From positions 1-64,000 of the forward strand of contig CALWBE010000013.1 of the NCBI GenBank assembly GCA_944375955.1: DNA of 64,000 bases, read 5' to 3'. This document shows, in pieces, positions 1-64,000 of the stretch (position 1 is its first letter; every line of letters begins with the position of its first letter). The notes below the pieces were generated by a model that saw nothing but the letters and a program-made list of their open reading frames with translations, was not told the DNA's origin and searched no databases. The DNA is from an uncultured Clostridia bacterium. GTDB lineage: Bacteria > Bacillota > Clostridia > Oscillospirales > CAG-382. Made by a program: the position numbers and the translations under genes.

Positions 1-648
1 GGCTCGGTAAATATAGTTTTTCTCGGTGACAGCGTTACACACGGCTGCTTTGGCGCTACCGGAGATCCGAGGCGTGATCATGACAGATTTGCTTCATATA
101 CAATGAAATTTCACAAAATGATAGGAATGCTGTTTCCAAATACCGTATTCAACATAATAAATTCTGGTATCGGCGGAGAAACAGCTTCTATGGGGCTTGC
201 AAGGTTCGACCGCGATGTTCTTGCATATCATCCTGACCTCGTGGTGATATCTTTCGGTGTGAACGATCATACGGAACATGATAAATATATCGCTTCTTTA
301 TCGGAAATGTTCGATATATTAAATTCATTAGATATTCCCTGCGTTTATCTTACCGAACATATGATGAATACATACTCTGCCGATGATACTGCCGAACATA
401 TAAAAGAATACTCAAAAGTCACATGTGAAAAGCAAAATAACGGAACAATGGATAAGCTGTTTTCAGACGGCATTGCTCTTGCAAAATCAAAAAATATTAC
501 TGTATGCGATATGTACGGAAAGTGGAAAAATTTGTATTCATGCGGAGCTGATATAACCGGACTTCTTGCGAATCGTATAAATCACCCCATACCCGAAATG
601 CACGATATGATCGCTTACAGCCTTATTTCTACGCTTTTTTTTGAATAA
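1..648 (+). CDS. SGNH/GDSL-family hydrolase, 5' end outside the window
   Basis: The frame is open from base 1, so the gene begins upstream; about 215 residues are visible. The first visible residues contain FLGDSVTHG, the block I motif of SGNH hydrolases with the nucleophile serine after GD. VVISFGVNDH matches the block III GxND region, and the His in NHPIPEMHD near the C-terminus is the likely catalytic base. Members deacylate sugars, glycans or lipids; the substrate cannot be read from sequence. The length fits a single-domain enzyme missing only a short N-terminus. The gene ends at TAA, about 70 bases before the DUF1292 promoter. A second, longer SGNH protein lies at 32174-34120. Confidence 0.85.
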   Translation, partial: GSVNIVFLGDSVTHGCFGATGDPRRDHDRFASYTMKFHKMIGMLFPNTVFNIINSGIGGETASMGLARFDRDVLAYHPDLVVISFGVNDHTEHDKYIASLSEMFDILNSLDIPCVYLTEHMMNTYSADDTAEHIKEYSKVTCEKQNNGTMDKLFSDGIALAKSKNITVCDMYGKWKNLYSCGADITGLLANRINHPIPEMHDMIAYSLISTLFFE

Positions 649-716
649 TTTTTTTGAAAATAAACGAAAAAAGTCGTACGATTTTTTATTTCATATCCAT
701 AAATTCAATAAAGTTC

Positions 717-745
717 TTGACATAATTGATAAAATATAATAGAAT
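717..745 (+). promoter_or_regulatory. Sigma-A promoter for the DUF1292 gene
   Basis: TTGACA (717-722), a 17-base spacer and TAGAAT (740-745), about 75 bases before the start codon at 822. Confidence 0.7.
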
Positions 746-821
746 AATAATAGAGCAAACAAAATAAATATGTTTACTCGCTTTAACGTATTCTTCCCCA
801 TAAAGATAGGAGATTAACATC

Positions 822-1130
822 ATGGCAGATAATGAAAATATTTTTACTCTTACTGACGAAGAAGGAAATGAAAGTCAATTTGAGCTGATAGGCAATCTTG
901 ATATAAATGACAACACATATGTTGCTCTTGTTCCGGTAGATACAAAAGAGGGTGATGAAGAGGAATATGTCATCCTCAAAGTGGAAGAAGACGAAAACGG
1001 CGAGGAATTCCTCGTTACAATCGACGACGATGATGAGTTTGATGAAGTGGCAGACGCTTTCGAAGATGAGTTTATGGCGGAATTTGACTATGACGCCGCT
1101 GAACAAACCAGTGATAACGAGGAAAAATAA
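822..1130 (+). CDS. DUF1292 (YrzB-like) acidic protein
   Basis: A 102-residue, very acidic protein with an N-terminal stretch like FTLTDEEGNESQFELIG and a central EEEYVILKVEED, the pattern of the DUF1292 family that is common in Firmicutes. The C-terminus is almost all Asp/Glu with aromatic residues. The function of the family is not established. An AGGAG site (about 809-813) precedes the ATG. In many Firmicutes the gene lies near ruvX; here ruvX is 33 kb away and this gene has its own promoter and stands alone. It has no signal peptide or membrane segment. Confidence 0.85.
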   Translation: MADNENIFTLTDEEGNESQFELIGNLDINDNTYVALVPVDTKEGDEEEYVILKVEEDENGEEFLVTIDDDDEFDEVADAFEDEFMAEFDYDAAEQTSDNEEK

Positions 1131-1157
1131 AAAAATATAACAAGCAGCTATATTTTT
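1131..1157 (+). terminator. Weak A/U hairpin after DUF1292
   Basis: AAAAATATA (1131-1139) pairs with TATATTTTT (1149-1157). The stem is A/U only but ends in a T run directly after the stop codon, so a weak terminator is plausible. Confidence 0.4.
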
Positions 1158-1237
1158 CATTTATTCGTATAGTCACTCTGCATTTTAAAATAATTCTTCC
1201 TGCTGAGTTTGTGATTATCCGGTCATATAAGCCCACA

Positions 1238-1428
1238 AATTTAAATTGGAGTCCGAAGAAGTTTTCGCACGCAGGTATGCAGACCTCCCGTCTCTCCCGT
1301 TCCCCGGCAATTCGCCGGAAAAGACCGGAGATTTAACGGATGTTGGGAGCACAAAGCCGCGAATAGGACACCTCCCTTGCTAAGGCAGGGTTTCTTCTGT
1401 CGGGTAACACGGCCCCGCGGGGTTTTAT
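1238..1428 (+). ncRNA. ssrS: 6S RNA
   Basis: A gene-free structured stretch of about 190 nt. CCGAAGAAG (1253-1261) pairs with CTTCTGTCGG (1394-1403) as closing stem, and TTCGC pairs with GCGAA. A long apical arm is capped by CCGGC/GCCGG around 1304-1318. The 3' side of the central bubble carries the small hairpin CCCTTGCTAAGGCAGGG. Order and motifs (TTCGCA on the 5' side; GCGA, GACAC, CCTTG and AGGGTT on the 3' side) parallel E. coli 6S RNA, which binds sigma-70 RNA polymerase and mimics an open promoter. A TATAAG element at about 1226 would start transcription near 1238, and a GC hairpin with T tract ends the transcript. Confidence 0.75.
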
Positions 1429-1432
1429 TTTG
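1411..1432 (+). terminator. Terminator of the 6S RNA gene
   Basis: A CCCCGCGGGG stem (3 bp around a CGCG loop, extendable) followed by TTTTATTTT, at the 3' end of the 6S RNA. Confidence 0.55.
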
Positions 1433-1477
1433 GTTTTTTAATCATTGTAAAAAATTCCGCAATTACGGGATAATATA

Positions 1478-1515
1478 AAATTCGGCCGGATTATTTTATA
1501 ATAACGGTCGAATTT
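1478..1515 (+). terminator. Hairpin with T tract between 6S RNA and the CBM6-like gene
   Basis: AAATTCGGCCG (1478-1488) pairs with CGGTCGAATTT (1505-1515), 11 bp with one G-U pair, followed by TTATTTTAATG. It is probably a back-up terminator that isolates the next promoter. The rest of the 1433-1586 spacer holds nothing else that I see. Confidence 0.5.
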
Positions 1516-1586
1516 TTATTTTAATGTATTTATGCACAAAAATTTGTTTTTTTTCCATCTTTTTTTGTAAAAATAATTAAAAATGA

Positions 1587-1615
1587 TTGACTTACTGTAA
1601 AAACAATATTATAAT
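1587..1615 (+). promoter_or_regulatory. Strong sigma-A promoter of the CBM6-like gene
   Basis: TTGACT (1587-1592), a 17-base spacer and a perfect TATAAT (1610-1615). Transcription would begin near 1622, which rules out the in-frame ATG at 1620 and leaves a leader of about 60 nt before the ATG at 1681. Confidence 0.85.
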
Positions 1616-1680
1616 ATAGATGGTAAGTCACGTTAGTATTGCGGACTATCCAAAAAATATTTTACGGAGGATAATAAACA

Positions 1681-2303
1681 TGAAAAGAATCGTAGTAGCT
1701 CTTATGACAGTGGTTCTTCTCTGCACACTCGTAACACCAGCGTTTGCAGCAGATCCTAAGAACGCATTCGAGAATGTAGTTATGAACGCAAACGAAGATG
1801 AATTCGGCTATATCGCTAATGATAGCGAAAGAACACGAAATGGGACAAATATTAGCTATATGGAAGCATACGGCTGCGGCAACGGCGCAATGGGAGATGC
1901 TGTACAGTTCAAGAATCTTGACTTCGGCGAAAACGGCGCTAAAGAAATGACAATATTCTTCTCATACGGCGGAGAAAATACAACAACAGTAGCAGCAAAG
2001 CTTGACAGTCTGTCAGCTGAACCTTTTGCAACATTCGCTATTACCAACACCGGCGGATGGGATAAGACAAAGGCAAAGGAATTCACAGCAGATGTATCTG
2101 TACCGGGCGGAGTTCATGACGTATTTGTTGAATTTACAAACGAAGAGTCAGGATCTTTCTCATATATTCGTTTTACAGAAGCAGACGCTCCTATCGAAAC
2201 AACAACACCTGTTGCTCCTGCAACAGCAGATATGGGCGTTATAGCAAGCGTCGCTGCAATCATGACTTCTGCAGCAGGCTTCGTTGCTCTTAAAAAGAGA
2301 TAA
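1681..2303 (+). CDS. Secreted CBM6-like carbohydrate-binding protein
   Basis: 207 residues from the ATG at 1681, chosen because ACGGAGGA precedes it and the promoter places the RNA start near 1622. Residues 1-23 are a signal peptide ending PAFA/AD. The middle (about 30-170) looks like a CBM6-type beta-sandwich: a GDAVQFKNLDFG strand, FFSYGG, and a GGVHDVFVEFT segment that matches the closing strands of that fold. There is no catalytic domain. The tail has a Thr/Pro/Ala linker, a hydrophobic segment and a final KKR, the shape of a cell-wall sorting signal but without a recognisable LPXTG. A strong promoter and terminator suggest an abundant, monocistronic surface or secreted protein. The ligand is unknown. 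Confidence 0.75.
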
Positions 2304-2359
2304 GTTTTAAGAACTAAATAATTTTTAAGTTATCTTAAAATTTAAAACTAATAATTGAA

Positions 2360-2403
2360 AATAAAAGTCATTCAGATTTTTTCTGAACGGCTTTTATTTT
2401 TTT
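2360..2403 (+). terminator. Intrinsic terminator after the CBM6-like gene
   Basis: AATAAAAG (2360-2367) pairs with CTTTTATT (2391-2398); the inner TTCAG/CTGAA extends the stem and a T run follows. Confidence 0.85.
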
Positions 2404-2775
2404 ACAAATTTAAATAAAATCAATAAAAATTAAACACTGCAGTTTTATTAGAAAAGTGAGTTTTTACATTTTTATATAAACAAACACAGATATTAAAAAA
2501 CATCAGACTTGATCATATTAAATAAAATCATGAAATAAATTCTGCTTTTATTATAAACCTATTGCTATTAAATATTAATTATACTTGGCTACAATAAACC
2601 TGTATAAAGATAAAACAGATGCTAAAAACAGCAAGTAATTTATAATTTATGTATTATCCATATTGAATCATTTTACCATGTTCATCTCATCAGAAAATCA
2701 ATATATAAAGCATAAAATAATGCTGAAATACAACGAGAAAGGCGTTATTTTTAAATATATGTTATTGTAAAATAA
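2404..2775. other. AT-rich spacer without a recognised feature
   Basis: About 370 bases of very AT-rich sequence between two convergent terminators. No reading frame, promoter or structured RNA that I can support. Confidence 0.6.
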
Positions 2776-2802
2776 AAGCGCATTATTAAAAATAATGCGC
2801 TT
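2776..2802 (-). terminator. Terminator of the first SLH/beta-helix gene
   Basis: A perfect 12-bp stem, AAGCGCATTATT and its complement around an AAA loop. On the minus strand it is followed by TTATTTT. Confidence 0.85.
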
Positions 2803-2840
2803 CTTTTAATTTTAATTATATCAATTTATATTGTCCTGTG

Positions 2841-5800
2841 TCATTCATCTATGGCAACAGTAACAGCATTATAGTCTCCAAAATAATTTCTTATATCGTT
2901 GTGCATATCATATGTACAAGTCTTTAAAACACCTTTAAGTAAGCCTAAAGTACAGCCTATAGTCTGGATATAAATATTGCTGTCATCCTCTTCGGTAGAA
3001 TTTGCCGGAAGATTAAGCAGATAACCGGCACACCTGTCGAATATATTATAAAATGCATGCTCATCTTCATTGAGGCTGAGAGACGCACCACAATACATAC
3101 GTGCTGATTTTTGACGGTATCTTACTATAGATCCCCAGCCGTAACCGCCCATTCGCAGGACATTATACGCACTTATAACATCTCTTGTATATTTGTCCTC
3201 CGGAGGAGTTGAACCGTCACCGGGTGCGTTATAAAATTCTATTCCCCAGTGGCAGTATTCTATAAGGTTTCCGTAATAGCGTACCCCTTCCTGAGTACAT
3301 GCCGTACCGTCGGAAAACTGATGCGTAACACCTGTATCATATATCTGATACATCCAGTTATTTTCTACATGATAGCCGTTGCAGCCTCCGTATATCTCAA
3401 CCGCATTGCCGTAGTTTACAGCAGCACTATTGCCGTTTTTCTGCAAAACCGAACCGCCAAGCCATGAGAAAACACAGTTTGTAACAGTTACATCTTCGCA
3501 TGTTCCAAATCCAACAGCGTGAGCTCCGGTAAATTTCATTGCAAGATTATCTATAGTACATCCATTTGGATTGCCCGCAACAAATATATTTATACGTTCG
3601 CCTATCTCTATAGAATCAAATCTTTCTCCCGGATTTCCTTCAGTACTGTATAAATATAAATCTCCCACTGTCATTAAACCTGCGGTAATATCGGAATAAA
3701 ACTGAAGATCTTCATTTAAATCAGCAGGCCCTGTAAAATTAAATGTGTCAAGATTCATTATCTTACCATACAGCTCGTAATATGAATCTTCACTGTAATC
3801 AAATAGATCATGGTCAAAGCCTATAATTCCGACATTTTGCAACTTTTCAGTACATTTATAAACATTGGGATACTCAGTTTCTACCCACAGTGACGGATCA
3901 CCGCCGTAATTCTTTTTAGACTGCATTATAAGCGGCTTGTCTCCGCTCCCGTATGAACCGTACACAACACCTCCGGACACTGTAATCTGACCGCGGTAAA
4001 TACCGCCGCGCTCAAACAGTACGGCATCTCCTGAGCGAAGTGTTATAGTCTTTAATTTTGAAATAGTTTTTATAGGTCTGCTTTCAGATTTCCCATCGTT
4101 TGCATCATTTCCGTTCTTTTCGGAAACATAATATATTGTTCCTGTTATTCTGTCAGAATAAATATCCAAAGTATTAGGCGTATACAAAATGTCTTTCTTC
4201 ATCTGTTCAGAAATTACATCAACGCCTTCTCTTATAGCTTCGCCGCTTAGGTAACTCGATTGAGCATATAAAGATTTTACATAATTTTCGGCACCGCTTC
4301 CGGGAGCAGGAATAACATATTGTTCACCCAATGAACTGAATGTCCAATTTCCGGAAGCAAGATCAGATGATGCCGCAGCTATTTGAGTTTCGGCCCAGTG
4401 TCCCGACGTATCAGAAAAATCCGATACTGCATCAGACGCCGGAGTTCTGTCAATATATCTGTTTATAATAGTTACAGCCTCGGCTCTTGTCAATGTTTTT
4501 TCAGGTCCGAAACTGCCGTCCTCAAATCCGTTTACGCATCCGCTTCTTGCCGCGCTCATTATTGCATTGTAATAAGGGGAATCACTTGAAACGTCAGAAA
4601 AATCAAAAAGCTTTATTGACACCGGGTATTTGGGAAGAATATTGTCAACTATGTATACAAATTCACCCCTTGTTATACTCTTCTCAGCATAAAGCAAAGA
4701 ACTTTCATTCCACTCTGAGGGAAGTATATCCATATATTCAAGATATGCGATCGCGTCGTAATACCAGTCGCTCTTTAATAAATCTGTAAATTCCGTTGTG
4801 TACTTGTTTCTAATAGTATCAGGATTTGTTGTGGCGCTTATTATAAGGCTGACAGCTTCCGCACGGCTTATAGGCTCATCAGGATGGAAAGTGCCGTCAG
4901 GATATCCATCTACATAAGAGGTTTCAAGAAGCTCTGCAGTTGCTTGTCCCTCTCTCAAATACTTTATAACATGTTCTCCGGGTTCGACCGTTATTTCTCC
5001 GTCAGAAATTTCTTCGCCGTCAAGCTGTGCATAATATCCTTTATTCGACGTTACTTTGAACACGCCGGGATTATCAGTAGCCTCAACCATTCCATGATTT
5101 CCAGAGCGAATTACATATACGCCGTTTTGGGCTTCAGGAAGCTCATATGATGATATAGTTGCGTTATTAAACACTAATGCCACAAAGCCTCCGACAGTAT
5201 TGTCGTTTATGCGCGCTGTATTTACACCGCCTACAATGCCCTCATTAACTGTAATTATGACATTGCCGTCAATACGTGCAGTAGTATGCGAAGTACTGTA
5301 TGCATCAAATCCAATGGTAATACGAGAAATCGAACCGCCGTTTAATGTCAGAGAACAATCACCTGTAACGCCCTGGCTTGGCGAAGTCGCGTATCCGCCT
5401 CCCACAAAAATTATCTCGGCAGATCCGTTTTCCACAATTGTATTTGTAGATGATACTACACCGTATTTGCTTTCGCCTATTCCGTCATGCACAACAAAAG
5501 TGTAGCCTTCGCTGACAATTCCGTTTCCTATAGTAAATTTATATCCGCAGGTATTGACAAAACAGCTTGATCTTGCCGGAACCATTTTTAGATATTCGAT
5601 TTTTGTTTCTCCCAATAAGCCGATAGCATTATATCTTAACTTAGCATCCTCGTATATTTCACCTGTTGCGGGATCTTTTCCAGTAATAGTTATTGGCTTT
5701 GTCTGGCTCGCCCATCCCCATGCTTTTTTAGCATCATTCCACGCCTTACTATTATCACTTTCTACATCTCCCATTATTACAACCGTTCCTCCTCCGTAGC

Positions 5801-6011
5801 CGGAAAGAGTTTTATAAGCGGCTGCAAGCGTTTTATACGGTGAAGAAGCCGTTCCGCTGCCGTAATCGCTTCCGTTAGGACTTACATAAACCGTAACTGC
5901 ATCATCAGCTGAAACGCTTGTCGGATATACGGCAAACGACACAGATACGAGAATAATTGCAACAAAAAATGAGATTGCTCTCATCAATCGAGTTTTTTTT
6001 GCAAAATTCAC
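2841..6011 (-). CDS. SLH-domain surface protein with N-terminal and C-terminal beta-helix regions
   Basis: 1056 residues from a GTG at 6011, chosen because GGAGG lies 8 bases upstream; longer in-frame starts lack a ribosome site. Residues about 8-35 are a signal peptide ending VSADD. An N-terminal region begins VYVSPNGSDYGSG, the usual opening of pectate-lyase-like beta-helix proteins. Three SLH motifs lie at roughly 365-540 (GYPDGTFHPDEPISRAEA, a diverged middle copy with ITRGEF, and GFEDGSFGPEKTLTRAEA). From about 625 a right-handed beta-helix domain opens with YYVSEKNGNDANDG and has many NxW/NxxF turns. It probably attaches to secondary cell-wall polymer and binds or cleaves a polysaccharide. 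The gene at 38848-42105 is a paralogue with the same layout. Confidence 0.85.
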   Translation of the reverse strand: MNFAKKTRLMRAISFFVAIILVSVSFAVYPTSVSADDAVTVYVSPNGSDYGSGTASSPYKTLAAAYKTLSGYGGGTVVIMGDVESDNSKAWNDAKKAWGWASQTKPITITGKDPATGEIYEDAKLRYNAIGLLGETKIEYLKMVPARSSCFVNTCGYKFTIGNGIVSEGYTFVVHDGIGESKYGVVSSTNTIVENGSAEIIFVGGGYATSPSQGVTGDCSLTLNGGSISRITIGFDAYSTSHTTARIDGNVIITVNEGIVGGVNTARINDNTVGGFVALVFNNATISSYELPEAQNGVYVIRSGNHGMVEATDNPGVFKVTSNKGYYAQLDGEEISDGEITVEPGEHVIKYLREGQATAELLETSYVDGYPDGTFHPDEPISRAEAVSLIISATTNPDTIRNKYTTEFTDLLKSDWYYDAIAYLEYMDILPSEWNESSLLYAEKSITRGEFVYIVDNILPKYPVSIKLFDFSDVSSDSPYYNAIMSAARSGCVNGFEDGSFGPEKTLTRAEAVTIINRYIDRTPASDAVSDFSDTSGHWAETQIAAASSDLASGNWTFSSLGEQYVIPAPGSGAENYVKSLYAQSSYLSGEAIREGVDVISEQMKKDILYTPNTLDIYSDRITGTIYYVSEKNGNDANDGKSESRPIKTISKLKTITLRSGDAVLFERGGIYRGQITVSGGVVYGSYGSGDKPLIMQSKKNYGGDPSLWVETEYPNVYKCTEKLQNVGIIGFDHDLFDYSEDSYYELYGKIMNLDTFNFTGPADLNEDLQFYSDITAGLMTVGDLYLYSTEGNPGERFDSIEIGERINIFVAGNPNGCTIDNLAMKFTGAHAVGFGTCEDVTVTNCVFSWLGGSVLQKNGNSAAVNYGNAVEIYGGCNGYHVENNWMYQIYDTGVTHQFSDGTACTQEGVRYYGNLIEYCHWGIEFYNAPGDGSTPPEDKYTRDVISAYNVLRMGGYGWGSIVRYRQKSARMYCGASLSLNEDEHAFYNIFDRCAGYLLNLPANSTEEDDSNIYIQTIGCTLGLLKGVLKTCTYDMHNDIRNYFGDYNAVTVAIDE

Positions 6012-6060
6012 GGAAAATACCTCCGATATTTTTAAAAATTCATATATTTTAACATTTAAT

Positions 6061-6089
6061 ATTATATTATAAAAAAGCAAATTTGTCAA
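6061..6089 (-). promoter_or_regulatory. Sigma-A promoter of the first SLH/beta-helix gene
   Basis: On the minus strand TTGACA (6084-6089), a 17-base spacer and TATAAT (6061-6066), giving a leader of about 45 nt before the GTG at 6011. Confidence 0.85.
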
Positions 6090-6177
6090 CCGGAACTATT
6101 TTCTCGTAAGTTTTAGAGTTTGTCTGTTTTTATACAGCTTTTCTGTATAAAAATTTAAGCCTAATGTTCGGTTAATA

Positions 6178-7002
6178 TTATGTTATTTTTTGATAAACCG
6201 ATATTTCAAATGAAAGCTCGGTATCTATAAACGGAAAACGTAAAAGCTTTTGCGCATCTGATCTTGAGGTTTTCCAATAATAAGGTGTCATGGCAAAAAG
6301 ATCTGTTATATCCTCTTCTGCTATTCGCGCATTGTAATCCAACGATTCTTTTCCTATATATTTAAAGCCTTCATATTCCCGCAGCTTTTCCTCGTTGTCA
6401 TACGGATTTTCATAAATTGCCTTTTTGAGTCCCGAAAGATGATATTTCCCCGGCCCTGCTACAAACATAAATCCGCCTTCTTTTAAAACCCGGAAATTCT
6501 CCTTTTCTCCAACCGGAGCAAAAACTGATATAACCGCGTTAAAAGTTTCGTCAAAAAAAGGCAGTGAAAAAATGCCGCAAACAGAATATCTGTTTTTTTC
6601 TCCATATGAGGTTTTTTCGCTTTTTGCCGCAAGCTTTATAGCTTCCTTTGCCAAATCCACTCCGTAAAGTTCAGAATTTGGAAAATATTTTCTTGCGGCA
6701 CGTAGATAATACCCCTCTCCGCAACCTGCGTCCAATACTTTAAAAGGAGCTGCATATTTATTTAAGGTCTCGCACAACAATAAAGCAAATTTCTCGTAAT
6801 ATCCCTTTGACAGAAAGCGTCTGCGCGACAGACACATTTCCGCGCTGTCCCCGCTGTCGCTTTTTCCAAGCGCCAAATTGACATATCCTTCCTTTGCAAT
6901 ATCAAAATTGTGGCCATTCTCACATATGCAGCTTTTGCCGGTAATATGCAATGGCAATAAACATACGGGACATTTGTAAGCTGTTGTTGTCATATTTCTC
7001 AT
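6178..7002 (-). CDS. rlmA: 23S rRNA (guanine-N1)-methyltransferase, RlmA family
   Basis: 274 residues. The N-terminus holds a zinc ribbon (CPVC, then CICENGH), followed by GYVNLALGKSDSGDS and MCLSRRRFLSKGYYE, the signature of the RlmA/TlrB family that methylates G745 or G748 in 23S rRNA helix 35. The S-adenosylmethionine fold follows with LDAGCGEGYYL as motif I and YGVDLAKEAI as motif II. The start codon lies 3 bases after the SDR stop, so the genes are cotranscribed. In some actinomycetes a relative gives tylosin resistance; here a housekeeping role is more likely. It is an odd partner for the two metabolic genes upstream. Confidence 0.88.
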   Translation of the reverse strand: MRNMTTTAYKCPVCLLPLHITGKSCICENGHNFDIAKEGYVNLALGKSDSGDSAEMCLSRRRFLSKGYYEKFALLLCETLNKYAAPFKVLDAGCGEGYYLRAARKYFPNSELYGVDLAKEAIKLAAKSEKTSYGEKNRYSVCGIFSLPFFDETFNAVISVFAPVGEKENFRVLKEGGFMFVAGPGKYHLSGLKKAIYENPYDNEEKLREYEGFKYIGKESLDYNARIAEEDITDLFAMTPYYWKTSRSDAQKLLRFPFIDTELSFEISVYQKIT

Positions 7003-7005
7003 TTT

Positions 7006-7752
7006 TTAATCTCTTCCGCCGCAGCTTCTTCCGCCGTCGATAACATAATTGTCTCCGGTAATAAACGCAGCCTTATCCGAGCACAAATACATTACAAGAT
7101 CTACTACCTCTGACGGTTCGGCAGCTCTGCCCAGTGCAGTTTTCATATTCGCCATCGCCGGTCGTGTAAGCACAGGTCCCGGAGAAACCATACAGCAGCG
7201 AACTCCGTATGGAGCTCCTATGAGCGCCATCGATTTTGTAAATCCTACAAGTCCGCTTTTCGCCGCGCTGTAATCAGCTGCTCCGCTTCCTGTAACTCCG
7301 TCTACCGAACCGATATTAACTATAACGCCGCTTTTTTGTTCCTTCATATACTTTATAGCGCATTTTGCCATATATAGAGGAGCTCGAAAATTAACATCTA
7401 TGCCCCACTCAAGAGCCTCAAGCGACAAGCCGGTAAAATCACACTGTTCGTTGAAAATTCGTCCTGCCCATCCTCCGGCATAACTTACGGTTATATCAAC
7501 AGATCCGAATTCATTCTTCGCCGTATCGACGGCATTTTTTATTTCCTCAAATGACCTTACGTTTGTAACGACAGGCAATACTTTTCCGCCTGCCGATTTT
7601 TTTATTTCTTCGGCGCATTTCTCAAGCGCATCCTTGTTTACGTCGAGCATAACGACATTTGCGCCTTCCTCATAAAAGCATTTGCTTGTCAAAAATCCCA
7701 TACCGGAAGCCGCTCCGGTTATAACCGCCGTTTTATTTTCAAATCTTCTCAT
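7006..7752 (-). CDS. Short-chain dehydrogenase/reductase (SDR)
   Basis: 248 residues from the ATG at 7752, chosen for the GAGGAG site 7 bases upstream; the frame is open further but would overlap the preceding gene. It shows TGAASGMG near residue 13 (NAD(P) binding), Asp in MLDVN (favours NAD), Ser of NIGSVDG and the YSAAK motif that completes the Ser-Tyr-Lys centre. SYAGG replaces the usual NNAG motif. The 13-base gap to the dehydroquinase-like gene suggests that it acts on a product of, or in the same pathway as, that enzyme. The substrate is unknown. Confidence 0.85.
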   Translation of the reverse strand: MRRFENKTAVITGAASGMGFLTSKCFYEEGANVVMLDVNKDALEKCAEEIKKSAGGKVLPVVTNVRSFEEIKNAVDTAKNEFGSVDITVSYAGGWAGRIFNEQCDFTGLSLEALEWGIDVNFRAPLYMAKCAIKYMKEQKSGVIVNIGSVDGVTGSGAADYSAAKSGLVGFTKSMALIGAPYGVRCCMVSPGPVLTRPAMANMKTALGRAAEPSEVVDLVMYLCSDKAAFITGDNYVIDGGRSCGGRD

Positions 7753-7765
7753 ATGTAAACTCTCC

Positions 7766-8539
7766 TCAGTCGCGGAATCTCTTATAGTCAAGATTTCCGT
7801 ATATTTCACGAACAGCGCGCAGCAGCGGCTTATCTTTATGGCTGTATGCCGTATACTGCTGTACGCACAAAACCATGCACGATCCGAATAACGGTGCTAT
7901 TACACGATGAACTTTGCCGTATTGTCCCATACATATATGCAAAAACGGTACTTTTAAATTTTTCCTAAGCTGTGTGGTCAGATATATTCCTTTCAAAAGT
8001 TCATCCTCACTTGTAACCTGCGCTGCTATCTTTACTATATCCGCTCCGCGCGATTCAAGGTTAAGAGCCATCTCAAGAACCTTATCCGGTTCGACAAAAT
8101 TGAATATATGAGCTGACGTCATAACCCGTCCACCCATGGAATGAGCTTTTTCTATAACTTCCTTCTGCTTTTTTACAGCCTCCGTATCATCCGTATAACA
8201 GATTCCTTCATGCGCGTCAAACATGTCAGCAAATACATCGATATAATCTGCCCCGGCATCTATTGCTTCAATCAGCATTGAAGCGTTTTCTGCGTCTGTT
8301 CTGCCTTCCCTTCGGTAATCAAGTGCCAAAACTGGCTTATCCTCGGCATATTTGAAAATCTCATTTAAACTTTCCTTGTTTCTATATTCTTGATTCAATG
8401 CTTCAATATGTAATAAAAAACCATCCGCTCCGTCAAATACCGCATTGCGCATCGTTGCTATGATTTCTGATTTCTCAGGATTATTGAGAGAACATACAAG
8501 ATCCGGATGTCCGCTTCCGTTTCCAAAAAGATATCTCAT
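7766..8539 (-). CDS. Type I 3-dehydroquinate dehydratase-like TIM-barrel enzyme
   Basis: 257 residues. Features resembling class I dehydroquinase: an Arg-containing ALDYRREGR strand, SAHIFNF at the place of the catalytic His, ADIVKIAAQV with the putative Schiff-base Lys, and VHRVIAPLFGSCM, which resembles the closing loop. The N-terminus is diverged, starting directly at GSGHPDLVCSL. The partner is an SDR rather than an AroE-type shikimate dehydrogenase, and no other aro gene is nearby, so a catabolic or analogue-specific reaction is as likely as shikimate synthesis. A GAGG site precedes the ATG. It is the first gene of a three-gene operon. Confidence 0.7.
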   Translation of the reverse strand: MRYLFGNGSGHPDLVCSLNNPEKSEIIATMRNAVFDGADGFLLHIEALNQEYRNKESLNEIFKYAEDKPVLALDYRREGRTDAENASMLIEAIDAGADYIDVFADMFDAHEGICYTDDTEAVKKQKEVIEKAHSMGGRVMTSAHIFNFVEPDKVLEMALNLESRGADIVKIAAQVTSEDELLKGIYLTTQLRKNLKVPFLHICMGQYGKVHRVIAPLFGSCMVLCVQQYTAYSHKDKPLLRAVREIYGNLDYKRFRD

Positions 8540-8571
8540 TATTTATTCCTCCTGTTTTATTGTTTTTTATC

Positions 8572-8599
8572 ATTATACTGTTTATACTCAAAAATTCAA
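8572..8599 (-). promoter_or_regulatory. Promoter of the dehydroquinase-like/SDR/rlmA operon
   Basis: Minus strand TTGAAT (8594-8599), a 16-base spacer and TATAAT (8572-8577). It lies in the 213-base spacer shared with the divergent AraC gene, so the regulator could act here. Confidence 0.65.
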
Positions 8600-8752
8600 A
8601 TGCGGTTTACGATATATTATTTATAAATTACGATACAATTTTTCGCAAACAGTTTTGGATTTTCGGCTTTTTTTCTATACTGATATTGAAATCCGCTAAA
8701 AAAAGCTATAAAATAATATCATACTGAAAAACAGAAAACAGGTGAATTTGCA

Positions 8753-9490
8753 TTGGAAACTTTAGAGATCAGAAAAATTTCGGATTCAGTCGTATTATCT
8801 CATGAAACAGGCTATTCCCTTAAAATGCACGATCGGCCGAGAAGTTCTATGATACTTACCGAAAGAGGAAAAATAATATATGAATTCGGGACAGTAAAAC
8901 TTTTATCCGACAGTTCCAGCGTACTGTTTCTGCCCAAAGGCGCCACATACGGCCTTAAATGTATCGAAGGCGGAATATGGTATATGATCGATTTCGAAGG
9001 ATCCATGGAAAAAAAATTCCCTTTCTGTATAGAAGTCGGCGAAAGCCGCAGTCTTTACGAAAATTTTTTCTCTATATTGAAAAGCGGATCGCAATATAAA
9101 AAATTAAGTCTCTTTTATGATATTCTTGACAAAGTAAACAGAGAAAACAAGGATTTGAAAATTCCGGAAACAATCCGCCCTCAGGTATATTATATAAAAG
9201 AAAATTACGGGAATACCGAAATAAATAACAATTTTCTTTCACGCATGACAAATATAAGCGAAGTATATTTCAGACGTCTTTTCAGTTTATCTATGGGAGT
9301 TCCACCGATGACATACCTGCGCAGACTCAGAATCGATCACGCAAAAAGATATCTTAAAGAACATTCTATGTCGATAGATGAGATAGCACGTCTATGCGGC
9401 TATGGAAGTCAATATTATTTCAGCACCGCTTTCAAAAAAGAAACCGGAGTCTCTCCTTCGGAATATTCAAAACTGCACAGCTCTTTATAA
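8753..9490 (+). CDS. AraC-family transcriptional regulator
   Basis: 245 residues from a TTG start with GGTG 8 bases upstream. The first 110 residues look like a cupin sensor domain (SSVLFLPKGATYGL). The last 100 form the paired helix-turn-helix of the AraC family: LSRMTNISEVYFRRLFS and then IDEIARLCGYGSQYYFSTAFKK followed by TGVSPSEY. The gene is divergent from the dehydroquinase-like operon and is its likely regulator, in response to an unknown small molecule. A hairpin follows the stop codon. Confidence 0.85.
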   Translation: METLEIRKISDSVVLSHETGYSLKMHDRPRSSMILTERGKIIYEFGTVKLLSDSSSVLFLPKGATYGLKCIEGGIWYMIDFEGSMEKKFPFCIEVGESRSLYENFFSILKSGSQYKKLSLFYDILDKVNRENKDLKIPETIRPQVYYIKENYGNTEINNNFLSRMTNISEVYFRRLFSLSMGVPPMTYLRRLRIDHAKRYLKEHSMSIDEIARLCGYGSQYYFSTAFKKETGVSPSEYSKLHSSL

Positions 9491-9513
9491 AATACTATTT
9501 AACAAGTCTTATA

Positions 9514-9546
9514 AACGGGGATCCCGCATACCGCGCGATCCCCGTT
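9514..9546 (+). terminator. Strong hairpin after the AraC gene
   Basis: AACGGGGATC (9514-9523) pairs with GATCCCCGTT (9537-9546), a 10-bp perfect stem between convergent genes. The T tract is poor on both sides, so termination may be weak. Confidence 0.5.
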
Positions 9547-9580
9547 ATTGCCGCAGAAATAAGTTCATGCGGTTACATTG

Positions 9581-10468
9581 TTAATTTTTTTCGATGTTTA
9601 CAATATTTTTGCCGTCAAACAATATTACTCCATAGCCTGCTCCCATATTGTTTCCGGCAGCAAAAAATCTTTTAAATCTTCTTTGCAGACTCGTTTTTTC
9701 CTCCATGTTTTCTGTTTTTCCGTCATATTCTCTGTCAAATATACGCCAAAAATCCCCGTTTTTCGGATCTTCCGTACTGTCTATTACATCAAACAGATTA
9801 TAAAATTTTCTAAGGTTTGACCCTTCCGGAAAAACTTCATAATGCGGAGGATACAAAAGCCATGAAGAACATACTACCGGCAAAATTCCGCCGCTCAGCC
9901 TATCGGAATAAAAAGCATATGCTGATTTTAGAGAATCAATCACATCTTTCTCATTTAAAGGTCCGCATGACGGAATATGGCAGAAATACACCCCATCGCC
10001 TTTTTTTAATATATTCTTATAGTTTTCATATGGAAATTCAGATATTTCATACTGAAGGCGGCCCAGCTTATACCGGCTGCAGCTGTAAAAGCCCTGAAAC
10101 CATTCGGTTACAAAAGTGCCCCAGACGCCGTAAACTTTTTTGCATTCCATAAGCTTGTATTTCAGATCCGTCATAGTATCAACATAAAGTTCGTACGGCA
10201 AATTTCTGCTCTTATATATGTATTTTAACGGTATCGAACTCATTATAAGGAAAATCATATCCGACGTTCTGCGGTCAAGTCCGCATTCCTTTGCGGCAAT
10301 ATCAAGAGTTTCAAGATATTTTTTATCCTCGCGGCAGAACATCTCATCCATTGCCTTTAAATAATTTTCAAATGCTGCGCTTTTTACTGACGCTTCTTTT
10401 AAGCGTTCTTCAAGGTAATCCGATGCCTCCGGCGGAAACCCCGTCATCTCTCCAAATTCTTTTATCAT
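9581..10468 (-). CDS. Acyltransferase-like protein (possible NAT_N/GNAT-like family)
   Basis: 295 residues with no signal peptide or membrane segment. The helical N-terminal half (for example YELYVDTMTDLKYKL) and the C-terminal half with GDGVYFCHIPSCGPL and AYAFYSDR recall a family of putative acyltransferases in gut Clostridia that have an N-terminal helical domain and a GNAT-like C-terminal domain. That assignment is from memory of the pattern and is not firm. GGGGGAG lies about 10 bases before the ATG. It lies 67 bases downstream of the truncated glycosidase on the same strand and may once have shared its operon. Confidence 0.5.
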   Translation of the reverse strand: MIKEFGEMTGFPPEASDYLEERLKEASVKSAAFENYLKAMDEMFCREDKKYLETLDIAAKECGLDRRTSDMIFLIMSSIPLKYIYKSRNLPYELYVDTMTDLKYKLMECKKVYGVWGTFVTEWFQGFYSCSRYKLGRLQYEISEFPYENYKNILKKGDGVYFCHIPSCGPLNEKDVIDSLKSAYAFYSDRLSGGILPVVCSSWLLYPPHYEVFPEGSNLRKFYNLFDVIDSTEDPKNGDFWRIFDREYDGKTENMEEKTSLQRRFKRFFAAGNNMGAGYGVILFDGKNIVNIEKN

Positions 10469-10535
10469 ATTTTAAATTCTCCCCCATAAATACAATATCA
10501 ATTGTGCTGAGAAAGCTTATTTTTTTAATTTATCT

Positions 10536-11951
10536 TCATTTTTCTAATAAAAATACAGCTGCGTCAAAAGGTTCTATCGAATAAGGATTTCCGTAATATA
10601 CCTTGCCTATACTGCCTTCTTTAATCCTAAACTCTGAATTTTGTTTTTCGGCAGAATAATTTATCGCTACACAGTATGTATTTTTTCCGTCATCATGTTC
10701 TGTTACTGATATGTATTTATTCTCGGAAATTATCTTTCTTTTGCTCAATACGTTTTCGAATATTTTAGAATAAATTTTATACCGGTTGGTATCAAAAGCC
10801 TCGCTTTCTTCTATCAGCATTTCCTCAAGCGGAAAATTTACATAGAATACCGTTCCTTTACCGAATCTGTTTTTTGTCATAGCCGGATTTCCCTTATCAT
10901 CGTATGCGATCACCTGTGCGTTCTCGGCTGTCAGATTATATTTTCTGCTGCGTGTAAAAGAAATTTCTTCTCCATCAAGCGCTATAAATCCGCTTTTTAT
11001 GTCCGGAAGTGATGAATCGTTTACTTTAAGACCAGTAAGTTCTTTAAATCCAGACAGTATACCGTCATTGTTTGATATATATAAAGTCGCTCCGTTATCA
11101 TATACTCTACTTTTTATATATTCATATGTCTCGTCAGGCATTATCTCATGCATACATATCGATGGCATCATATACACATCAGATTCAGGTATTTTCTGAT
11201 CGCAATATGCAAATCTCAGACTTATATCATTTTGCTTGGCAAGACAATATGACATATATCCTACTCCCCAGTGCGGCTGTGATTTCGTAAGTATGCAGAC
11301 TGCCTCTTCTTTTATCTTCGGAAGCTTAAAATCAAGCTTCAAAATAAAATCGGCAAATTTTTTCATCTCCTTAAGAACCGGCTTAGGGTTCCTCTCCGCA
11401 TCGATCATTCCAAGCTCTACCTCACACATGTTCCACGTATACGGTATAGTCTTTAAATTTGTCTGCTCATTAGCACACCACCACATAACCCCTGCGGCTC
11501 CGTTCGCATAATTTGAAAACAAGTTGCATCTTAAAAAATCTCCGGCGGCTTCATCGCTGCAAAGCATCGGTCCCATTGTGCCTATCTCCTCGACAAGGCA
11601 CGGCTTTCCGCCTATATCGCCGTATAATTTTGTTTCACAAGTCGCATGCATTGATGTCCTGTATGATGCGATACCGTCTTTTTTGGTATGCTCTACCCAA
11701 AACGGATACGGATGTGTCGTAAGTATATCTGTAAATTCCGCCTGACCCTGAATAGACCACGACGGTCCTGCGTCGTCAGCGCTTAAAGAATGCATTCCCG
11801 ATACCACAGGTCTTGTTCCGTCCGCAGCCTTTATGGCGTTTGAAATAACCGAAGTCCAGTTCATAGCAATAAATCTGTCGTCGGCATTCGACATGCAATT
11901 GCATTCATTTCTCAAAACACATGCATGCGGTTTTATGAGCAGGCATAGTCT
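10536..11951 (-). pseudogene. Glycoside hydrolase (clan A-like) lacking its 5' half
   Basis: The frame shows the second half of a TIM-barrel glycosidase: RNEC with the likely acid/base Glu, THPYPFW, PCLVEEIGTMG with the likely nucleophile Glu, and MWWCANEQ, followed by about 230 residues of accessory C-terminal domain. Family alignment would continue upstream (KPHACVLRNEC is already similar), but the frame stops at TAA 11952-11954, which is the stop codon of the neighbouring lipoprotein gene. There is no ATG near the 5' end (only a TTG at 11915) and no ribosome site. The first half of the barrel is missing, so the product should be inactive. GH2- or GH5-like specificity cannot be decided. Confidence 0.75.
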
Positions 11952-13247
11952 TTATTGAATTTTAACATATTCCCCACTTGTAAGCCAACTGTTCAGCGCT
12001 TCGGGATAATCGACAATAGGTTTTTCTGTTTTATAAAAATCAACTGTATCAGCTACAATCTGCAAATTCCACAACGGAGCAGCATATACCAGAACACAAT
12101 TATCAGAGACAGAGAACATCGATACTATACCAGCAAAAATATCGTTATCATATTCATATATCAGCCAAACAATAGTTGGCTCAATACTTCTGTCGGTTTG
12201 AAACGAAGTAGTTACTCCCATTATGCGTTGTGACGCAAGCATAGTACTCCCGCTTCCAAAGTTTGCGCACAATACATTTGCGAAAGGTTTTACTAATAAA
12301 TTTTCCATTAATTCATAATCATATGTTAAACCTATTATATCAACACTATTATAACTATTATAAACATCATACAAACTTTCGGCTGGATATATTATAGCAT
12401 TTGCAGGAGTATAATTCATGTATTTGCATGAAAGGCAAAGAGCAAGCATCTCCGGCCCGCAATTTACTACTCCAGATCCTAAAAATACCCTGCTTGCACG
12501 TTTTGCGACTGACTTGATAGCAGCCTGAGCAATATCAATTTCCAGATTTTCCGAAGAGAGAATATTGCTATCGCCGTTCATTTCGCAATCAAATATCGAG
12601 CAGGATACTGTAGGATCGCATTCAAATACATCGCATTGAAACGACATTTCCAAAACTCCAGACGAAGCAGTATTAACAAAGTTATCATCATCTTCAATCT
12701 CTCCCAACAACGGCTGTGCCACACATTGTATGGTTCCGTTTTTTGTCTTTTTATAGACAGCAAAAACTCCGATGTCTTTTGAGTAGCGTATCTCAATGAC
12801 TTGAATACCAGTAAAATCGACAGGTAAAGGATATGCTGTTTCTACACTAAGTATAGAGCCGACCATAGCAGAGTCAGACCCGTTACGGTTGTTAATAATA
12901 AAAGGGTATGATTGAACACACAACGAGAGGATTTCCTCGTTTCTGTCAATAACATATCTTTTTGCACTTAACGGTTCATCGTATTGAATTACCGAAGAAG
13001 CAAATTCAGAGGCAATTTCAAAAACTCCGGCTTCTTCTGTATATAGGGAGAATTTTTTAAAATTAACGGCTTCTGCCATCTGACGAGCAAGAGCTTTCGT
13101 TTCCCCTACTAAAGCGTCTTTAATATCCTCATAGTGCCTATTATCATCTATACCGTTTGTTGTTTCTTTATTGGGGAATTGATCACAGCCAGTAAACAAT
13201 ATCCCAACTAAAATAATTATAGAATAATAATATTTAAAGATTCTCAT
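11952..13247 (-). CDS. Orphan lipoprotein of unknown function
   Basis: 431 residues. An N-terminal membrane segment ends in LFTGC, a lipobox with the acylated Cys at residue 21. I do not recognise the rest: a mixed alpha/beta protein, unusually rich in Cys for a lipoprotein (for example CDVFECDPTVSCSIFDC), with a segment SGVVNCGPEMLALCLS and a repeated theme of hydrophobic strands. The gene sits directly behind the tRNA-Lys terminator and ends at the breakpoint of the beheaded glycosidase. A weak AGGCGG site precedes the ATG and I see no promoter or terminator of its own. Its position suggests an acquired or translocated gene. Confidence 0.7.
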   Translation of the reverse strand: MRIFKYYYSIIILVGILFTGCDQFPNKETTNGIDDNRHYEDIKDALVGETKALARQMAEAVNFKKFSLYTEEAGVFEIASEFASSVIQYDEPLSAKRYVIDRNEEILSLCVQSYPFIINNRNGSDSAMVGSILSVETAYPLPVDFTGIQVIEIRYSKDIGVFAVYKKTKNGTIQCVAQPLLGEIEDDDNFVNTASSGVLEMSFQCDVFECDPTVSCSIFDCEMNGDSNILSSENLEIDIAQAAIKSVAKRASRVFLGSGVVNCGPEMLALCLSCKYMNYTPANAIIYPAESLYDVYNSYNSVDIIGLTYDYELMENLLVKPFANVLCANFGSGSTMLASQRIMGVTTSFQTDRSIEPTIVWLIYEYDNDIFAGIVSMFSVSDNCVLVYAAPLWNLQIVADTVDFYKTEKPIVDYPEALNSWLTSGEYVKIQ

Positions 13248-13264
13248 CTTATAAACCGCCTGCT

Positions 13265-13294
13265 AATAAAAATAGGAGCAGTAAAAACTGCTCC
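13265..13294 (-). terminator. Terminator of tRNA-Lys
   Basis: GGAGCAG/CTGCTCC 7-bp stem (13275-13294) followed on the minus strand by TATTTTTATT, directly after the tRNA CCA end. Confidence 0.85.
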
Positions 13295-13295
13295 T

Positions 13296-13371
13296 TGGTG
13301 CTCTTGCGGGGAATCGAACCCCGGACAACTTGATTAAAAGTCAAGTGCTCTACCGACTGAGCTACAAGGGC
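13296..13371 (-). tRNA. tRNA-Lys (anticodon UUU), CCA encoded
   Basis: 76 nt with all standard arms: D arm AGCTCAGTCGGTAGAGC, anticodon stem CTTGA/TCAAG around loop CTTTTAA (anticodon UUU), T arm CCGGGGTTCGATTCCCCGC-like, and an encoded CCA. The acceptor stem pairs GCCCTTG with CAAGAGC and therefore has a C3-A70 mismatch. The lipoprotein gene begins about 50 bases beyond the 3' end. Confidence 0.95.
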
Positions 13372-13412
13372 AAATCATGTTTTTTATGGTCAGGCTGTGT
13401 TACAGCCTTATT

Positions 13413-13441
13413 ATAATAGCATATTTCATATAATTTGTCAA
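13413..13441 (-). promoter_or_regulatory. Promoter of tRNA-Lys
   Basis: Minus strand TTGACA (13436-13441), a 17-base spacer and TATTAT (13413-13418), about 42 bases before the tRNA. A small GGCTGT/ACAGCC hairpin lies in the leader. Confidence 0.75.
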
Positions 13442-13549
13442 TACCATTTTTTACATTTTAAAAATTTTGCTAAATTATCATATAAATTGTTGTGTTTTTC
13501 TTTATCAGACAGCATTTTCAACAAATTTCATATCAAAAAAATGTTATTG

Positions 13550-13578
13550 TTGACAAATTAAAAACAAGATGTTATTAT
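13550..13578 (+). promoter_or_regulatory. Promoter of the ECF S component/pantothenate kinase operon
   Basis: TTGACA (13550-13555), a 17-base spacer and TATTAT (13573-13578), followed by AAGGAG just before the ATG at 13624. Confidence 0.75.
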
Positions 13579-13623
13579 ATATTTTAATCCATGGGCTTAT
13601 AAAATAATAAGGAGTGATATTTA

Positions 13624-14229
13624 ATGAAAAGCTCATATGGCCGCACAAATTATGAAAAATTAAGAAGAATGTCAATTATTGCGATTCTTACCGCAATTGT
13701 TATTGCTCTTCAGATCATATGTACATTTGTAAAGTTCGGAATGTTTTCGATAACGCTTGCTCTCGCTCCTATTATAATAGGAGGAGCTCTTTACGGAATC
13801 GGCGTCGGCGCTTTTTTGGGCAGCGTTTTCGGTCTTGTGGTATTGTTTACCGGTCTTTTAGGCTGGGACGGCGGTACAGTTATATATCTTTTCGGTCAGA
13901 ACGCAATAGCAACAGTTCTTTTGTGTATACTTAAAGGCGCTGCGGCAGGAGCTGCTGCTGCTTTAATATATAAGCTTATATCAAAACGCAGCGAGATAGC
14001 AGCAGTCATTGCTGCAGGCATTGTTTGTCCTATTGTAAATACCGGACTTTTTATAGCGGGAATGTGCATATTCTTCATGTCATCCCTCGAAGCATGGGCT
14101 ACAGGATACACAATGATATACTATCTTATTTTCATACTTGCGGGCGGAAATTTTGCAGTAGAATTTATAACAAATCTTCTCTTCTCCTCTGCTATCACCC
14201 GCGTAATAAGTATCAGAAAGAAAAATTGA
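13624..14229 (+). CDS. ECF transporter substrate-binding (S) component, probably for pantothenate
   Basis: 201 residues with about six hydrophobic helices, small and Gly/Ala-rich, as in S components of energy-coupling-factor vitamin transporters. Visible features: MSIIAILTAIVIALQ as helix 1, ITLALAPIIIGGALYGIGVGAFLG, which matches the family motif in helix 2-3, and a C-terminal basic tail. The shared ATPases and T protein are not in this window and would be encoded elsewhere. The next gene, 19 bases on, is a pantothenate kinase, so pantothenate is the most likely substrate. That inference rests on gene order alone. AAGGAG precedes the ATG. Confidence 0.8.
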   Translation: MKSSYGRTNYEKLRRMSIIAILTAIVIALQIICTFVKFGMFSITLALAPIIIGGALYGIGVGAFLGSVFGLVVLFTGLLGWDGGTVIYLFGQNAIATVLLCILKGAAAGAAAALIYKLISKRSEIAAVIAAGIVCPIVNTGLFIAGMCIFFMSSLEAWATGYTMIYYLIFILAGGNFAVEFITNLLFSSAITRVISIRKKN

Positions 14230-14248
14230 TCCGAAAAGAGGTGCCGTA

Positions 14249-15097
14249 GTGGGAATTATAATAGGAATAGACGTCGGCGGCAGCACTACAAAGATCGTCG
14301 GTTTTGACAGAGACGGTAAAATGATATCCCCTCTGACTGTTAAAGCTAATGATCCGATAGCTTCAAGCTATGGAGCTTTTGGGAAATTCACCGATGAAAA
14401 CGGAATAGAGATAAGCGATATAGAAAAAATATCAATGACCGGCGTAGGTTCGTCCTTTACCGAAAACGGGCTTTTTGGTATTCCCACCGAACATGTTACG
14501 GAATTTAATGCTATAGGGCTGGGCGGACTTTATTTATCCGGTCTTTCAGAAGCTATTATTGTAAGCATGGGTACAGGTACCGCTATTGTACATGCTAAAA
14601 AAGACGGTCTTATAGAATATATGGGAGGAACAGGCGTAGGAGGAGGTACTCTCGTAGGACTTTCCAAAAAGCTTCTCGGTCTTTCGCATGTGTCACATAT
14701 TGTAGAACTTGCAAAAGACGGAAATGTCGACAATATAGATCTGCGCATAAGCGATATAACAAAAAAAGATATTCTTCCCGGTCTTTCAACAAGTATGACA
14801 GCGTCAAACTTTGGAAAGGTTTCGGAAGTTGCTACAAGAAGCGACATTGCTTTAGGTCTTTTCAATCTTATTTTTGAATCTGTCGGCATGCTTGCTATAT
14901 TTGCTGCAAGATCAAGAGGTATAAAAGACATTGTTCTCACAGGAAATCTTGCCCAGGTTCCGCAGGCTAAAATGACTTTCGGTGTTTTAAACAATATGTT
15001 TTCAATGAATTTCAGTATGCCTGACAAAAGAGAATACGCTACTGTCATCGGCGCGGCCTTAAAACAGTTTGAAAACAACCACGGAGCATGCTGCTAA
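14249..15097 (+). CDS. coaW: Type II pantothenate kinase
   Basis: 282 residues from a GTG start with GAGGTG upstream. The N-terminus IGIDVGGSTTKIVGF is the phosphate-1 motif of the ASKHA fold; VSMGTGTAIV is phosphate-2; GGTGVGGGTLVGL is the pantothenate-kinase II signature; IVLTGNLAQVPQ is the adenosine motif. The enzyme phosphorylates pantothenate in the first step of CoA synthesis. Type II enzymes, as in Staphylococcus aureus, are typically insensitive to CoA feedback. Coupling to the preceding S component suggests uptake followed by trapping. Confidence 0.88.
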   Translation: MGIIIGIDVGGSTTKIVGFDRDGKMISPLTVKANDPIASSYGAFGKFTDENGIEISDIEKISMTGVGSSFTENGLFGIPTEHVTEFNAIGLGGLYLSGLSEAIIVSMGTGTAIVHAKKDGLIEYMGGTGVGGGTLVGLSKKLLGLSHVSHIVELAKDGNVDNIDLRISDITKKDILPGLSTSMTASNFGKVSEVATRSDIALGLFNLIFESVGMLAIFAARSRGIKDIVLTGNLAQVPQAKMTFGVLNNMFSMNFSMPDKREYATVIGAALKQFENNHGACC

Positions 15098-15115
15098 TGC
15101 GGCATAGCAAAAAAC

Positions 15116-15463
15116 ATGAAAGAAATATTTGATAACATTGCCGCGGCACTGACATTAAATGAGTTTTACTTTCATGAAATAAAAATTTATGCAGGCAAGG
15201 CTGCGGCAGTATTTATCTTGACGGCCAGCCTTGTCTCGTTTATTATGTGCGGTTTCGATAAATTCTGCGCAATTCACGGCAAAAGACGCATATCTGAAAA
15301 AGCTCTTCTTCTGTCTGCTGTTTTTTTCGGAAGTGCCGGTCTGCTTGCCGGTATGTATATTTTCAGGCACAAAACAAAAAAATTAAAATTTACCATAACT
15401 GTTCCTTTACTTTTGTTCTTTCAGCTTCTTTTGATTTTTTTATGTTTTAAATTTGTGCTTTAA
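15116..15463 (+). CDS. DUF1294 small membrane protein
   Basis: 115 residues with hydrophobic segments at about 26-46, 60-78 and 90-112. The central MCGFDKFCAIHGKRRISEKALL and the following GSAGLLAGMYIFRHKTKK stretch are diagnostic of DUF1294. The function is unknown. It lies 18 bases after coaW without a clear ribosome site, so it may be translationally coupled. A terminator follows about 60 bases downstream. Confidence 0.85.
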   Translation: MKEIFDNIAAALTLNEFYFHEIKIYAGKAAAVFILTASLVSFIMCGFDKFCAIHGKRRISEKALLLSAVFFGSAGLLAGMYIFRHKTKKLKFTITVPLLLFFQLLLIFLCFKFVL

Positions 15464-15524
15464 AAAATATATTTTTATACTTATACTTTAAGACTTTTAT
15501 ATTTCAATCTTCAATTTTAATAAT

Positions 15525-15556
15525 AAAAATCCGTGCTTTTTACAGCACGGATTTTT
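15525..15556. terminator. Bidirectional terminator between DUF1294 and the isomerase/epimerase
   Basis: AAAAATCCGTGCT and AGCACGGATTTTT form a 13-bp stem around TTTTAC with A/T runs on both sides; it serves both converging genes. Confidence 0.9.
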
Positions 15557-15575
15557 CTGTTTTATCTTTAATTCT

Positions 15576-16337
15576 TTATTTTATAAATGTATCTCTTATA
15601 TATTTCGCACTTTTCTCTATGTGTTTTAAAATATCGGGACAGGAACCCTCTTCTACTATAAGCCAGTCATGACTTCCGGATTTATTCACTACTCCGGCAA
15701 TATCTACTATGCCGCTTCCTACTGCAGTATCATCTGCTGAATCGGGACCCGTAATCTTTTCAATATCACGCATATGAAGTATAGGAAGCCTTCCCGAATA
15801 TTTTTCAGCAAATTTTACCGGGTCTTCTCCTGCAACAACAATATGACGCGGATCAAGTTCCCATACGACATTCTCCGGATCACAATTTTCCATTATTATA
15901 TCTATTATATATTTCCCGTCAAGCTTTTTAACCTCATGACGGTGATTATGATATCCGAAAATTATTCCATTCTCGCGGAAAAGTTTGCCGTATTTATCAA
16001 GTTTTTTCCCGAAATTTACCCAGTCCTCAAGATCTTTTCCGCCGTATGAAGCTACAGTTACGCTCGCGGCTCCTAATTTTTTGGCAGTTCCTATAACATC
16101 GTCCGGATTCTTTTCAAGATTATCCCAGCTCATATTATCCCAGCCGAGATGTATTCCCGCTGTAACAAGTCCGTTTTCCTTCAGCTCGTCGACAATCTCA
16201 TCTGTGGAAAGTCCGTAAAATCCGGCAAATTCAACTCCGTCATATCCCGCATCCGAAGCATGCCTTAATGCCTTTTTAAGACCTCCCTCGGTCTTCATGA
16301 TGTCAATAAGCGTGAATAGCTGTAATCCTACTTTCAT
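15576..16337 (-). CDS. Sugar phosphate isomerase/epimerase (xylose-isomerase-like TIM barrel)
   Basis: 253 residues. It opens MKVGLQLFTL and contains GYDGVEFAGFYG, FGYHNHRHE (metal-site His and Glu), VVWELDPRH and ILHMRDIEK, and ends with AVGSGIVDI and WLIVEEGS, the complete motif series of the AP-endonuclease-2 sugar isomerase family. Members isomerise or epimerise keto-sugars such as inosose or 3-keto-glycosides. The substrate is unknown; no inositol genes are near. AAGGAGAG precedes the ATG. Directly upstream lies the DUF2264 fragment on the same strand, perhaps a remnant of a former glycan-use operon. Confidence 0.88.
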   Translation of the reverse strand: MKVGLQLFTLIDIMKTEGGLKKALRHASDAGYDGVEFAGFYGLSTDEIVDELKENGLVTAGIHLGWDNMSWDNLEKNPDDVIGTAKKLGAASVTVASYGGKDLEDWVNFGKKLDKYGKLFRENGIIFGYHNHRHEVKKLDGKYIIDIIMENCDPENVVWELDPRHIVVAGEDPVKFAEKYSGRLPILHMRDIEKITGPDSADDTAVGSGIVDIAGVVNKSGSHDWLIVEEGSCPDILKHIEKSAKYIRDTFIK

Positions 16338-16402
16338 TTTGCTCTCCTTTTAATATATTTAATAACTTTTAATAATCTGCAAATCAAAATGTTTTATTAA
16401 AT

Positions 16403-16555
16403 TTATTTATGATGAGCGGAAGACGTCCTGTCTCCGTATCCGCACTCTACCGGCATAGTTTTTTTCAGTTTGTTTTGTGAAAGCGCAAGTAATACGGGAT
16501 CAGCTATTTTAAGCATTGTATCAAGCCAATATCTGCGCTGCTCTTCAGGAGTCAT
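16403..16555 (-). pseudogene. N-terminal fragment of a DUF2264 family gene
   Basis: A 50-residue frame with ATG at 16555 and GAAGGA just upstream. It reads EEQRRYWLDTMLKIADPVL and then LSQNKLKKTMPVE, the conserved opening of DUF2264 proteins, which are usually several hundred residues long and linked to polysaccharide use. After PVECGYGDR it runs into SSAHHK and a stop, so more than 85 percent of the expected gene is missing. The fragment keeps its ribosome site and ends about 65 bases before the isomerase/epimerase gene: a deletion remnant. Confidence 0.65.
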
Positions 16556-16598
16556 TCCTTCGGCCCCCTTTTTTATACAATTCTGTGTTAAAATTAAT

Positions 16599-16611
16599 GC
16601 GCAAATGCGCT
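16599..16611. promoter_or_regulatory. Small GCGCA-TGCGC inverted repeat, possible operator
   Basis: GCGCA, a 2-base centre and TGCGC lie between the DUF2264 fragment and the tandem repeat. It could be an operator for either direction; the support is only the symmetry. Confidence 0.3.
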
Positions 16612-16620
16612 GATTAAGAT

Positions 16621-16740
16621 ATTAACAATTTAGTATAGAATAAAGTTTATTTCTTGTGATATACCTTTATAGTTTATTAACAATTTAGTATAGAATAAAG
16701 TTTATTTCTTGTGATATACTTTTATAGTTTATTAAAAATC
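16621..16740 (+). repeat. 55-bp tandem repeat upstream of the MFS gene
   Basis: Two full copies (16621-16675 and 16676-16730), with one visible difference (atacc versus atact), and the start of a third (ATTAA at 16731). Each copy holds TTAACAATTTAGTATAGAAT, so each contains a TATAGAAT-like -10 candidate. The repeat ends about 30 bases before the MFS start codon and probably duplicates its promoter or operator region. Confidence 0.9.
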
Positions 16741-16768
16741 TGTAAATTTTGAAATTAGGGGCAGTGTT

Positions 16769-18010
16769 ATGTCAAATATTAGTTCATCTGAAAAAAAGCT
16801 TGTTATGCTTTGTTCCGCAATATATTTTGTCAGCTATATCACAAGAATAAACTATGCCGCCGTCATGGCCGAATTTATAAAATGCACCGGTTTTTCAAAG
16901 GAATCTGCCTCTTTTGCACTTACCGGCATCGCTGTTTTTTACGGTGCCGGTCAGCTTTTCAGCGGATGGCTCGGAGACCGCGTAAAACCTAAAATACTTA
17001 TTTCTTCCGGACTTGCCGCTTCTGCCGCCATGAACCTTTTACTTCCATTCACAGCGGAATCGGTTTTTCTTCTCACCTCAGTATGGTGCATAAACGGACT
17101 TGCTCAAGCAATGATGTGGCCGCCTATTGTAAAGCTTTTATCGTCTTTTCTGTCAGCCGAGAAATATAAAAATGCCGCAGTAACAGTAAGCTGCGGCGCT
17201 CAGGCTGCGACTGTTTTTATTTATCTTATAACTCCGGTTTGTATCAGCTTTTCAGGCTGGAAACTTATATTTTTTATTTCTTCCGCAGCGGCAATTATTA
17301 TGGCACTGATCGTTGCTTTTAAAACTCCTGATATAGACATGCATCATGAAAAAAGTTCTAAAACAGAACAGAATTTATACAATCGCTCCGTAAATAAATC
17401 GGTAGTAAGTTTTCCGTACATAATGTTTTTCTTTATCCTAACTGCAACTGTCCTTCAAGGCATAATGCGCGACGGCGTTTCAAATTGGCTTCCTACATAT
17501 ATTGAAAATATATTTGAAATAGATACTTCTCTTGCGATTCTTTCAGGCGTACTGCCTTCTGTATTTGCCGTTATATGTTATAAAATAACCTTATATATCA
17601 GCAAAAAAACCTTCAAAAATGAAATGATATGCGCCGCTGCCGTTTTCAGTGCAGCCTTTGCCGCATCTGCTTTGCTTGCGCTTTTTCCTTCATCTGGAGT
17701 CGCTTTATCGGTAATTCTTTCTGCTCTTATAACGGGATGTATGCACGGAGTAAATGTTATACTCACCTGTATGATACCGCCTTATTTCTCCAAAACCGGA
17801 CACATAGCTTTTATTTCAGGGCTTATCAACTCATGCACTTATATCGGTAGTGCTTTGTCCGGTTACGGATTTGCCGTGATAGCACAGCGCAGCGGTTGGA
17901 ACTCTACTGTTGTAAGTTGGGCTGTCATATGTGCGATAGCTGCAGCTGTATGTTTTATTAACAGCAAAAAATGGCAGTCGTTTACTCTTAATTTTATTTC
18001 TCAAAAATAA
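16769..18010 (+). CDS. Major facilitator transporter, organophosphate:phosphate antiporter-like
   Basis: 413 residues with 12 predicted membrane segments. YFVSYITRINYAAVMAEF in helix 1 resembles the RxNxS-type opening of GlpT/UhpT-like proteins; GAGQLFSGWLGDRVKPK is the MFS loop 2-3 motif, and NGLAQAMMWPPIVKLLS matches helix 4 of the same family (WPP/WPxxxK). VLQGIMRDGVSNWLPTYIEN opens the second half. It likely imports a phosphorylated or anionic organic solute. The ribosome site is weak (GGGGCAG). The gene lies after the tandem repeat and about 160 bases before lexA; no terminator is visible between them. Confidence 0.8.
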   Translation: MSNISSSEKKLVMLCSAIYFVSYITRINYAAVMAEFIKCTGFSKESASFALTGIAVFYGAGQLFSGWLGDRVKPKILISSGLAASAAMNLLLPFTAESVFLLTSVWCINGLAQAMMWPPIVKLLSSFLSAEKYKNAAVTVSCGAQAATVFIYLITPVCISFSGWKLIFFISSAAAIIMALIVAFKTPDIDMHHEKSSKTEQNLYNRSVNKSVVSFPYIMFFFILTATVLQGIMRDGVSNWLPTYIENIFEIDTSLAILSGVLPSVFAVICYKITLYISKKTFKNEMICAAAVFSAAFAASALLALFPSSGVALSVILSALITGCMHGVNVILTCMIPPYFSKTGHIAFISGLINSCTYIGSALSGYGFAVIAQRSGWNSTVVSWAVICAIAAAVCFINSKKWQSFTLNFISQK

Positions 18011-18053
18011 TTATAAAACTGTAAATTAAATGTTACTATTCGGAAAACTTAAA

Positions 18054-18079
18054 GAACACTTGTTTACAAACAAATGTTT
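18054..18079 (+). promoter_or_regulatory. Two LexA-box-like palindromes
   Basis: GAACACTTGTTT (18054-18065) and AAACAAATGTTT (18068-18079) resemble the Gram-positive SOS box GAAC-N4-GTTC. They are spaced 14 bases centre to centre and overlap the -35 element of lexA, as expected for autorepression. Confidence 0.6.
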
Positions 18080-18091
18080 TTATGTTATACT
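18063..18091 (+). promoter_or_regulatory. lexA promoter
   Basis: TTTACA (18063-18068), a 17-base spacer and TATACT (18086-18091), covered by the two SOS-like boxes. Confidence 0.7.
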
Positions 18092-18167
18092 TTAAATATA
18101 ATTTACTAAAAATAAATATAATAGCAAAATGACACCGCGGCTGTAAGTGTAGGAAAGAAGGAAAACG

Positions 18168-18776
18168 ATGCCTGATCTTAAACCAAAAGAAAAAAGAGTT
18201 TTTGATTTTATAAAAGAATCCATTGCAAAAAACGGATTTGCACCGTCTGTCCGCGATATATGTAGCGCTCTGAACATAAAATCAACTTCAACCGTTCATA
18301 TGTATTTAAGACGATTAGAAGAAAAAGGCGCTATTGACCGCTGTGACGGCAAAAGCCGCGCTATACGCGTAGATTCTGCGGATACCGGGCACGGTGAAAA
18401 CACATACAGAGTGCCGGTTCTCGGTCAGGTAGCCGCCGGAGTACCCATTCTTACTATCGAAAATTTTGACGGTTATTTAGACTATACAACAATGAAAAAA
18501 TACGAGCGCGACTCTCTGTTTGCACTTAAAGTTTCAGGAACAAGTATGATAGAAGCAGGCATTCTTGACGGTGATTTTGTTGTTGTGGAACAGCGTACAT
18601 ATGCGGACAACGGCGATATTGTCGTCGCCATGATAGATGATTCCGCAACTGTAAAACGCTTTTTTAAAGAGAAGGGCAGATACCGTCTGCAGCCTGAAAA
18701 CTCAGAAATGGATCCGATTATAACAGACGAAGTATCAATACTCGGTAAAGTTGTCGCAAGTATAAGATATTATTGA
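18168..18776 (+). CDS. lexA: LexA repressor
   Basis: 202 residues. The winged helix-turn-helix occupies the N-terminus (PSVRDICSALNIKSTSTVHMYL). The self-cleavage site is Ala-Gly in GQVAAGVP near residue 88. The peptidase has Ser in KVSGTSMIEAGI (usually GDSM, here GTSM) and the general-base Lys in SATVKRFF. It represses DNA-damage genes until RecA-stimulated autocleavage. GAAGGA precedes the ATG, and the SOS-like boxes upstream indicate autoregulation. Confidence 0.95.
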   Translation: MPDLKPKEKRVFDFIKESIAKNGFAPSVRDICSALNIKSTSTVHMYLRRLEEKGAIDRCDGKSRAIRVDSADTGHGENTYRVPVLGQVAAGVPILTIENFDGYLDYTTMKKYERDSLFALKVSGTSMIEAGILDGDFVVVEQRTYADNGDIVVAMIDDSATVKRFFKEKGRYRLQPENSEMDPIITDEVSILGKVVASIRYY

Positions 18777-18880
18777 TTTCATGCGTAAAATAAATATTCG
18801 TAATCAAGTGAACTTGTTTTTCACAGGTTTGTATCCGAAGTGTTTTATATTAAGAAAATTTGTTTAAGACAAAACAATAT

Positions 18881-18924
18881 AAAAACAGCGGACGTCCACT
18901 TTTTTGCAGACGTCCGCTGTTTTT
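18881..18924. terminator. Bidirectional terminator between lexA and the YhaN-like gene
   Basis: AAAAACAGCGGACGTC pairs with GACGTCCGCTGTTTTT, a 16-bp stem around a 12-base loop. It ends both lexA and the long minus-strand operon. Confidence 0.9.
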
Positions 18925-18928
18925 ATAT

Positions 18929-21181
18929 TTACGGTTCAAGCTCAATTATATTTACGCCTGAATTATTCTTAAGCATATCCTTTTCACGCGTATGGCATGT
19001 AAAAATCAATATCTGATATTTTTCCGAGAGTTTTAGGAGTGCCGAAAGAATATTCGGCAATCTGCCGTCATCTATATGTGCGAACGCCTCGTCCAGAACT
19101 ATAACCGGTGCTTCATGAAACAGTATTTCACACAGGGATATCCTAAGCGCGAGATATGCCGCGTCCTGCGTTCCCTGACTTAAATATCCCGCCTCCCGCC
19201 GAACTCCTGCGTCGGTTATTCCTATGCCGCTGTTAGAATTATATATGTCAAGAGTGCTGTACTTGCCGCCTGTAAATATTTCAAACAACTCCCCTGCTCT
19301 TGAAGCGATTCGCGGAGATATACCGCCTTTCAGATCTCCGCACGCCTCCTCGAGAGCTTCAAGCGCCATTTCCGCGGCATCCGCTTTTTCATTAGCATCC
19401 TTAAGCATAGCTTCGGTAGCCTGCTTTTCGGCAAGTATTTCGGAAGGTTTTCTCACTGAAGACGCCGGAGCCGCCGCCTGCTTTATATATGTCTTTTCAA
19501 GATCTGACAGCGATGCGTTGGCTTTTTCGAAAAATTCATATTCTCTCTTTACAGTTTTTTTATCCCTTTCGGGAACATGTGTATAAAATTTCGCAGCGTC
19601 TGACAGCGCATGCAGATCATTTACGGCAAGAAAAGTATCATATATGCTGGCACATCGGTTTTTTTCTCTTTCCGCTGCTTCCAATTTCTCAAGAGCCGTC
19701 TTCATATTTTCTATAAATCCTGCAGCTGTATTCTCATCAGCTCCGAACGGCAAAAGCAGTTTGCGGAGCTTTTCCAGTGCCTCGCGCAAATTATCCTTTT
19801 TAGTCTCTTCCTCTGAAATAAAAAGCTTTTCCTTAGCTTCATACTCAATTATCATTCGGCGCGCGTCAGGCAAGCTTCCGGAGAACTCATAAAAATCGTC
19901 AAGATCCGTAAATCCGTGAGCCTTCAGCAGCGCGCGGATTCTCCCGTAATGCGACACTGCATAAATAATCATGGCAACCGCTGCCGCTCCGAATACCGCC
20001 GCCGCAGGAATTATAATATTTAAAACGCTTGCGCTTACCGGTATTATTTTGATAATTCTCGAAACAAGGCATATCCCAGACAACACCGCTAAAACCGCCG
20101 CGGCTATAAAAGCTCTTTTGCGCGAAGCTGAAATGGATTTTATCCTTTCGGACACCGCGTCTGTATTAGGAAGATTCTCTTCAGAAAATCTTGACAGTCC
20201 GTCAAGCGCTTTTATTTTTTCCTCTTTTTCTCTGCGTGCTTTTTTCAAGTTCTCTTCCGCCTCGCAGTATGCCTCTTTCGTTCTTAAATAATTGCCGTAT
20301 GCCTCCGTAATTTTAACAGTTGTTTCACGATCGCATATTATTCCGTTAAACTCAACCGATTTTTCTGCGTTTCGGTATTCCGCCTCCGCCGCATCAAGCG
20401 CTCTTTTCGCGTCCATTACCTTCTGGAGCAGATTATTTGCTTCATATCCTTCGATATTTCTAAGCTCGGCTTCAAGCGTATCCATTTTTTCTTTATTGTA
20501 TACTATCTTATTTTTTATCTCTATAAGCTTTGCTTCCGCAGCAAGCAGCGTCTTATGCATTTCCGACGCTTCGTCAAAGCTATACCTCAGCTCGCGTATT
20601 CTGTTCTCAAGCTCAAAACACATACCGGTTTTTCGCTGCCTGCTTCTGTAAACATTGCGATAATCAACTAATTTTTTTCTCGCCTTTTCTATATCTATAT
20701 TCTCATCCGCTGAATATACCGTGTTTTGAATTATATCCGAAAGATTTGACATTCGGTCTGCCGATATGTCGTTTTGTCGTATAAACGCAATCTTGGCAAA
20801 TGCCGCTTCATCCATTCCGAGTATCGCTTCTCCGGGTTCCTTTCCGAAACTGCAGTCCTTCCCTGTCTCATCCGTTATTTTCAATATGTTTTTTGAACCT
20901 TGGATCTGCCGTTCTATACGGCACTCGCCTCCGCTGTATGACACAATCGCCGAACCCATAACAGCTCCGCCGTTCCATGGCAAATATTTCAGTTTGTCAT
21001 TTGTCTGAACCGATCTGGTCTTCTGGGAAGAAAATCCGTATAAAATATAATTTATAAACGACGAAAGCGTACTTTTTCCTGATTCATTTTTCCCGTATAC
21101 GACATTAAGTCCATCCGAAAATTCAAATCCGCGTTTTTCAAATTTGCCGAATGATCCTATAAATACTTTTTTTAACCTCAT
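18929..21181 (-). CDS. YhaN/SbcC-like AAA ATPase with central coiled coil and membrane hairpin
   Basis: 750 residues. Walker A GKNESGKST at about residue 31-39; GKFEKRGFEF and the following strand match the AAA_27 (YhaN) N-terminus. Coiled coil spans about 195-345 and 435-620. Between the arms sit two hydrophobic segments (about 350-410, for example AFIAAAVLAVLSGICL), a feature of YhaN-like proteins and not of SbcC. The ABC signature is LSQGTQDAAYLALR, Walker B is PVIVLDEAFAHIDD and the H-loop is FTCHTREKD. A role in DNA-end handling at the membrane is inferred from the family. The usual partner nuclease (YhaO/SbcD type) is not adjacent; instead the gene follows a DnaD-domain gene by 5 bases and ends the murD operon. 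Confidence 0.8.
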   Translation of the reverse strand: MRLKKVFIGSFGKFEKRGFEFSDGLNVVYGKNESGKSTLSSFINYILYGFSSQKTRSVQTNDKLKYLPWNGGAVMGSAIVSYSGGECRIERQIQGSKNILKITDETGKDCSFGKEPGEAILGMDEAAFAKIAFIRQNDISADRMSNLSDIIQNTVYSADENIDIEKARKKLVDYRNVYRSRQRKTGMCFELENRIRELRYSFDEASEMHKTLLAAEAKLIEIKNKIVYNKEKMDTLEAELRNIEGYEANNLLQKVMDAKRALDAAEAEYRNAEKSVEFNGIICDRETTVKITEAYGNYLRTKEAYCEAEENLKKARREKEEKIKALDGLSRFSEENLPNTDAVSERIKSISASRKRAFIAAAVLAVLSGICLVSRIIKIIPVSASVLNIIIPAAAVFGAAAVAMIIYAVSHYGRIRALLKAHGFTDLDDFYEFSGSLPDARRMIIEYEAKEKLFISEEETKKDNLREALEKLRKLLLPFGADENTAAGFIENMKTALEKLEAAEREKNRCASIYDTFLAVNDLHALSDAAKFYTHVPERDKKTVKREYEFFEKANASLSDLEKTYIKQAAAPASSVRKPSEILAEKQATEAMLKDANEKADAAEMALEALEEACGDLKGGISPRIASRAGELFEIFTGGKYSTLDIYNSNSGIGITDAGVRREAGYLSQGTQDAAYLALRISLCEILFHEAPVIVLDEAFAHIDDGRLPNILSALLKLSEKYQILIFTCHTREKDMLKNNSGVNIIELEP

Positions 21182-21186
21182 AACTA

Positions 21187-22131
21187 TTACCTATTTCCCG
21201 TTAAATCGCCATCCGGCTTTTCAGTAAAGTCCTCTAATCTGAAAGCTCCGTTTCCGCCGTCTTTCCCGATTTTTACAATATCATCTTCTGAAAACGGCAT
21301 CTGCCCTTCTATATCCGATAAGCTCTTTATTCCCTGAGATTTCCAATTATCGATAATTTTCGACATATAAACAAGCGACGGCTTAGATATGTTATTTATT
21401 GTCCGCTCATATGCCGCAGCTATAAGTTCTTCGGAAATTCCGTCTGCCGTAAACTGCTCTATTATCTTTTTTTCCTTTGCGGTAAATCCTCTGTTCTCAC
21501 ACCCTATTATGCGCCTTATTTTCGTCTCTACTGTCCTTTCCTTCGCTTTTCGGTCTATGTATTCCTCTAATTTTTCATATGTGTCTATCCCGTCTTCGTC
21601 ATGCATATGTACGGCAGTACGCTCTATATATCTTACGCTTTTCTTTCCCTCGGATACGCAATATTCTATTATCCCCATGACAAGCTCGCAGCTCATTGAC
21701 ATCGCGTCTACAAGCGAATATAAGCCTGCCTGCTCTCCCGGAGTCAAAATTTTTTCAAGCTTCATTGATGCAAAATTCAATAACGAACGGATATCTTCGT
21801 TGCTTTCTATCGCATCGGCAAGTTCTCCCGAAGAATATGATATGCTCTTTTCCGACGGCTTGGTTTCAGATACTATCCGCACCGGCGGCGTTTCATCTTT
21901 TTTATATGTAATAATTCCTGTTCCCCGCCAAAATGCCAGCGCCGAATATACTTCACTCTCTGTTATTCCCACCGCCGCCGCAATATCCGCTTCATTTCCG
22001 GTCATGCCGCACGATGCAAAAATATGAAATAATACGCGCAGTTCCGCTGTCCCGGCATTTTTTATATGTTTTTCCGCTTCCTTCGGCATAATGAAAACCG
22101 AGGAAAAAACACTGTTTTCAAACTTTATCAT
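21187..22131 (-). CDS. DnaD-domain protein
   Basis: 314 residues. The N-terminal third is a winged-helix region (AELRVLFHIFASCG, then VGITESEVYSALAFWRGTGII). Two helical DnaD/DnaB_2-type domains follow: LTPGEQAGLYSLVDAMSMS and FTAKEKKIIEQFTADGI with the closing YxxKIIxxW pattern in MSKIIDNWKSQGI. Such proteins help load the replicative helicase or act at phage and primosome origins. In many Clostridia a DnaD protein is followed by a DnaC-like loader; here a YhaN-like ATPase takes that place. Confidence 0.8.
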   Translation of the reverse strand: MIKFENSVFSSVFIMPKEAEKHIKNAGTAELRVLFHIFASCGMTGNEADIAAAVGITESEVYSALAFWRGTGIITYKKDETPPVRIVSETKPSEKSISYSSGELADAIESNEDIRSLLNFASMKLEKILTPGEQAGLYSLVDAMSMSCELVMGIIEYCVSEGKKSVRYIERTAVHMHDEDGIDTYEKLEEYIDRKAKERTVETKIRRIIGCENRGFTAKEKKIIEQFTADGISEELIAAAYERTINNISKPSLVYMSKIIDNWKSQGIKSLSDIEGQMPFSEDDIVKIGKDGGNGAFRLEDFTEKPDGDLTGNR

Positions 22132-22134
22132 TTT

Positions 22135-23382
22135 TTACTCTCCGGATATTTTTTCAGCTGCAAGCAAAATCCCCAGCTTGCCGCTTTCATATGTAAGTCC
22201 CCCCTGAAGATATGCCGTGTACGGCTGCCTCATCGGTCCGTCGGCTGACAGCTCTATTGACGCTCCTGAAGTAAAAGCGCCCGCCGCCATCACAACCGCA
22301 TCTTCATAACCCGGCATATCCCATGCCTCAGGTGTAACATGCGAATCAACAGGAGATCCGCTCTGTATTCCGGCACAAAATTTTAAAAGCCGGTCGGCAC
22401 TGCCTAAAGTTACCGTCTGCACAATATCATGACGTTCTTCTTCCGCCAAAGGATATACGCTGTAACCTAACCTCTCAAACAGCTTCGCAGCAAACACCGC
22501 TGTTTTTAATGCCTGACATACTGTATGCGGAGCATAAAAAAGTCCTTTATACATGCTCTTTGTCTGACCTAAACTTGCTCCCGCTTCCTTTCCGATCCCA
22601 GGTGTAGTAAGCCTATATGAAATAAGCTCTATCGCTTTTTTTGTGCCCGCCATATATCCGCCTGTCTCAGCCATGCCGCCTCCGGCATTTTTTATAAGCG
22701 ATCCTACTGCTACATCTGCTCCGTAATATGTGGGCTCATGCAGATCGCAAAACTCTCCGTAACAATTGTCTACGAAAACCACAACGTCAGGATTTATATC
22801 ATGCGCCGCTTTTGCAGCTTCTCCTATTTCACTTGATGACAGAGTCGGACGTACCGCATATCCCTTTGAACGCTGTATATAAACCATTTTTATGCTTTTA
22901 TCTCTTTTAAGCTCACGGCACATCGACTCAATATCTATTCCGCCATCCATTTCGATTCCGCGGTATTTTATCCCATAGTCAGCAAGAGATCCCATTCCTT
23001 TTCCGCGCAGACCTATTACCTCATCAAGTGTATCATAAGGTTTCCCGGTCACTGAAAGCATTGTGTCTCCTGTACGGAGTATTCCGAAAAGTCCGATACA
23101 TAAAGCCTGAGTGCCTGATATTATATTGTGGCGCACAACTGCATCCTCAGCCTCGAAAACTCTTGCAAAAACTGCGTCGAGCGTATCTCTGCCCCGGTCA
23201 TCATAACCGTAACCGGTCGTAGGACAAAAATGAGATTCCGAAACCTGATATTCGCGAAATGCTTCCATTACTCGCATCTGTATACGAAATGCATTTTCCT
23301 CTATTCTGCCAAAAATGCCGGCTTTTATAAGCTCTCTTTCGGTCTCCTCTGCTATTTTAAGCCATTTTTCGGTATCTTTCAT
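22135..23382 (-). CDS. PLP-dependent methionine gamma-lyase-like protein (YnbB/aluminium-resistance family)
   Basis: 415 residues of the fold type I Cys/Met-metabolism relatives. RHNIISGTQALCIGLFG is the phosphate-binding region, VFVDNCYGEF carries the cofactor-contacting Asp, and GSLIKNAGGGMAETGGY holds the Schiff-base Lys. GYGYDDRGRDTLD near residue 57 is characteristic of this family. The true substrate is not known. The start ATG overlaps the stop of the preceding M42-like gene by 4 bases (ATGA). It is part of the murD operon. Confidence 0.85.
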   Translation of the reverse strand: MKDTEKWLKIAEETERELIKAGIFGRIEENAFRIQMRVMEAFREYQVSESHFCPTTGYGYDDRGRDTLDAVFARVFEAEDAVVRHNIISGTQALCIGLFGILRTGDTMLSVTGKPYDTLDEVIGLRGKGMGSLADYGIKYRGIEMDGGIDIESMCRELKRDKSIKMVYIQRSKGYAVRPTLSSSEIGEAAKAAHDINPDVVVFVDNCYGEFCDLHEPTYYGADVAVGSLIKNAGGGMAETGGYMAGTKKAIELISYRLTTPGIGKEAGASLGQTKSMYKGLFYAPHTVCQALKTAVFAAKLFERLGYSVYPLAEEERHDIVQTVTLGSADRLLKFCAGIQSGSPVDSHVTPEAWDMPGYEDAVVMAAGAFTSGASIELSADGPMRQPYTAYLQGGLTYESGKLGILLAAEKISGE

Positions 23383-24395
23383 CTATTTTCCTCGCTTTTT
23401 TCATCACTGAATATAAGAAATGCACATGCCGCCGCTGCTGCTCCGCGAAGATCACGAAGATCACATTTTGATGTCCCGACCTTCTTATTCGACGCAGATA
23501 TCCCGATTATCCCCGTTTTCGTTCCCTCTGATATAAACGGCGCTATCATTGAAATTTCATCTTTTTCCGTTTCCGCACAAAGCTGATATGATATTCCTAT
23601 ACCCTCAGCCGCCTCTTCCAATCCGCCGGTTACATAATCTGAACACCTGCCTCTTCCGTCCGAAAATGCTATCACCGGCCCTGCGCCTGTCTTTGTACGT
23701 CCTTCGGGGATAAGTTTAAACGCTATAGCTATGTCAGCTCCGACTGTATATGCCGCACACTTCTCGCCGCGGGCACCGAGAAGATGCTGCGCAGCAAATA
23801 TATAATAAACGTCAAATGAAAAAGATCCGGCGCATTTCGCTATATCTATTAAGCTTAAGCAGAATATTTTTGAAGATAAGCCGTTTAAACAAATTCCGTT
23901 ATCTCCAAAAAAGACCGGCGGATCATCCGCGCATATAAAATCTCCTTCGGATATATCACGGTTTTTATCTTCTGTTTCAAGATAAAAGCTGTCTTCACCT
24001 ATCTTATCAGTATCAGAACTGTCTGAAAGCAAAACTCCGCGGTATATGCTTTTTCCTTTTTCTATCTGAAATGCTTCTCTTCCGCAAAGTCTTGCATAAA
24101 ACGGATTCCCTATTCCGTGCAGACGTATTTTACCCTCGCTTTTTGTGTCTGCCGCAACAAAGCCTGCTTCATCCGCCGCCGCTATAAGAGCAATTTTTTC
24201 GGCATTTTCAGCTCCGCTTCTTTTAACCGCGATAACATTTCCGATATCATCGGCAAATATATCGTCGCAAAAGTCCGAAAGTTCTTTTTTTACATACTCA
24301 TACATCGAGTTATTCTTTTTGTCAAGACTTCCGCTGACTGTCTTTATTGAATAAAGCTTCTCTATTTTTTTTCTGTTTTCCGTATTTATACTCAT
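23379..24395 (-). CDS. Degenerate M42 peptidase-like protein (probable pseudoenzyme)
   Basis: 338 residues that align along their length with the two M42 peptidases immediately upstream, but with the metal site lost. AHxDEVG is AAADEAG; the DDR motif is replaced by LNGLSSK; EELGLRG is QHLLGARG; the late His is missing (KKVGTSKCD in place of xxHS). Only an Asp equivalent (GADIAIA) seems kept. The frame is intact with normal codon use, a good ribosome region (GAGAGG) and tight operon spacing, so it is not a dead pseudogene by appearance. It may be a structural or regulatory subunit of the large hollow particles that M42 enzymes form. That role is inference. Confidence 0.75.
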   Translation of the reverse strand: MSINTENRKKIEKLYSIKTVSGSLDKKNNSMYEYVKKELSDFCDDIFADDIGNVIAVKRSGAENAEKIALIAAADEAGFVAADTKSEGKIRLHGIGNPFYARLCGREAFQIEKGKSIYRGVLLSDSSDTDKIGEDSFYLETEDKNRDISEGDFICADDPPVFFGDNGICLNGLSSKIFCLSLIDIAKCAGSFSFDVYYIFAAQHLLGARGEKCAAYTVGADIAIAFKLIPEGRTKTGAGPVIAFSDGRGRCSDYVTGGLEEAAEGIGISYQLCAETEKDEISMIAPFISEGTKTGIIGISASNKKVGTSKCDLRDLRGAAAAACAFLIFSDEKSEENR

Positions 24396-24420
24396 TTTAA
24401 AATTCGCCTCTCATTCGGAA

Positions 24421-25452
24421 TTACAATCCAGCCGCTTCATCGGATACCGCAAAAAGCAGCTTCTCAACCTCATCTATATCGCTTTTTTTAGCTATACTGC
24501 AGGCAGAATGAATATATCTTGTAGGAACCGCAAGTCCCAGTGTGCGGCATCCTCCGGCAATACGCGTATAAGAACCAGCGTCAGTTCCTCCGGCAATTTT
24601 TGTTTTTGTCTGACAAATGATCCCTTTTTTTTCAGCAATAGCTCTTGCTTTTCTGTAAAGGTCTGCTGAATATACAGCCGAGCCGTCCATAAACGGAACA
24701 ACCGCGCCCCCTCCTACAAGGCATGTCCTTTGAGAACCTGTTACTCCGTAAACATCACCGGCTGTAGTACACTCAAGATTTATGCACAAATCGGGTTTTA
24801 TTCTTTCCGCAACCGTCTGCGAACCACGAAGCCCGAGCTCTTCTCCGACACAAAATGCAAAATATCCGTCATGCTCTATACCTCTTTCCATAAGCGATAT
24901 AAGCATTGCGCAGCCTGCTCTGTCATCAAGCGCTTTTGCCTTTATCATTCCGCTTCCTAATTCTTCATATCCGCTGTCAAAAACCGCGTAATCCGCGTAT
25001 ACTCCAAGTTCTTCCGCTTCCTCCCGGCTTTTCGCTCCTATATCTATAAAAAGCGACTTATGCTCAGGTATTTTTTCACTTTCCTCTTTTTCCAGAAGAT
25101 GCACGGGTTTTACGGCAATAATACCGGGTATTTTCTTTTTCCCTATCAATACCTGTCTTCCGGTATAAACAAGAACACTCATTCCTATCTGTTCAAACAG
25201 CAGCCTTCCGTCATCTTCAATATGAGTTATAACAAAACCTACCTCGTCGGCATGGCATGAATAAAGTATCCTCTTATTGTTTTCACATTTGCCGAGACGT
25301 CCTTTTTTATAAGCGATAAGATTACCTGCTCTGTCATATTCAAGTCCGTCCGAATATTGCCTGATCCTTTCTTCAATAAACTTCAGCACTTCGCTCTCAT
25401 ACCCGGAAACTCCGCTTTTTTGGCAAAGATCTTTTAAAAGTTCATAATTCAT
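24421..25452 (-). CDS. M42 family aminopeptidase
   Basis: 343 residues from the ATG at 25452, chosen for AAGGAG 9 bases upstream; the start overlaps the previous M42 stop by 11 bases. All metal ligands are present: CHADEVGF, LDDRAGC, VGEELGLRGS, NLECTTAG and RYIHSACS, plus GGTDAGS. These enzymes are cobalt/zinc aminopeptidases that assemble as tetrahedral dodecamers and trim peptides in the cytoplasm. An intact partner lies upstream and a ligand-less relative downstream. Confidence 0.88.
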   Translation of the reverse strand: MNYELLKDLCQKSGVSGYESEVLKFIEERIRQYSDGLEYDRAGNLIAYKKGRLGKCENNKRILYSCHADEVGFVITHIEDDGRLLFEQIGMSVLVYTGRQVLIGKKKIPGIIAVKPVHLLEKEESEKIPEHKSLFIDIGAKSREEAEELGVYADYAVFDSGYEELGSGMIKAKALDDRAGCAMLISLMERGIEHDGYFAFCVGEELGLRGSQTVAERIKPDLCINLECTTAGDVYGVTGSQRTCLVGGGAVVPFMDGSAVYSADLYRKARAIAEKKGIICQTKTKIAGGTDAGSYTRIAGGCRTLGLAVPTRYIHSACSIAKKSDIDEVEKLLFAVSDEAAGL

Positions 25453-26581
25453 TGCCCAAAACTCCTTCCATAGGAATGATTTTTCTTGACTTTTCAAAAT
25501 TATCTGCAAATTCCGGAAAAACCTTGAAAAATTCACAAAGCAGCTTCGCGCACGAATATACGTCTTTTATATCAACAGCTTCTACAGCTGTATGCATATA
25601 TTTTTCCGGTATTGAAAGCACTGCACACGGAGTTCCGAGATATGCGTTTGAAATATAATTAGCATTTGTTCCGGTACTTTTAGGTTCTACCATTTTCTGC
25701 AAAGGTATTTCGGATTTTTCAGCGCAGGATACAAGCGCGTCGGTAAGAGCTCTTGAAGTAGTGCAGGAATAAGAAACTCCGCACCCCTCCCCGAGTATAT
25801 AACTTTCCTGCGGAGCTATCTCATAATCCCTGCCAAAATTAACATCCATAACTACAGCTCCGTCTGCAAGCAGTCTGCCGAGAACGGCTCCGCCGCTTCC
25901 GTTTACTTCCTCCGCCGAGGAAAATGAAAATATTATATCGCATTTATCAACATAGTTTTTATCTTCCGACGTAATCTTTGCCGCAAGCAAAACTGCCACG
26001 GCGCATATGCGGTCATCCATACTTCTGCCGCATATAATTCCGTTGCGCAGCTCTTTATAAGAAAACGTAAACCCGCATGCGTCTCCTACCGATACAATAT
26101 CGCAAAGTTCTTCTTTTGTATATCCCGTATCAATAAACATTTCTGATAACGGCGGAAGTTTTTTTTCGGCGTCCTTATCTTTTTTAGAGAGATGCGGAGG
26201 CGTCGAAACAAAAACTCCCTTTATGGTCTTTCTGCCATATATCTCCGCTTCGGAAGCAAAAAGCAGTCTTCTGTCTATTCCCCCCACAGCTTCAACCCGC
26301 ACGAACCCTCCGTCAAGGATCTCGGAAACAATAAATCCCACCGTATCAAAATGCGCGTCTATCAACAGTTTCCGAGCATTAGGAACTCCGCAGCTATGTG
26401 TAAACAAAAGTCCCCCTCCGGCAAGTATCTCAGACTTGTCGAAAAAATCCGTGTACATTAAAACCGTCTGACGCATCTTTTCAGCATAGCATTCCTCTTT
26501 GCCGCTGACGGCAGGAATCTCCGCAAGCATTCGGTAAAGTTTTTTTATTTCTTCAGTATAAACTTCTATATCAAGTTTCAT
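25442..26581 (-). CDS. M42 family peptidase (first of three)
   Basis: 379 residues. DAHFDTVGF, SMDDRICAV, FSSAEEVNGSGG, VMDVNFGRD and KYMHTAVEA supply the His/Asp/Glu-Glu/Asp/His metal set. GTNANY replaces the GTDA motif. An insert near residue 125 (HLSKKDKDAEKKLPP) lies where the protomer-contact region is expected. The ATG overlaps the murD stop by 11 bases, so translation is coupled to murD. Link to cell-wall synthesis is by operon only. Confidence 0.85.
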   Translation of the reverse strand: MKLDIEVYTEEIKKLYRMLAEIPAVSGKEECYAEKMRQTVLMYTDFFDKSEILAGGGLLFTHSCGVPNARKLLIDAHFDTVGFIVSEILDGGFVRVEAVGGIDRRLLFASEAEIYGRKTIKGVFVSTPPHLSKKDKDAEKKLPPLSEMFIDTGYTKEELCDIVSVGDACGFTFSYKELRNGIICGRSMDDRICAVAVLLAAKITSEDKNYVDKCDIIFSFSSAEEVNGSGGAVLGRLLADGAVVMDVNFGRDYEIAPQESYILGEGCGVSYSCTTSRALTDALVSCAEKSEIPLQKMVEPKSTGTNANYISNAYLGTPCAVLSIPEKYMHTAVEAVDIKDVYSCAKLLCEFFKVFPEFADNFEKSRKIIPMEGVLGNEL

Positions 26582-28091
26582 CTCCGGTATCTTTCCTTTT
26601 CATATCCGTTTCTTTTCGTGCAAGCTCACGGACTATCTCTTTATAGAATTTGCCGCGCTCCTCAAAATTTTTGAAAAGATCAAAACTCGCCGATGCCGGC
26701 GTCAACACTACCTTATCGCCTTTTTTCGCATAGCGCGCAGCCGAAACAACAGCTTCTTTAAAATCTTCGTAAACATATATTTCTGTCGAGCCGTCATAGT
26801 TTTCAGCTGCAAGTATCGCTTCTTTTATCTTTTCAGCAGTTGCTCCGCAAAGAAAAACTGCGCGTGCCATTCTGCATATAGGTTCTCCTACGGGAGTATA
26901 CGGTATATGCTTATCATATCCGCCCATAATAAGAACAATCTTTTTCCTGCATTCTTCAGGAAAGCTCGTTACTGCCGCAATTGTCCTTGAAGGCGACGAG
27001 TCTATTGAACTGTTATAAAATTCCGCGCCTCCAATAGACGCCACATATTCAAGCCTATGCTCTACTCCGCCGAAAGTTTTTGCAATATGTTCTACGTCTT
27101 GTATAGATATAAAATCCTCCGTAGCTGCCATCGCAGCCATATAATTTTCCGCATTATGCACTCCCGGCAGCTTTATTGCCGACCTTGAAAGTACTGGTTC
27201 TCCATTTTTATATATCATCTTGTCATCGGCATAATATCCGCATGTCTTCACTTTTGCCGAAAATAATTCTACATTTATTCCCCGATTTTTCGCATCCTGC
27301 GCAAATGATAAAGTTATCTCATTTGCTGCGTTTGTAACAAGTTTTGCTCCTTTTTTCATATGCGTAAAAATTGCTTTTTTTGAATCTGCATATTCTTCGT
27401 ATGAGGTATGCCAGTCAAGATGATTAGGACTCACATTAGTTATTACCGCGACATCAGGAAATCCTTCCGTTTTTACCGGGAATCTGCCATCGGGATAATA
27501 TCCTATTGAATGCAGCTGAAAGCTTGAAAGTTCAAGAACAGCAAAATCCTCAGGACGCATTTTGGGCGTCTCATACAACAGCGGTCTGCCTATATTTCCT
27601 CCGAGATGTACCGTATATCCGGCACTTTCAAGCATCTTTGCTATCAAAGTCGTCGTAGTTGTTTTTCCGTCGCTTCCCGTAACTGCAATTATTTTTGACG
27701 GACATATAGAAAGAAATACCTCCATTTCACTGGTTACAAGAGATCCCCTCGAATGCGCTTCGGCGATTTTCACATTATCGCATCTCAATCCCGGAGTTTT
27801 AAAGATAACTTCTTCATAAAGACCATCCAAATAGTCTTCTCCGGTAAAAAAACGAACCCCTTGTTTCTCTAATTTTTGTATGTCTATATTTTTATTTTTT
27901 GAAAGTTCTTCTATAGGTTTCTTATCTCTGGCATTTATCGTAGCTCCGCATTCAAGCAAAAATTTTATCAGCGGCAGATTGCTTATGCCTACGCCTAACA
28001 CGGCACACCTTTTGCCTGAAAGAAAATGTGCATATGCTTCCAGCTTTTGATTCGTATTATTTTCCATATATAGGTTTTTCGCACCTTTCAT
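26571..28091 (-). CDS. murD: UDP-N-acetylmuramoyl-L-alanine--D-glutamate ligase
   Basis: About 506 residues (498 from a second ATG at 28067, which is equally possible; neither has a convincing ribosome site). KRCAVLGVGISN is the N-terminal nucleotide-fold loop, TGSDGKTTTTTLI the Mur-ligase P-loop, NVSPNHLDWH the central domain motif, and HNAENYMAAMAA and SPSRTIAAV the C-terminal ones. It adds D-Glu to UDP-MurNAc-L-Ala in the cytoplasm. It is the first gene of a seven-gene operon that runs to the terminator at 18881, and is away from the usual dcw cluster. Confidence 0.93.
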   Translation of the reverse strand: MKGAKNLYMENNTNQKLEAYAHFLSGKRCAVLGVGISNLPLIKFLLECGATINARDKKPIEELSKNKNIDIQKLEKQGVRFFTGEDYLDGLYEEVIFKTPGLRCDNVKIAEAHSRGSLVTSEMEVFLSICPSKIIAVTGSDGKTTTTTLIAKMLESAGYTVHLGGNIGRPLLYETPKMRPEDFAVLELSSFQLHSIGYYPDGRFPVKTEGFPDVAVITNVSPNHLDWHTSYEEYADSKKAIFTHMKKGAKLVTNAANEITLSFAQDAKNRGINVELFSAKVKTCGYYADDKMIYKNGEPVLSRSAIKLPGVHNAENYMAAMAATEDFISIQDVEHIAKTFGGVEHRLEYVASIGGAEFYNSSIDSSPSRTIAAVTSFPEECRKKIVLIMGGYDKHIPYTPVGEPICRMARAVFLCGATAEKIKEAILAAENYDGSTEIYVYEDFKEAVVSAARYAKKGDKVVLTPASASFDLFKNFEERGKFYKEIVRELARKETDMKRKDTGDET

Positions 28092-28159
28092 GCAGGATTG
28101 ATTTTTTTATTTGCCGCAATGATACGGCCTAAAATCCCATTATGTATTTTGTTATTATA

Positions 28160-28188
28160 ATTATATTACTTTTGCCGAAAATAATCAA
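28160..28188 (-). promoter_or_regulatory. Promoter of the murD operon
   Basis: Minus strand TTGATT (28183-28188), a 17-base spacer and TATAAT (28160-28165), about 60-70 bases before the murD start. The remainder of the 28092-28468 spacer holds the divergent nfnA promoter and nothing else that I see. Confidence 0.75.
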
Positions 28189-28407
28189 TCCTTTTTTATC
28201 TTTCTTCTTCAAACGTTCTGCATCAAACTCTTCCGAGCATCTTAAAGTGCCAAACTTTGACTTTTATCTTCCGGCAGTCTGTAAAAACGCCTTTTGTCTT
28301 TTTATCTTTTCGGTATGATCTTCATTGTTTAATTTTAACACAAATCATTTCTGTATGAAAAATTTTTCATGCTTACAGCCGTTTTTTCACAATATAAGCT
28401 TTGACTC

Positions 28408-28436
28408 TTGATTTTTTTTGAATTTTGCATTACAAT
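28408..28436 (+). promoter_or_regulatory. Promoter of nfnAB
   Basis: TTGATT (28408-28413), a 17-base spacer and TACAAT (28431-28436), 33 bases before the ATG at 28469. Confidence 0.7.
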
Positions 28437-28468
28437 ATTTAATATGCTTAATAAAAAAGGTGACTGTA

Positions 28469-29311
28469 ATGTACAAAATTATTAAAAAACAAAGTTTAAA
28501 TCCTACCGTAACTCTTATGGAGATTTCCGCTCCGGCAGTTGCAAAAAAGGCTGAGCCCGGTCAATTTATAATTCTGCGCACAGATTCTGAGGGTGAGCGT
28601 ATTCCTCTTACTATCGCTGATTTTGACAGGGAAAAAGGCACTGTTACAATAATTTTTCAAATAGTCGGAGCAACTACCGAAAAGCTTAATCATATGAATG
28701 AAGGCGACAGTCTGTGTGACTTTGTAGGACCTCTGGGACGCGCAACTCATACCGATGGATTGAAAAAAGTAGCAGTCGTCGGAGGAGGCGTAGGATGTGC
28801 GATAGCTCTTCCCGTAGCGAAAAAACTTCACAGTCTCGGATGTGAAGTTCATTCTGTAATAGGCTTTAGAAGCCGTGATCTTGTAATTCTTGAGAAAGAA
28901 TTCGATGAAAACAGCACGCTTGTTAAAAAAATGAGCGACGACGGAAGCTGGGGAGAAAAAGGTCTTGTCACAGACGCCCTGCGCAGTCTTATAGAATCCG
29001 GGGAAAAATACGACGAAGTAATCACGATAGGTCCGCTTATCATGATGAAATTTGTATGTGAACTTACAAAAGAATACGGCATAAAAACAATAGCATCAAT
29101 GAATCCCGTTATGATAGACGGAACAGGAATGTGCGGCGGATGCCGTCTCTCAGTTGGTGGAAAAACCGTTTTTGCATGTGTGGACGGTCCTGATTTTGAC
29201 GGACATCTTATCGATTTTGACGAAGCGATGTCGCGCGGCAGCATGTACCGTGACTTTGAGAGACACAAATATGAAGAGACCTGCAACCTTTTCAGGAAGG
29301 AAGTAAAGTGA
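28469..29311 (+). CDS. nfnA: NfnA-like FAD/NAD-binding ferredoxin reductase subunit
   Basis: 280 residues from the ATG at 28469, chosen for the GGTG site; the frame opens further upstream without one. GQFIILRTDSEGERIPLTI is the FAD-binding signature, VAVVGGGVGCAIALPV the NAD(P)-binding loop, and DGTGMCGGCRLSVGGK and FACVDGPDFDG the C-terminal Cys motif for the [2Fe-2S] cluster. With the next gene it forms the electron-bifurcating NADH-dependent ferredoxin:NADP oxidoreductase of anaerobes. A glutamate-synthase-associated or sulfide dehydrogenase role is the alternative. Confidence 0.85.
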   Translation: MYKIIKKQSLNPTVTLMEISAPAVAKKAEPGQFIILRTDSEGERIPLTIADFDREKGTVTIIFQIVGATTEKLNHMNEGDSLCDFVGPLGRATHTDGLKKVAVVGGGVGCAIALPVAKKLHSLGCEVHSVIGFRSRDLVILEKEFDENSTLVKKMSDDGSWGEKGLVTDALRSLIESGEKYDEVITIGPLIMMKFVCELTKEYGIKTIASMNPVMIDGTGMCGGCRLSVGGKTVFACVDGPDFDGHLIDFDEAMSRGSMYRDFERHKYEETCNLFRKEVK

Positions 29312-29312
29312 A

Positions 29313-30752
29313 ATGCCGAATATGTCAATGAAAAAAAACCCAATGCCTGCGCAGGATCCTGCTGTACGCAGCAAAAATTTTAATGAAGTCGCTTTGGGAT
29401 ATACTGCAGAACAGGCTGTAGATGAGGCAAAGCGCTGCCTTAACTGCAAAAATAAGCCGTGCGTCGGAGGCTGTCCGGTAAAAATATATATACCCGAATT
29501 CATCGCCAAAGTAGCAGAAGGTGACTTTGAAGCGGCATATTCAATTATTGCTGAATCTTCTTCTCTTCCGGCGGTATGCGGAAGAGTATGCCCGCAGGAA
29601 AATCAATGCGAAGGCAAATGCGTAAGAGGAATAAAAGGCGAACCCGTCGCTATCGGCAGACTTGAACGTTTTGTAGCCGATTATCACAACAATAATGTGA
29701 AAACAAATTCTGAACCGCAAACTGCAGCTCAAAAAAAATCCGCTTCCAACGGCAGAAAAGTAGCTGTTATAGGGTCAGGTCCTTCCGGACTTACATGTGC
29801 CGGCGATCTCGCAAAAATGGGATATTCAGTTACGGTATTTGAAGCTTTGCATCTGGCAGGAGGAGTTTTGGTATACGGAATACCCGAATTCCGTCTCCCA
29901 AAAAGCATTGTAAAACGTGAAATAGACGGACTTAAATCGCTCGGAGTTAAAATAGAAACAAATACGGTTATAGGAAAGACAGTATCTATCGATGAGCTTA
30001 TGAATGAATACGGTTTTGAAGCTGTATTCATAGGCTCAGGTGCCGGACTTCCGAAATTTATGAATATTCCCGGAGAAAATCTTAAAGGAGTATATTCCGC
30101 AAATGAATTTCTCACAAGAATAAATCTTATGAAAGCTTATCTTGACGGATCGGATACTCCCATACAGCGAGCCCAAAAGGTTGCCGTTGTCGGAGGTGGA
30201 AATGTGGCAATGGACGCCGCGCGCTGCGCAAAACGGCTCGGTGCGGAAGTATACATAGTTTACAGGCGCGGAATGGAAGAGCTGCCCGCACGTCACGAGG
30301 AAGTTGAACATGCCATTGAGGAAGGAATAATATTTAAAACCCTCAGCAATCCGGTTGAAATTTTCGGATACAATAACCCCGATGACCGCCGTGATCCTCT
30401 TAACGGCACTGTCCGTGCAATTAAATGCATCGAGATGGAACTCGGAGAGCCTGACGCCTCCGGACGCCGCCGTCCTGTAGAAAAACCCGGCAGTGAGTTT
30501 ATACTTGATGTCGACTGCGTTATAATGGCGCTGGGAACTTCTCCCAATCCACTTATAAAGTCTACTACCGAAGGTCTTGAAACGCAAAAATGGGGCGGTA
30601 TCGTAGCTGATGAAACTACGGGTCTTACTTCCCGCGAGGGAATATATGCCGGAGGAGACGCGGTTACAGGCGCCGCAACCGTAATTTTGGCAATGGGAGC
30701 CGGAAAAAACGCAGCTGCAGCAATAGATGAATATTTAAAAAATAAAAAGTAA
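29313..30752 (+). CDS. nfnB: NfnB-like flavoprotein, glutamate synthase small-subunit family
   Basis: 479 residues. The N-terminal part has CLNCKNKPCVGGCPV and CGRVCPQENQCEGKCV, the two [4Fe-4S] cysteine sets. GRKVAVIGSGPSGLTCAG and VAVVGGGNVAMDAARCAKR are the FAD and NADP(H) Rossmann loops, and GIYAGGDAVTGAATVILAMG closes the FAD domain. No large GltB-like synthase is nearby, which favours the Nfn role over glutamate synthase. The ATG lies one base after the nfnA stop and a terminator follows. Confidence 0.85.
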   Translation: MPNMSMKKNPMPAQDPAVRSKNFNEVALGYTAEQAVDEAKRCLNCKNKPCVGGCPVKIYIPEFIAKVAEGDFEAAYSIIAESSSLPAVCGRVCPQENQCEGKCVRGIKGEPVAIGRLERFVADYHNNNVKTNSEPQTAAQKKSASNGRKVAVIGSGPSGLTCAGDLAKMGYSVTVFEALHLAGGVLVYGIPEFRLPKSIVKREIDGLKSLGVKIETNTVIGKTVSIDELMNEYGFEAVFIGSGAGLPKFMNIPGENLKGVYSANEFLTRINLMKAYLDGSDTPIQRAQKVAVVGGGNVAMDAARCAKRLGAEVYIVYRRGMEELPARHEEVEHAIEEGIIFKTLSNPVEIFGYNNPDDRRDPLNGTVRAIKCIEMELGEPDASGRRRPVEKPGSEFILDVDCVIMALGTSPNPLIKSTTEGLETQKWGGIVADETTGLTSREGIYAGGDAVTGAATVILAMGAGKNAAAAIDEYLKNKK

Positions 30753-30764
30753 AATTTAAAATAT

Positions 30765-30813
30765 CCGAACGGAAAAGCATTAAAATTTATTATTGTTTTT
30801 CCGTTCGGTTTTT
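30765..30813 (+). terminator. Terminator of nfnAB
   Basis: CCGAACGGAAAA (30765-30776) pairs with the TTTTTCCGTTCGG segment (30796-30808), followed by TTTTTC. Confidence 0.85.
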
Positions 30814-30839
30814 CTTTTTTTGCACAACTCAAAAAAAGA

Positions 30840-30868
30840 TTGACAACATGAAAAAAATAAAGTAGTAT
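30840..30868 (+). promoter_or_regulatory. Promoter before the DUF896 gene
   Basis: TTGACA (30840-30845), a 17-base spacer and TAGTAT (30863-30868), about 38 bases before the ATG. Confidence 0.65.
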
Positions 30869-30906
30869 ATATTTTATAATTAAGAAAAAAATGGAGACTT
30901 CTCGAT

Positions 30907-31128
30907 ATGACCGAGCTTAAAATAAAAAGATTAAACGAGCTTGCGCACAAGGCAAAAACCGAAGGGCTTACTGAACGCGAAAAAGAAGAACAGTCCGTAC
31001 TTCGCGCTGAATATATAACTGATTATAGGAATAACTTCATAAACATTATGGAAAACACCCGCATAAAAACGCCCGATGGGAAACTTATTAAGCCTGAGCG
31101 CGTAAAAAAGCAGCAAGACAATAATTAA
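30907..31128 (+). CDS. DUF896 (YnzC-like) protein
   Basis: 73 residues. IKRLNELAHKAKTEGLTERE, EEQSVLRAEYITDYR and the RNN/TPDGK ending are the full signature of the DUF896/UPF0291 family. The B. subtilis member is linked to the SOS regulon region, but its function is unclear. It is a helical hairpin with a charged tail and no signal peptide. It stands 32 bases before the CE7 esterase and may be cotranscribed with it. Confidence 0.9.
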   Translation: MTELKIKRLNELAHKAKTEGLTEREKEEQSVLRAEYITDYRNNFINIMENTRIKTPDGKLIKPERVKKQQDNN

Positions 31129-31159
31129 AATTTATTTTTTAAAATAAAGGAGAAACATT

Positions 31160-32125
31160 ATGCCAATAGTAGACATGCCTATCGAACAATTAAGAAAATA
31201 TTTTGGTACAAATGAAAAGCCTTCGGATTTTGATGAATACTGGGACAACAATATTAAAATTGCTGGTTCTCTTGATACCAAAACCGAAATAGTACCCGAT
31301 TCTTTCAAAAATCCGGCGGCTGAATTTTATCACATTTATTTTACCGGTACCGGGAACGCAAGAGTACATGCAAAACTTGTAGTTCCTAAAAACCATTCCG
31401 GGAAATGCCCCGCTTTACTCCATTTTCATGGTTATTCCGGCCGTTCGGCTGACTATGAAACCTATATGTGCTATTCTGCGTTAGGCTTTGTTGTCGCGGC
31501 TCTCGACTGCCGCGGTCAGGGCGGTTATTCTTTCGAACTCGGAGAGGGCGTTCACGGAGATACTATGATAGGTCAGCTTGCCTTAGGTATTCAGTCAGGC
31601 AAGGAAAATCTTTTATATAAGCATATGTTCCTTGATACTTATCTTCTTTCTAAAATAGTAAAATCACTTCCTTTTGTAGACAGTGCAAGAATAGGAGTTT
31701 TCGGCGGCTCTCAAGGCGGAGGTCTTTCTGTAGCCTGCGCCGCGCTTGATCCAGATATAAAAATGCTTGCTCCCGTATATCCGTTCCTTTCCGACTACAG
31801 AAGAGTGTGGAATATGGATCTCGCCAAAGGCGCATATTCAAGCGTAACAGAATATTTCAGACGCTATGATCCCTGCCATGAACATGAAGATGAAATTTTC
31901 AGTCTGTTCGGTTACATAGACGTACATAACCTTGCGCCTCGTATCAAAGGTAAAATGCTGATGTTTACGGGACTTATGGATACAACCTGTCCTGCGTCAA
32001 CTCAATTTGCAATATTTAATAACGCGTCATGTGAGAAAAAACATGAAATATATCCTGATTTCGGACATGAGGGACTTCCTTATTCAGGTGAAAAAACAAT
32101 CACTTTTCTTTCAGAACTGCTGTAA
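31160..32125 (+). CDS. Acetyl xylan esterase / cephalosporin-C deacetylase (CE7 family)
   Basis: 321 residues with no signal peptide. FDEYWDNNI at the N-terminus, FHGYSGRSADY (oxyanion region), LDCRGQGG (RGQ motif), GVFGGSQGGGLS (nucleophile Ser in GxSxGG), GLMDTTCPASTQ (catalytic Asp, HxxxxCP-like loop) and DFGHEG (catalytic His) match CE7 throughout. These cytoplasmic enzymes remove acetyl groups from imported xylo-oligosaccharides and other small acetylated sugars. AAGGAGAAA precedes the ATG. Together with the SGNH gene that follows it forms a deacylation pair. Confidence 0.9.
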   Translation: MPIVDMPIEQLRKYFGTNEKPSDFDEYWDNNIKIAGSLDTKTEIVPDSFKNPAAEFYHIYFTGTGNARVHAKLVVPKNHSGKCPALLHFHGYSGRSADYETYMCYSALGFVVAALDCRGQGGYSFELGEGVHGDTMIGQLALGIQSGKENLLYKHMFLDTYLLSKIVKSLPFVDSARIGVFGGSQGGGLSVACAALDPDIKMLAPVYPFLSDYRRVWNMDLAKGAYSSVTEYFRRYDPCHEHEDEIFSLFGYIDVHNLAPRIKGKMLMFTGLMDTTCPASTQFAIFNNASCEKKHEIYPDFGHEGLPYSGEKTITFLSELL

Positions 32126-32173
32126 AGGAATTTCTAATTTCTTATTGCAAAAACTATCTTGGAGGAAAATCAG

Positions 32174-34120
32174 ATGAAAAGACTTTTTGCCGCGGCGATG
32201 GCTATGCCGCTTATTTGCTTTAGCGGAATATCTTTTATGACTTTAAAACGCAATATAATTATTGCGGATAACGGCGAAACCGAATACGTAATAGTACGCC
32301 CGGAAAACTGCAGCATTCAAGTGTCTTCTGCCGCATCAAAGCTGGCAAAAGCCGTAAAAGAAACTACCGGTGCGGAAATAAAAATCGTTACGGATAAAAA
32401 AAGAGTTTATTCATACGGCATCGAAAAACCTCACGAAATACTTATAGGAATGACGTCAAGAGAAGCGTCAGCTTATGCGGCTGATAATCTTCTTTACCGT
32501 GATTTTTCTGTCAGCACCTGCGATAATTACCTTGTAATTTCCGCCGGAAGCGACGAGACTTATTCGGACGCTGTAGAATATATAGAAAATAATCTTATAT
32601 CCGACGGTTCTTTTGTAGTTAGCAATGATTTCAAATACATAAGCCGGGCTGACTATGACCTATTATCGTTAGAGCTATGCGGCGTCGGGATTTCCGATTA
32701 TATTGTAACATATAACGGCGAGCAGTCAAAAGAACTTGCCGAAAGCTTCTGCAATGAAGTTCTTGAAAAAACAGGCAGAGTCTTGGAATGTTTTCCCGAA
32801 AAGGAATCGGAAAAATGCCGTATAATAATAGGTGCAGAATTCCCTGATGAAATCGGAAAATACGAGTATAGGATAAAAAATTTTGACGGCAGTATACTTA
32901 TTTCCTCGCCTACAAGCATGGGACTTTCCGAAGCCTATAATGAATTTTGCCGTCAGATCTTTGAACAGGAAGGCATAAAAAACATGAAAATCGATTCTTT
33001 CAATTATACCGGCAAGCTTACGGCTCCCGATGAATACAAGGAGTTTATAACAGAGCGTGATTCATTGTCGAATACCCTCCGAAAGCTGACGGAAGATAAA
33101 AAGCTTAACGTCGCATATTTTGGAGGTTCAGTAACGGTCGGATACGGTGCCTCAAATACAGAGCTTTATTCATGGCGCGCTCTTACGACAAAGTGGCTCA
33201 GAGACAATTTCCCGGATGCTGAAATAACAGAAATAAATGCCGCTATAGGTGCGTCAGGAAGCCATCTCGGCGCTTTCAGAACAGAGCGTGACATTATCTC
33301 TCAAAAGCCTGATCTTCTGTTTGTTGAGTTTGCAGTAAATGACAGTTATAACGGAGAAAGTGAGCAAAGCGCTGCTGAAAATTACGAATCTATTGTAAGA
33401 AGAGTTCGCAAAGCTCTTCCGGAATGCGATATTGTAAATATTTATATAACCGATTCAGGCAAAGCTTCTGCAGGAGGCGATTATATACAGGCTTCCGCTC
33501 ACGACAAAGTTGCTTCCGCATATGGAATTTCTTCTATTAATGTCGGCAAAGCGCTTAATGCAAAATATTCCCTTAAAGGATCTTCAAGCAGTAATTGGAG
33601 TGATTTCTTTACCGACTCCGTACATATGACGGATAAGGGATATGCGGAATACGCCGAAGTTATAGCTGAATTTCTCTCAAATGAACTTATATTTTTCCGC
33701 AGCGCGTCGCCCGCGGATCATATCCTGCCGCTGCCGTTGACAAGTGGTGCAGACAAAGAACTTCAATTTATACTTGCTGATGAAAACATGCTTAATAGCT
33801 GCAAAGGTTATACCTTCAGCGACGGAGTCTTTAACAATCTTCCGATAACTCCTTACAAGGGATATCTTATGACTTCCGAAAAAGAAAACAGCCTCGAATT
33901 TACATTTACCGGAACCGAGCTGTCCTTATTTATGTCTGATTTCACATCTGGAATCATTCGCTATACTATCGACGGCAAAACCGGAACTGTATCCAGAAAT
34001 TCAATGAACAATCCTTTCCCGATAGTTAAAAACCTGGAATACGGCGAGCATACCATTAAGATAGAAACTGTTTTCGGCAGTTCAACAGTATCAAAAATCG
34101 GCGGATTTTTAATAAGATAG
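32174..34120 (+). CDS. Multi-domain SGNH/GDSL esterase, membrane-anchored or secreted
   Basis: 648 residues from the ATG at 32174, placed 8 bases after GGAGG; a TTG start at 32159 would lie upstream of that site. A hydrophobic N-terminus (AAAMAMPLICFSGISF) is a signal peptide or anchor. Residues about 40-280 resemble the N-terminal domain found before alpha-glucuronidase-like and DUF4838 proteins (AASKLAKAVKETTGAEI). The SGNH domain follows: AYFGGSVTVGYG (nucleophile Ser), FVEFAVNDSY, and DSVHMTDKGY (Asp and His). The last 130 residues form a beta-sandwich. It is probably an acetyl esterase for hemicellulose. Confidence 0.8.
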   Translation: MKRLFAAAMAMPLICFSGISFMTLKRNIIIADNGETEYVIVRPENCSIQVSSAASKLAKAVKETTGAEIKIVTDKKRVYSYGIEKPHEILIGMTSREASAYAADNLLYRDFSVSTCDNYLVISAGSDETYSDAVEYIENNLISDGSFVVSNDFKYISRADYDLLSLELCGVGISDYIVTYNGEQSKELAESFCNEVLEKTGRVLECFPEKESEKCRIIIGAEFPDEIGKYEYRIKNFDGSILISSPTSMGLSEAYNEFCRQIFEQEGIKNMKIDSFNYTGKLTAPDEYKEFITERDSLSNTLRKLTEDKKLNVAYFGGSVTVGYGASNTELYSWRALTTKWLRDNFPDAEITEINAAIGASGSHLGAFRTERDIISQKPDLLFVEFAVNDSYNGESEQSAAENYESIVRRVRKALPECDIVNIYITDSGKASAGGDYIQASAHDKVASAYGISSINVGKALNAKYSLKGSSSSNWSDFFTDSVHMTDKGYAEYAEVIAEFLSNELIFFRSASPADHILPLPLTSGADKELQFILADENMLNSCKGYTFSDGVFNNLPITPYKGYLMTSEKENSLEFTFTGTELSLFMSDFTSGIIRYTIDGKTGTVSRNSMNNPFPIVKNLEYGEHTIKIETVFGSSTVSKIGGFLIR

Positions 34121-34150
34121 TTTTATTTAACAAAGTAAAAGGAGAAGATT

Positions 34151-34567
34151 GTGAGAATACTCGGTGTAGATTTCGGAGACGCAAGGATAGGAATAGCAGT
34201 ATCCGATCCAACAGGATTTTTAGCAGGCGGTATAGGTACATTTAAAGTCACTGGGATAAAAAACGCAGTTGATATAGTTTGTGAAAAAGCCTTTGAAAAC
34301 AACGCCGAACATATAATAATAGGACTTCCTAAAAATATGAACGGTACCGAAGGAGACCGTGCGGTGCGCACAAGGAAATTCGCGTCATTAGTACAGGAAA
34401 AAAGCGGCATTTCAACAGAACTTTGCGACGAGCGCAGAACGACTATTCTCGCCGCAGGATATATGTCGGAAACAGGAACATTCGGAAAAAAGCGAAAAGC
34501 TGCCATAGACACTCTTTCAGCTCAGATCATACTGCAGACATATCTTGACAGAAAAAAGAATTCCTGA
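34151..34567 (+). CDS. ruvX: Holliday junction resolvase-like nuclease RuvX/YqgF
   Basis: 138 residues from a GTG with GGAGAAG upstream. LGVDFGDARIGIAVSDPTG is the RNase H-like first motif, IIIGLPKNMNGTEGDRA the second, and CDERRTTILA and KAAIDTLSAQIILQ carry the other acidic residues. It is implicated in 16S rRNA maturation and resolution of branched nucleic acids. It is 30 bases behind the SGNH gene, with no terminator seen between. Confidence 0.92.
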   Translation: MRILGVDFGDARIGIAVSDPTGFLAGGIGTFKVTGIKNAVDIVCEKAFENNAEHIIIGLPKNMNGTEGDRAVRTRKFASLVQEKSGISTELCDERRTTILAAGYMSETGTFGKKRKAAIDTLSAQIILQTYLDRKKNS

Positions 34568-34909
34568 CCTATTTTAAAAAACACAAAAAATATCCTATTA
34601 TCCACTTGACAATACGATATCTTTTGGTGTATAATGCGTTATATCGGCCTAATGTGCGTTTATAATTATGTGCGCTTTTCATTTCATTGTCGAATACATT
34701 AGTTTTCAGCATTTTTTATAAACGGCAATGAGATTTGTTTTTCCGTTGCAATACTTTTTTCGGCGGATAAAAACTTAATTAGTAAATTTAACAGCCGCAT
34801 AATTATTACGGGTAATTCGTACCCGTGCAAAACGATCTTTATTTTTTGACAGATCGTTGTTTTATACCGAAAGACTTTTATCTACTACCAGAAAGTGAGG
34901 TGCGAAAGC
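34568..34909 (+). promoter_or_regulatory. rpmH promoter and long structured leader
   Basis: TTGACA (34606-34611), an 18-base spacer and TATAAT (34630-34635) begin a leader of about 265 nt. Near its end are two hairpins: ACGGGTA/TACCCGT (34808-34826) and ACGATC/GATCGT (34832-34857). They may slow or gate transcription into rpmH. One DnaA-box-like TTATCCACT (34598) is present but has no companions. Confidence 0.65.
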
Positions 34910-35044
34910 ATGCTTAGAACATATCAGCCCAAGAAGCGCCAGAGAAAGAAAGAGCACGGCTTCAGAAAGCGTATGAAAACCTCCAACGGCAGAAAGGTCC
35001 TGAAGAGAAGACGCCTGAAAGGCAGAGCAAGACTCACCTATTGA
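34910..35044 (+). CDS. rpmH: 50S ribosomal protein L34
   Basis: 44 residues starting [18 protein letters not shown], then [17 protein letters not shown] and ending RARLTY: the whole L34 sequence, nearly all Arg and Lys. It binds 23S rRNA domain III near the exit tunnel. A GTGAGGTG site precedes the ATG. It heads the rpmH-rnpA-yidD-yidC-jag cluster, and is followed by a terminator-like hairpin before rnpA. Confidence 0.97.
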
Positions 35045-35096
35045 TTCTTGTTTGCCATGCCGTGTACAAGCTTGTTTTTATGACAGTTGCAAATGA

Positions 35097-35152
35097 GGGT
35101 GCTCCGATTTCCGGTATGACTTTACGCCGGAATATGTCGTGCACCCTTTTTT
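35097..35152 (+). terminator. Intercistronic terminator/attenuator between rpmH and rnpA
   Basis: GGGTGC (35097-35102) pairs with GCACCC (35141-35146), enclosing a second stem TTCCGG/CCGGAA, and six Ts follow. It should make L34 mRNA more abundant than rnpA mRNA. Confidence 0.7.
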
Positions 35153-35183
35153 GCTCAATATTTTTAAGGAATATCACTTTAAT

Positions 35184-35576
35184 ATGAAAAATCTCATTAT
35201 TCCTCTTACGGAAAACCATTTATTTTCAAGAGCGTACGCGAAGGGAAAAAGTGATACCTCAAAATTATGCGCCGTATATCTTTTGCGCAATTACAAGCGC
35301 AACCCTGACGGAACTCCGGCTAAAACAAAGCTGGGCATAACCGTAAACCGCAAGCTCGGAAAAGCTTGCAAAAGAAACAGGGTAAAACGTTTGATACGAG
35401 AGGCATACCGTCAAAATCATCAGTATATAAAAGACGGTTATATAATGGTTATCGCTGCTCGTGCTGCTGCCTTTGCTCCTTATGTTAAGGCTGCAGATAT
35501 GACCAAAGCTCTTAAATCAATAGTCTCCAAGGAAGATTTTTTCTATTTGAAAAAAGAAACGTCAAAAAACAAATAA
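35184..35576 (+). CDS. rnpA: Ribonuclease P protein component
   Basis: 130 residues from the ATG at 35184; upstream in-frame starts would overlap the T run of the hairpin. LTENHLFSRAYAKGK at the N-terminus and NRKLGKACKRNRVKRLIREAYR, the RNR motif that contacts P RNA and pre-tRNA leader, are clear. With RNase P RNA (not in this window) it matures tRNA 5' ends. An AGGA site lies about 13 bases upstream. Confidence 0.93.
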   Translation: MKNLIIPLTENHLFSRAYAKGKSDTSKLCAVYLLRNYKRNPDGTPAKTKLGITVNRKLGKACKRNRVKRLIREAYRQNHQYIKDGYIMVIAARAAAFAPYVKAADMTKALKSIVSKEDFFYLKKETSKNK

Positions 35577-35591
35577 CCGTATCCCGCGCGT

Positions 35592-35658
35592 AATATCCCG
35601 GCCTTTTCGGATCTTTAACTTTAATTTTACATCTTATTATATCTTATGCCGGGATATT
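35592..35658 (+). other. Long-loop hairpin between rnpA and yidD
   Basis: AATATCCCGGC (35592-35602) and GCCGGGATATT (35648-35658) form an 11-bp perfect stem around a 45-nt AT-rich loop, followed by TTGTTCTC. It may be a partial terminator or an RNA processing site. Confidence 0.5.
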
Positions 35659-35764
35659 TTGTTCTCAATTTTTAATTATTTTCCCATAATGCGCTTTTAT
35701 AAAGCAATACATTACAAAATAATGTCAACGTCAATCTTGACTTGTTATATTTTTATATTTTATT

Positions 35765-36070
35765 ATGAAAAAACTTTGTATCGCACTTATACGGTTCTAC
35801 AGAAAACTGTTATCCCCTTTAAAGCGAAAACCGACTTGCAAATACTATCCCTCTTGTTCTGAATATGCCCTTTGCGCATTTGAAACTCATGGTTTCTTTA
35901 AGGGCTCTTTGCTGTCCGTATTTCGCATTTTAAGATGCAATCCGTGGAGCAAAGGCGGAATAGATTATGTCCCCGGTACACCGGAATATCTGCGATGGCA
36001 TCCTGAAATTCAAAAAGTCGGACAAAAATACCGTAAACCGGTTTCTTCAAAAAGGAGCAAAAATAAATGA
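35765..36070 (+). CDS. yidD: Membrane protein insertion efficiency factor YidD
   Basis: 101 residues. [28 protein letters not shown] and then [14 protein letters not shown] are the defining YidD sequences. It is an amphipathic protein that aids YidC-dependent insertion. No ribosome site is visible before the ATG. The C-terminus is Lys/Arg/Ser-rich, and its stop overlaps the yidC start by 4 bases (ATGA). Confidence 0.93.
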
Positions 36071-37416
36071 AATTGATAAATAAATTTAAAAATCCAAAAA
36101 TTGCGGCAATATTGACCGTCTTCATAATTTTGTCTTCGGTTTTCGTTTTTTCGGCATTTGCCGAAAACTCTGAAGGTTCCGCTTCTGATTCCGATATATC
36201 AACGGAAGTTCAGTCTGACAGCAAGGATCAGCTTCAGGATAATAAGACCGATTCGGAAAATTCCGACTCTGCTTCCGATGACTCTGATGACAGCTCTGAA
36301 AAAAATGAATCAGATAATGCCGACAGTGAAAAAACTGCCACTATAAGAGACGGCGGCAATTTCCTTGCGGTTTGGTTCGGCAAAGCTCTCAAGATCCTTT
36401 CAGATTTCTCAGGAAGCTATGTAATTGGAATCCTCCTTTTAGCGCTGATTATAAAAATAATACTTTTCCCGTTATCTATAAAACAGCAGAAGAACTCTCA
36501 AAAGATGGCAAAACTTGCTCCTAAACAGGAAGCTATACGCAAAAAATATGCCGGACGCAACGACAGAGCAACTCAGATGAAAATGAATGAGGAAATTCAG
36601 CAGCTTTATGCGGAAGAAAAATTTAATCCTATGAGCGGATGTTTGCCGCTTCTTCTTCAGCTGCCGGTAATTTGGGCGCTGTATACAGCTATCACGTCGC
36701 CTTTGTCAAGCATGTTAGGCTTTACTAAGGAAACGCTCGCTGAACTTGCTCAGAATCTTACTATTCATTCCCCCGATATTGCAGGAAAAACCATTACTCA
36801 GGCTGACGCCATTTCGAGAATAGCGTCCGCCGGATTTAATCCTGATATATCAAAATTTTATGATGAACTTAAACTTTTCTCTGTTAACTTGATGGATAAT
36901 CCATCGTTTTCATCTCTTCTTATTATAGTTCCTATTTTGGTCTTTCTCTCGTCATTTTTCTCAACAAAACTTATTAGGAAATTTACCTACAATCCCAATG
37001 GGGCTGCTCAAGAAACTTCAATGAAAATTATGGACTGGACTATGCCTCTTATGATTCTGTGGTTCAGCTTTTCCGTTCCGTCTCTTGTCGGTATCTACTG
37101 GGTTTTCCAAAATATAATTTCTATTGCACAGCAATTTGCACTTTATAAACTGTTCCCGGTAAAAGCTCCCACTCCTGAGGAAATTCGCGAAGCCGAACTT
37201 CTCATGAAAGGCAAAAAAATTAAAAATGTTGTATATGAGGACAATGACGAACCTTCAAGCCCTCAGCCCGCAAAAAAGCCGCCGGTATCTAAAGCCTCTA
37301 TTAAGAAAAAGAAGGCAAATTCACCGTTTATATATGCTAAAAAGGGCATCTCTCCTAAATACCTTGATCATATAAAAGAAAAAGGCTCCGCTCCTAAAGC
37401 AAAAAAGAAACCTTAA
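36067..37416 (+). CDS. yidC: Membrane protein insertase YidC/Oxa1
   Basis: 449 residues. A first hydrophobic segment ends FSAFAENSE, then about 60 residues of Ser/Asp/Glu-rich low-complexity sequence (35-95) lie before the insertase core. The core shows [23 protein letters not shown] (with the hydrophilic-groove Arg/Lys region), [23 protein letters not shown], and the final helices with [10 protein letters not shown] and [14 protein letters not shown]. The C-terminal tail is basic (KKKKAN, KAKKKP), as in proteins that bind ribosomes. It inserts membrane proteins alone or with SecYEG. The acidic extracellular stretch is longer than usual. Confidence 0.92.
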
Positions 37417-37528
37417 TTATTTAACATTAAATTTATTCAATTTTTATTTTATATGTGATAAATTTTCAAAAAAATTTTAAGAATGCCGACGCTTTCTTTT
37501 AATAATTTTATCTTTTATCATTTCTTTA

Positions 37529-37634
37529 GCCGGCCATGCAGATCAGAGAATCTGATCTGCATAAACGCCGCGCAGCAAAAGACACGGCTGCACGGCGCAC
37601 AGCAAAAAAACTGCTTGTTTTTTTGCAGGCCGGC
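37529..37634 (+). other. Cloverleaf-like RNA/DNA element between yidC and jag
   Basis: GCCGGCC (37529-37535) and GGCCGGC (37628-37634) close a multiloop holding three hairpins: a 12-bp perfect stem ATGCAGATCAGA and complement around GAA (37536-37562); a GCCG-GCAGC/GCTGC-CGGC stem with one C-A mismatch (37567-37597); and GCAAAAAAAC/GTTTTTTTGC around TGCTT (37602-37626). It is far richer in GC than the flanks and contains no frame. It could be a non-coding RNA, a miniature mobile element or an mRNA control element. Confidence 0.6.
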
Positions 37635-37692
37635 CGAAAATCAAGCAAAAAATAAAATTTATTTTACAAAATAAGCAAACAAAAAACTAAAA

Positions 37693-37716
37693 CCGGCATA
37701 AAATATAAAACGCCGG
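37693..37716 (+). promoter_or_regulatory. Hairpin just before the jag ribosome-binding site
   Basis: CCGGC (37693-37697) pairs with GCCGG (37712-37716), ending 4 bases before AGGAG (37721-37725). It could affect access to the ribosome site. Confidence 0.4.
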
Positions 37717-37735
37717 CAAAAGGAGAAATAAATAT

Positions 37736-38497
37736 ATGGAAATCATTGTCACGGCAAAAACAGTCGAGGCAGCTATTGCACTCGGAGCTGAAAAACTCGG
37801 AAGAGATGTCTCCTCCGTAACGCATGTTGTCCTTGAAGAACCAAAAAAAGGCCTTTTTGGAATAGGTTCTTCCGACGCCAAAGTAAGAGTCTGCGCTAAA
37901 GATACGGCAGAAGAACTTACTTTGAATTTTATCAACACTCTTATAAGAAATATGGGTGTAGATGCTGAAGCAAAAATAGTAGACGTAAATGAAAGCATTC
38001 CTGAAGGCAAAAATCTTTTGGAAAAAAACATATGCGTTGAAATTATTTCAGGTTCGGATAAAGAAAGCCGCGGTTTAGGAGTTCTTATAGGTCACCACGG
38101 CGAGGTTCTTGATGCGATTCAATATCTTGCAAATCTTGCAGCAAGCAAAGCTCCGCGAGAGGAAAGCGATGAGCGCCAATACATTAAAGTATCTATAGAT
38201 ACTGAAAACTACCGTGCAAAACGTGAAGCAAAGCTTAAAGAACTGGCAAGACGCATGGCAAACAAAGCTCTCACTTATCGCAGGAATATGACTCTTGAGC
38301 CTATGGCAGCATACGAGAGACGTATAATACATTCTGAAATTCAGAATATACGTGGTGTTCACACATATTCTATCGGTTCAGACACAGACAGACGTGTTGT
38401 CATAGCTTACGGTGAAGCTGAGGCGGAAAACAACAACGACAACGACAGCAGTGTAAATATCAATATTAACGCCTCCGAGAACAGCAGCGAAGAATAA
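37736..38497 (+). CDS. jag: RNA-binding protein Jag/KhpB
   Basis: 253 residues. The Jag-N domain (IIVTAKTVEAAIALGAEKLG, then EEPKKGLFGIGSSDAKVRV), a KH domain with LGVLIGHHGEVLDAIQYL and an R3H domain with RAKREAKLKELARRMA, ending MAAYERRIIHSEIQ and then GSDTDRRVVIAYG, are all present. It binds RNA with KhpA and affects cell division and cell-wall synthesis in Firmicutes. The C-terminal tail is Asn/Asp/Ser-rich. A terminator follows. Confidence 0.93.
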   Translation: MEIIVTAKTVEAAIALGAEKLGRDVSSVTHVVLEEPKKGLFGIGSSDAKVRVCAKDTAEELTLNFINTLIRNMGVDAEAKIVDVNESIPEGKNLLEKNICVEIISGSDKESRGLGVLIGHHGEVLDAIQYLANLAASKAPREESDERQYIKVSIDTENYRAKREAKLKELARRMANKALTYRRNMTLEPMAAYERRIIHSEIQNIRGVHTYSIGSDTDRRVVIAYGEAEAENNNDNDSSVNININASENSSEE

Positions 38498-38510
38498 AAA
38501 TCGTTTTATA

Positions 38511-38544
38511 AAATATCCGCTTTTATATAAGCGGATATTTTTTT
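38511..38544 (+). terminator. Terminator of the rpmH-jag cluster
   Basis: AAATATCCGCTT pairs with AAGCGGATATTT (12 bp) around TTATAT, followed by TTTTG. The 38545-38726 stretch beyond holds nothing else that I recognise. Confidence 0.88.
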
Positions 38545-38726
38545 GATCTGCTGCAGATTATACTGTTGTTTTTCTTTCATATTCTCTTATTCATGCAGCA
38601 GGACTTTAATTATTTTAAAATAAAAATCCACCGAAAACAATTTCAATTTTAAAAATTATAATATTTATAAATATAATGTCGTTCGATAATTTTATACTTG
38701 GTTTTAGAATTGACAAGCGGATTTTA

Positions 38727-38763
38727 AAATCGGGCAGAAAGCCATAGTCTTTCTGCCCGATTT
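38727..38763 (-). terminator. Terminator of the second SLH/beta-helix gene
   Basis: AAATCGGGCAGAAAG pairs with CTTTCTGCCCGATTT (15 bp) around a 7-base loop; on the minus strand the stem runs into TTTTAAAA. Confidence 0.8.
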
Positions 38764-38847
38764 CTTTATCATATGTTATCCGGAACTCGATTTTTTAAAG
38801 TTTTGCTTATTTGACAAACTTTTCCACGGAACACATTCTTTTAAAGA

Positions 38848-41800
38848 TCATGGCTTCACTGCGACTACAACAGCGTTTTTATCTCCGAAAAACTCCTCAA
38901 TATTTGCAGCCGCGTCATATCCGCAATCTCTGTATATTCCTTTTAAATTGCCCAGAGAATTTCCTATCGTCTGAATATATATATTTTTATCATCAGTTTC
39001 CTTTGAGCTTTTATCTACATTTATAAGGTATCCTTCGCAGCGGTCAAATATATTATATTCAGTAAGTTCGTCGCTGTTTTCGCTTAAAGATGTAACAGAA
39101 TAAAGAGGTGCGGATTTTTCCCTGAATCTTACATATGAGCCCCAACTGTCTCCGCCACTGCGCAAAACATTATGTGATATATGAACTCCGCTCGTCTTGC
39201 GTTCGGTTCCGCTGACAGGCGAATTGTATACTTCTATACCCCAAAATACATGTTCTATTAAATTTCCGTAATACTCAATATTCTCCTGGAAATTGTCCCC
39301 TTCACTTCCGCCGCCGTACTGATGAGTTATACCGGTATCATATATCTGATACATCCAGTTGTTTTCTACATAATATCCATCGCATCCTCCGTATATCTCA
39401 ACAGCATTTCCGTAATTTATAGCAGCTCCCGACCATTCATTCGTGCTGTGTACAGAACCTCCCAGCCAAGAGAAAATACAGTTTGTCACACGCCGGTTTT
39501 TTGTAGTTCCGCTTCCCATTCCGTGTGCACCCGTAAACATTACAGTTAAATTATCAATATGCACATCATTTGCCGATCCGGAAATAATATTTACTTTTTC
39601 GCCTATTTCTATGCTTGAAAAACGTTCTGCAGGATTTCCTTCTGAAGAATATAAATACAAAGTTTTGGAATTCAAGTCATTATAAAATTCAAGGTCATTT
39701 TTTAAATCTTTATAATCCATAAACCCAAATGTATTATAATTCATTATCTTTCCGTACAGCTCATCATAATTGCCGTATTCAGTTATATCATGATCAAATG
39801 CAATTATCCCGACATTATTTACAGAGAGTTTAAGCCTCCATACATTCGGCACATCTGTCTCCGCCCACAAAACGTCGTTTGCATAATTCCTTGCTGACTG
39901 CATAAGCACCGGTTTGTTTCCGGTTCCGTATGCGGCATAAGTAACACCTTCCGATACTGTAAGCTGGCCGCGATAAACTCCGCCTCGTTCAAAAAATACT
40001 CCGTCTCCCGGTTTAAGTTCTACTTTTTTAAGCGGTGTGTAGTTTTTCCATGCCGTTTCAGGAGACAAGCCGTCATTACTGTTGTCGCCGTTCTCAGATG
40101 ACAAATAATATTTTGTACCGGTTATTGTCTCCTCAAGCGTATCGGGAGAATTTATTATATTCTCCTTCATCTGCTCGGCTATCATGTCTACCCCTTCGCG
40201 TATTGCGTCTCCTTTAAGTTCGGGACTTTGCTCATAAAGCGATATTACATTGGTTTTGGTATCCGTACCGGGCATTATATACTTTCTGTCATCCTCTTTC
40301 TTTGCCGTCCATTCAGTGTTTTCATTTCCGCATGCAGCTATTATCTGCGGCTGTGCCCAGTGCCCGTCAATATCATAAAAAGGTGCTTTTATTTCACTCT
40401 CCAAAGGCTCCCTTCCTATAAACCGATTTACAATAGCTACAACTTCAGCCCTTGTTATAAGCCCAAAAGGTCTGAATGTTCCGTCTTCATATCCGTTTAC
40501 AATACCAAGCGACGCCGCATAAAAAATTGCCGCGGCATTTGGAGTATTATTTGATATATCCGGAATAACTGAAAGCTTTACGGACTCTTCATATCCGGAT
40601 ATCTGTGCAAGCTCATATATAAGCTGTACAAACTCTCCTCTTGTAATATTTTTCTGAGGATATATGCTTATTCCTCCGGTAGAATCTATTTCGTCCAAGA
40701 ATCCCAAACTTTCAAAAAGACCTATATATGGTTCATACCAACTGCCCGGTAAAACATCTTTATATCCTGAAGTTACTTTGCCTTTTATCAAATTTTCATC
40801 TATAATAAGCCTTGAAAGCAAGGTTATAGCTTCCGCACGCGTCATATTATTTTGAGGCAAAAAGCTTCCGTCGTCATAGCCTGAAACATATTTGGCAGCC
40901 GCATTGAGAGAAAATTCAACCGTATCGCTGACAGAAATTTCCGAAACGGCATCTCCTGCAGGTATTGTAAACAGCCCTTCCTCATTCGCCGCAGTCTCGA
41001 CTCCGTTTATTACAGCATCAGATACTGCAATGCCATATTTATCGCATATTTTAAAGCCTGAAAGAACTCCCCCGCTCATTACAGGCAGCACGCTTCCATT
41101 ATCAAGGCGTACAATATAGTCAAAAACACCCGCTGAGATATCTGCCTCGGCACCATCCTTTAAAACAAGTACCGATTTACCAGAAATTGCTCCGATGTTT
41201 TTAATTTCTCCGACAGATGCTCCGCTTCCGCTGATCTCGACAATAATGCATCCTTTAATATCCGCTCCTTCAGCAGCTCCTACTGAAACAGAACCTATTT
41301 TTCCGCCGGATATATATACTTTTATATCTCCGCTTACATTTCCGCCTTTAGTTCCTGCAATAAGTTCTCCTATATCGCCGCCGACTACTGAGGTGATATT
41401 TCCGGTCATCGAGCCGTTTCCGTTATTTCCGGCTATAAGCTGTGATATAATACTGTCTCCTCCGACTTTTATTCTTGTTAAAGAGGCAATATTTTCTTCT
41501 CCGAAAGTACCTCCGGAAACAGTTTCAAATCTTCCCGAATTCAGTTCAACAGAGCCTGATACTTCCGATGCAGAGCCTATATATACCGATGGTGCAGGAT
41601 CGTATTTGTATACATTTTCGTTCCCGGGAACATACTGCTCGAGAAAATATACATCGGCGTCTCTTACCACCTTAAAGCTGTGACCATTGGTTTTTATTGT
41701 TACGGGTTTTCCAGATTTAAAATTAACTTCGCTTAAAGACATGCTACCTTTTAAATCAAAAACTCCGGATTCGCCGAATTCTATAATATTCTGATTATCT

Positions 41801-42105
41801 TTTGTGATCGCGCCTATAATATGTACAGGCTGCCTTCCTTCGATATCAGTATATTCAGCCATATTTATAGTACCGGTAAAGTATATGTTCCCTCCCCCGG
41901 CAGCACTTATTGCCGATACAGCCTCGTTAAAATTTCTATATGAATCATATACCACTTCATCTACCGTCACTTTACCAAATGTAGACAAAAATACCGACGG
42001 CTGGCCATAAAGCTCGATAACACCCACGGAATCCGATAACACAGTAAATGTTAAAGAAGTAAAAATAATCGGCAAAGCCAATAATAATGCACTAATCCTC
42101 TTCAT
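38848..42105 (-). CDS. SLH-domain surface protein with beta-helix domain, paralogue of the gene at 2841-6011
   Basis: 1085 residues from the ATG at 42105, 6 bases after GGAG; the adjacent ATG at 42108 is only 3 bases away. A signal peptide (ISALLLALPIIFTSLTFTVLS) is followed by a Gly/Ser-rich repetitive beta region (about 35-395) with runs such as GGKIGSVSVGA. Three SLH motifs lie at about 405-585 (GYDDGSFLPQNNMTRAEA; a middle copy ending ITRGEF; GYEDGTFRPFGLITRAEV). A beta-helix domain from about 665 opens YYLSSENGDNSNDG. That last half is strongly similar to the other protein (shared FERGG-YRGQLTV, YGNAVEIYGGC and ENNWMYQIYDTG), while the N-terminal parts differ. Confidence 0.85.
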   Translation of the reverse strand: MKRISALLLALPIIFTSLTFTVLSDSVGVIELYGQPSVFLSTFGKVTVDEVVYDSYRNFNEAVSAISAAGGGNIYFTGTINMAEYTDIEGRQPVHIIGAITKDNQNIIEFGESGVFDLKGSMSLSEVNFKSGKPVTIKTNGHSFKVVRDADVYFLEQYVPGNENVYKYDPAPSVYIGSASEVSGSVELNSGRFETVSGGTFGEENIASLTRIKVGGDSIISQLIAGNNGNGSMTGNITSVVGGDIGELIAGTKGGNVSGDIKVYISGGKIGSVSVGAAEGADIKGCIIVEISGSGASVGEIKNIGAISGKSVLVLKDGAEADISAGVFDYIVRLDNGSVLPVMSGGVLSGFKICDKYGIAVSDAVINGVETAANEEGLFTIPAGDAVSEISVSDTVEFSLNAAAKYVSGYDDGSFLPQNNMTRAEAITLLSRLIIDENLIKGKVTSGYKDVLPGSWYEPYIGLFESLGFLDEIDSTGGISIYPQKNITRGEFVQLIYELAQISGYEESVKLSVIPDISNNTPNAAAIFYAASLGIVNGYEDGTFRPFGLITRAEVVAIVNRFIGREPLESEIKAPFYDIDGHWAQPQIIAACGNENTEWTAKKEDDRKYIMPGTDTKTNVISLYEQSPELKGDAIREGVDMIAEQMKENIINSPDTLEETITGTKYYLSSENGDNSNDGLSPETAWKNYTPLKKVELKPGDGVFFERGGVYRGQLTVSEGVTYAAYGTGNKPVLMQSARNYANDVLWAETDVPNVWRLKLSVNNVGIIAFDHDITEYGNYDELYGKIMNYNTFGFMDYKDLKNDLEFYNDLNSKTLYLYSSEGNPAERFSSIEIGEKVNIISGSANDVHIDNLTVMFTGAHGMGSGTTKNRRVTNCIFSWLGGSVHSTNEWSGAAINYGNAVEIYGGCDGYYVENNWMYQIYDTGITHQYGGGSEGDNFQENIEYYGNLIEHVFWGIEVYNSPVSGTERKTSGVHISHNVLRSGGDSWGSYVRFREKSAPLYSVTSLSENSDELTEYNIFDRCEGYLINVDKSSKETDDKNIYIQTIGNSLGNLKGIYRDCGYDAAANIEEFFGDKNAVVVAVKP

Positions 42106-42146
42106 CATATTCTCCTTTTTATCAAAAATTAACAATATGCACATAC

Positions 42147-42175
42147 AGTATAGCATATGATTTGTTTAAAATCAA
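42147..42175 (-). promoter_or_regulatory. Promoter of the second SLH/beta-helix gene
   Basis: Minus strand TTGATT (42170-42175), a 17-base spacer and TATACT (42147-42152), 42 bases before the start codon. Confidence 0.75.
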
Positions 42176-42223
42176 CACTTTTCTTATAAAACGAATTATA
42201 TTCGGTTTTTATAACAGTAAAAA

Positions 42224-42250
42224 AGGGAAACCCTAAGAAAGGGTTTCCCT
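42224..42250 (-). terminator. Terminator of the tig-clpP-clpX group
   Basis: AGGGAAACCCT (42224-42234) pairs with AGGGTTTCCCT (42240-42250); the minus strand continues TTTTACTG. Confidence 0.85.
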
Positions 42251-42259
42251 AAAAATCAT

Positions 42260-43495
42260 TTATACCGCTTTATTAAGTTTTTTTATCATATCGGCATTTA
42301 TATTTATCTTTTTATTTTTAGTATCTGAAGGAGCATCAAACATAAGTCTTGTCATTATTTCCTCTGTTATTGCCCTTAGTCCTCGCGCGCCTGTTTTGCG
42401 TTCTTCCGCAAGTTCAGCAATCGCGTCAAGCGCCGCATCATCAAAGGTAAGCTCTATCCCATCCATGGAAAACAGCTTTTTATATTGTTTTATAAGCGCA
42501 TTTTTAGGTTCTACAAGTATTCTCTTGAGCGCTTCCCTGTCCAAGCTGTGCAAACCTACTATAACCGGCATTCTTCCCACAAGCTCCGGAATTATACCGT
42601 ATCTTACAAGATCACGCGCCTGTATCTGCGATATGATCGACTCTTTTTCCTTTTCCTTTTTTGTCATCACCGCCGCGCCGTATCCTATTGTATGAGATCC
42701 TTTGACACGCTCAGAAATTATATCTTCTATACCGTCAAATGCTCCACCGCAAATGAAAAGTATATTTGTCGTATCTATCTCGATAAATTCCTGATTAGGA
42801 TGCTTTCTGCCGCCCTGCGGAGGAACGTTTGATATTGTTCCCTCAAGTATTTTCAGCAATGCCTGCTGCACTCCTTCTCCGGATACGTCACGTGTTATAG
42901 ATCTATTTTCGCTTCGGCGTGAGATTTTATCTATCTCATCGACATAAATTATTCCTTTTTCGGCTTTTTCTACGTCAAAGTCGGCCGCCTGTATCAGGCG
43001 AAGCAAAATATTTTCTACATCTTCGCCCACATATCCGGCCTCCGTAAGAGTAGTAGCGTCGGCAATGGCAAACGGTACTTTGAGCATCTTTGCAAGCGTT
43101 TGCGCAAGCAGTGTTTTTCCTACTCCAGTTGGTCCTAAAAGCAATACATTGCTCTTTTGTATTTCAACTTCGTCATCCTGATCGGGCTGCAGTATTCTCT
43201 TATAATGATTATACACCGCTACGCAAAGAGCTATTTTAGCTTCATCCTGACCTATAACACATTTGTCAAGCTCTTCCTTGAGTTCGCGCGGTTTGGGAAG
43301 ATTCTCAAGCTTTAAGTCGCTGTCATCCTTTTTTTCATCTGCAAGACTTTCGGCATATTCATCAAGTATATTATCGCATATCATAACGCAGTTTGCGCAG
43401 ATATTTATCCCGTTAGGACCGAAAATTATCTTTGACGGATCGCTTTCACTCTTGCCGCAAAAGGAACATTTCGGTGTCTTTATCTCGTCATCCAT
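42260..43495 (-). CDS. clpX: ATP-dependent Clp protease ATP-binding subunit ClpX
   Basis: 411 residues. The N-terminal zinc-binding domain ([17 protein letters not shown]) is followed by Walker [12 protein letters not shown], Walker [11 protein letters not shown], the GYVGEDVE pore loop, and [18 protein letters not shown], close to the IGF-loop region that docks on ClpP. It unfolds tagged proteins and feeds them to ClpP, which lies 45 bases upstream. The length is normal for the family. Confidence 0.96.
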
Positions 43496-43540
43496 ATATG
43501 ACCATGCCTTTCTTTGGACTTATTTTCCGCCCGGATAACC

Positions 43541-44122
43541 TTATCTCTTTTCTATAACCTTATCGATAAGGCCGTATTCCATAGCCTCGGCAGCTGACAT
43601 GAAGTTATCTCTGTCTGTATCCTTCTCTATTGTCTCAAGCGGCTTTCCTGTTCTTTCGGAAAGTATCCTGTTTAACGTATCTCTCGTTTTTATTATGCGG
43701 TCGGCATGAATCTTTATATCCGTCGCCTGTCCCTGCATTCCGCCGAGAGGCTGATGTATCATTATCTCACTGTTCGGCAGAGCAAAACGCTTTCCCTTAG
43801 TTCCGGCTGCAAGCAAAAACGCTCCCATGCTTGCTGCCATTCCTATACATATTGTTGATACGTCACATTTAATATAGTTCATCGTATCAAATATAGCCAT
43901 TCCCGATGTGATAGAGCCTCCGGGACTGTTGATATAAAGACTTATATCCTTTTCCGGATCCTTTGATTCAAGGAAAAGCAGCTGTGCAACCACAAGAGAT
44001 GCCGTAACGTCGTTTACTTCATCTGAAAGAAATATTATCCGGTCATTTAAAAGTCTGGAATAAATATCATATGAACGCTCTCCGCGTCCTTCCTGTTCTA
44101 CTACCATTGGTACAAGTGCCAT
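43541..44122 (-). CDS. clpP: ATP-dependent Clp protease proteolytic subunit ClpP
   Basis: 193 residues. The catalytic Ser is in [12 protein letters not shown], His in IMIHQPLGG and Asp in KDTDRDNFM. The short N-terminal [16 protein letters not shown] is the axial gate. It forms the tetradecameric chamber used by ClpX. The 217-base spacer to tig contains a CAAATGCG/CGCATTTG hairpin (about 44222-44259) with a poor T tract, so partial readthrough from tig is likely. Confidence 0.96.
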
Positions 44123-44339
44123 TGATCTCAGTCCTTTCTTATATAAGTTTTAAAAATATTCTTATAAAATTTAGCCTAAAAAAACTTGTCGCTTTTTGAC
44201 TTATAGGATTTTTTAAACAGCAAATGCGAAACCATGACATATATCAGGCTCCGCATTTGATTTAATTGTAGTTTTACGATGTAATCCAACAATATGCCGA
44301 AACATCATAAACAAAGATTTATTGACTGCAGACTTTCTG

Positions 44340-45848
44340 TTATTCAGCTTCAGACTCTGTCTTCTTCGAAGTCTTTCTTGCAGTCTTTTTTTTCGGAGCC
44401 TCGCTTGAGTCTGCCGCTTCAGCTTCTGTCTTTTCTTCTGCTTCCGCCGCATCAGTCTTTTTAGCCGTTGTTTTCTTTACAGTCTTTTTCTTCGGCTTTT
44501 CCTCGTTTTTATTATCAGTATCGGCAGGATTAAGTATTGCGTTCAATTCCTCGCGTGTAACGGTTTTTTCCGTAACTTTAGCGCTGTTCTTTACAACCTC
44601 AAACGCTTTAAGAGTTGCAACTTCACTCTTTATATCCTCGATATCTATTCTTGATTTTACATCTTCCACCTTCATGCCGAACTGCTGAGCAAGCTCTTCA
44701 TACCTTGCCTCTACAGCCGCGTCATCTGCCACGATATTTTCAGCTTTTACAATTTCGGAAAGCGCAAGCTGCTTTTTAACGTTTGCTACCGCCATAGAAG
44801 CATATCTTGCACGTATATCCTCCATCTTCATGCCTGTATACTGCATGAGTATGTCAAGGCTGAGTCCCTGCTGACGAAGATTCATATCATTTTCGCGAAC
44901 GAGAAGATCGGTCTCCCTTTCATACATCACATCAGGAATATCAGCTTCTATAGCCGAACAAAGCTTTTCAGCAAGCTCTTCTCCGACTCTCATATCGGCT
45001 TCATCTGCGTTTTTCTTCTCTATTTTAGCCTTGATATCCTTCTTATATTCATCTATCGTATCAAAATCTGAAGCGTCTTTTGCAAACTCATCGTCAAGCA
45101 GCGGAAGCTCTTCAAATTCTATGCCGTTAAGCTTAATTCTGAATGTAGCTTCTTTGCCCTTAAGATTTTCTGCATGATAATCATCCGGGAATTTAACTGA
45201 TATATCAAATTCTTCGCCTTTAGAATGACCGATTATCTGTTCTTCAAAGCCAGGGATAAACTGTTTTGAACCTATCTTAAGCTTATGACCCTCTGCTTTT
45301 CCTCCTTCAAAAGCAACACCATCCGCAAATCCTTCATAATCGATATCTGCGATGTCGCCCTCAGCTACAGGTCTGTCTTCAACGCTTACAGTACGCGCAT
45401 AGCGTTTCTGTACGTTTTCAAGTTCTGCCTCAACATCGGCGTCTGTAACCGGAACTATATATTTTGTTACTTCAAATCCTTTATATTCTCCAAGCTTAAC
45501 ATCCGGACGTCTTGTAAATGACGCTTTTACTACCACGCCGTCTGCTGCCTCAAAGTCAACGTCAGTCACCGAAGGAGTCTCGACTGCTATATATCCGGAT
45601 TCTTTTACTGCGGAATCTATCGAATCGGGAAGTATAGAATTAAGTGCATCCTCATAGAATACCCCTTTGCCGTAAAACTTTTCTATAATTCCTCTCGTAG
45701 CCTTGCCCTTGCGGAAACCAGGTACCGTTATCTTTTTTACATTTTTCTTAAAAGCATCCGACACAGCCTTCTCAAAATCAGTTCTGTCGATAACGACTGT
45801 AATTTCAACTTTATTCTTCTCGGTTTCCTGAACATTTTTAAGACTCAT
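44340..45848 (-). CDS. tig: Trigger factor
   Basis: 502 residues from the ATG at 45848 (MSLKNVQETEKNKVEI), the family's usual start; AAAGGA lies upstream. VPGFRKGKATRG is the ribosome-binding loop; the FKBP-type domain has GDIADIDYEGFADG and FIPGFEEQIIGHSKGEEFDI; the helical C-terminal arms follow. After residue 440 comes about 60 residues of Lys/Ala/Glu/Thr repeats (KKKTVKKTTAKK), an extension typical of several Clostridia. It is the chaperone at the ribosome exit tunnel. Order tig-clpP-clpX is standard. Confidence 0.95.
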   Translation of the reverse strand: MSLKNVQETEKNKVEITVVIDRTDFEKAVSDAFKKNVKKITVPGFRKGKATRGIIEKFYGKGVFYEDALNSILPDSIDSAVKESGYIAVETPSVTDVDFEAADGVVVKASFTRRPDVKLGEYKGFEVTKYIVPVTDADVEAELENVQKRYARTVSVEDRPVAEGDIADIDYEGFADGVAFEGGKAEGHKLKIGSKQFIPGFEEQIIGHSKGEEFDISVKFPDDYHAENLKGKEATFRIKLNGIEFEELPLLDDEFAKDASDFDTIDEYKKDIKAKIEKKNADEADMRVGEELAEKLCSAIEADIPDVMYERETDLLVRENDMNLRQQGLSLDILMQYTGMKMEDIRARYASMAVANVKKQLALSEIVKAENIVADDAAVEARYEELAQQFGMKVEDVKSRIDIEDIKSEVATLKAFEVVKNSAKVTEKTVTREELNAILNPADTDNKNEEKPKKKTVKKTTAKKTDAAEAEEKTEAEAADSSEAPKKKTARKTSKKTESEAE

Positions 45849-45982
45849 TTTTATAACCATTCCTTTCTTCAGAGGGAAAAACAATAAGAGGCGATAACCC
45901 TCCGAAAGTCCAAACTTTAAACAGCCGGACAAATAAAATATTTACAAAATAAATAAAAAATACTATATGCTTTATCTAATAT

Positions 45983-46010
45983 ATTGTACCTGATTTACAG
46001 AATATGTCAA
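45983..46010 (-). promoter_or_regulatory. tig promoter
   Basis: Minus strand TTGACA (46005-46010), a 16-base spacer and TACAAT (45983-45988), about 135 bases before the tig start. Confidence 0.75.
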
Positions 46011-46097
46011 GTATCTTAAAGTAAAATTTTATAATTTTTATCTATTATAATAACCATATTTATAATACTTTAAGTTTTTTTGTACAAAATATCCTAT

Positions 46098-46799
46098 TTA
46101 TACTACTTCTACCGGTTTAAAATCAACATAATCGCAGGATACAAGCTGCAGCTTTATGCCAATATACTCTTTATCAAGCTGTTCTTCACGAACATTATGC
46201 AAATGTCCGAAATATACCTTGCCGACGTTATATCTGTAAAGAACGTCAACTATATCATAATTTATAAACTCCCCGAATACAGGCGGATAATGCAAAAAAA
46301 CCGTGAGCTCCCCGTCCGGATGATCCTCTTTAAGCTTTAATCCTTCTTTAAGCGAAAGTTCTAATCTTTGTGCTTCCCTCTTTATTATTTTTTCATCTTC
46401 TCTTTTTACCCCAAACTCGTTTATCCATCCGCGAGTTCCGCATATTATCCTGTTATCCGCAAAATAAGCGTTATTAAAAAGAAAATCTATATTATCAAGC
46501 TTTTTTTCTTTCTTAAAATTAGTAAGCTTATTCATTGTAGCCCACCAATAATCGTGATTTCCTTTGCCGATTAATTTATGTCCCGGCAAATCATTTATAA
46601 ATTTTAAATCAGCATATGCCTCTTCAAAATTGCTGCCCCACGAAATATCTCCCGGAATTACAACAGTATCTTCGTTGCGAACAATTTTTTTCCACTCTGT
46701 TTCAAACCGAATTTCATGGTTATCCCAATTCTTTCCGAAAATATCCATAGGCTTGTCTGTAGAAAAAGACAAATGAGGGTCGGATATAGTATATAGAAT
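46098..46799 (-). CDS. Calcineurin-like metallophosphoesterase with probable ATT start
   Basis: 233 residues if started at ATT 46799. Motifs: LYTISDPHLSF (metal Asp and His), VIPGDISWG, GKGNHDYWW, FLHYPPV and FGHLHNV, the full calcineurin-like set. The first ATG/GTG/TTG in frame is the TTG at 46772, which would delete the DPH metal motif. GGAAG lies 6 bases before ATT, and ATT-CTA-TAT gives the family's usual opening (M)LYTISD. No in-frame ATG, GTG, TTG or CTG exists between the upstream stop and this point. The substrate is unknown. Confidence 0.8.
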   Translation of the reverse strand: MLYTISDPHLSFSTDKPMDIFGKNWDNHEIRFETEWKKIVRNEDTVVIPGDISWGSNFEEAYADLKFINDLPGHKLIGKGNHDYWWATMNKLTNFKKEKKLDNIDFLFNNAYFADNRIICGTRGWINEFGVKREDEKIIKREAQRLELSLKEGLKLKEDHPDGELTVFLHYPPVFGEFINYDIVDVLYRYNVGKVYFGHLHNVREEQLDKEYIGIKLQLVSCDYVDFKPVEVV

Positions 46800-46926
46800 A
46801 AAAATCTTCCTTTCGCAGTATAATACGTCAGTAATCTGCGTATAATAATTTCATAATATTTCACATATACCAAAAGAATAAAAAAACTTGGTAATGCAAA
46901 AAGCTGAATAATAAGGAGGGTTTGCA

Positions 46927-47127
46927 ATGGCAAACGGATTTTTTGACAACTCACTTTTAGGAAACGATGTGCCTGATCATATAAAAGGCATTTCCTGCAA
47001 TGTAAAAAACTGCATTTATCATGACGGCGACGCATACTGCACCGCTTCAAGAATAAGCGTCGGTCCCAGCTATGCTACTGCTTGTACAGATACTGTATGC
47101 GCCACTTTTAAAGCAAGAAGCAAATAA
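46927..47127 (+). CDS. DUF1540 small cysteine-rich protein
   Basis: 66 residues. GISCNVKNCIYHDGDAYC, then ASRISVGP and TACTDTVCATF, is the DUF1540 pattern with paired cysteines likely to bind a metal. AAGGAGGG precedes the ATG by about 6 bases. The function is unknown; members are common in spore-forming Clostridia. It stands alone on the plus strand between divergent and convergent neighbours. Confidence 0.88.
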   Translation: MANGFFDNSLLGNDVPDHIKGISCNVKNCIYHDGDAYCTASRISVGPSYATACTDTVCATFKARSK

Positions 47128-47194
47128 AAATTTTAATTTTCTTGTTTTTCCTGACATATATTCGAATTTTTTAATTCCGACTTTACAGGGAAAA

Positions 47195-48700
47195 TCAAAT
47201 TATTCCGGCAAAAGACTCTACTGCCTTAAGCATATCTTCTTTTGATTTACCTACAGAGTCTTTAAATCTTATTTCTGCATCCCGCAATGCCGCAAGAGGT
47301 GCCGGAACTGCTGTGCCGGTAAGTTCAGAAAGCTCGTAAATAACTTCAAAATCGGTATGATCCGGGTTCTTTCCGAGAGAGCGCAGCACATCAGCCGCAA
47401 ATTTATACGGAGACGCAGTCGACGCTGTCAGAATTTTTACATTTCTGCCGTCGGCGGCGTTTTTGTTTTCCGCCCTGTATGATGCGTAAAGAGCACATGC
47501 CGTATGCGTATCGGCAAGATACGAATATTTCTCAAAAGTTTCCTTTATAACTTTTGCTGTATTTTCTTCATCGCAGAAATCCGCAGAAAAACTTTCCCTT
47601 ATCTTTTCAAAAACATCGCGGTCAACTTCATATCTTCCAGTTTCGGAAAGCTTTTTCATATATTCCGTACAGCGTGTCGGTCCGGCGGCAACATAGAGAA
47701 GCCTTTCAAGGTTTGAAGAAATAAGTATATCCATTGATGGAGACATTGTAGTATAAAATTCGCGGTTGCGGTCGTATATTCCGGTATTTATAAAATCGGT
47801 AAGAATGTTATTTCTGTTTGAAGCACATATCAGTCTGCCGAACGGCATGCCCATAAGCTTTGCCATATATGCGGCAAATATATTTCCGAAATTACCGGTG
47901 GGAACCGTTATGTCAATAATCTCTCCAAGCTTTATATCTCCGTTCTTTACAAGATCGCAGTATGCCGATATATAATATACGATCTGCGGAACAAGTCTGC
48001 CCCAGTTTATAGAATTGGCGCTCGACAGGAATATTCCGTTTTTATTAAGTTTATCGGAAAATTCTTCGTCAGAGAAAATCCTCTTTACGCCTGTCTGAGC
48101 ATCGTCAAAATTCCCCTTGATAGCGCATACATTCACGTTGCCGCCGGTCTGTGAGATCATTTGCAGCTTCTGCATTGCGCTGACGCCGTTTTCCGGATAA
48201 AATACCATGATTTTAACATGGTCTACATCTTTATATCCTTCAAGCGCCGCTTTTCCCGTGTCGCCAGAAGTTGCCACAAGAATAAGTGCAGTTCTTTTTT
48301 CTCCAGTTTTTTCAAGTGCAAAAGACAAAAGCCTCGGCATTATCTGAAGCGCCATATCTTTAAACGCACATGTCGGACCATGCCACAGCTCAAGCACGCG
48401 CTGCTTGTCTCCAAGTGCTGCAATTCCGGTAGCTCCCCCACGGAATTTTTCTTCCGAATATGCAGCTTCAGCTGAAAATACAAGCTCTTCATATTTGTAA
48501 TCCGTAAGAAATTTTGAAAGCACCGCAGCCGCGCGTTTGGTATAGCTGAGCTCAGACAGCGAAGCTATTTCCTTTTCGTCAATTTTCGGAACACTGTCCG
48601 GCATATATAATCCTCCGTCAGGAGCTATTCCCTGTTTTATAGCCTGTGCCGAACTTACCGGATTTTTCTTTTCCGTGTCACGCGTACTGTAATATTTCAT
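47195..48700 (-). CDS. thrC: Threonine synthase
   Basis: 501 residues from the ATG at 48700 (MKYYSTRDTEKKNPVSSAQA), the family's usual start; AAGGG lies 10 bases upstream. GIAPDGGLYMPD, WHGPTCAFKDMALQ with the Schiff-base Lys, and ILVATSGDTGKAALEGYKD with the phosphate loop identify the long (type I-like) threonine synthase that converts O-phosphohomoserine to threonine. No hom or thrB gene is near. It is the last gene of the rnhB-yraN-M19-thrC group. Confidence 0.94.
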   Translation of the reverse strand: MKYYSTRDTEKKNPVSSAQAIKQGIAPDGGLYMPDSVPKIDEKEIASLSELSYTKRAAAVLSKFLTDYKYEELVFSAEAAYSEEKFRGGATGIAALGDKQRVLELWHGPTCAFKDMALQIMPRLLSFALEKTGEKRTALILVATSGDTGKAALEGYKDVDHVKIMVFYPENGVSAMQKLQMISQTGGNVNVCAIKGNFDDAQTGVKRIFSDEEFSDKLNKNGIFLSSANSINWGRLVPQIVYYISAYCDLVKNGDIKLGEIIDITVPTGNFGNIFAAYMAKLMGMPFGRLICASNRNNILTDFINTGIYDRNREFYTTMSPSMDILISSNLERLLYVAAGPTRCTEYMKKLSETGRYEVDRDVFEKIRESFSADFCDEENTAKVIKETFEKYSYLADTHTACALYASYRAENKNAADGRNVKILTASTASPYKFAADVLRSLGKNPDHTDFEVIYELSELTGTAVPAPLAALRDAEIRFKDSVGKSKEDMLKAVESFAGII

Positions 48701-48725
48701 TTTATTTTTTCCCTTTTTCCTTTCC

Positions 48726-49670
48726 TTAAAGCGGCAATGCCCTTTCGAAAAAACGCAAAGCATTGACACTGAATATATTTTTTATTATTTTTTCTTTTAT
48801 TCCGCTTTTTAATAGCTTTTCATATATTTTATCTGCAAATGATAAAGGAGAATACCCCGGTATTCTGTCAAATCCGTCACGGTCTCCGCCAAGGCATATG
48901 CTGTTCTCTCCACCCAAAGACAGAAAATGTTCAATATGCCCGCATAAAGCAGATAAATATTCATCCGGATCATGCGTATTTGATTCAAATCTTCTTGAAA
49001 TAAACGGAGGGTAAAGATTTATTCCGACAACGCCTCCGCATGCCGTAATTGCACAAAATTGCGTATCTGTCAAATTTCTTGTACAGCCGCATATATGCGC
49101 AGAATTGGAATGCGACGCTATTATAGGCGCTTTTGCTTCGGATATAATATCCCAAAACGCCCTTTCAGACATGTGAGATGTATCGACAGTAATTTTCAGT
49201 TTTTCACATTCTGAAAGAACCGCTTTTCCAAAATCTTTAAGTCCGGTATCGGTATCGTGTGCTCCGCAAAGTTCATTTTCGCCCTTCCACGCAAAAGTAA
49301 GTATTCTTACTCCTCTTTCATAAAGCTTTTTTAAACGCTCTATATCGCCGCACAAAAGATCTGCACCTTCAACTGCCGGTATCAGTTTTACCTTGACACT
49401 TTCGTTTTTAAGTGCCTCTGTGTTTGTGCAAATCATGCATTTTTCTTTATTTATTTCAACCTGTTTTTCAAGCTTTTCCATTATGTTGAAAAAATCCCGG
49501 TAATTTTCCTCCCCGTTCCTTTTGCTGTCGGACCAGACAGCACAAACTTGTACAGCTTTGTTAAAAGAAAACAATTCCGATAAACGAGTGTCAAGAATTT
49601 CACCGTCAATATCAGTATTTTCGCGATACATTCTAAAAGGCATATCACAATGAAGATCAATAAAATCCGT
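48726..49670 (-). CDS. Membrane dipeptidase (M19 family) with probable ACG start
   Basis: About 314 residues from ACG at 49670. DFIDLHCDMPFR contains the HxD zinc motif of renal-dipeptidase-like enzymes; AVEGAD holds the bridging Glu; VDTSHMSERAFWD and ASHSNSAHICG carry the two later His; GGDRDGFD the final Asp. The first ATG (49643) falls directly after HCD and would delete it. In frame, only CGT-GGT-ACG-GAT-TTT-ATT lie between an upstream TGA and this motif, with GAGGTG 7 bases before the ACG; ATT at 49661 is the alternative start. Cleaves dipeptides or D,L-peptides. No signal peptide is seen. Confidence 0.8.
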   Translation of the reverse strand, partial: TDFIDLHCDMPFRMYRENTDIDGEILDTRLSELFSFNKAVQVCAVWSDSKRNGEENYRDFFNIMEKLEKQVEINKEKCMICTNTEALKNESVKVKLIPAVEGADLLCGDIERLKKLYERGVRILTFAWKGENELCGAHDTDTGLKDFGKAVLSECEKLKITVDTSHMSERAFWDIISEAKAPIIASHSNSAHICGCTRNLTDTQFCAITACGGVVGINLYPPFISRRFESNTHDPDEYLSALCGHIEHFLSLGGENSICLGGDRDGFDRIPGYSPLSFADKIYEKLLKSGIKEKIIKNIFSVNALRFFERALPL

Positions 49671-49685
49671 ACCACGTCACCTCAT

Positions 49686-50099
49686 TTAATTTATATCTAT
49701 ATTTTTTATATGATTCAATGCGATATTTTGTGTTTTTTGCATGTTTTTATCTTCGTTTATATATACCTCAATAACGTCAAATCGAGGATTCATCTGCGAT
49801 ATATCTCTTCCGCTGTTCTCATAAAGATATCTTTCCGCAGCCTGGCATAAATGTTTGAGCTTTTTATCATTTACCGCTTCGCCCGCGCTGCCGTTTACGA
49901 TTCCGGTTCGTGTTTTTACTTCAATAAAAACAATATTTCTGCCGCAGGGGGACACCGCTATAATATCTATTTCCCCGCCCCGTACCGTATAGTTGCGCGA
50001 AACAGTATGGTATCCTTTTTTCTCAAGATATCTGCAGGCAATATCCTCTCCTTCTTTTCCTAAGGCCCGCCGGGACATATTTGACTTTTTACCGTTCAT
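49686..50099 (-). CDS. yraN: YraN (UPF0102) endonuclease-fold protein
   Basis: 137 residues. RRALGKEGEDIACRYLEKKG, NYTVRGGEIDII and FIEVKTRTG give the E-D-ExK residues of a restriction-endonuclease-like fold. The function is unproven; it commonly sits beside rnhB. It overlaps the rnhB stop by 11 bases. The ribosome site is poor (AAGAAG), consistent with translational coupling. Confidence 0.92.
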   Translation of the reverse strand: MNGKKSNMSRRALGKEGEDIACRYLEKKGYHTVSRNYTVRGGEIDIIAVSPCGRNIVFIEVKTRTGIVNGSAGEAVNDKKLKHLCQAAERYLYENSGRDISQMNPRFDVIEVYINEDKNMQKTQNIALNHIKNIDIN

Positions 50100-50730
50100 A
50101 ATACTTCTTTAAAAAGCTTTTCCGGTGTTCCGGACAAAGGCCGTATTTGTTTATCGCTTCATAATGTGCCTTTGTTCCGTATCCCTTATGCTTTGCAAAA
50201 CCGTATTCCGGATACAGTTTGTCAAGCACGTCTATACAGTAAATATCCCTCTCGGTCTTTGCAAGTATAGACGCCGCGGCTATCGACGGTGAAAGTCCGT
50301 CTCCGCCTATCACAGCACATGCTTTTATATCAAATCCTCTGCATATATTGCCGTCAATAAGCGCCGCATCAGGCTTTACGGAAAGTCCGTCTACCGCCCG
50401 CCTCATCGCAAGAAGCGACGCCTCTAAAATATTAAGCCGCTCTATCTCTTCCGTTTCACTGTATGCCACACTCCATGAAACGGCATTTTTCTTTATCTCC
50501 TTCGCAAGCTCAAAACGCTTTTTTTCAGTTAACTTTTTTGAGTCGTCAAGTTCCTTAAAAAAATCCTCTTTTTCAGACTCGCGTGAAAGTATCACAGCCG
50601 CCGCATATACTCTGCCGGCAAGAGGACCTCGTCCCGCTTCGTCAACACCGCATACCGTAAGTCCGGAATAATCGTTTTCATATTTCCATGTCAAGGGCAT
50701 TTTTTCCCTTTTAACAGCGGCTGACTTCAC
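50089..50730 (-). CDS. rnhB: Ribonuclease HII
   Basis: 213 residues from a GTG at 50730, chosen for AAGGAG 8 bases upstream (another GTG at 50739 lies inside that site). CGVDEAGRGPLAG, DSKKLTEKKR, IDGN and SIAAASILAKTERD supply the Asp-Glu-Asp-Asp centre, and YGFAKHKGYGTKAH matches the GYGT loop. It removes RNA from RNA-DNA hybrids. It heads the rnhB-yraN-M19-thrC operon. Confidence 0.95.
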   Translation of the reverse strand: MKSAAVKREKMPLTWKYENDYSGLTVCGVDEAGRGPLAGRVYAAAVILSRESEKEDFFKELDDSKKLTEKKRFELAKEIKKNAVSWSVAYSETEEIERLNILEASLLAMRRAVDGLSVKPDAALIDGNICRGFDIKACAVIGGDGLSPSIAAASILAKTERDIYCIDVLDKLYPEYGFAKHKGYGTKAHYEAINKYGLCPEHRKSFLKKYYER

Positions 50731-50769
50731 GAAATGCACTCCTTCTGATAAAACTTTATATGCTTAAAT

Positions 50770-50798
50770 ATTATAATATAAAAATCACTTATTGTCAA
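50770..50798 (-). promoter_or_regulatory. Promoter of the rnhB operon
   Basis: Minus strand TTGACA (50793-50798), a 17-base spacer and TATAAT (50770-50775), a consensus promoter about 40 bases before the start. Confidence 0.85.
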
Positions 50799-50840
50799 TT
50801 ATATTATGACCTTATCAGTAAACTTTACCAAAGCAAAAAA

Positions 50841-50876
50841 AACGGAGGATTTCATCTTTTGATGAACTCCTCCTGT
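50841..50876 (-). terminator. Terminator of the argF-carA-carB/dapF operon
   Basis: GGAGGA-GTTCATC pairs with GATGAA-ATCCTCC with one mismatch, followed on the minus strand by a run of eight Ts. Confidence 0.88.
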
Positions 50877-50903
50877 TTTTTTATCAGATTTTTCTATCCG
50901 TTT

Positions 50904-51737
50904 TCAATATTCAAATTCGCCTTCGTATACCATAACTGCATTGCCCGTCAAAAGTACTCTGTCATCCGTATAATTTATCACGAGATCTCCTCCGAGAAGC
51001 TTTACGGTTATATCTGTGCCTTTTTCGCAGAATCCGTTTTCAACGGCGGCAACAACAGCTGCGCATGCTCCGGTTCCACAGGCAAGAGTTTCGCCGTTTC
51101 CGCGTTCCCACACTCTCATTCTCAATGTTGTGCTGTTTATGACACGTACAAATTCCGTATTTATACGTTCGGGAAATACTTTTGCATATTCAAATTCGGG
51201 ACCTGTTTTCTCTATATCCAAACTGTCGATAGCGTCAAAAAATACAACGCAGTGAGGATTTCCCACAGAAACACATGTCACATGATATTCTTTTTCACCT
51301 ATGCTAAGCGGACAATCTATCATCTTTTCCGCATTTACAGCGGCGGGTAAATCTTTCGTAAAAAGACTCGCTTTTCCCATATCCACAGATACAGAATTTA
51401 CCTTTCCGTCTCGCAGATACAGTTTCAATCCGTGTATTCCGCTTCCGGTTTCTACAGTCATATATTCGCTTCGTATATATCCTTTGTCATAAAGGTATTT
51501 TGCAACGCAGCGAATATTGTTGCCCGCCATCTTTCCTTCGCTTCCGTCACGGTTGAAAGATCGCATCTTTGCGTCTGCCACCGCTGATTTTTCGATCAGA
51601 ACTATCCCGTCTCCTCCTATTCCGTAATGAGGAGTACAAAGACTTATGCAAAGAGATTCGGGACATGTTATTTTCCCGTCAAAATTTTCTATGAATATGT
51701 AATCATTTCCGCATGAATGCATTTTTGCAAACTTTAT
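50904..51737 (-). other. dapF: DapF portion of the fusion, with possible internal start at ATA
   Basis: 277 residues counted from the ATA codon at 51737, the normal length of diaminopimelate epimerase. GGAG at 51745-51748 is 7 bases before it. The Cys pair of the racemase centre (GNNIRC, ACGTGACAA), GIGGDGIVL and SVGNPHCVVF are intact, so the domain should be active. Whether it is made only as the fusion or also by initiation at ATA cannot be told from sequence. Confidence 0.7.
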
Positions 51738-54700
51738 TCTTTGTCTCCATGCACGCATATCGTTTATATTCACAAGTTCTGTATTCAGGCAGTTAAATCG
51801 GCTCTCTATTATCTCCGCAAGAGCATTTGCCGTATCAAGAGAAGTAAGGCACGGTATACCAAGCTGCATTGCACGCCTGTGAAGTTTTGTATAATCACCC
51901 ACCGAGCTGTCTTTTACCGCACCGGTATAAAGAATATAGCTTAGCTTTCCGCTTTCCATAAGCTTTGTAATATCGTCGTTTTCAGAAGCGTTTGCAACCG
52001 ATATGACATTGATTCCGAGACAGGATATAGCCCTTGCCGTTCCTTCTGTAGCATAAAGCGCAATGCCAAGATCGAAAAATCTTTTGGCGAGAGACAATAT
52101 CTCCTGATAATCGTTCTCCTCCACGCTTATAAGTATCCCTGCGCCCTTTTTGCCGTGTTCGGAAGGCACTGAAAATCCGGCTGCGCTCAATCCCTTGAAA
52201 AGGGCTTCAGCCATAGTTTTTCCTATTCCAAGCACTTCTCCGGTAGATTTCATTTCAGGTCCGAGAATAGAATTCGCGTCAGTTAGCTTTTCAAAAGAGA
52301 AAACCGGAACTTTTACCGCATAATACGGCGGCGTTCTGTAAAGGCCGGTGCCGTAACCGAGTTCTGCAAGCGGCTCTCCAAGCATTACGCGGGAGGCGAG
52401 ATCTACCATAGGTACGCCCGTAACTTTGCTTATATAAGGAACCGTACGCGACGCGCGCGGATTTACTTCTATAACATAAAGGTCATTTTGATAAATGAGA
52501 TACTGTATATTAACAAGTCCTTTTGTCCCCAATGCAAGCGCCAGCTTTTCCGAACATTTGCATATTTTCCCGAGAAATTTATCATTCAGGTTATAAGGAG
52601 GATATACCGCGATAGAATCTCCGCTGTGAATACCGGCGCGTTCAATATGCTCCATTATTCCGGGTATGAGAACGTCTTTTCCGTCCGAAATAACGTCTAC
52701 CTCAAGTTCAGCTCCCGGCATATATTTATCCACCAGTACCGGATTTTCTATTCCGCCCGACAAAATCGTCTCCATATATTTAACGGTATGCTCACGAGAA
52801 CGTGATATCGTCATATTTTGTCCGCCTATAACATACGACGGTCTTAACAAAACCGGATAACCTAAACTCTCCGCGGCTTTTACGGCCTCTTCAACCGTGT
52901 TTGCACCCATTCCTTTAGGTCTTTTTATTCCGAAACTTTCAAGAAGTTTGTCAAATCTGCTTCTGTCTTCGGCTATATCTATACTTTCAGCGGAAGTGCC
53001 GAGTATCTTTACTCCGTTCCTGTCAAGAAAGCCCGTAAGCTTTATTGCGGTCTGTCCCCCGAAAGCCACAACTACTCCGACCGGATTTTCCGCCTTTATT
53101 ATATTCATTACGTCTTCAGGGCAAAGCGGTTCGAAATAAAGTCTGTCAGCCGTGTCATAGTCTGTCGATACCGTTTCGGGATTATTGTTTACTATGACTA
53201 CGTCGTATCCCATCTTTCTTAAAGTCCATACGCAGTGCACTGAGCTGTAATCAAATTCTATTCCCTGTCCTATACGGATAGGTCCGGAACCCAAAACCAT
53301 AATAACCGGTTTTCCCGAACGTTTAAAACTGCGTGATTCGCATGCTTTGTCGCAGCACGAGTAAAAGTAAGGCGTTTCCGCATCAAATTCCGCTCCGCAG
53401 GTATCTACCATTTTATAGCTGAAAGAAAAGCCGGGAAGCTCCTTTTCACCCGACAGCCGTGTTATTGCCGCATCGGTATATCCAAGCCTCTTCGCCTTTT
53501 CATAATCACCTTCGCAAAGACCGTCTTTGCTTATATGATTCTCGAAATCCGCAAGATTTTTTAATTTATATAAAAACCAGAGATCTATCTTAGTCAAAGA
53601 ATTTATTTTCTCAGGCGAAATGCCTTTCTTCAAAGCCTCAAAAACGGTAAATATGCGGCGGTCATTCTGTTCTAAAAGCCTTTCTTCGACAGGAGCGTCG
53701 TTAAGAGGCGGCATATTCAGAGTGTCGGCAGAAATTTCAGCTCCACGGACAGCCTTCATTAACGCCGCTTCAAAGCTTTGACCTATAGCCATGACTTCGC
53801 CTGTCGCCTTCATCTGCGTACCCAGCTTTCGGCTTGAGCCGGCAAACTTGTCGAAAGGCCATTTTGGGAATTTTACTACAACATAATCAAGAGTGGGCTC
53901 AAAACACGCGCATGTTTTCCCGGTTATATCGTTTTTTATTTCATCAAGAGTATAACCTAAAGCAATCTTAGTTGTTATTTTTGCGATAGGATACCCGGTT
54001 GCCTTTGAAGCGAGCGCTGACGAGCGTGATACTCTGGGATTTACTTCAATAACCGCATATTCAAAGCTCTCAGGATCGAGTGCAAACTGACAGTTGCAGC
54101 CGCCCACGATTCCTAACGCGGATATCATGTCAAGAGACGCCGTGCGCAGCATCTGATATTCTTTATTTGAAAGCGTAAGCGCAGGCGCCGCCACTATCGA
54201 ATCTCCCGTATGTATTCCGACAGGATCAAAATTTTCCATAGAACAGACAGCGATAACATTGCCTACAGAGTCGCGCATAGTCTCAAATTCTATTTCTTTC
54301 CAGCCGGAAATGCATTTTTCAACAAGTATTTGAGTTATAGGAGAAGCATCAAGGCCCGTGCGGGCAATTATTTCAAGTTCCTGTCTGTCTGACGCTATTC
54401 CTCCGCCGCTTCCGCCCAGCGTAAATGCCGGGCGAACTATTACCGGATAACCTATTTTTTCTGCTATCTCAAGCGCCGTCTGCACATCCTCGGCGATTTC
54501 AGACGGCACGACCGGCTGCCCTATTTCCTTCATGGTATTCCTGAAAAGCTCTCTGTCTTCAGCGCGGTCTATCGCATCTATATCCGATCCGAGCAGCCGC
54601 ACTCCGTATTTTTCAAGAGTTCCGTCGCGTGTCAGCTGCATCGCAAGCGTAAGACCTGTTTGTCCGCCCAGTCCGGCAAGGAGTCCGTCCGGACGCTCTT

Positions 54701-54938
54701 TTTCTATTATTCTTTTCAATGTCTCACGGTTTAACGGCTCGAGATATATCGCATCCGCAAGATTTTTATCAGTCATTATCGTCGCCGGATTTGAGTTTAC
54801 AAGAACTACCGTTACCCCTTCGTCTTTAAGTACGCGGCACGCCTGAGCTCCGGCATAGTCAAATTCAGCTGCTTGTCCTATTATTATCGGTCCCGAGCCT
54901 ATAACAAGAACTTTGCGTATAGAATTATCCTTCGGCAT
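50904..54938 (-). CDS. carB: CarB-DapF fusion: carbamoyl-phosphate synthase large subunit joined to diaminopimelate epimerase
   Basis: A single 1344-residue frame. Residues 1-1067 are a complete CarB: two ATP-grasp halves (VLVIGSGPIIIGQAAEFDYAG and VMVLGSGPIRIGQGIEFDYS) and the regulatory domain ending LVNINDMR. Residues about 1068-1344 are a complete DapF: FAKMHSCGNDYIF, GNNIRC and CGTGACAA with the two catalytic Cys. The join is AWRQRIK, with no stop codon. TGGAGA followed 7 bases later by ATA-AAG-TTT sits exactly where DapF should begin, so an old start (ATG to ATA) and ribosome site appear to remain. CarB makes carbamoyl phosphate for arginine and pyrimidines; DapF makes meso-diaminopimelate for lysine and peptidoglycan. 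CarB starts on the last base of the carA stop (TGATG). Confidence 0.9.
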   Translation of the reverse strand: MPKDNSIRKVLVIGSGPIIIGQAAEFDYAGAQACRVLKDEGVTVVLVNSNPATIMTDKNLADAIYLEPLNRETLKRIIEKERPDGLLAGLGGQTGLTLAMQLTRDGTLEKYGVRLLGSDIDAIDRAEDRELFRNTMKEIGQPVVPSEIAEDVQTALEIAEKIGYPVIVRPAFTLGGSGGGIASDRQELEIIARTGLDASPITQILVEKCISGWKEIEFETMRDSVGNVIAVCSMENFDPVGIHTGDSIVAAPALTLSNKEYQMLRTASLDMISALGIVGGCNCQFALDPESFEYAVIEVNPRVSRSSALASKATGYPIAKITTKIALGYTLDEIKNDITGKTCACFEPTLDYVVVKFPKWPFDKFAGSSRKLGTQMKATGEVMAIGQSFEAALMKAVRGAEISADTLNMPPLNDAPVEERLLEQNDRRIFTVFEALKKGISPEKINSLTKIDLWFLYKLKNLADFENHISKDGLCEGDYEKAKRLGYTDAAITRLSGEKELPGFSFSYKMVDTCGAEFDAETPYFYSCCDKACESRSFKRSGKPVIMVLGSGPIRIGQGIEFDYSSVHCVWTLRKMGYDVVIVNNNPETVSTDYDTADRLYFEPLCPEDVMNIIKAENPVGVVVAFGGQTAIKLTGFLDRNGVKILGTSAESIDIAEDRSRFDKLLESFGIKRPKGMGANTVEEAVKAAESLGYPVLLRPSYVIGGQNMTISRSREHTVKYMETILSGGIENPVLVDKYMPGAELEVDVISDGKDVLIPGIMEHIERAGIHSGDSIAVYPPYNLNDKFLGKICKCSEKLALALGTKGLVNIQYLIYQNDLYVIEVNPRASRTVPYISKVTGVPMVDLASRVMLGEPLAELGYGTGLYRTPPYYAVKVPVFSFEKLTDANSILGPEMKSTGEVLGIGKTMAEALFKGLSAAGFSVPSEHGKKGAGILISVEENDYQEILSLAKRFFDLGIALYATEGTARAISCLGINVISVANASENDDITKLMESGKLSYILYTGAVKDSSVGDYTKLHRRAMQLGIPCLTSLDTANALAEIIESRFNCLNTELVNINDMRAWRQRIKFAKMHSCGNDYIFIENFDGKITCPESLCISLCTPHYGIGGDGIVLIEKSAVADAKMRSFNRDGSEGKMAGNNIRCVAKYLYDKGYIRSEYMTVETGSGIHGLKLYLRDGKVNSVSVDMGKASLFTKDLPAAVNAEKMIDCPLSIGEKEYHVTCVSVGNPHCVVFFDAIDSLDIEKTGPEFEYAKVFPERINTEFVRVINSTTLRMRVWERGNGETLACGTGACAAVVAAVENGFCEKGTDITVKLLGGDLVINYTDDRVLLTGNAVMVYEGEFEY

Positions 54939-56020
54939 CAGTACCGCCTCCCGTCGTTTTTTCTCATCATTTCAATAAATCTGTCAAAAAGAAATTCTGT
55001 ATCCATAGGTCCTGCGCATGCCTCCGGATGAAACTGCACAGTAAAACACATTTTGCCGTCATAATCTACGCCTTCACAGCTGCCGTCATTTGCGTTTACA
55101 AAAGACATTCTTCCAACTTCCGATATACTGTCGCTTACGACCGCATATCCGTGATTCTGACTCGTGATATATGTACGTTTCCCTCCGCATTCCTTCACCG
55201 GCTGATTTCCCCCGCGGTGTCCGTATTTCAGCTTCATAGTTTTTCCGCCCATTGCAAGTGCTGTCAGCTGATGACCGAGACATATTCCAAAAATAGGTTT
55301 TTTTCCTATAAGCTTTTTTATCTGCTCTATGCAGAATACATTTTCAGCCGGATCTCCGGGTCCGTTTGAAAGCATTATGCCGTCGGGATCGTATGACAAT
55401 ATCTCCTCAGCTGTCGCCGTACACGGAAATACAGTAACCGAGCATCCGCGTGCCGTCAGGCTTCTTATAATATTTGCCTTTGCTCCGTAATCTATAAGCG
55501 CTACATTATATTTTTCACAGGTTTCCGTATTTGGAGGATATATATGTTTTTCTTTTACGCTCACCTGACGTACCACGTCTTTTACGCAATATCCGCGCAG
55601 TTCAGACATCATGGCTTCATTCGGAAGCTCGTCGCATATCGCAGCATTCATAACCCCTTCTTCGCGAAGCATCCTTGTTATTTCGCGCGTGTCCACTCCG
55701 GATATTCCGCATATTCCTTTGTCTTTCAAAAATTTATCCAGCTTATATTTGCTTCTGAAATTAGACGGATTATCACAAAGCTCTCTTACTACATAACCGC
55801 GAACTGCGCATTCTCCCTCAAAATCCTCTTCTATTACTCCGTAATTTCCTATAAGCGGAAATGTCTGAACAACTATCTGCCCTGCATAGCTCGGATCTGT
55901 AAGAGTCTCAAGATATCCTACCATCCCGGTTGTAAAAACCAACTCTCCTATACTGCTGATGTTTGCTCCGATACGTTCGCCCTTAAAAAACATCCCATTT
56001 GATAAAACAAGATATGCCAT
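54938..56020 (-). CDS. carA: Carbamoyl-phosphate synthase small subunit
   Basis: 360 residues from the ATG at 56020 with GGAGGAGG upstream; the longer frame lacks support. The N-terminal domain (LVLSNGMFFKGERIG, VFTTGMVGY, DPSYAGQIVVQTFPLIGNYG) is followed by the class I glutaminase: SNGPGDP, FGICLGHQL with the nucleophile Cys, and FTVQFHPEAC with His and Glu. It releases ammonia from glutamine for CarB. It lies 46 bases after argF. Confidence 0.95.
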   Translation of the reverse strand: MAYLVLSNGMFFKGERIGANISSIGELVFTTGMVGYLETLTDPSYAGQIVVQTFPLIGNYGVIEEDFEGECAVRGYVVRELCDNPSNFRSKYKLDKFLKDKGICGISGVDTREITRMLREEGVMNAAICDELPNEAMMSELRGYCVKDVVRQVSVKEKHIYPPNTETCEKYNVALIDYGAKANIIRSLTARGCSVTVFPCTATAEEILSYDPDGIMLSNGPGDPAENVFCIEQIKKLIGKKPIFGICLGHQLTALAMGGKTMKLKYGHRGGNQPVKECGGKRTYITSQNHGYAVVSDSISEVGRMSFVNANDGSCEGVDYDGKMCFTVQFHPEACAGPMDTEFLFDRFIEMMRKNDGRRY

Positions 56021-56066
56021 CCTTACTACCGCCTCCTCCTGCGGGAAAATATAATAATTTGTTTTT

Positions 56067-57077
56067 TCAGTCGTCTTTGGGCAGCTTATCTGCAAGGCTT
56101 GCTGCCATTACCGCCTTTATCGTATGCATCCTGTTTTCAGCTTCGTCAAATACTATAGAGCTTTCGCTCTCAAATACCTCGTCCGTAACTTCCATACAGT
56201 CTATACCGAATTTTTTATATATTTCCATTCCCGTTTCCGTCTTTAAATCATGAAAAGCAGGCAGGCAATGCATAAACCGGCACTGTTCTCCCGCTGCCTT
56301 CATTATATCTGTATTGACACGGTACGGCAAAAGATCGTTTATACGCTCTTTCCACACCTCCTCGGGTTCTCCCATTGATACCCATACGTCGGTATATATT
56401 ACATCCGCTCCTTTTACCGCTGACATCGGATCGCTTATAAAATCAAGCTTTGCTCCGGTATCCTTCGCGATCTCTTCGCATTCCTTTACTAATTCTTTAT
56501 CCGGGAAATACTTCGCCGGCGCGCACGCGGTAAACTTCATTCCCATTTTTGCGCATCCTACCATTAGTGAATTTCCCATGTTATATCTCGCGTCTCCCAT
56601 ATAAACGAGTTTTTTCCCCGATAATCCTCCTAAATGTTCTTTTACCGTAAGAAAATCGGCAAGGATCTGAGTCGGATGAAACTCATTTGTAAGTCCGTTC
56701 CATACGGGAACTCCTGAATATTTCGCAAGCTCTTCTACTATTTCCTGTCCGTATCCGCGATATTCTATACCGTCAAACATCCTGCCCAATACACGCGCCG
56801 TGTCTGCTATGCTTTCCTTTTTGCCTATCTGCGAACTTTTCGGATCAAGATATACCGGATGCATTCCCAGATCCGCCGCCGCAGTCTCAAAAGCGCAGCG
56901 TGTACGCGTACTTGTTTTTTCAAAAATTAAGGCGACGTTTTTCCCCCCGCATAAGCGGTGGGGCACGCCTTCTTTTTTCATTTTTTTAAATTCCGCCGCG
57001 TTTTCTATCAAATATTCTATTTCTTCCGACGTAAAATCCAAAAGCTTTAAAAAATTTCTGCCTTTTAATTTATTCAT
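56067..57077 (-). CDS. argF: Ornithine carbamoyltransferase
   Basis: 336 residues. [13 protein letters not shown] binds carbamoyl phosphate, [10 protein letters not shown] is the FHPxQ motif, [12 protein letters not shown] the SMG ornithine loop and [10 protein letters not shown] the HCLP catalytic motif. It makes citrulline. As first gene of argF-carA-carB it links carbamoyl phosphate supply to arginine synthesis. Upstream sequences hold ArgR-like palindromes. Confidence 0.95.
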
Positions 57078-57132
57078 TATGTCTTCTCCTCATCTTTAAG
57101 GTTTGCATTTATGACCTATATTCATATGCATA

Positions 57133-57161
57133 ATTATACCACTGAATACATTCATTCTTAA
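57133..57161 (-). promoter_or_regulatory. argF promoter overlapped by an ARG-box-like palindrome
   Basis: Minus strand TTAAGA (57156-57161), a 17-base spacer and TATAAT (57133-57138). TGAATACATTCA (57143-57154) sits inside the spacer, the position expected for ArgR/AhrC repression. Confidence 0.65.
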
Positions 57162-57222
57162 AAAATTCTTTTTATTTGAATCTGTTTTTAATGCTATTTT
57201 CTTTATATTATACGCCAGCCTC

Positions 57223-57243
57223 AACTGTTCGTCAACAGTTTTT
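57223..57243. other. Short hairpin AACTGTT/AACAGTT
   Basis: A 7-bp stem with a CGTC loop and a following T run on the plus strand, in the argF-trxA spacer. It could be a weak terminator or a chance palindrome. Confidence 0.35.
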
Positions 57244-57245
57244 TC

Positions 57246-57309
57246 GCATAATTATGCATTTTACAAATTATTCACATTTGTTTTTCGCATAATCATTGAA
57301 TATATTCAA
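57246..57309. promoter_or_regulatory. Further ArgR-like palindromes in the argF-trxA spacer
   Basis: GCATAATTATGC (57246-57257) and TTGAATATATTCAA (57296-57309) are perfect palindromes like ARG-box half-sites; TTTTTCGCATAAT occurs twice (57240 and 57281). With the promoter box they would give an upstream array for an ArgR hexamer. Confidence 0.5.
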
Positions 57310-57407
57310 CTTATATTCAATATAACTATTTTAGAATTTTAGATTTATAAAATTCGTGTCAGGAATATAAATGTTATTTTCGTATATGTTAATAGTAAAT
57401 ATTAAGA

Positions 57408-57436
57408 TTGACATATTTAAAATTTTATGGTAAAAC
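57408..57436 (+). promoter_or_regulatory. Probable trxA promoter
   Basis: TTGACA (57408-57413), a 17-base spacer and a weak TAAAAC (57431-57436), about 40 bases before the ATG. Confidence 0.5.
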
Positions 57437-57476
57437 TTTTTTAAAGCAATAAATCTTGTGAAAGGAAGTATTCATT

Positions 57477-57788
57477 ATGGCAGAAATAACTATAACAGAA
57501 AATAATTTTGAACAGGAAGTGCTGCTCTCTGATATTCCGGTAATTTTGGATTTCTGGGCGCCTTGGTGCGGACCTTGCCGTATGCTTGCTCCCATAATTG
57601 AAGAAATAGCCGAAGAATATGAGGGAAAACTAAAGGTTGGAAAAGTAAACGTAGACGAAGAAGAAGCTCTTGCAGTTCGCTTTGAAATTGCAAGCATACC
57701 TACTGTTCTCGTCTTTAAAGACGGTAAAATCACCGGTCATATGATTGGATACAGGCCGAAAGAAGATATCCTGAATCTTTTAAAATAA
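57477..57788 (+). CDS. trxA: Thioredoxin
   Basis: 103 residues. [14 protein letters not shown] is the redox centre (CGPC), [13 protein letters not shown] and [13 protein letters not shown] with the cis-Pro loop complete the fold. It is a cytoplasmic disulfide reductant. GAAAGGAAG precedes the ATG. It has its own promoter and terminator. Confidence 0.96.
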
Positions 57789-57803
57789 CGTTTTTTAAAC
57801 AAA

Positions 57804-57840
57804 AATCCGCAGCTTTTCGCATAAGCCGCGGATTCTTTTA
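57804..57840. terminator. Bidirectional terminator between trxA and the phosphohexomutase
   Basis: AATCCGC-GCTT pairs with AAGC-GCGGATT with one A-C mismatch, T-rich on both sides. Confidence 0.8.
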
Positions 57841-57862
57841 TTAAAATAAATTCGTCAAAATA

Positions 57863-59581
57863 TTATTTCCCGAAAATCTTTCCCGCTTCTTTTTCAAGCT
57901 TTTCAACAATGCGGTCAGCCTCGTCAAGAGTTGCGGCGCATGCGGTAAGATATGCCTTTATTTTAGGTTCCGTACCCGACGGACGTATTATAAGGCTGCA
58001 GTCGTTTTCAAAATACATTGCGAAAACGTCGGCGACGGGCAAATCTATTTTTTCAGCTCCGCCTGTTTTTTTATCTGACGAAATCCCAGACAGAAAATCT
58101 GACACTCTTTCAACACTCATTCCGGCCACAGTCTCAGGAGTGTCGGAACGAAGCTTTTTCATTATTTCAGACATAGTATTCATTCCCTGCTCTCCGTCAA
58201 ACGAAGCGCTTATCGTCTTATGTCTGAAAACTCCGAATTCCGAATATATTTTCTGCATATAGTCAAGCAGAGTTTTGCCATGCGTCTTGCAGTATGCCGC
58301 CATTTCGCAGATTATAAGAGCCGCGAAAACCGCATCTTTATCTCTTACATAAGAACCGGCAAGATATCCGTAGCTTTCTTCAAATCCGAGCTGAAAATCG
58401 CTTTCTCTTCCCTTTTCCTCAAGCAGCTTTATCTGCTCACCGATATATTTAAATCCTGTAAGAACATTTATCATACGACAGCCGAACTTATCCGCAATTT
58501 TAGAAGCGAGATCTGAAGAAACAATACTTTTTACCGCCACCGGATCTTCCGGAAGCAAACCGAGCTCTTTTTTGCGTGACAGAATATAATAAAGCATCAT
58601 GCAGCCCATTTCGTTGCCGGTCATAAGATGATATTCACCGTCGGCTCCGCGCACTGCAGCACCCGCCCGGTCAGCGTCAGGGTCTGTCGCAATAATTATA
58701 TCCTGTTTTTCTGTTTTTGCAATTTTTATTCCCAGTTCAAAAGCTTTGGGAAACTCGGGGTTAGGATACGGCGTAGTCGGGAAATTGCCGTCAGGCTTTT
58801 CCTGTTCCGGGACAACAGAAACTTTTACACGCATACGCCGCAAAACCTCACGGACAGGAATATTTCCGGTTCCGTTAAGCGGCGAATAAAGCACTGAAAG
58901 ACCGCTTTTCTCATAAATTTCTCTGTCAATACTGCAAGCAATGACCTTTTCATAATAACTGTCAAGCATAGCGCTGTCAGTATATTCTATTATTCCGTTT
59001 TCTATGCCTTTGCCGAAATCAAGATATCTTTCTGAGAAATATTCGTTTTTCTCGACAAATCCGGTGATTTCATCCGCATATACGTCGGTAAGCTGACATC
59101 CGTCGGAGCCGTAGCATTTATATCCGTTATAACTTGCCGGATTATGGCTTGCGGTTATCATTATTCCAGCATCGCATTTGTAATACCTTACCATATATGA
59201 AAGTACAGGCGTAGGCTCGAGCTCAGGAGTTATATACGTCTTTATTCCGTTTGCCGCAAGTACTCCTGCCGCTCTCTCCGCAAAAAGACGGGAATTTATA
59301 CGCGGATCGTATGATATCGCCACAGTACCGCCGGTTTTTCTTGAATTTATACAGTCGGCAAGTCCCTGAGTCACTCTGCCGACTGTATATATGTTCATTC
59401 TGTTTGTACCGGCGCCGATTATACCGCGCAGACCTGCCGTACCGAATTTTAATTCGGTATAAAAACGGTCGAATATCTCCGCTTCTTTATCTTTAATATT
59501 TTTAAGTTCTTTATATAGTTCTGTATTTCCAGATGTTTTTTCTGACCATAAACTGTATTTTTCAGCAATTTCTTTATTCAT
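57863..59581 (-). CDS. Phosphohexomutase (phosphoglucomutase/phosphomannomutase family)
   Basis: 572 residues. LKFGTAGLRGIIGAG at the N-terminus, ITASHNPASYNG with the phosphorylated Ser, ATDPDADRAG for the metal, GFEESYGYLAG for sugar binding and IRPSGTEPKIKAY for phosphate are all intact. This long form resembles PgcA-type alpha-phosphoglucomutases of Firmicutes, interconverting glucose 1- and 6-phosphate for glycogen, wall and exopolysaccharide synthesis. The ATG lies about 45 bases after its promoter. Confidence 0.92.
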   Translation of the reverse strand: MNKEIAEKYSLWSEKTSGNTELYKELKNIKDKEAEIFDRFYTELKFGTAGLRGIIGAGTNRMNIYTVGRVTQGLADCINSRKTGGTVAISYDPRINSRLFAERAAGVLAANGIKTYITPELEPTPVLSYMVRYYKCDAGIMITASHNPASYNGYKCYGSDGCQLTDVYADEITGFVEKNEYFSERYLDFGKGIENGIIEYTDSAMLDSYYEKVIACSIDREIYEKSGLSVLYSPLNGTGNIPVREVLRRMRVKVSVVPEQEKPDGNFPTTPYPNPEFPKAFELGIKIAKTEKQDIIIATDPDADRAGAAVRGADGEYHLMTGNEMGCMMLYYILSRKKELGLLPEDPVAVKSIVSSDLASKIADKFGCRMINVLTGFKYIGEQIKLLEEKGRESDFQLGFEESYGYLAGSYVRDKDAVFAALIICEMAAYCKTHGKTLLDYMQKIYSEFGVFRHKTISASFDGEQGMNTMSEIMKKLRSDTPETVAGMSVERVSDFLSGISSDKKTGGAEKIDLPVADVFAMYFENDCSLIIRPSGTEPKIKAYLTACAATLDEADRIVEKLEKEAGKIFGK

Positions 59582-59625
59582 TTATCAGAATCTTTCCCTT
59601 CATTTAACAACTTTTTACGCTGATA

Positions 59626-59654
59626 ATTTTAACAATTTTTTTATGTTTTGTCAA
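59626..59654 (-). promoter_or_regulatory. Promoter of the phosphohexomutase gene
   Basis: Minus strand TTGACA (59649-59654), a 17-base spacer and TAAAAT (59626-59631). The 59655-59820 stretch beyond is AT-rich and holds nothing that I recognise. Confidence 0.7.
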
Positions 59655-59823
59655 CGATTCAAAATCAGTAAAAGCACGGATTGCTTTGATATTTAATTTC
59701 TTTTTTCTTTTAAAAAAATATAAAAATGACATTTTAAATTGTTTTTTTACATATTTATTCAGCCATATACATGTTAATTTTTTCTGAATTTTTCACTTTA
59801 TATACTTAAATAAATATAAAAAA

Positions 59824-59859
59824 CGGCTGCCGTTTCATGCAATCGCTGAAAGGCAGCCG
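59824..59859 (-). terminator. Terminator of the acn-icd operon
   Basis: CGGCTGCC pairs with GGCAGCCG around a 20-base loop; the minus strand continues with six Ts. Confidence 0.85.
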
Positions 59860-59872
59860 CCGCAATATTTTA

Positions 59873-61093
59873 TCAACCGCAAATACTTGCTTCAAGATTT
59901 TTTCTTATCTCGGAAATAAATTCCGCGGTATTCACCGCTTTTGCCGGATATCCTTCGCTTACAAGGCCTACAAGATCCTTTGTCATAATACCCGAATCAA
60001 GCGTCTTTATACATGCCGCTTCAAGTTTGTCTGCAAATTCGCAAAGTTCGGGCAAAGCGTCAAGCTCTCCTCGTTTCCTGAGCGCCCCCGTCCACGCATA
60101 GATCGTCGCCATCGGATTCGTAGAAGTTTCTTCTCCCTTAAGATATCTATAGTAATGGCGCGTAACAGTTCCGTGAGCGGCTTCATACTCAAATTTTCCG
60201 TCCGGAGACACAAGCACAGATGTCATCATAGCAAGAGAACCGAATGCTGTCGATACCATATCGCTCATAACGTCCCCGTCATAGTTCTTGCACGCCCAGA
60301 TATATCCTCCGCGGCTGCGGATAACACGCGCCACCGCGTCATCAATAAGTGTGTAAAAATATTCTATTCCGAGTTCTTCAAACTTTTCCTTGTAATCCTT
60401 TTCATAGATATCTTCAAAAATAAGCTTAAAAGTCTGATCGTATTTCTTTGATATTGTATCTTTTGTTGAAAACCACAAATCCTGCTTGGTATCTATCGCA
60501 TATCTGAAACATGAATGCGCAAACGATATTATTGATGAATCCTTGTTATACTGACTCTGCAAAACTCCGGGACACTCAAAATCATATACCGTTTCACGGA
60601 AAGTTTCTTTTCCGCTGCTGTCAGTAAATACAAGTTCTGCTTTTCCTTCGCAGGGAACTCGGTATTCTGTCGCTTTATACACATCACCGTACGCATGTCT
60701 TGCTATTGTTATCGGTTTTTCCCAATTCTTAACAACCGGTTTTACGGAATCTATAATAATAGGGGTACGGAATACCGTTCCGTCAAGAATTGCCCTGATA
60801 GTTCCGTTCGGGCTTTTCCACATTTCCGAAAGATTATATTCCTCGACGCGCTGTTTATTCGGTGTAATCGTAGCGCATTTTACAGCAACCCCATATTTCT
60901 TCGCCGCATATGCAGAATCATAAGTCACCGCATCCTTCGTTCTCTCGCGCTCTTTAAGACCTAAATCATAATACTCGGTTTTAAGATCTACAAACGGCGT
61001 AAGCAGTTCGTCTTTTATCATCTTCCATATAATTCTTGTCATCTCGTCGCCGTCCATCTCGACAAGCGGCGTTTTCATCTGTATTTTTGCCAT
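59873..61093 (-). CDS. icd: NADP-type isocitrate dehydrogenase
   Basis: 406 residues of the eukaryote-like (type II) isocitrate dehydrogenase: [13 protein letters not shown] at the N-terminus, [16 protein letters not shown] for substrate phosphate/carboxylate, [27 protein letters not shown] for metal, and [18 protein letters not shown]. It decarboxylates isocitrate to 2-oxoglutarate. It starts 2 bases after the acn stop. With acn and the partial synthase it makes glutamate carbon, as in anaerobes with an incomplete Krebs cycle. Confidence 0.94.
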
Positions 61094-61095
61094 CT

Positions 61096-63021
61096 TTATT
61101 CCCCTTTTGTATATCCTAAAAGTCCGCCGGCCTTTAATATTGCTTTCTGTCTTTCAGTAAATGAGCATGTAAGATTGACCGATATCTTTCCGCTCTTGTC
61201 TTTAAGAACTATCTTGCCTTTATCCATACCTTCAAAAATTCCGCTCATATAAAGCTCTTCGCCCTGTGAAAGCTTATCGTAATCATCGGGATTCTCAAAT
61301 GTAAGCGGAAGTATTCCGGCATTTACAAGATTTGCCGCGTGTATGCGCGCGAATGATTTCGCTATAACCGCGCGCACTCCAAGATACAGCGGAACAAGCG
61401 CCGCATGCTCGCGAGAAGATCCCTGTCCGTAATTTGAACCGCCTACAATAAAGCTTTGCCCTGCTGCCTTTGCATTCTCGGGAAATTTTTCGTCGCAAAC
61501 CGTAAAGCAGAAGTTTGAAAGATAAGGAATATTGGAACGGTAAGGCAAAATTTTAGCTCCTGCCGGCATGATATGGTCAGTTGTGATATTATCTCCAACT
61601 TTAAGCACAAGCTTTGCGGATATCTCATCGGTTACCGGATGAGAATCGGGAAACGGCTTTATATTCGGTCCGCGCTTTACAGACAGTTTCTTTGCCTCGT
61701 CAGCAGGTGCCGGCTCAATTATTGCGCTGTCGTCAATAGCATACTTTTCGGGAATTGTAACTGACGGTGCTTTTCCAAGCTTTCTCGGATCGGTAATCTT
61801 TCCGAAAATTGCCGCGGCAACCGCCGTTTCGGGAGATACAAGATATACGTTTCCGTCTTTGGTCCCGCTTCTTCCGAGGAAGTTCCGGTTAAATGTCCTG
61901 AGGCTTACTCCTCCGGAATTAGGAGAAAATCCCATTCCGATACAAGGGCCGCAAGCACATTCGAGAAGTCTTGCGCCGGACGCAAGTATATCACCTAAAG
62001 CTCCGCTTGAAGCAAGCATTGAAAGCACCTGTTTTGATCCGGGAGATATAGAAAGACTTACGGACGGATCTATTGTTCTTCCTTTAAGAAGGGCCGCAAC
62101 CTTCAGCATATCCGACAATGATGAGTTTGTGCATGAGCCTATACATACCTGATCTACCGCTGTCCCTTCGACCTCACTGACTTTCACAACATTATCCGGA
62201 CTGTGCGGACATGCGATCATAGGTTCAAGAGAAGAAAGATCTATATCGATTATTTTATCATAAACCGCATCAGGATCGCTTTCAAGAGGAATATAGTCTT
62301 TTCCTCTTCCCTCCGCTTCAAGAAATGCACGCGTAATCTCGTCAGACGGGAATATTGAAGTGGTGGCTCCAAGTTCGGTTCCCATATTGGTTATAGTCGC
62401 ACGCTCCGGAACAGACAGCGTGGAAATTCCCTCTCCGCCCCATTCTATAATAGCTCCGACGCCGCCTTTAACCGAAAGAATCCTCAAAATCTCAAGACTT
62501 ATATCTTTTGCAGTAACAAAGTCTCGCAGTTTACCTGTAAGATTTACTTTATACATTTTCGGCATAGTTATGTAATACGCTCCGCCTCCCATGGCGACAG
62601 CAACGTCGAGGCCTCCCGCTCCCATGGCGAGCATTCCGATTCCGCCTCCTGTAGGAGTATGGCTGTCAGATCCTATAAGAGTTTTTCCGGGTATTCCAAA
62701 ACGTTCAAGATGCACTTGATGGCATATACCGTTTCCCGGACGTGAAAACCATATGCCGTGTTTTTTAGCTACGCTTTGTATATAAATATGATCGTCGGCA
62801 TTTTCAAATCCGCACTGCAGAGTGTTATGATCTATATAGGCGACGGAACGTTCGGTTTTTACGCGATCAATACCTATAGCTTCAAATTCAAGATACGCCA
62901 TTGTTCCGGTTGCGTCCTGCGTAAGAGTCTGATCAATCTTAAGCGCAATTTCACTGCCGGGAGTCATATCACCTTCAACAAGATGATTTTTTATAATCTT
63001 TTGTGCGATAGTAAGACCCAT
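61096..63021 (-). CDS. acn: Aconitate hydratase
   Basis: 641 residues. The [4Fe-4S] ligands are in CIGSCTN and [32 protein letters not shown] and [15 protein letters not shown] line the substrate site. It is the shorter mitochondrial/homoaconitase-like form rather than the 900-residue AcnA. It converts citrate to isocitrate. AAGGAGTTG precedes the ATG. It follows the GntR gene by 67 bases. Confidence 0.94.
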
Positions 63022-63088
63022 TTCTTATTATACAACTCCTTAAATTTTATTATAAAGATTATTTTGCTTTACAACTGTTGAATTTTAT

Positions 63089-63760
63089 TCATTCAGAAAA
63101 ATTTCTCATTATATTATCACGTGCATTGCAAATATGCTGTACTGTAAGTTTGTCAGCAAGTTCGCCGTCCCGCGCTGCAAGCGCTTCGCAGATTTCACGG
63201 TGCTCTATAACGGCTCGCCGTGCCCTTTCCGGATTCTGTATAGACATCTTACGATATTTTAATATCCTGTGATGCAAATTTGAAAGCACTGATGAATATA
63301 CATTGCTTCCGCATATTGAATATATCATTTCATGAAAGGCGCTGTCAGTATCACGGATTTTTTCATGTAATCCCTTCTGAGTATAAAAATCCTGCAAATC
63401 TACAATTTCTTCAAGTTTTTTTAGATCTTCCGATGTTATAATACCGGCACACTTTTTCGCCGCAAGGCCTTCAATTCGCCCTCGGATCTCATATATATCC
63501 TCAATGTCTCCCGGACTTACGCCAAGTATTTCAACACCTTTAGTCGTTACCTTTATGAGATTTTCCTGTTCTAATTTTCGTATAGCCTCACGGATCGGTG
63601 TTCGGCTGACGCCGAAAAGTTCCGAAAGTCTCGATTCGGTAAACGTCTCTCCCTTTTTGTATTTTCCTGAAAGAATATCGTTTTCAATTCTTTCAAACAC
63701 ACTTTCGGCAAGAGAAACAAATTTTATATCTCCGGAATTTACGCCGCTTTCGATACTCAT
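63089..63760 (-). CDS. GntR-family regulator (FadR/FCD type)
   Basis: 223 residues. The winged helix is FTESRLSELFGVSRTPIREAIRKLEQENLIKV. The helical FCD sensor domain has YEIRGRIEGLAAKKCA, the DxxFH pattern in DSAFHEMIYSICGS, and RRAVIEHREICEALAARD with the metal-site His. It lies between the synthase and acn on the same strand, so it likely controls this glutamate-synthesis operon and itself. A citrate-like ligand would fit but is inference. GGTGAGG precedes the ATG. Confidence 0.88.
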   Translation of the reverse strand: MSIESGVNSGDIKFVSLAESVFERIENDILSGKYKKGETFTESRLSELFGVSRTPIREAIRKLEQENLIKVTTKGVEILGVSPGDIEDIYEIRGRIEGLAAKKCAGIITSEDLKKLEEIVDLQDFYTQKGLHEKIRDTDSAFHEMIYSICGSNVYSSVLSNLHHRILKYRKMSIQNPERARRAVIEHREICEALAARDGELADKLTVQHICNARDNIMRNFSE

Positions 63761-63778
63761 ACTTTTATCCTCACCGAT

Positions 63779-64000
63779 TTAAAAAGCACCGTTTGACAAT
63801 TCTGATACAAGCTGCTCTAACTCATGCGTAGAAACCGCGCTCTGTCTGCCGTTTTCATACTCGGCATCCACCCATTCTTTTATTGCCGTAACAAGATCGC
63901 TTCGCTTATCTATTTCACGTTCTGTACCAAAAAGTTTGTAGTGACTATTAATCCAATATGCAATTCCGGCAAGTCCCGATGTCTTGGTAATCATAACTGT
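63779..64000 (-). CDS. C-terminal end of a DRE-TIM-type synthase, probably Re-citrate synthase
   Basis: Only the last 73 residues are visible; the gene continues beyond the window. ITKTSGLAGIAYWINSHYKL resembles the late region of isopropylmalate/homocitrate synthase-like proteins, and the sequence then ends in a short helical tail. Its place before acn and icd points to Re-citrate synthase, the oxygen-sensitive citrate-forming enzyme of several clostridia. A homocitrate or isopropylmalate synthase cannot be excluded from so short a piece. The GntR start lies 18 bases downstream. Confidence 0.5.
   Translation of the reverse strand, partial: TVMITKTSGLAGIAYWINSHYKLFGTEREIDKRSDLVTAIKEWVDAEYENGRQSAVSTHELEQLVSELSNGAF

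Follow-up and report, generated by a model that had tools for sequence, protein, structure and literature searches.

A catalytically dead third paralogue maintained in an M42 peptidase operon of Clostridia, probably as a subunit of a heteromeric TET-like aminopeptidase

Three consecutive genes for M42 peptidases, here called A, B and C, lie in the window (the whole stretch of 64,000 nucleotides analysed, from an uncultured Clostridia bacterium), and the third has lost its catalytic site while being maintained as a gene. We consider it probable that the three are paralogues that together build one heteromeric TET-like M42 aminopeptidase, in which C was inactivated once in this lineage and has since been retained in the shell in a structural or regulatory capacity. 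Among the explanations weighed below, a structural or regulatory role for C in a heteromeric TET-type aminopeptidase is the most likely; that the three share a particle, the stoichiometry of that particle and what C contributes to it are matters that we infer. M42 peptidases have mostly been studied as homododecamers, with their genes expressed singly, and if the triplet is the native form, assays of single subunits miss the physiological particle.

An earlier note on this DNA had placed three M42 genes at 23379–26581; the coordinates are correct, and the genes form one operon on the minus strand. Subunit A is encoded at 25442..26581 (PF05343, 7e-59, 199.7 bits), subunit B at 24421..25452 (8.5e-76, 255.2 bits) and the pseudoenzyme C at 23379..24395 (3.2e-20, 72.8 bits), all above the PF05343 gathering cut-off of 23.2 bits. 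The next gene upstream of A encodes a murD-like Mur ligase (26571..28091; PF08245, 4.4e-34), and beyond C lie genes for a PLP enzyme of the Met_gamma_lyase family (22135..23382; PF06838, 5.5e-167), a DnaD-domain protein (21187–22131) and an SMC-like protein (18929–21181), likewise on the minus strand. The translational coupling proposed in the note is borne out by the spacing: murD shares 11 nt with A, and the stop codon of C shares 4 nt (ATGA) with the start of the PLP-enzyme gene. We set the start of B at the ATG at 25452, which has a Shine-Dalgarno-like GGAAGGAG upstream, rather than at the ORF finder's GTG at 25536, and given this start A and B also overlap by 11 nt. A gap of 25 nt separates B from C, and GAGAGG precedes the start of C. 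The source genome, which is 94% complete, contains no PF05343 genes other than these three. Those of its genus mates that have names are assemblies from gut metagenomes, entered as Clostridia or Oscillospiraceae bacterium.

Subunits A and B are the two intact enzymes they were proposed to be, since both retain every metal ligand. With positions named in the PhTET2 style, the ligands and general base are complete in A (H/D/EE/D/H) and in B (H/D/EE/E/H, with Glu as fifth ligand). Each also carries a loop histidine (STPPHL in A, VKPVHL in B), which is absent from C. The three subunits can be told apart by signature: a loop His with Asp as fifth ligand in A, a loop His with usually Glu in B, and Asp with no loop His in C. 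One A row with Lys at the loop position (G064, L124) comes from a gene at a contig edge that has a short loop and no B in its locus; its class is doubtful, and it was left out of the comparison of A loops with the state of B that is made below.

In C, the corresponding places read A73, S174, H204-L205, K227 and K305 (alignment numbering minus a 5-residue offset), meaning that the five metal ligands and the general-base Glu are all gone. The claim that C is stripped of its ligands holds for every residue named, and the list was incomplete, as the fifth ligand (Asp/Glu to K227) has been lost too. Window C retains Asp75 of the HxD motif and Arg209 of the GxRG motif. Its AF2 model (pLDDT 84.5, pTM 0.88) has a normal M42 fold, with PhTET2 as best structural match (Z 35.9, 2.4 Å over 318 residues). 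The Pyrococcus TETs of family M42 (PhTET1, PhTET2, PhTET3) have this fold in common with the C model, and the same ligands and loop His in common with A and B; unlike them, C has neither the metal ligands nor the loop His, and here three subunits come from one operon.

The same kind of loss is found in 12 genomes, and what has been kept and what has been shed in their C proteins differ sharply. All 12 keep nine columns (D40, D65, G68, G86, G106, G142, F191, R200 and G201, in the numbering of the reference C), while each of the ligand and GGTD substrate-pocket columns, nearly fixed in active C, is kept in at most one of them (0–1/12). The substitutions were expected to be conserved in relatives; the in-frame loss of the site is, and the replacements differ between genera, with A, V, P, R, K or N, for example, standing in for His. 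These patterns bear on whether C could still be catalytic, through different ligands or a different chemistry. A His at the general-base position (His204, in 5/5 genomes of genus g1) and cysteines conserved in g1 could be read in that direction, but the GGTD pocket motif has gone along with the metal ligands and the replacements vary from genus to genus, and we give this reading scarcely any weight.

One of the retained residues bears on contacts between subunits. In PfTET3, Arg212 touches the adjacent subunit (PMC4745047). R200 of the reference C aligns with this residue by motif, and the aligned Arg is present in 138/138 intact C and 17/18 changed C, as against only 83/167 A; it varies in both A and B. 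Window C keeps this arginine, whose PfTET3 counterpart makes subunit contacts. Of the contacts expected in a tetrahedral dodecamer, the alignment covered this one arginine. The RYxH region of the dimer interface is eroded in C of the window genus, which counts against a shared particle.

The triplet itself is old and widespread, and its C is usually intact. We searched 99 relatives and fetched M42 loci from 87; of the other 12, 11 had no match to B and one (G075) had a single weak match. In the loci of relatives, the order A-B-C recurs across the family and the order, usually with murD before it and often with the PLP enzyme after it. Further afield, A, B and C were found in 39 of 40 loci from the class (once with C before murD) and in 39 of 40 from the phylum (one with A and B fused), the remaining phylum locus being cut before C. 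The class loci were picked from strong or tandem matches, plus all 14 loci of family f36 among the matches listed, and half of the phylum loci were picked for low B scores; both sets were thus chosen, not random, and their counts are not prevalences. Over all sets, 149 of 174 loci contain A, B and C, 16 only A and B, five only C, two only A and two only B and C, with some of the 174 cut by contig ends.

Among 75 C genes in relatives, 58 are intact, two are intact as far as they can be read and 15 are changed. Dead C is found in 5/5 genomes of genus g1, 2/2 of g3, 4/4 of g4 and 1/4 of g8. In a tree of A and B from 68 genomes, from which C was left out, the 12 dead-C genomes form one side of a single branch (SH-aLRT 99), so the catalytic activity of C was lost once in this clade of four genera, from a C that we read as active in the ancestor. 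A profile of dead C scores these 12 at 355 bits or more and all others at 242 or less across the whole family (63 genomes), and among 391 genomes of the class only the C of the window falls in that range (409 against at most 239.5); as the profile was built from the 12, both separations arise partly by construction. In three genomes of g8 (G011, G030 and G036, one of them 95% complete) we found no M42 match, though their genus mate has the triplet with dead C.

The earlier note had counted an intact or missing third gene in relatives against its own reading, and such relatives do in part exist: C is usually intact outside the clade, it is absent in some families, and three of the four g8 genomes have no match. 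We take intact or absent C elsewhere to reflect an ancestral, active C that was inactivated once in the clade, and not as a refutation. Chance, an artefact, contamination or a sequencing fault as the source of dead C is ruled out by its recurrence in frame in 12 genomes of four genera, including all five of one genus. A different paralogue in third place is also ruled out, since the C profile is the best for every dead C, although that profile included six dead C rows. Three single genomes outside the main clade, at other places on the tree, have C genes with some or most of the ligands changed: G070 (f11; L106:6486-7421, away from A-B), G085 (L114) and G086 (L058).

Dead C is under purifying selection, as the dN/dS test suggested in the note now indicates. 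By two methods, dN/dS is 0.13–0.16 for G003-G004, 0.10–0.12 for G007-G019, 0.14–0.17 for G007-G027 and 0.09–0.14 for G019-G027, and neutral evolution is rejected for these four close pairs at 10^-18 to 10^-28; a more distant pair, G006-G018, gives 0.23. Between window C and the C genes of its genus dS is at or close to saturation, so the test relies on close pairs from other parts of the clade. Ratios of 0.09–0.17 together with the rejection of neutrality mark C as a maintained pseudoenzyme and not a decaying gene. At the same time, constraint has been partly relaxed: relative to the mean distance of A and B, the distance of C is 1.90 in the dead clade (66 pairs) and 0.76 for active C in family f1 (351 pairs), approximately 2.5 times faster in the former, with pairs that are not independent of each other.

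These figures also bear on whether C might be in slow decay, its catalysis gone and its frame surviving by chance or through polar effects on the downstream gene. The faster evolution of C relative to A and B is in keeping with this, as are the three g8 genomes without a match and the shortening of the gene in genus g4, where dead C (L075, L077, L080, L083) is approximately 25 residues shorter at the C-terminus and lacks the region of the last helix. Against it, the frame is open over 310–343 codons in 12/12 of the clade genes found, dN/dS is only 0.09–0.23 with neutrality rejected, and several glycines and the Arg are invariant in all 12. Random decay is ruled out by the dN/dS and neutrality tests, and slow decay in the wider sense is in our judgement highly improbable. 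The conserved dead subunit proposed in the note is accordingly well supported, by 12 genomes of one clade in which C is in frame with dN/dS well below 1.

A second, separate case of the same arrangement is found in family f215, from another class of the phylum. Here A and B are a single chain joined by a linker in 3/3 genomes (L187:2927-5506; L240:1276-3768; L241:3873-1498; a frame of approximately 790–860 codons), and both halves of the fusion have the full ligands and the loop His. The gene after the fusion is a dead C in all three, with P, G, S-L, then Q/M/L, then T/A at the ligand places, and with the Arg kept. In f198 and f206, the sampled families of the same order, C is intact, and the starred branches of the tree require dead C to have arisen at least twice. 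Family f215 thus repeats the arrangement of the window independently. AF2 of the natural A-B fusion (pLDDT 69.5, pTM 0.69) was based on a three-row alignment and is too low for judging the A-B interface.

The f215 locus is also relevant to a rival that accepts C as a maintained pseudoenzyme and gives it a separate job, for example in peptide binding or regulation, without its joining A and B. We regard this as unlikely, though as deserving more weight than decay or other chemistry. The metal site is gone, the RYxH motif of C has gone with it in the window genus, and motifs specific to a genus, such as His204 in 5/5 g1 genomes, could mark a new site. Yet the gene is still directly after B in the same operon, the interface arginine is retained, and C has died independently after an A-B fusion in f215. 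For these reasons we prefer a C that is still part of the A-B particle.

A further indication of contact between subunits comes from the mirror-image case, in which it is B that is dead. A study of PhTET2 reports that loop His123 may lie near the active site of the adjacent subunit, and that substrate binding is weaker in mutants (PMC8993905). Family f36 belongs to the class of the window, and B is dead there in 10 of the 13 genomes with a B gene (L148, L157, L159, L161 and L163-L168), the general-base Glu being R, K or H in 10/10, and A and C are intact. The loop His of A is lost in 10/10 cases beside a dead B, where it is replaced by Y, E, Y, Y, E, E, Y, V, C and R, and is present in 3/3 beside an intact B. 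Across all loci, it is found in 152/152 aligned A proteins whose B is intact as far as can be read and in 0/10 with a dead B; in three further loci a contig end cuts off the A loop. Of 40 A columns conserved at 90%, only F183, P237, H238 and A368 (alignment columns) are lost together with B, and two of these are the Pro-His of the loop. No C columns were found to be lost with dead B.

The loop His of B itself survives in 10/10 of the dead B proteins. That the His of A is lost, and not that of B, argues against loops that act within homodimers, which predict loss of B's. The rate of evolution is higher in dead B as well (1.72 against 0.95), and the genomes that have it group together (SH-aLRT 90). 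B was thus probably inactivated in a single event, after which the replacements diverged, so the 10/10 does not represent ten independent trials. A comparable scan of f1 for A and B columns lost with C picked out four columns of A, plus a gap artefact in B, and these point to no clear contact; the only real column lost in all 12 dead-C genomes is an A Pro (column 392), which by eye is seemingly kept in the A domain of the fusion.

From these observations a working model can be drawn. A and B would be catalytic neighbours, the flexible loop of one entering the active site of the other, so that A-B heterodimers exchange loops and C makes up further units of the shell. In the ancestor, C would have been a third active subunit, whose metal site was then lost once in the four-genus clade; dead C would occupy places in the shell, influencing its chamber, its pores or how stable it is, and would leave catalysis to A and B. 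The loop His is absent from active relatives of C as well (60/60), and C, which never has it even when active, is thus not a loop donor for A or B. Loss of one metal is reported to destabilise the PfTET3 particle (PMC4745047). If this extends to C, a metal-free C would need its neighbours for support, which the kept arginine would fit. C must nevertheless be dispensable somewhere, given the three g8 genomes without a match and the several families that have A-B without C. The mixed particle proposed in the earlier note is, then, partly and indirectly supported, by the joint loss of the A loop His and the B active site, by the A-B fusion and by the conserved gene order, all of which are indications from sequence.

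Inactive paralogues within a self-compartmentalising peptidase are familiar from ClpP-ClpR and other peptidases with inactive subunits. ClpP-ClpR differ from the M42 triplet in belonging to an unrelated serine-peptidase family with a ring architecture. Closer to the present case, PhTET2 and PhTET3 are paralogous M42 subunits that form a heterododecamer with mixed apices (PMC4220976); as described there, both chains are active and were reassembled in vitro, whereas our mixed particle is a proposal in which one chain is dead. In B. subtilis, in-cell crosslinking supports a heteromeric complex of the M42 paralogues YtoP and YsdC (PMC10090944; PDB 9a5r). That complex has two subunits and no known dead chain, in contrast to the three genes and dead C of the window. 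The fold, the ligands and paralogous M42 heteromers are therefore already known; a dead M42 subunit and a widespread A-B-C operon we did not find described. This applies to the literature searched for an M42 pseudo-subunit or an A-B-C triplet, whose coverage excluded most subscription journals.

The division into A, B and C may predate the phylum. The best Thermotoga maritima match is 1vho for the A profile, 2fvg (TM1049) for B and TM1050 (3isx/4p6y) for C, and the loop pattern is like that of A/B/C (His, His and none, respectively). We presume that TM1048 is the locus tag of 1vho and that the Thermotoga genes are in tandem order. To the extent that the printed alignments cover them, the ligands are retained in all three T. 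maritima proteins, unlike in window C. The C-type protein, TmPep1050, is a homododecamer. Made alone it is reported to be an active aminopeptidase (PMC3511314), and a C-type chain need not, on that account, have partners. It is for us a finely balanced question whether an obligate TET particle of three subunits encoded by one operon, with loop-exchanging A-B heterodimers and a loopless C, is the rule in many bacteria of the phylum and perhaps in Thermotoga, with non-A subunits silenced yet retained at least three times (C twice, B once). Dead subunits are natural mutants; from the joint loss of the B site and the loop His of A one can predict which subunit acts for which, and cooperation between TET subunits becomes directly testable with purified proteins. 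The neighbourhood is conserved beyond the peptidases themselves, as murD, the M42 triplet and the Met_gamma_lyase-family PLP enzyme (22135–28091 in the window) are co-located across much of the order.
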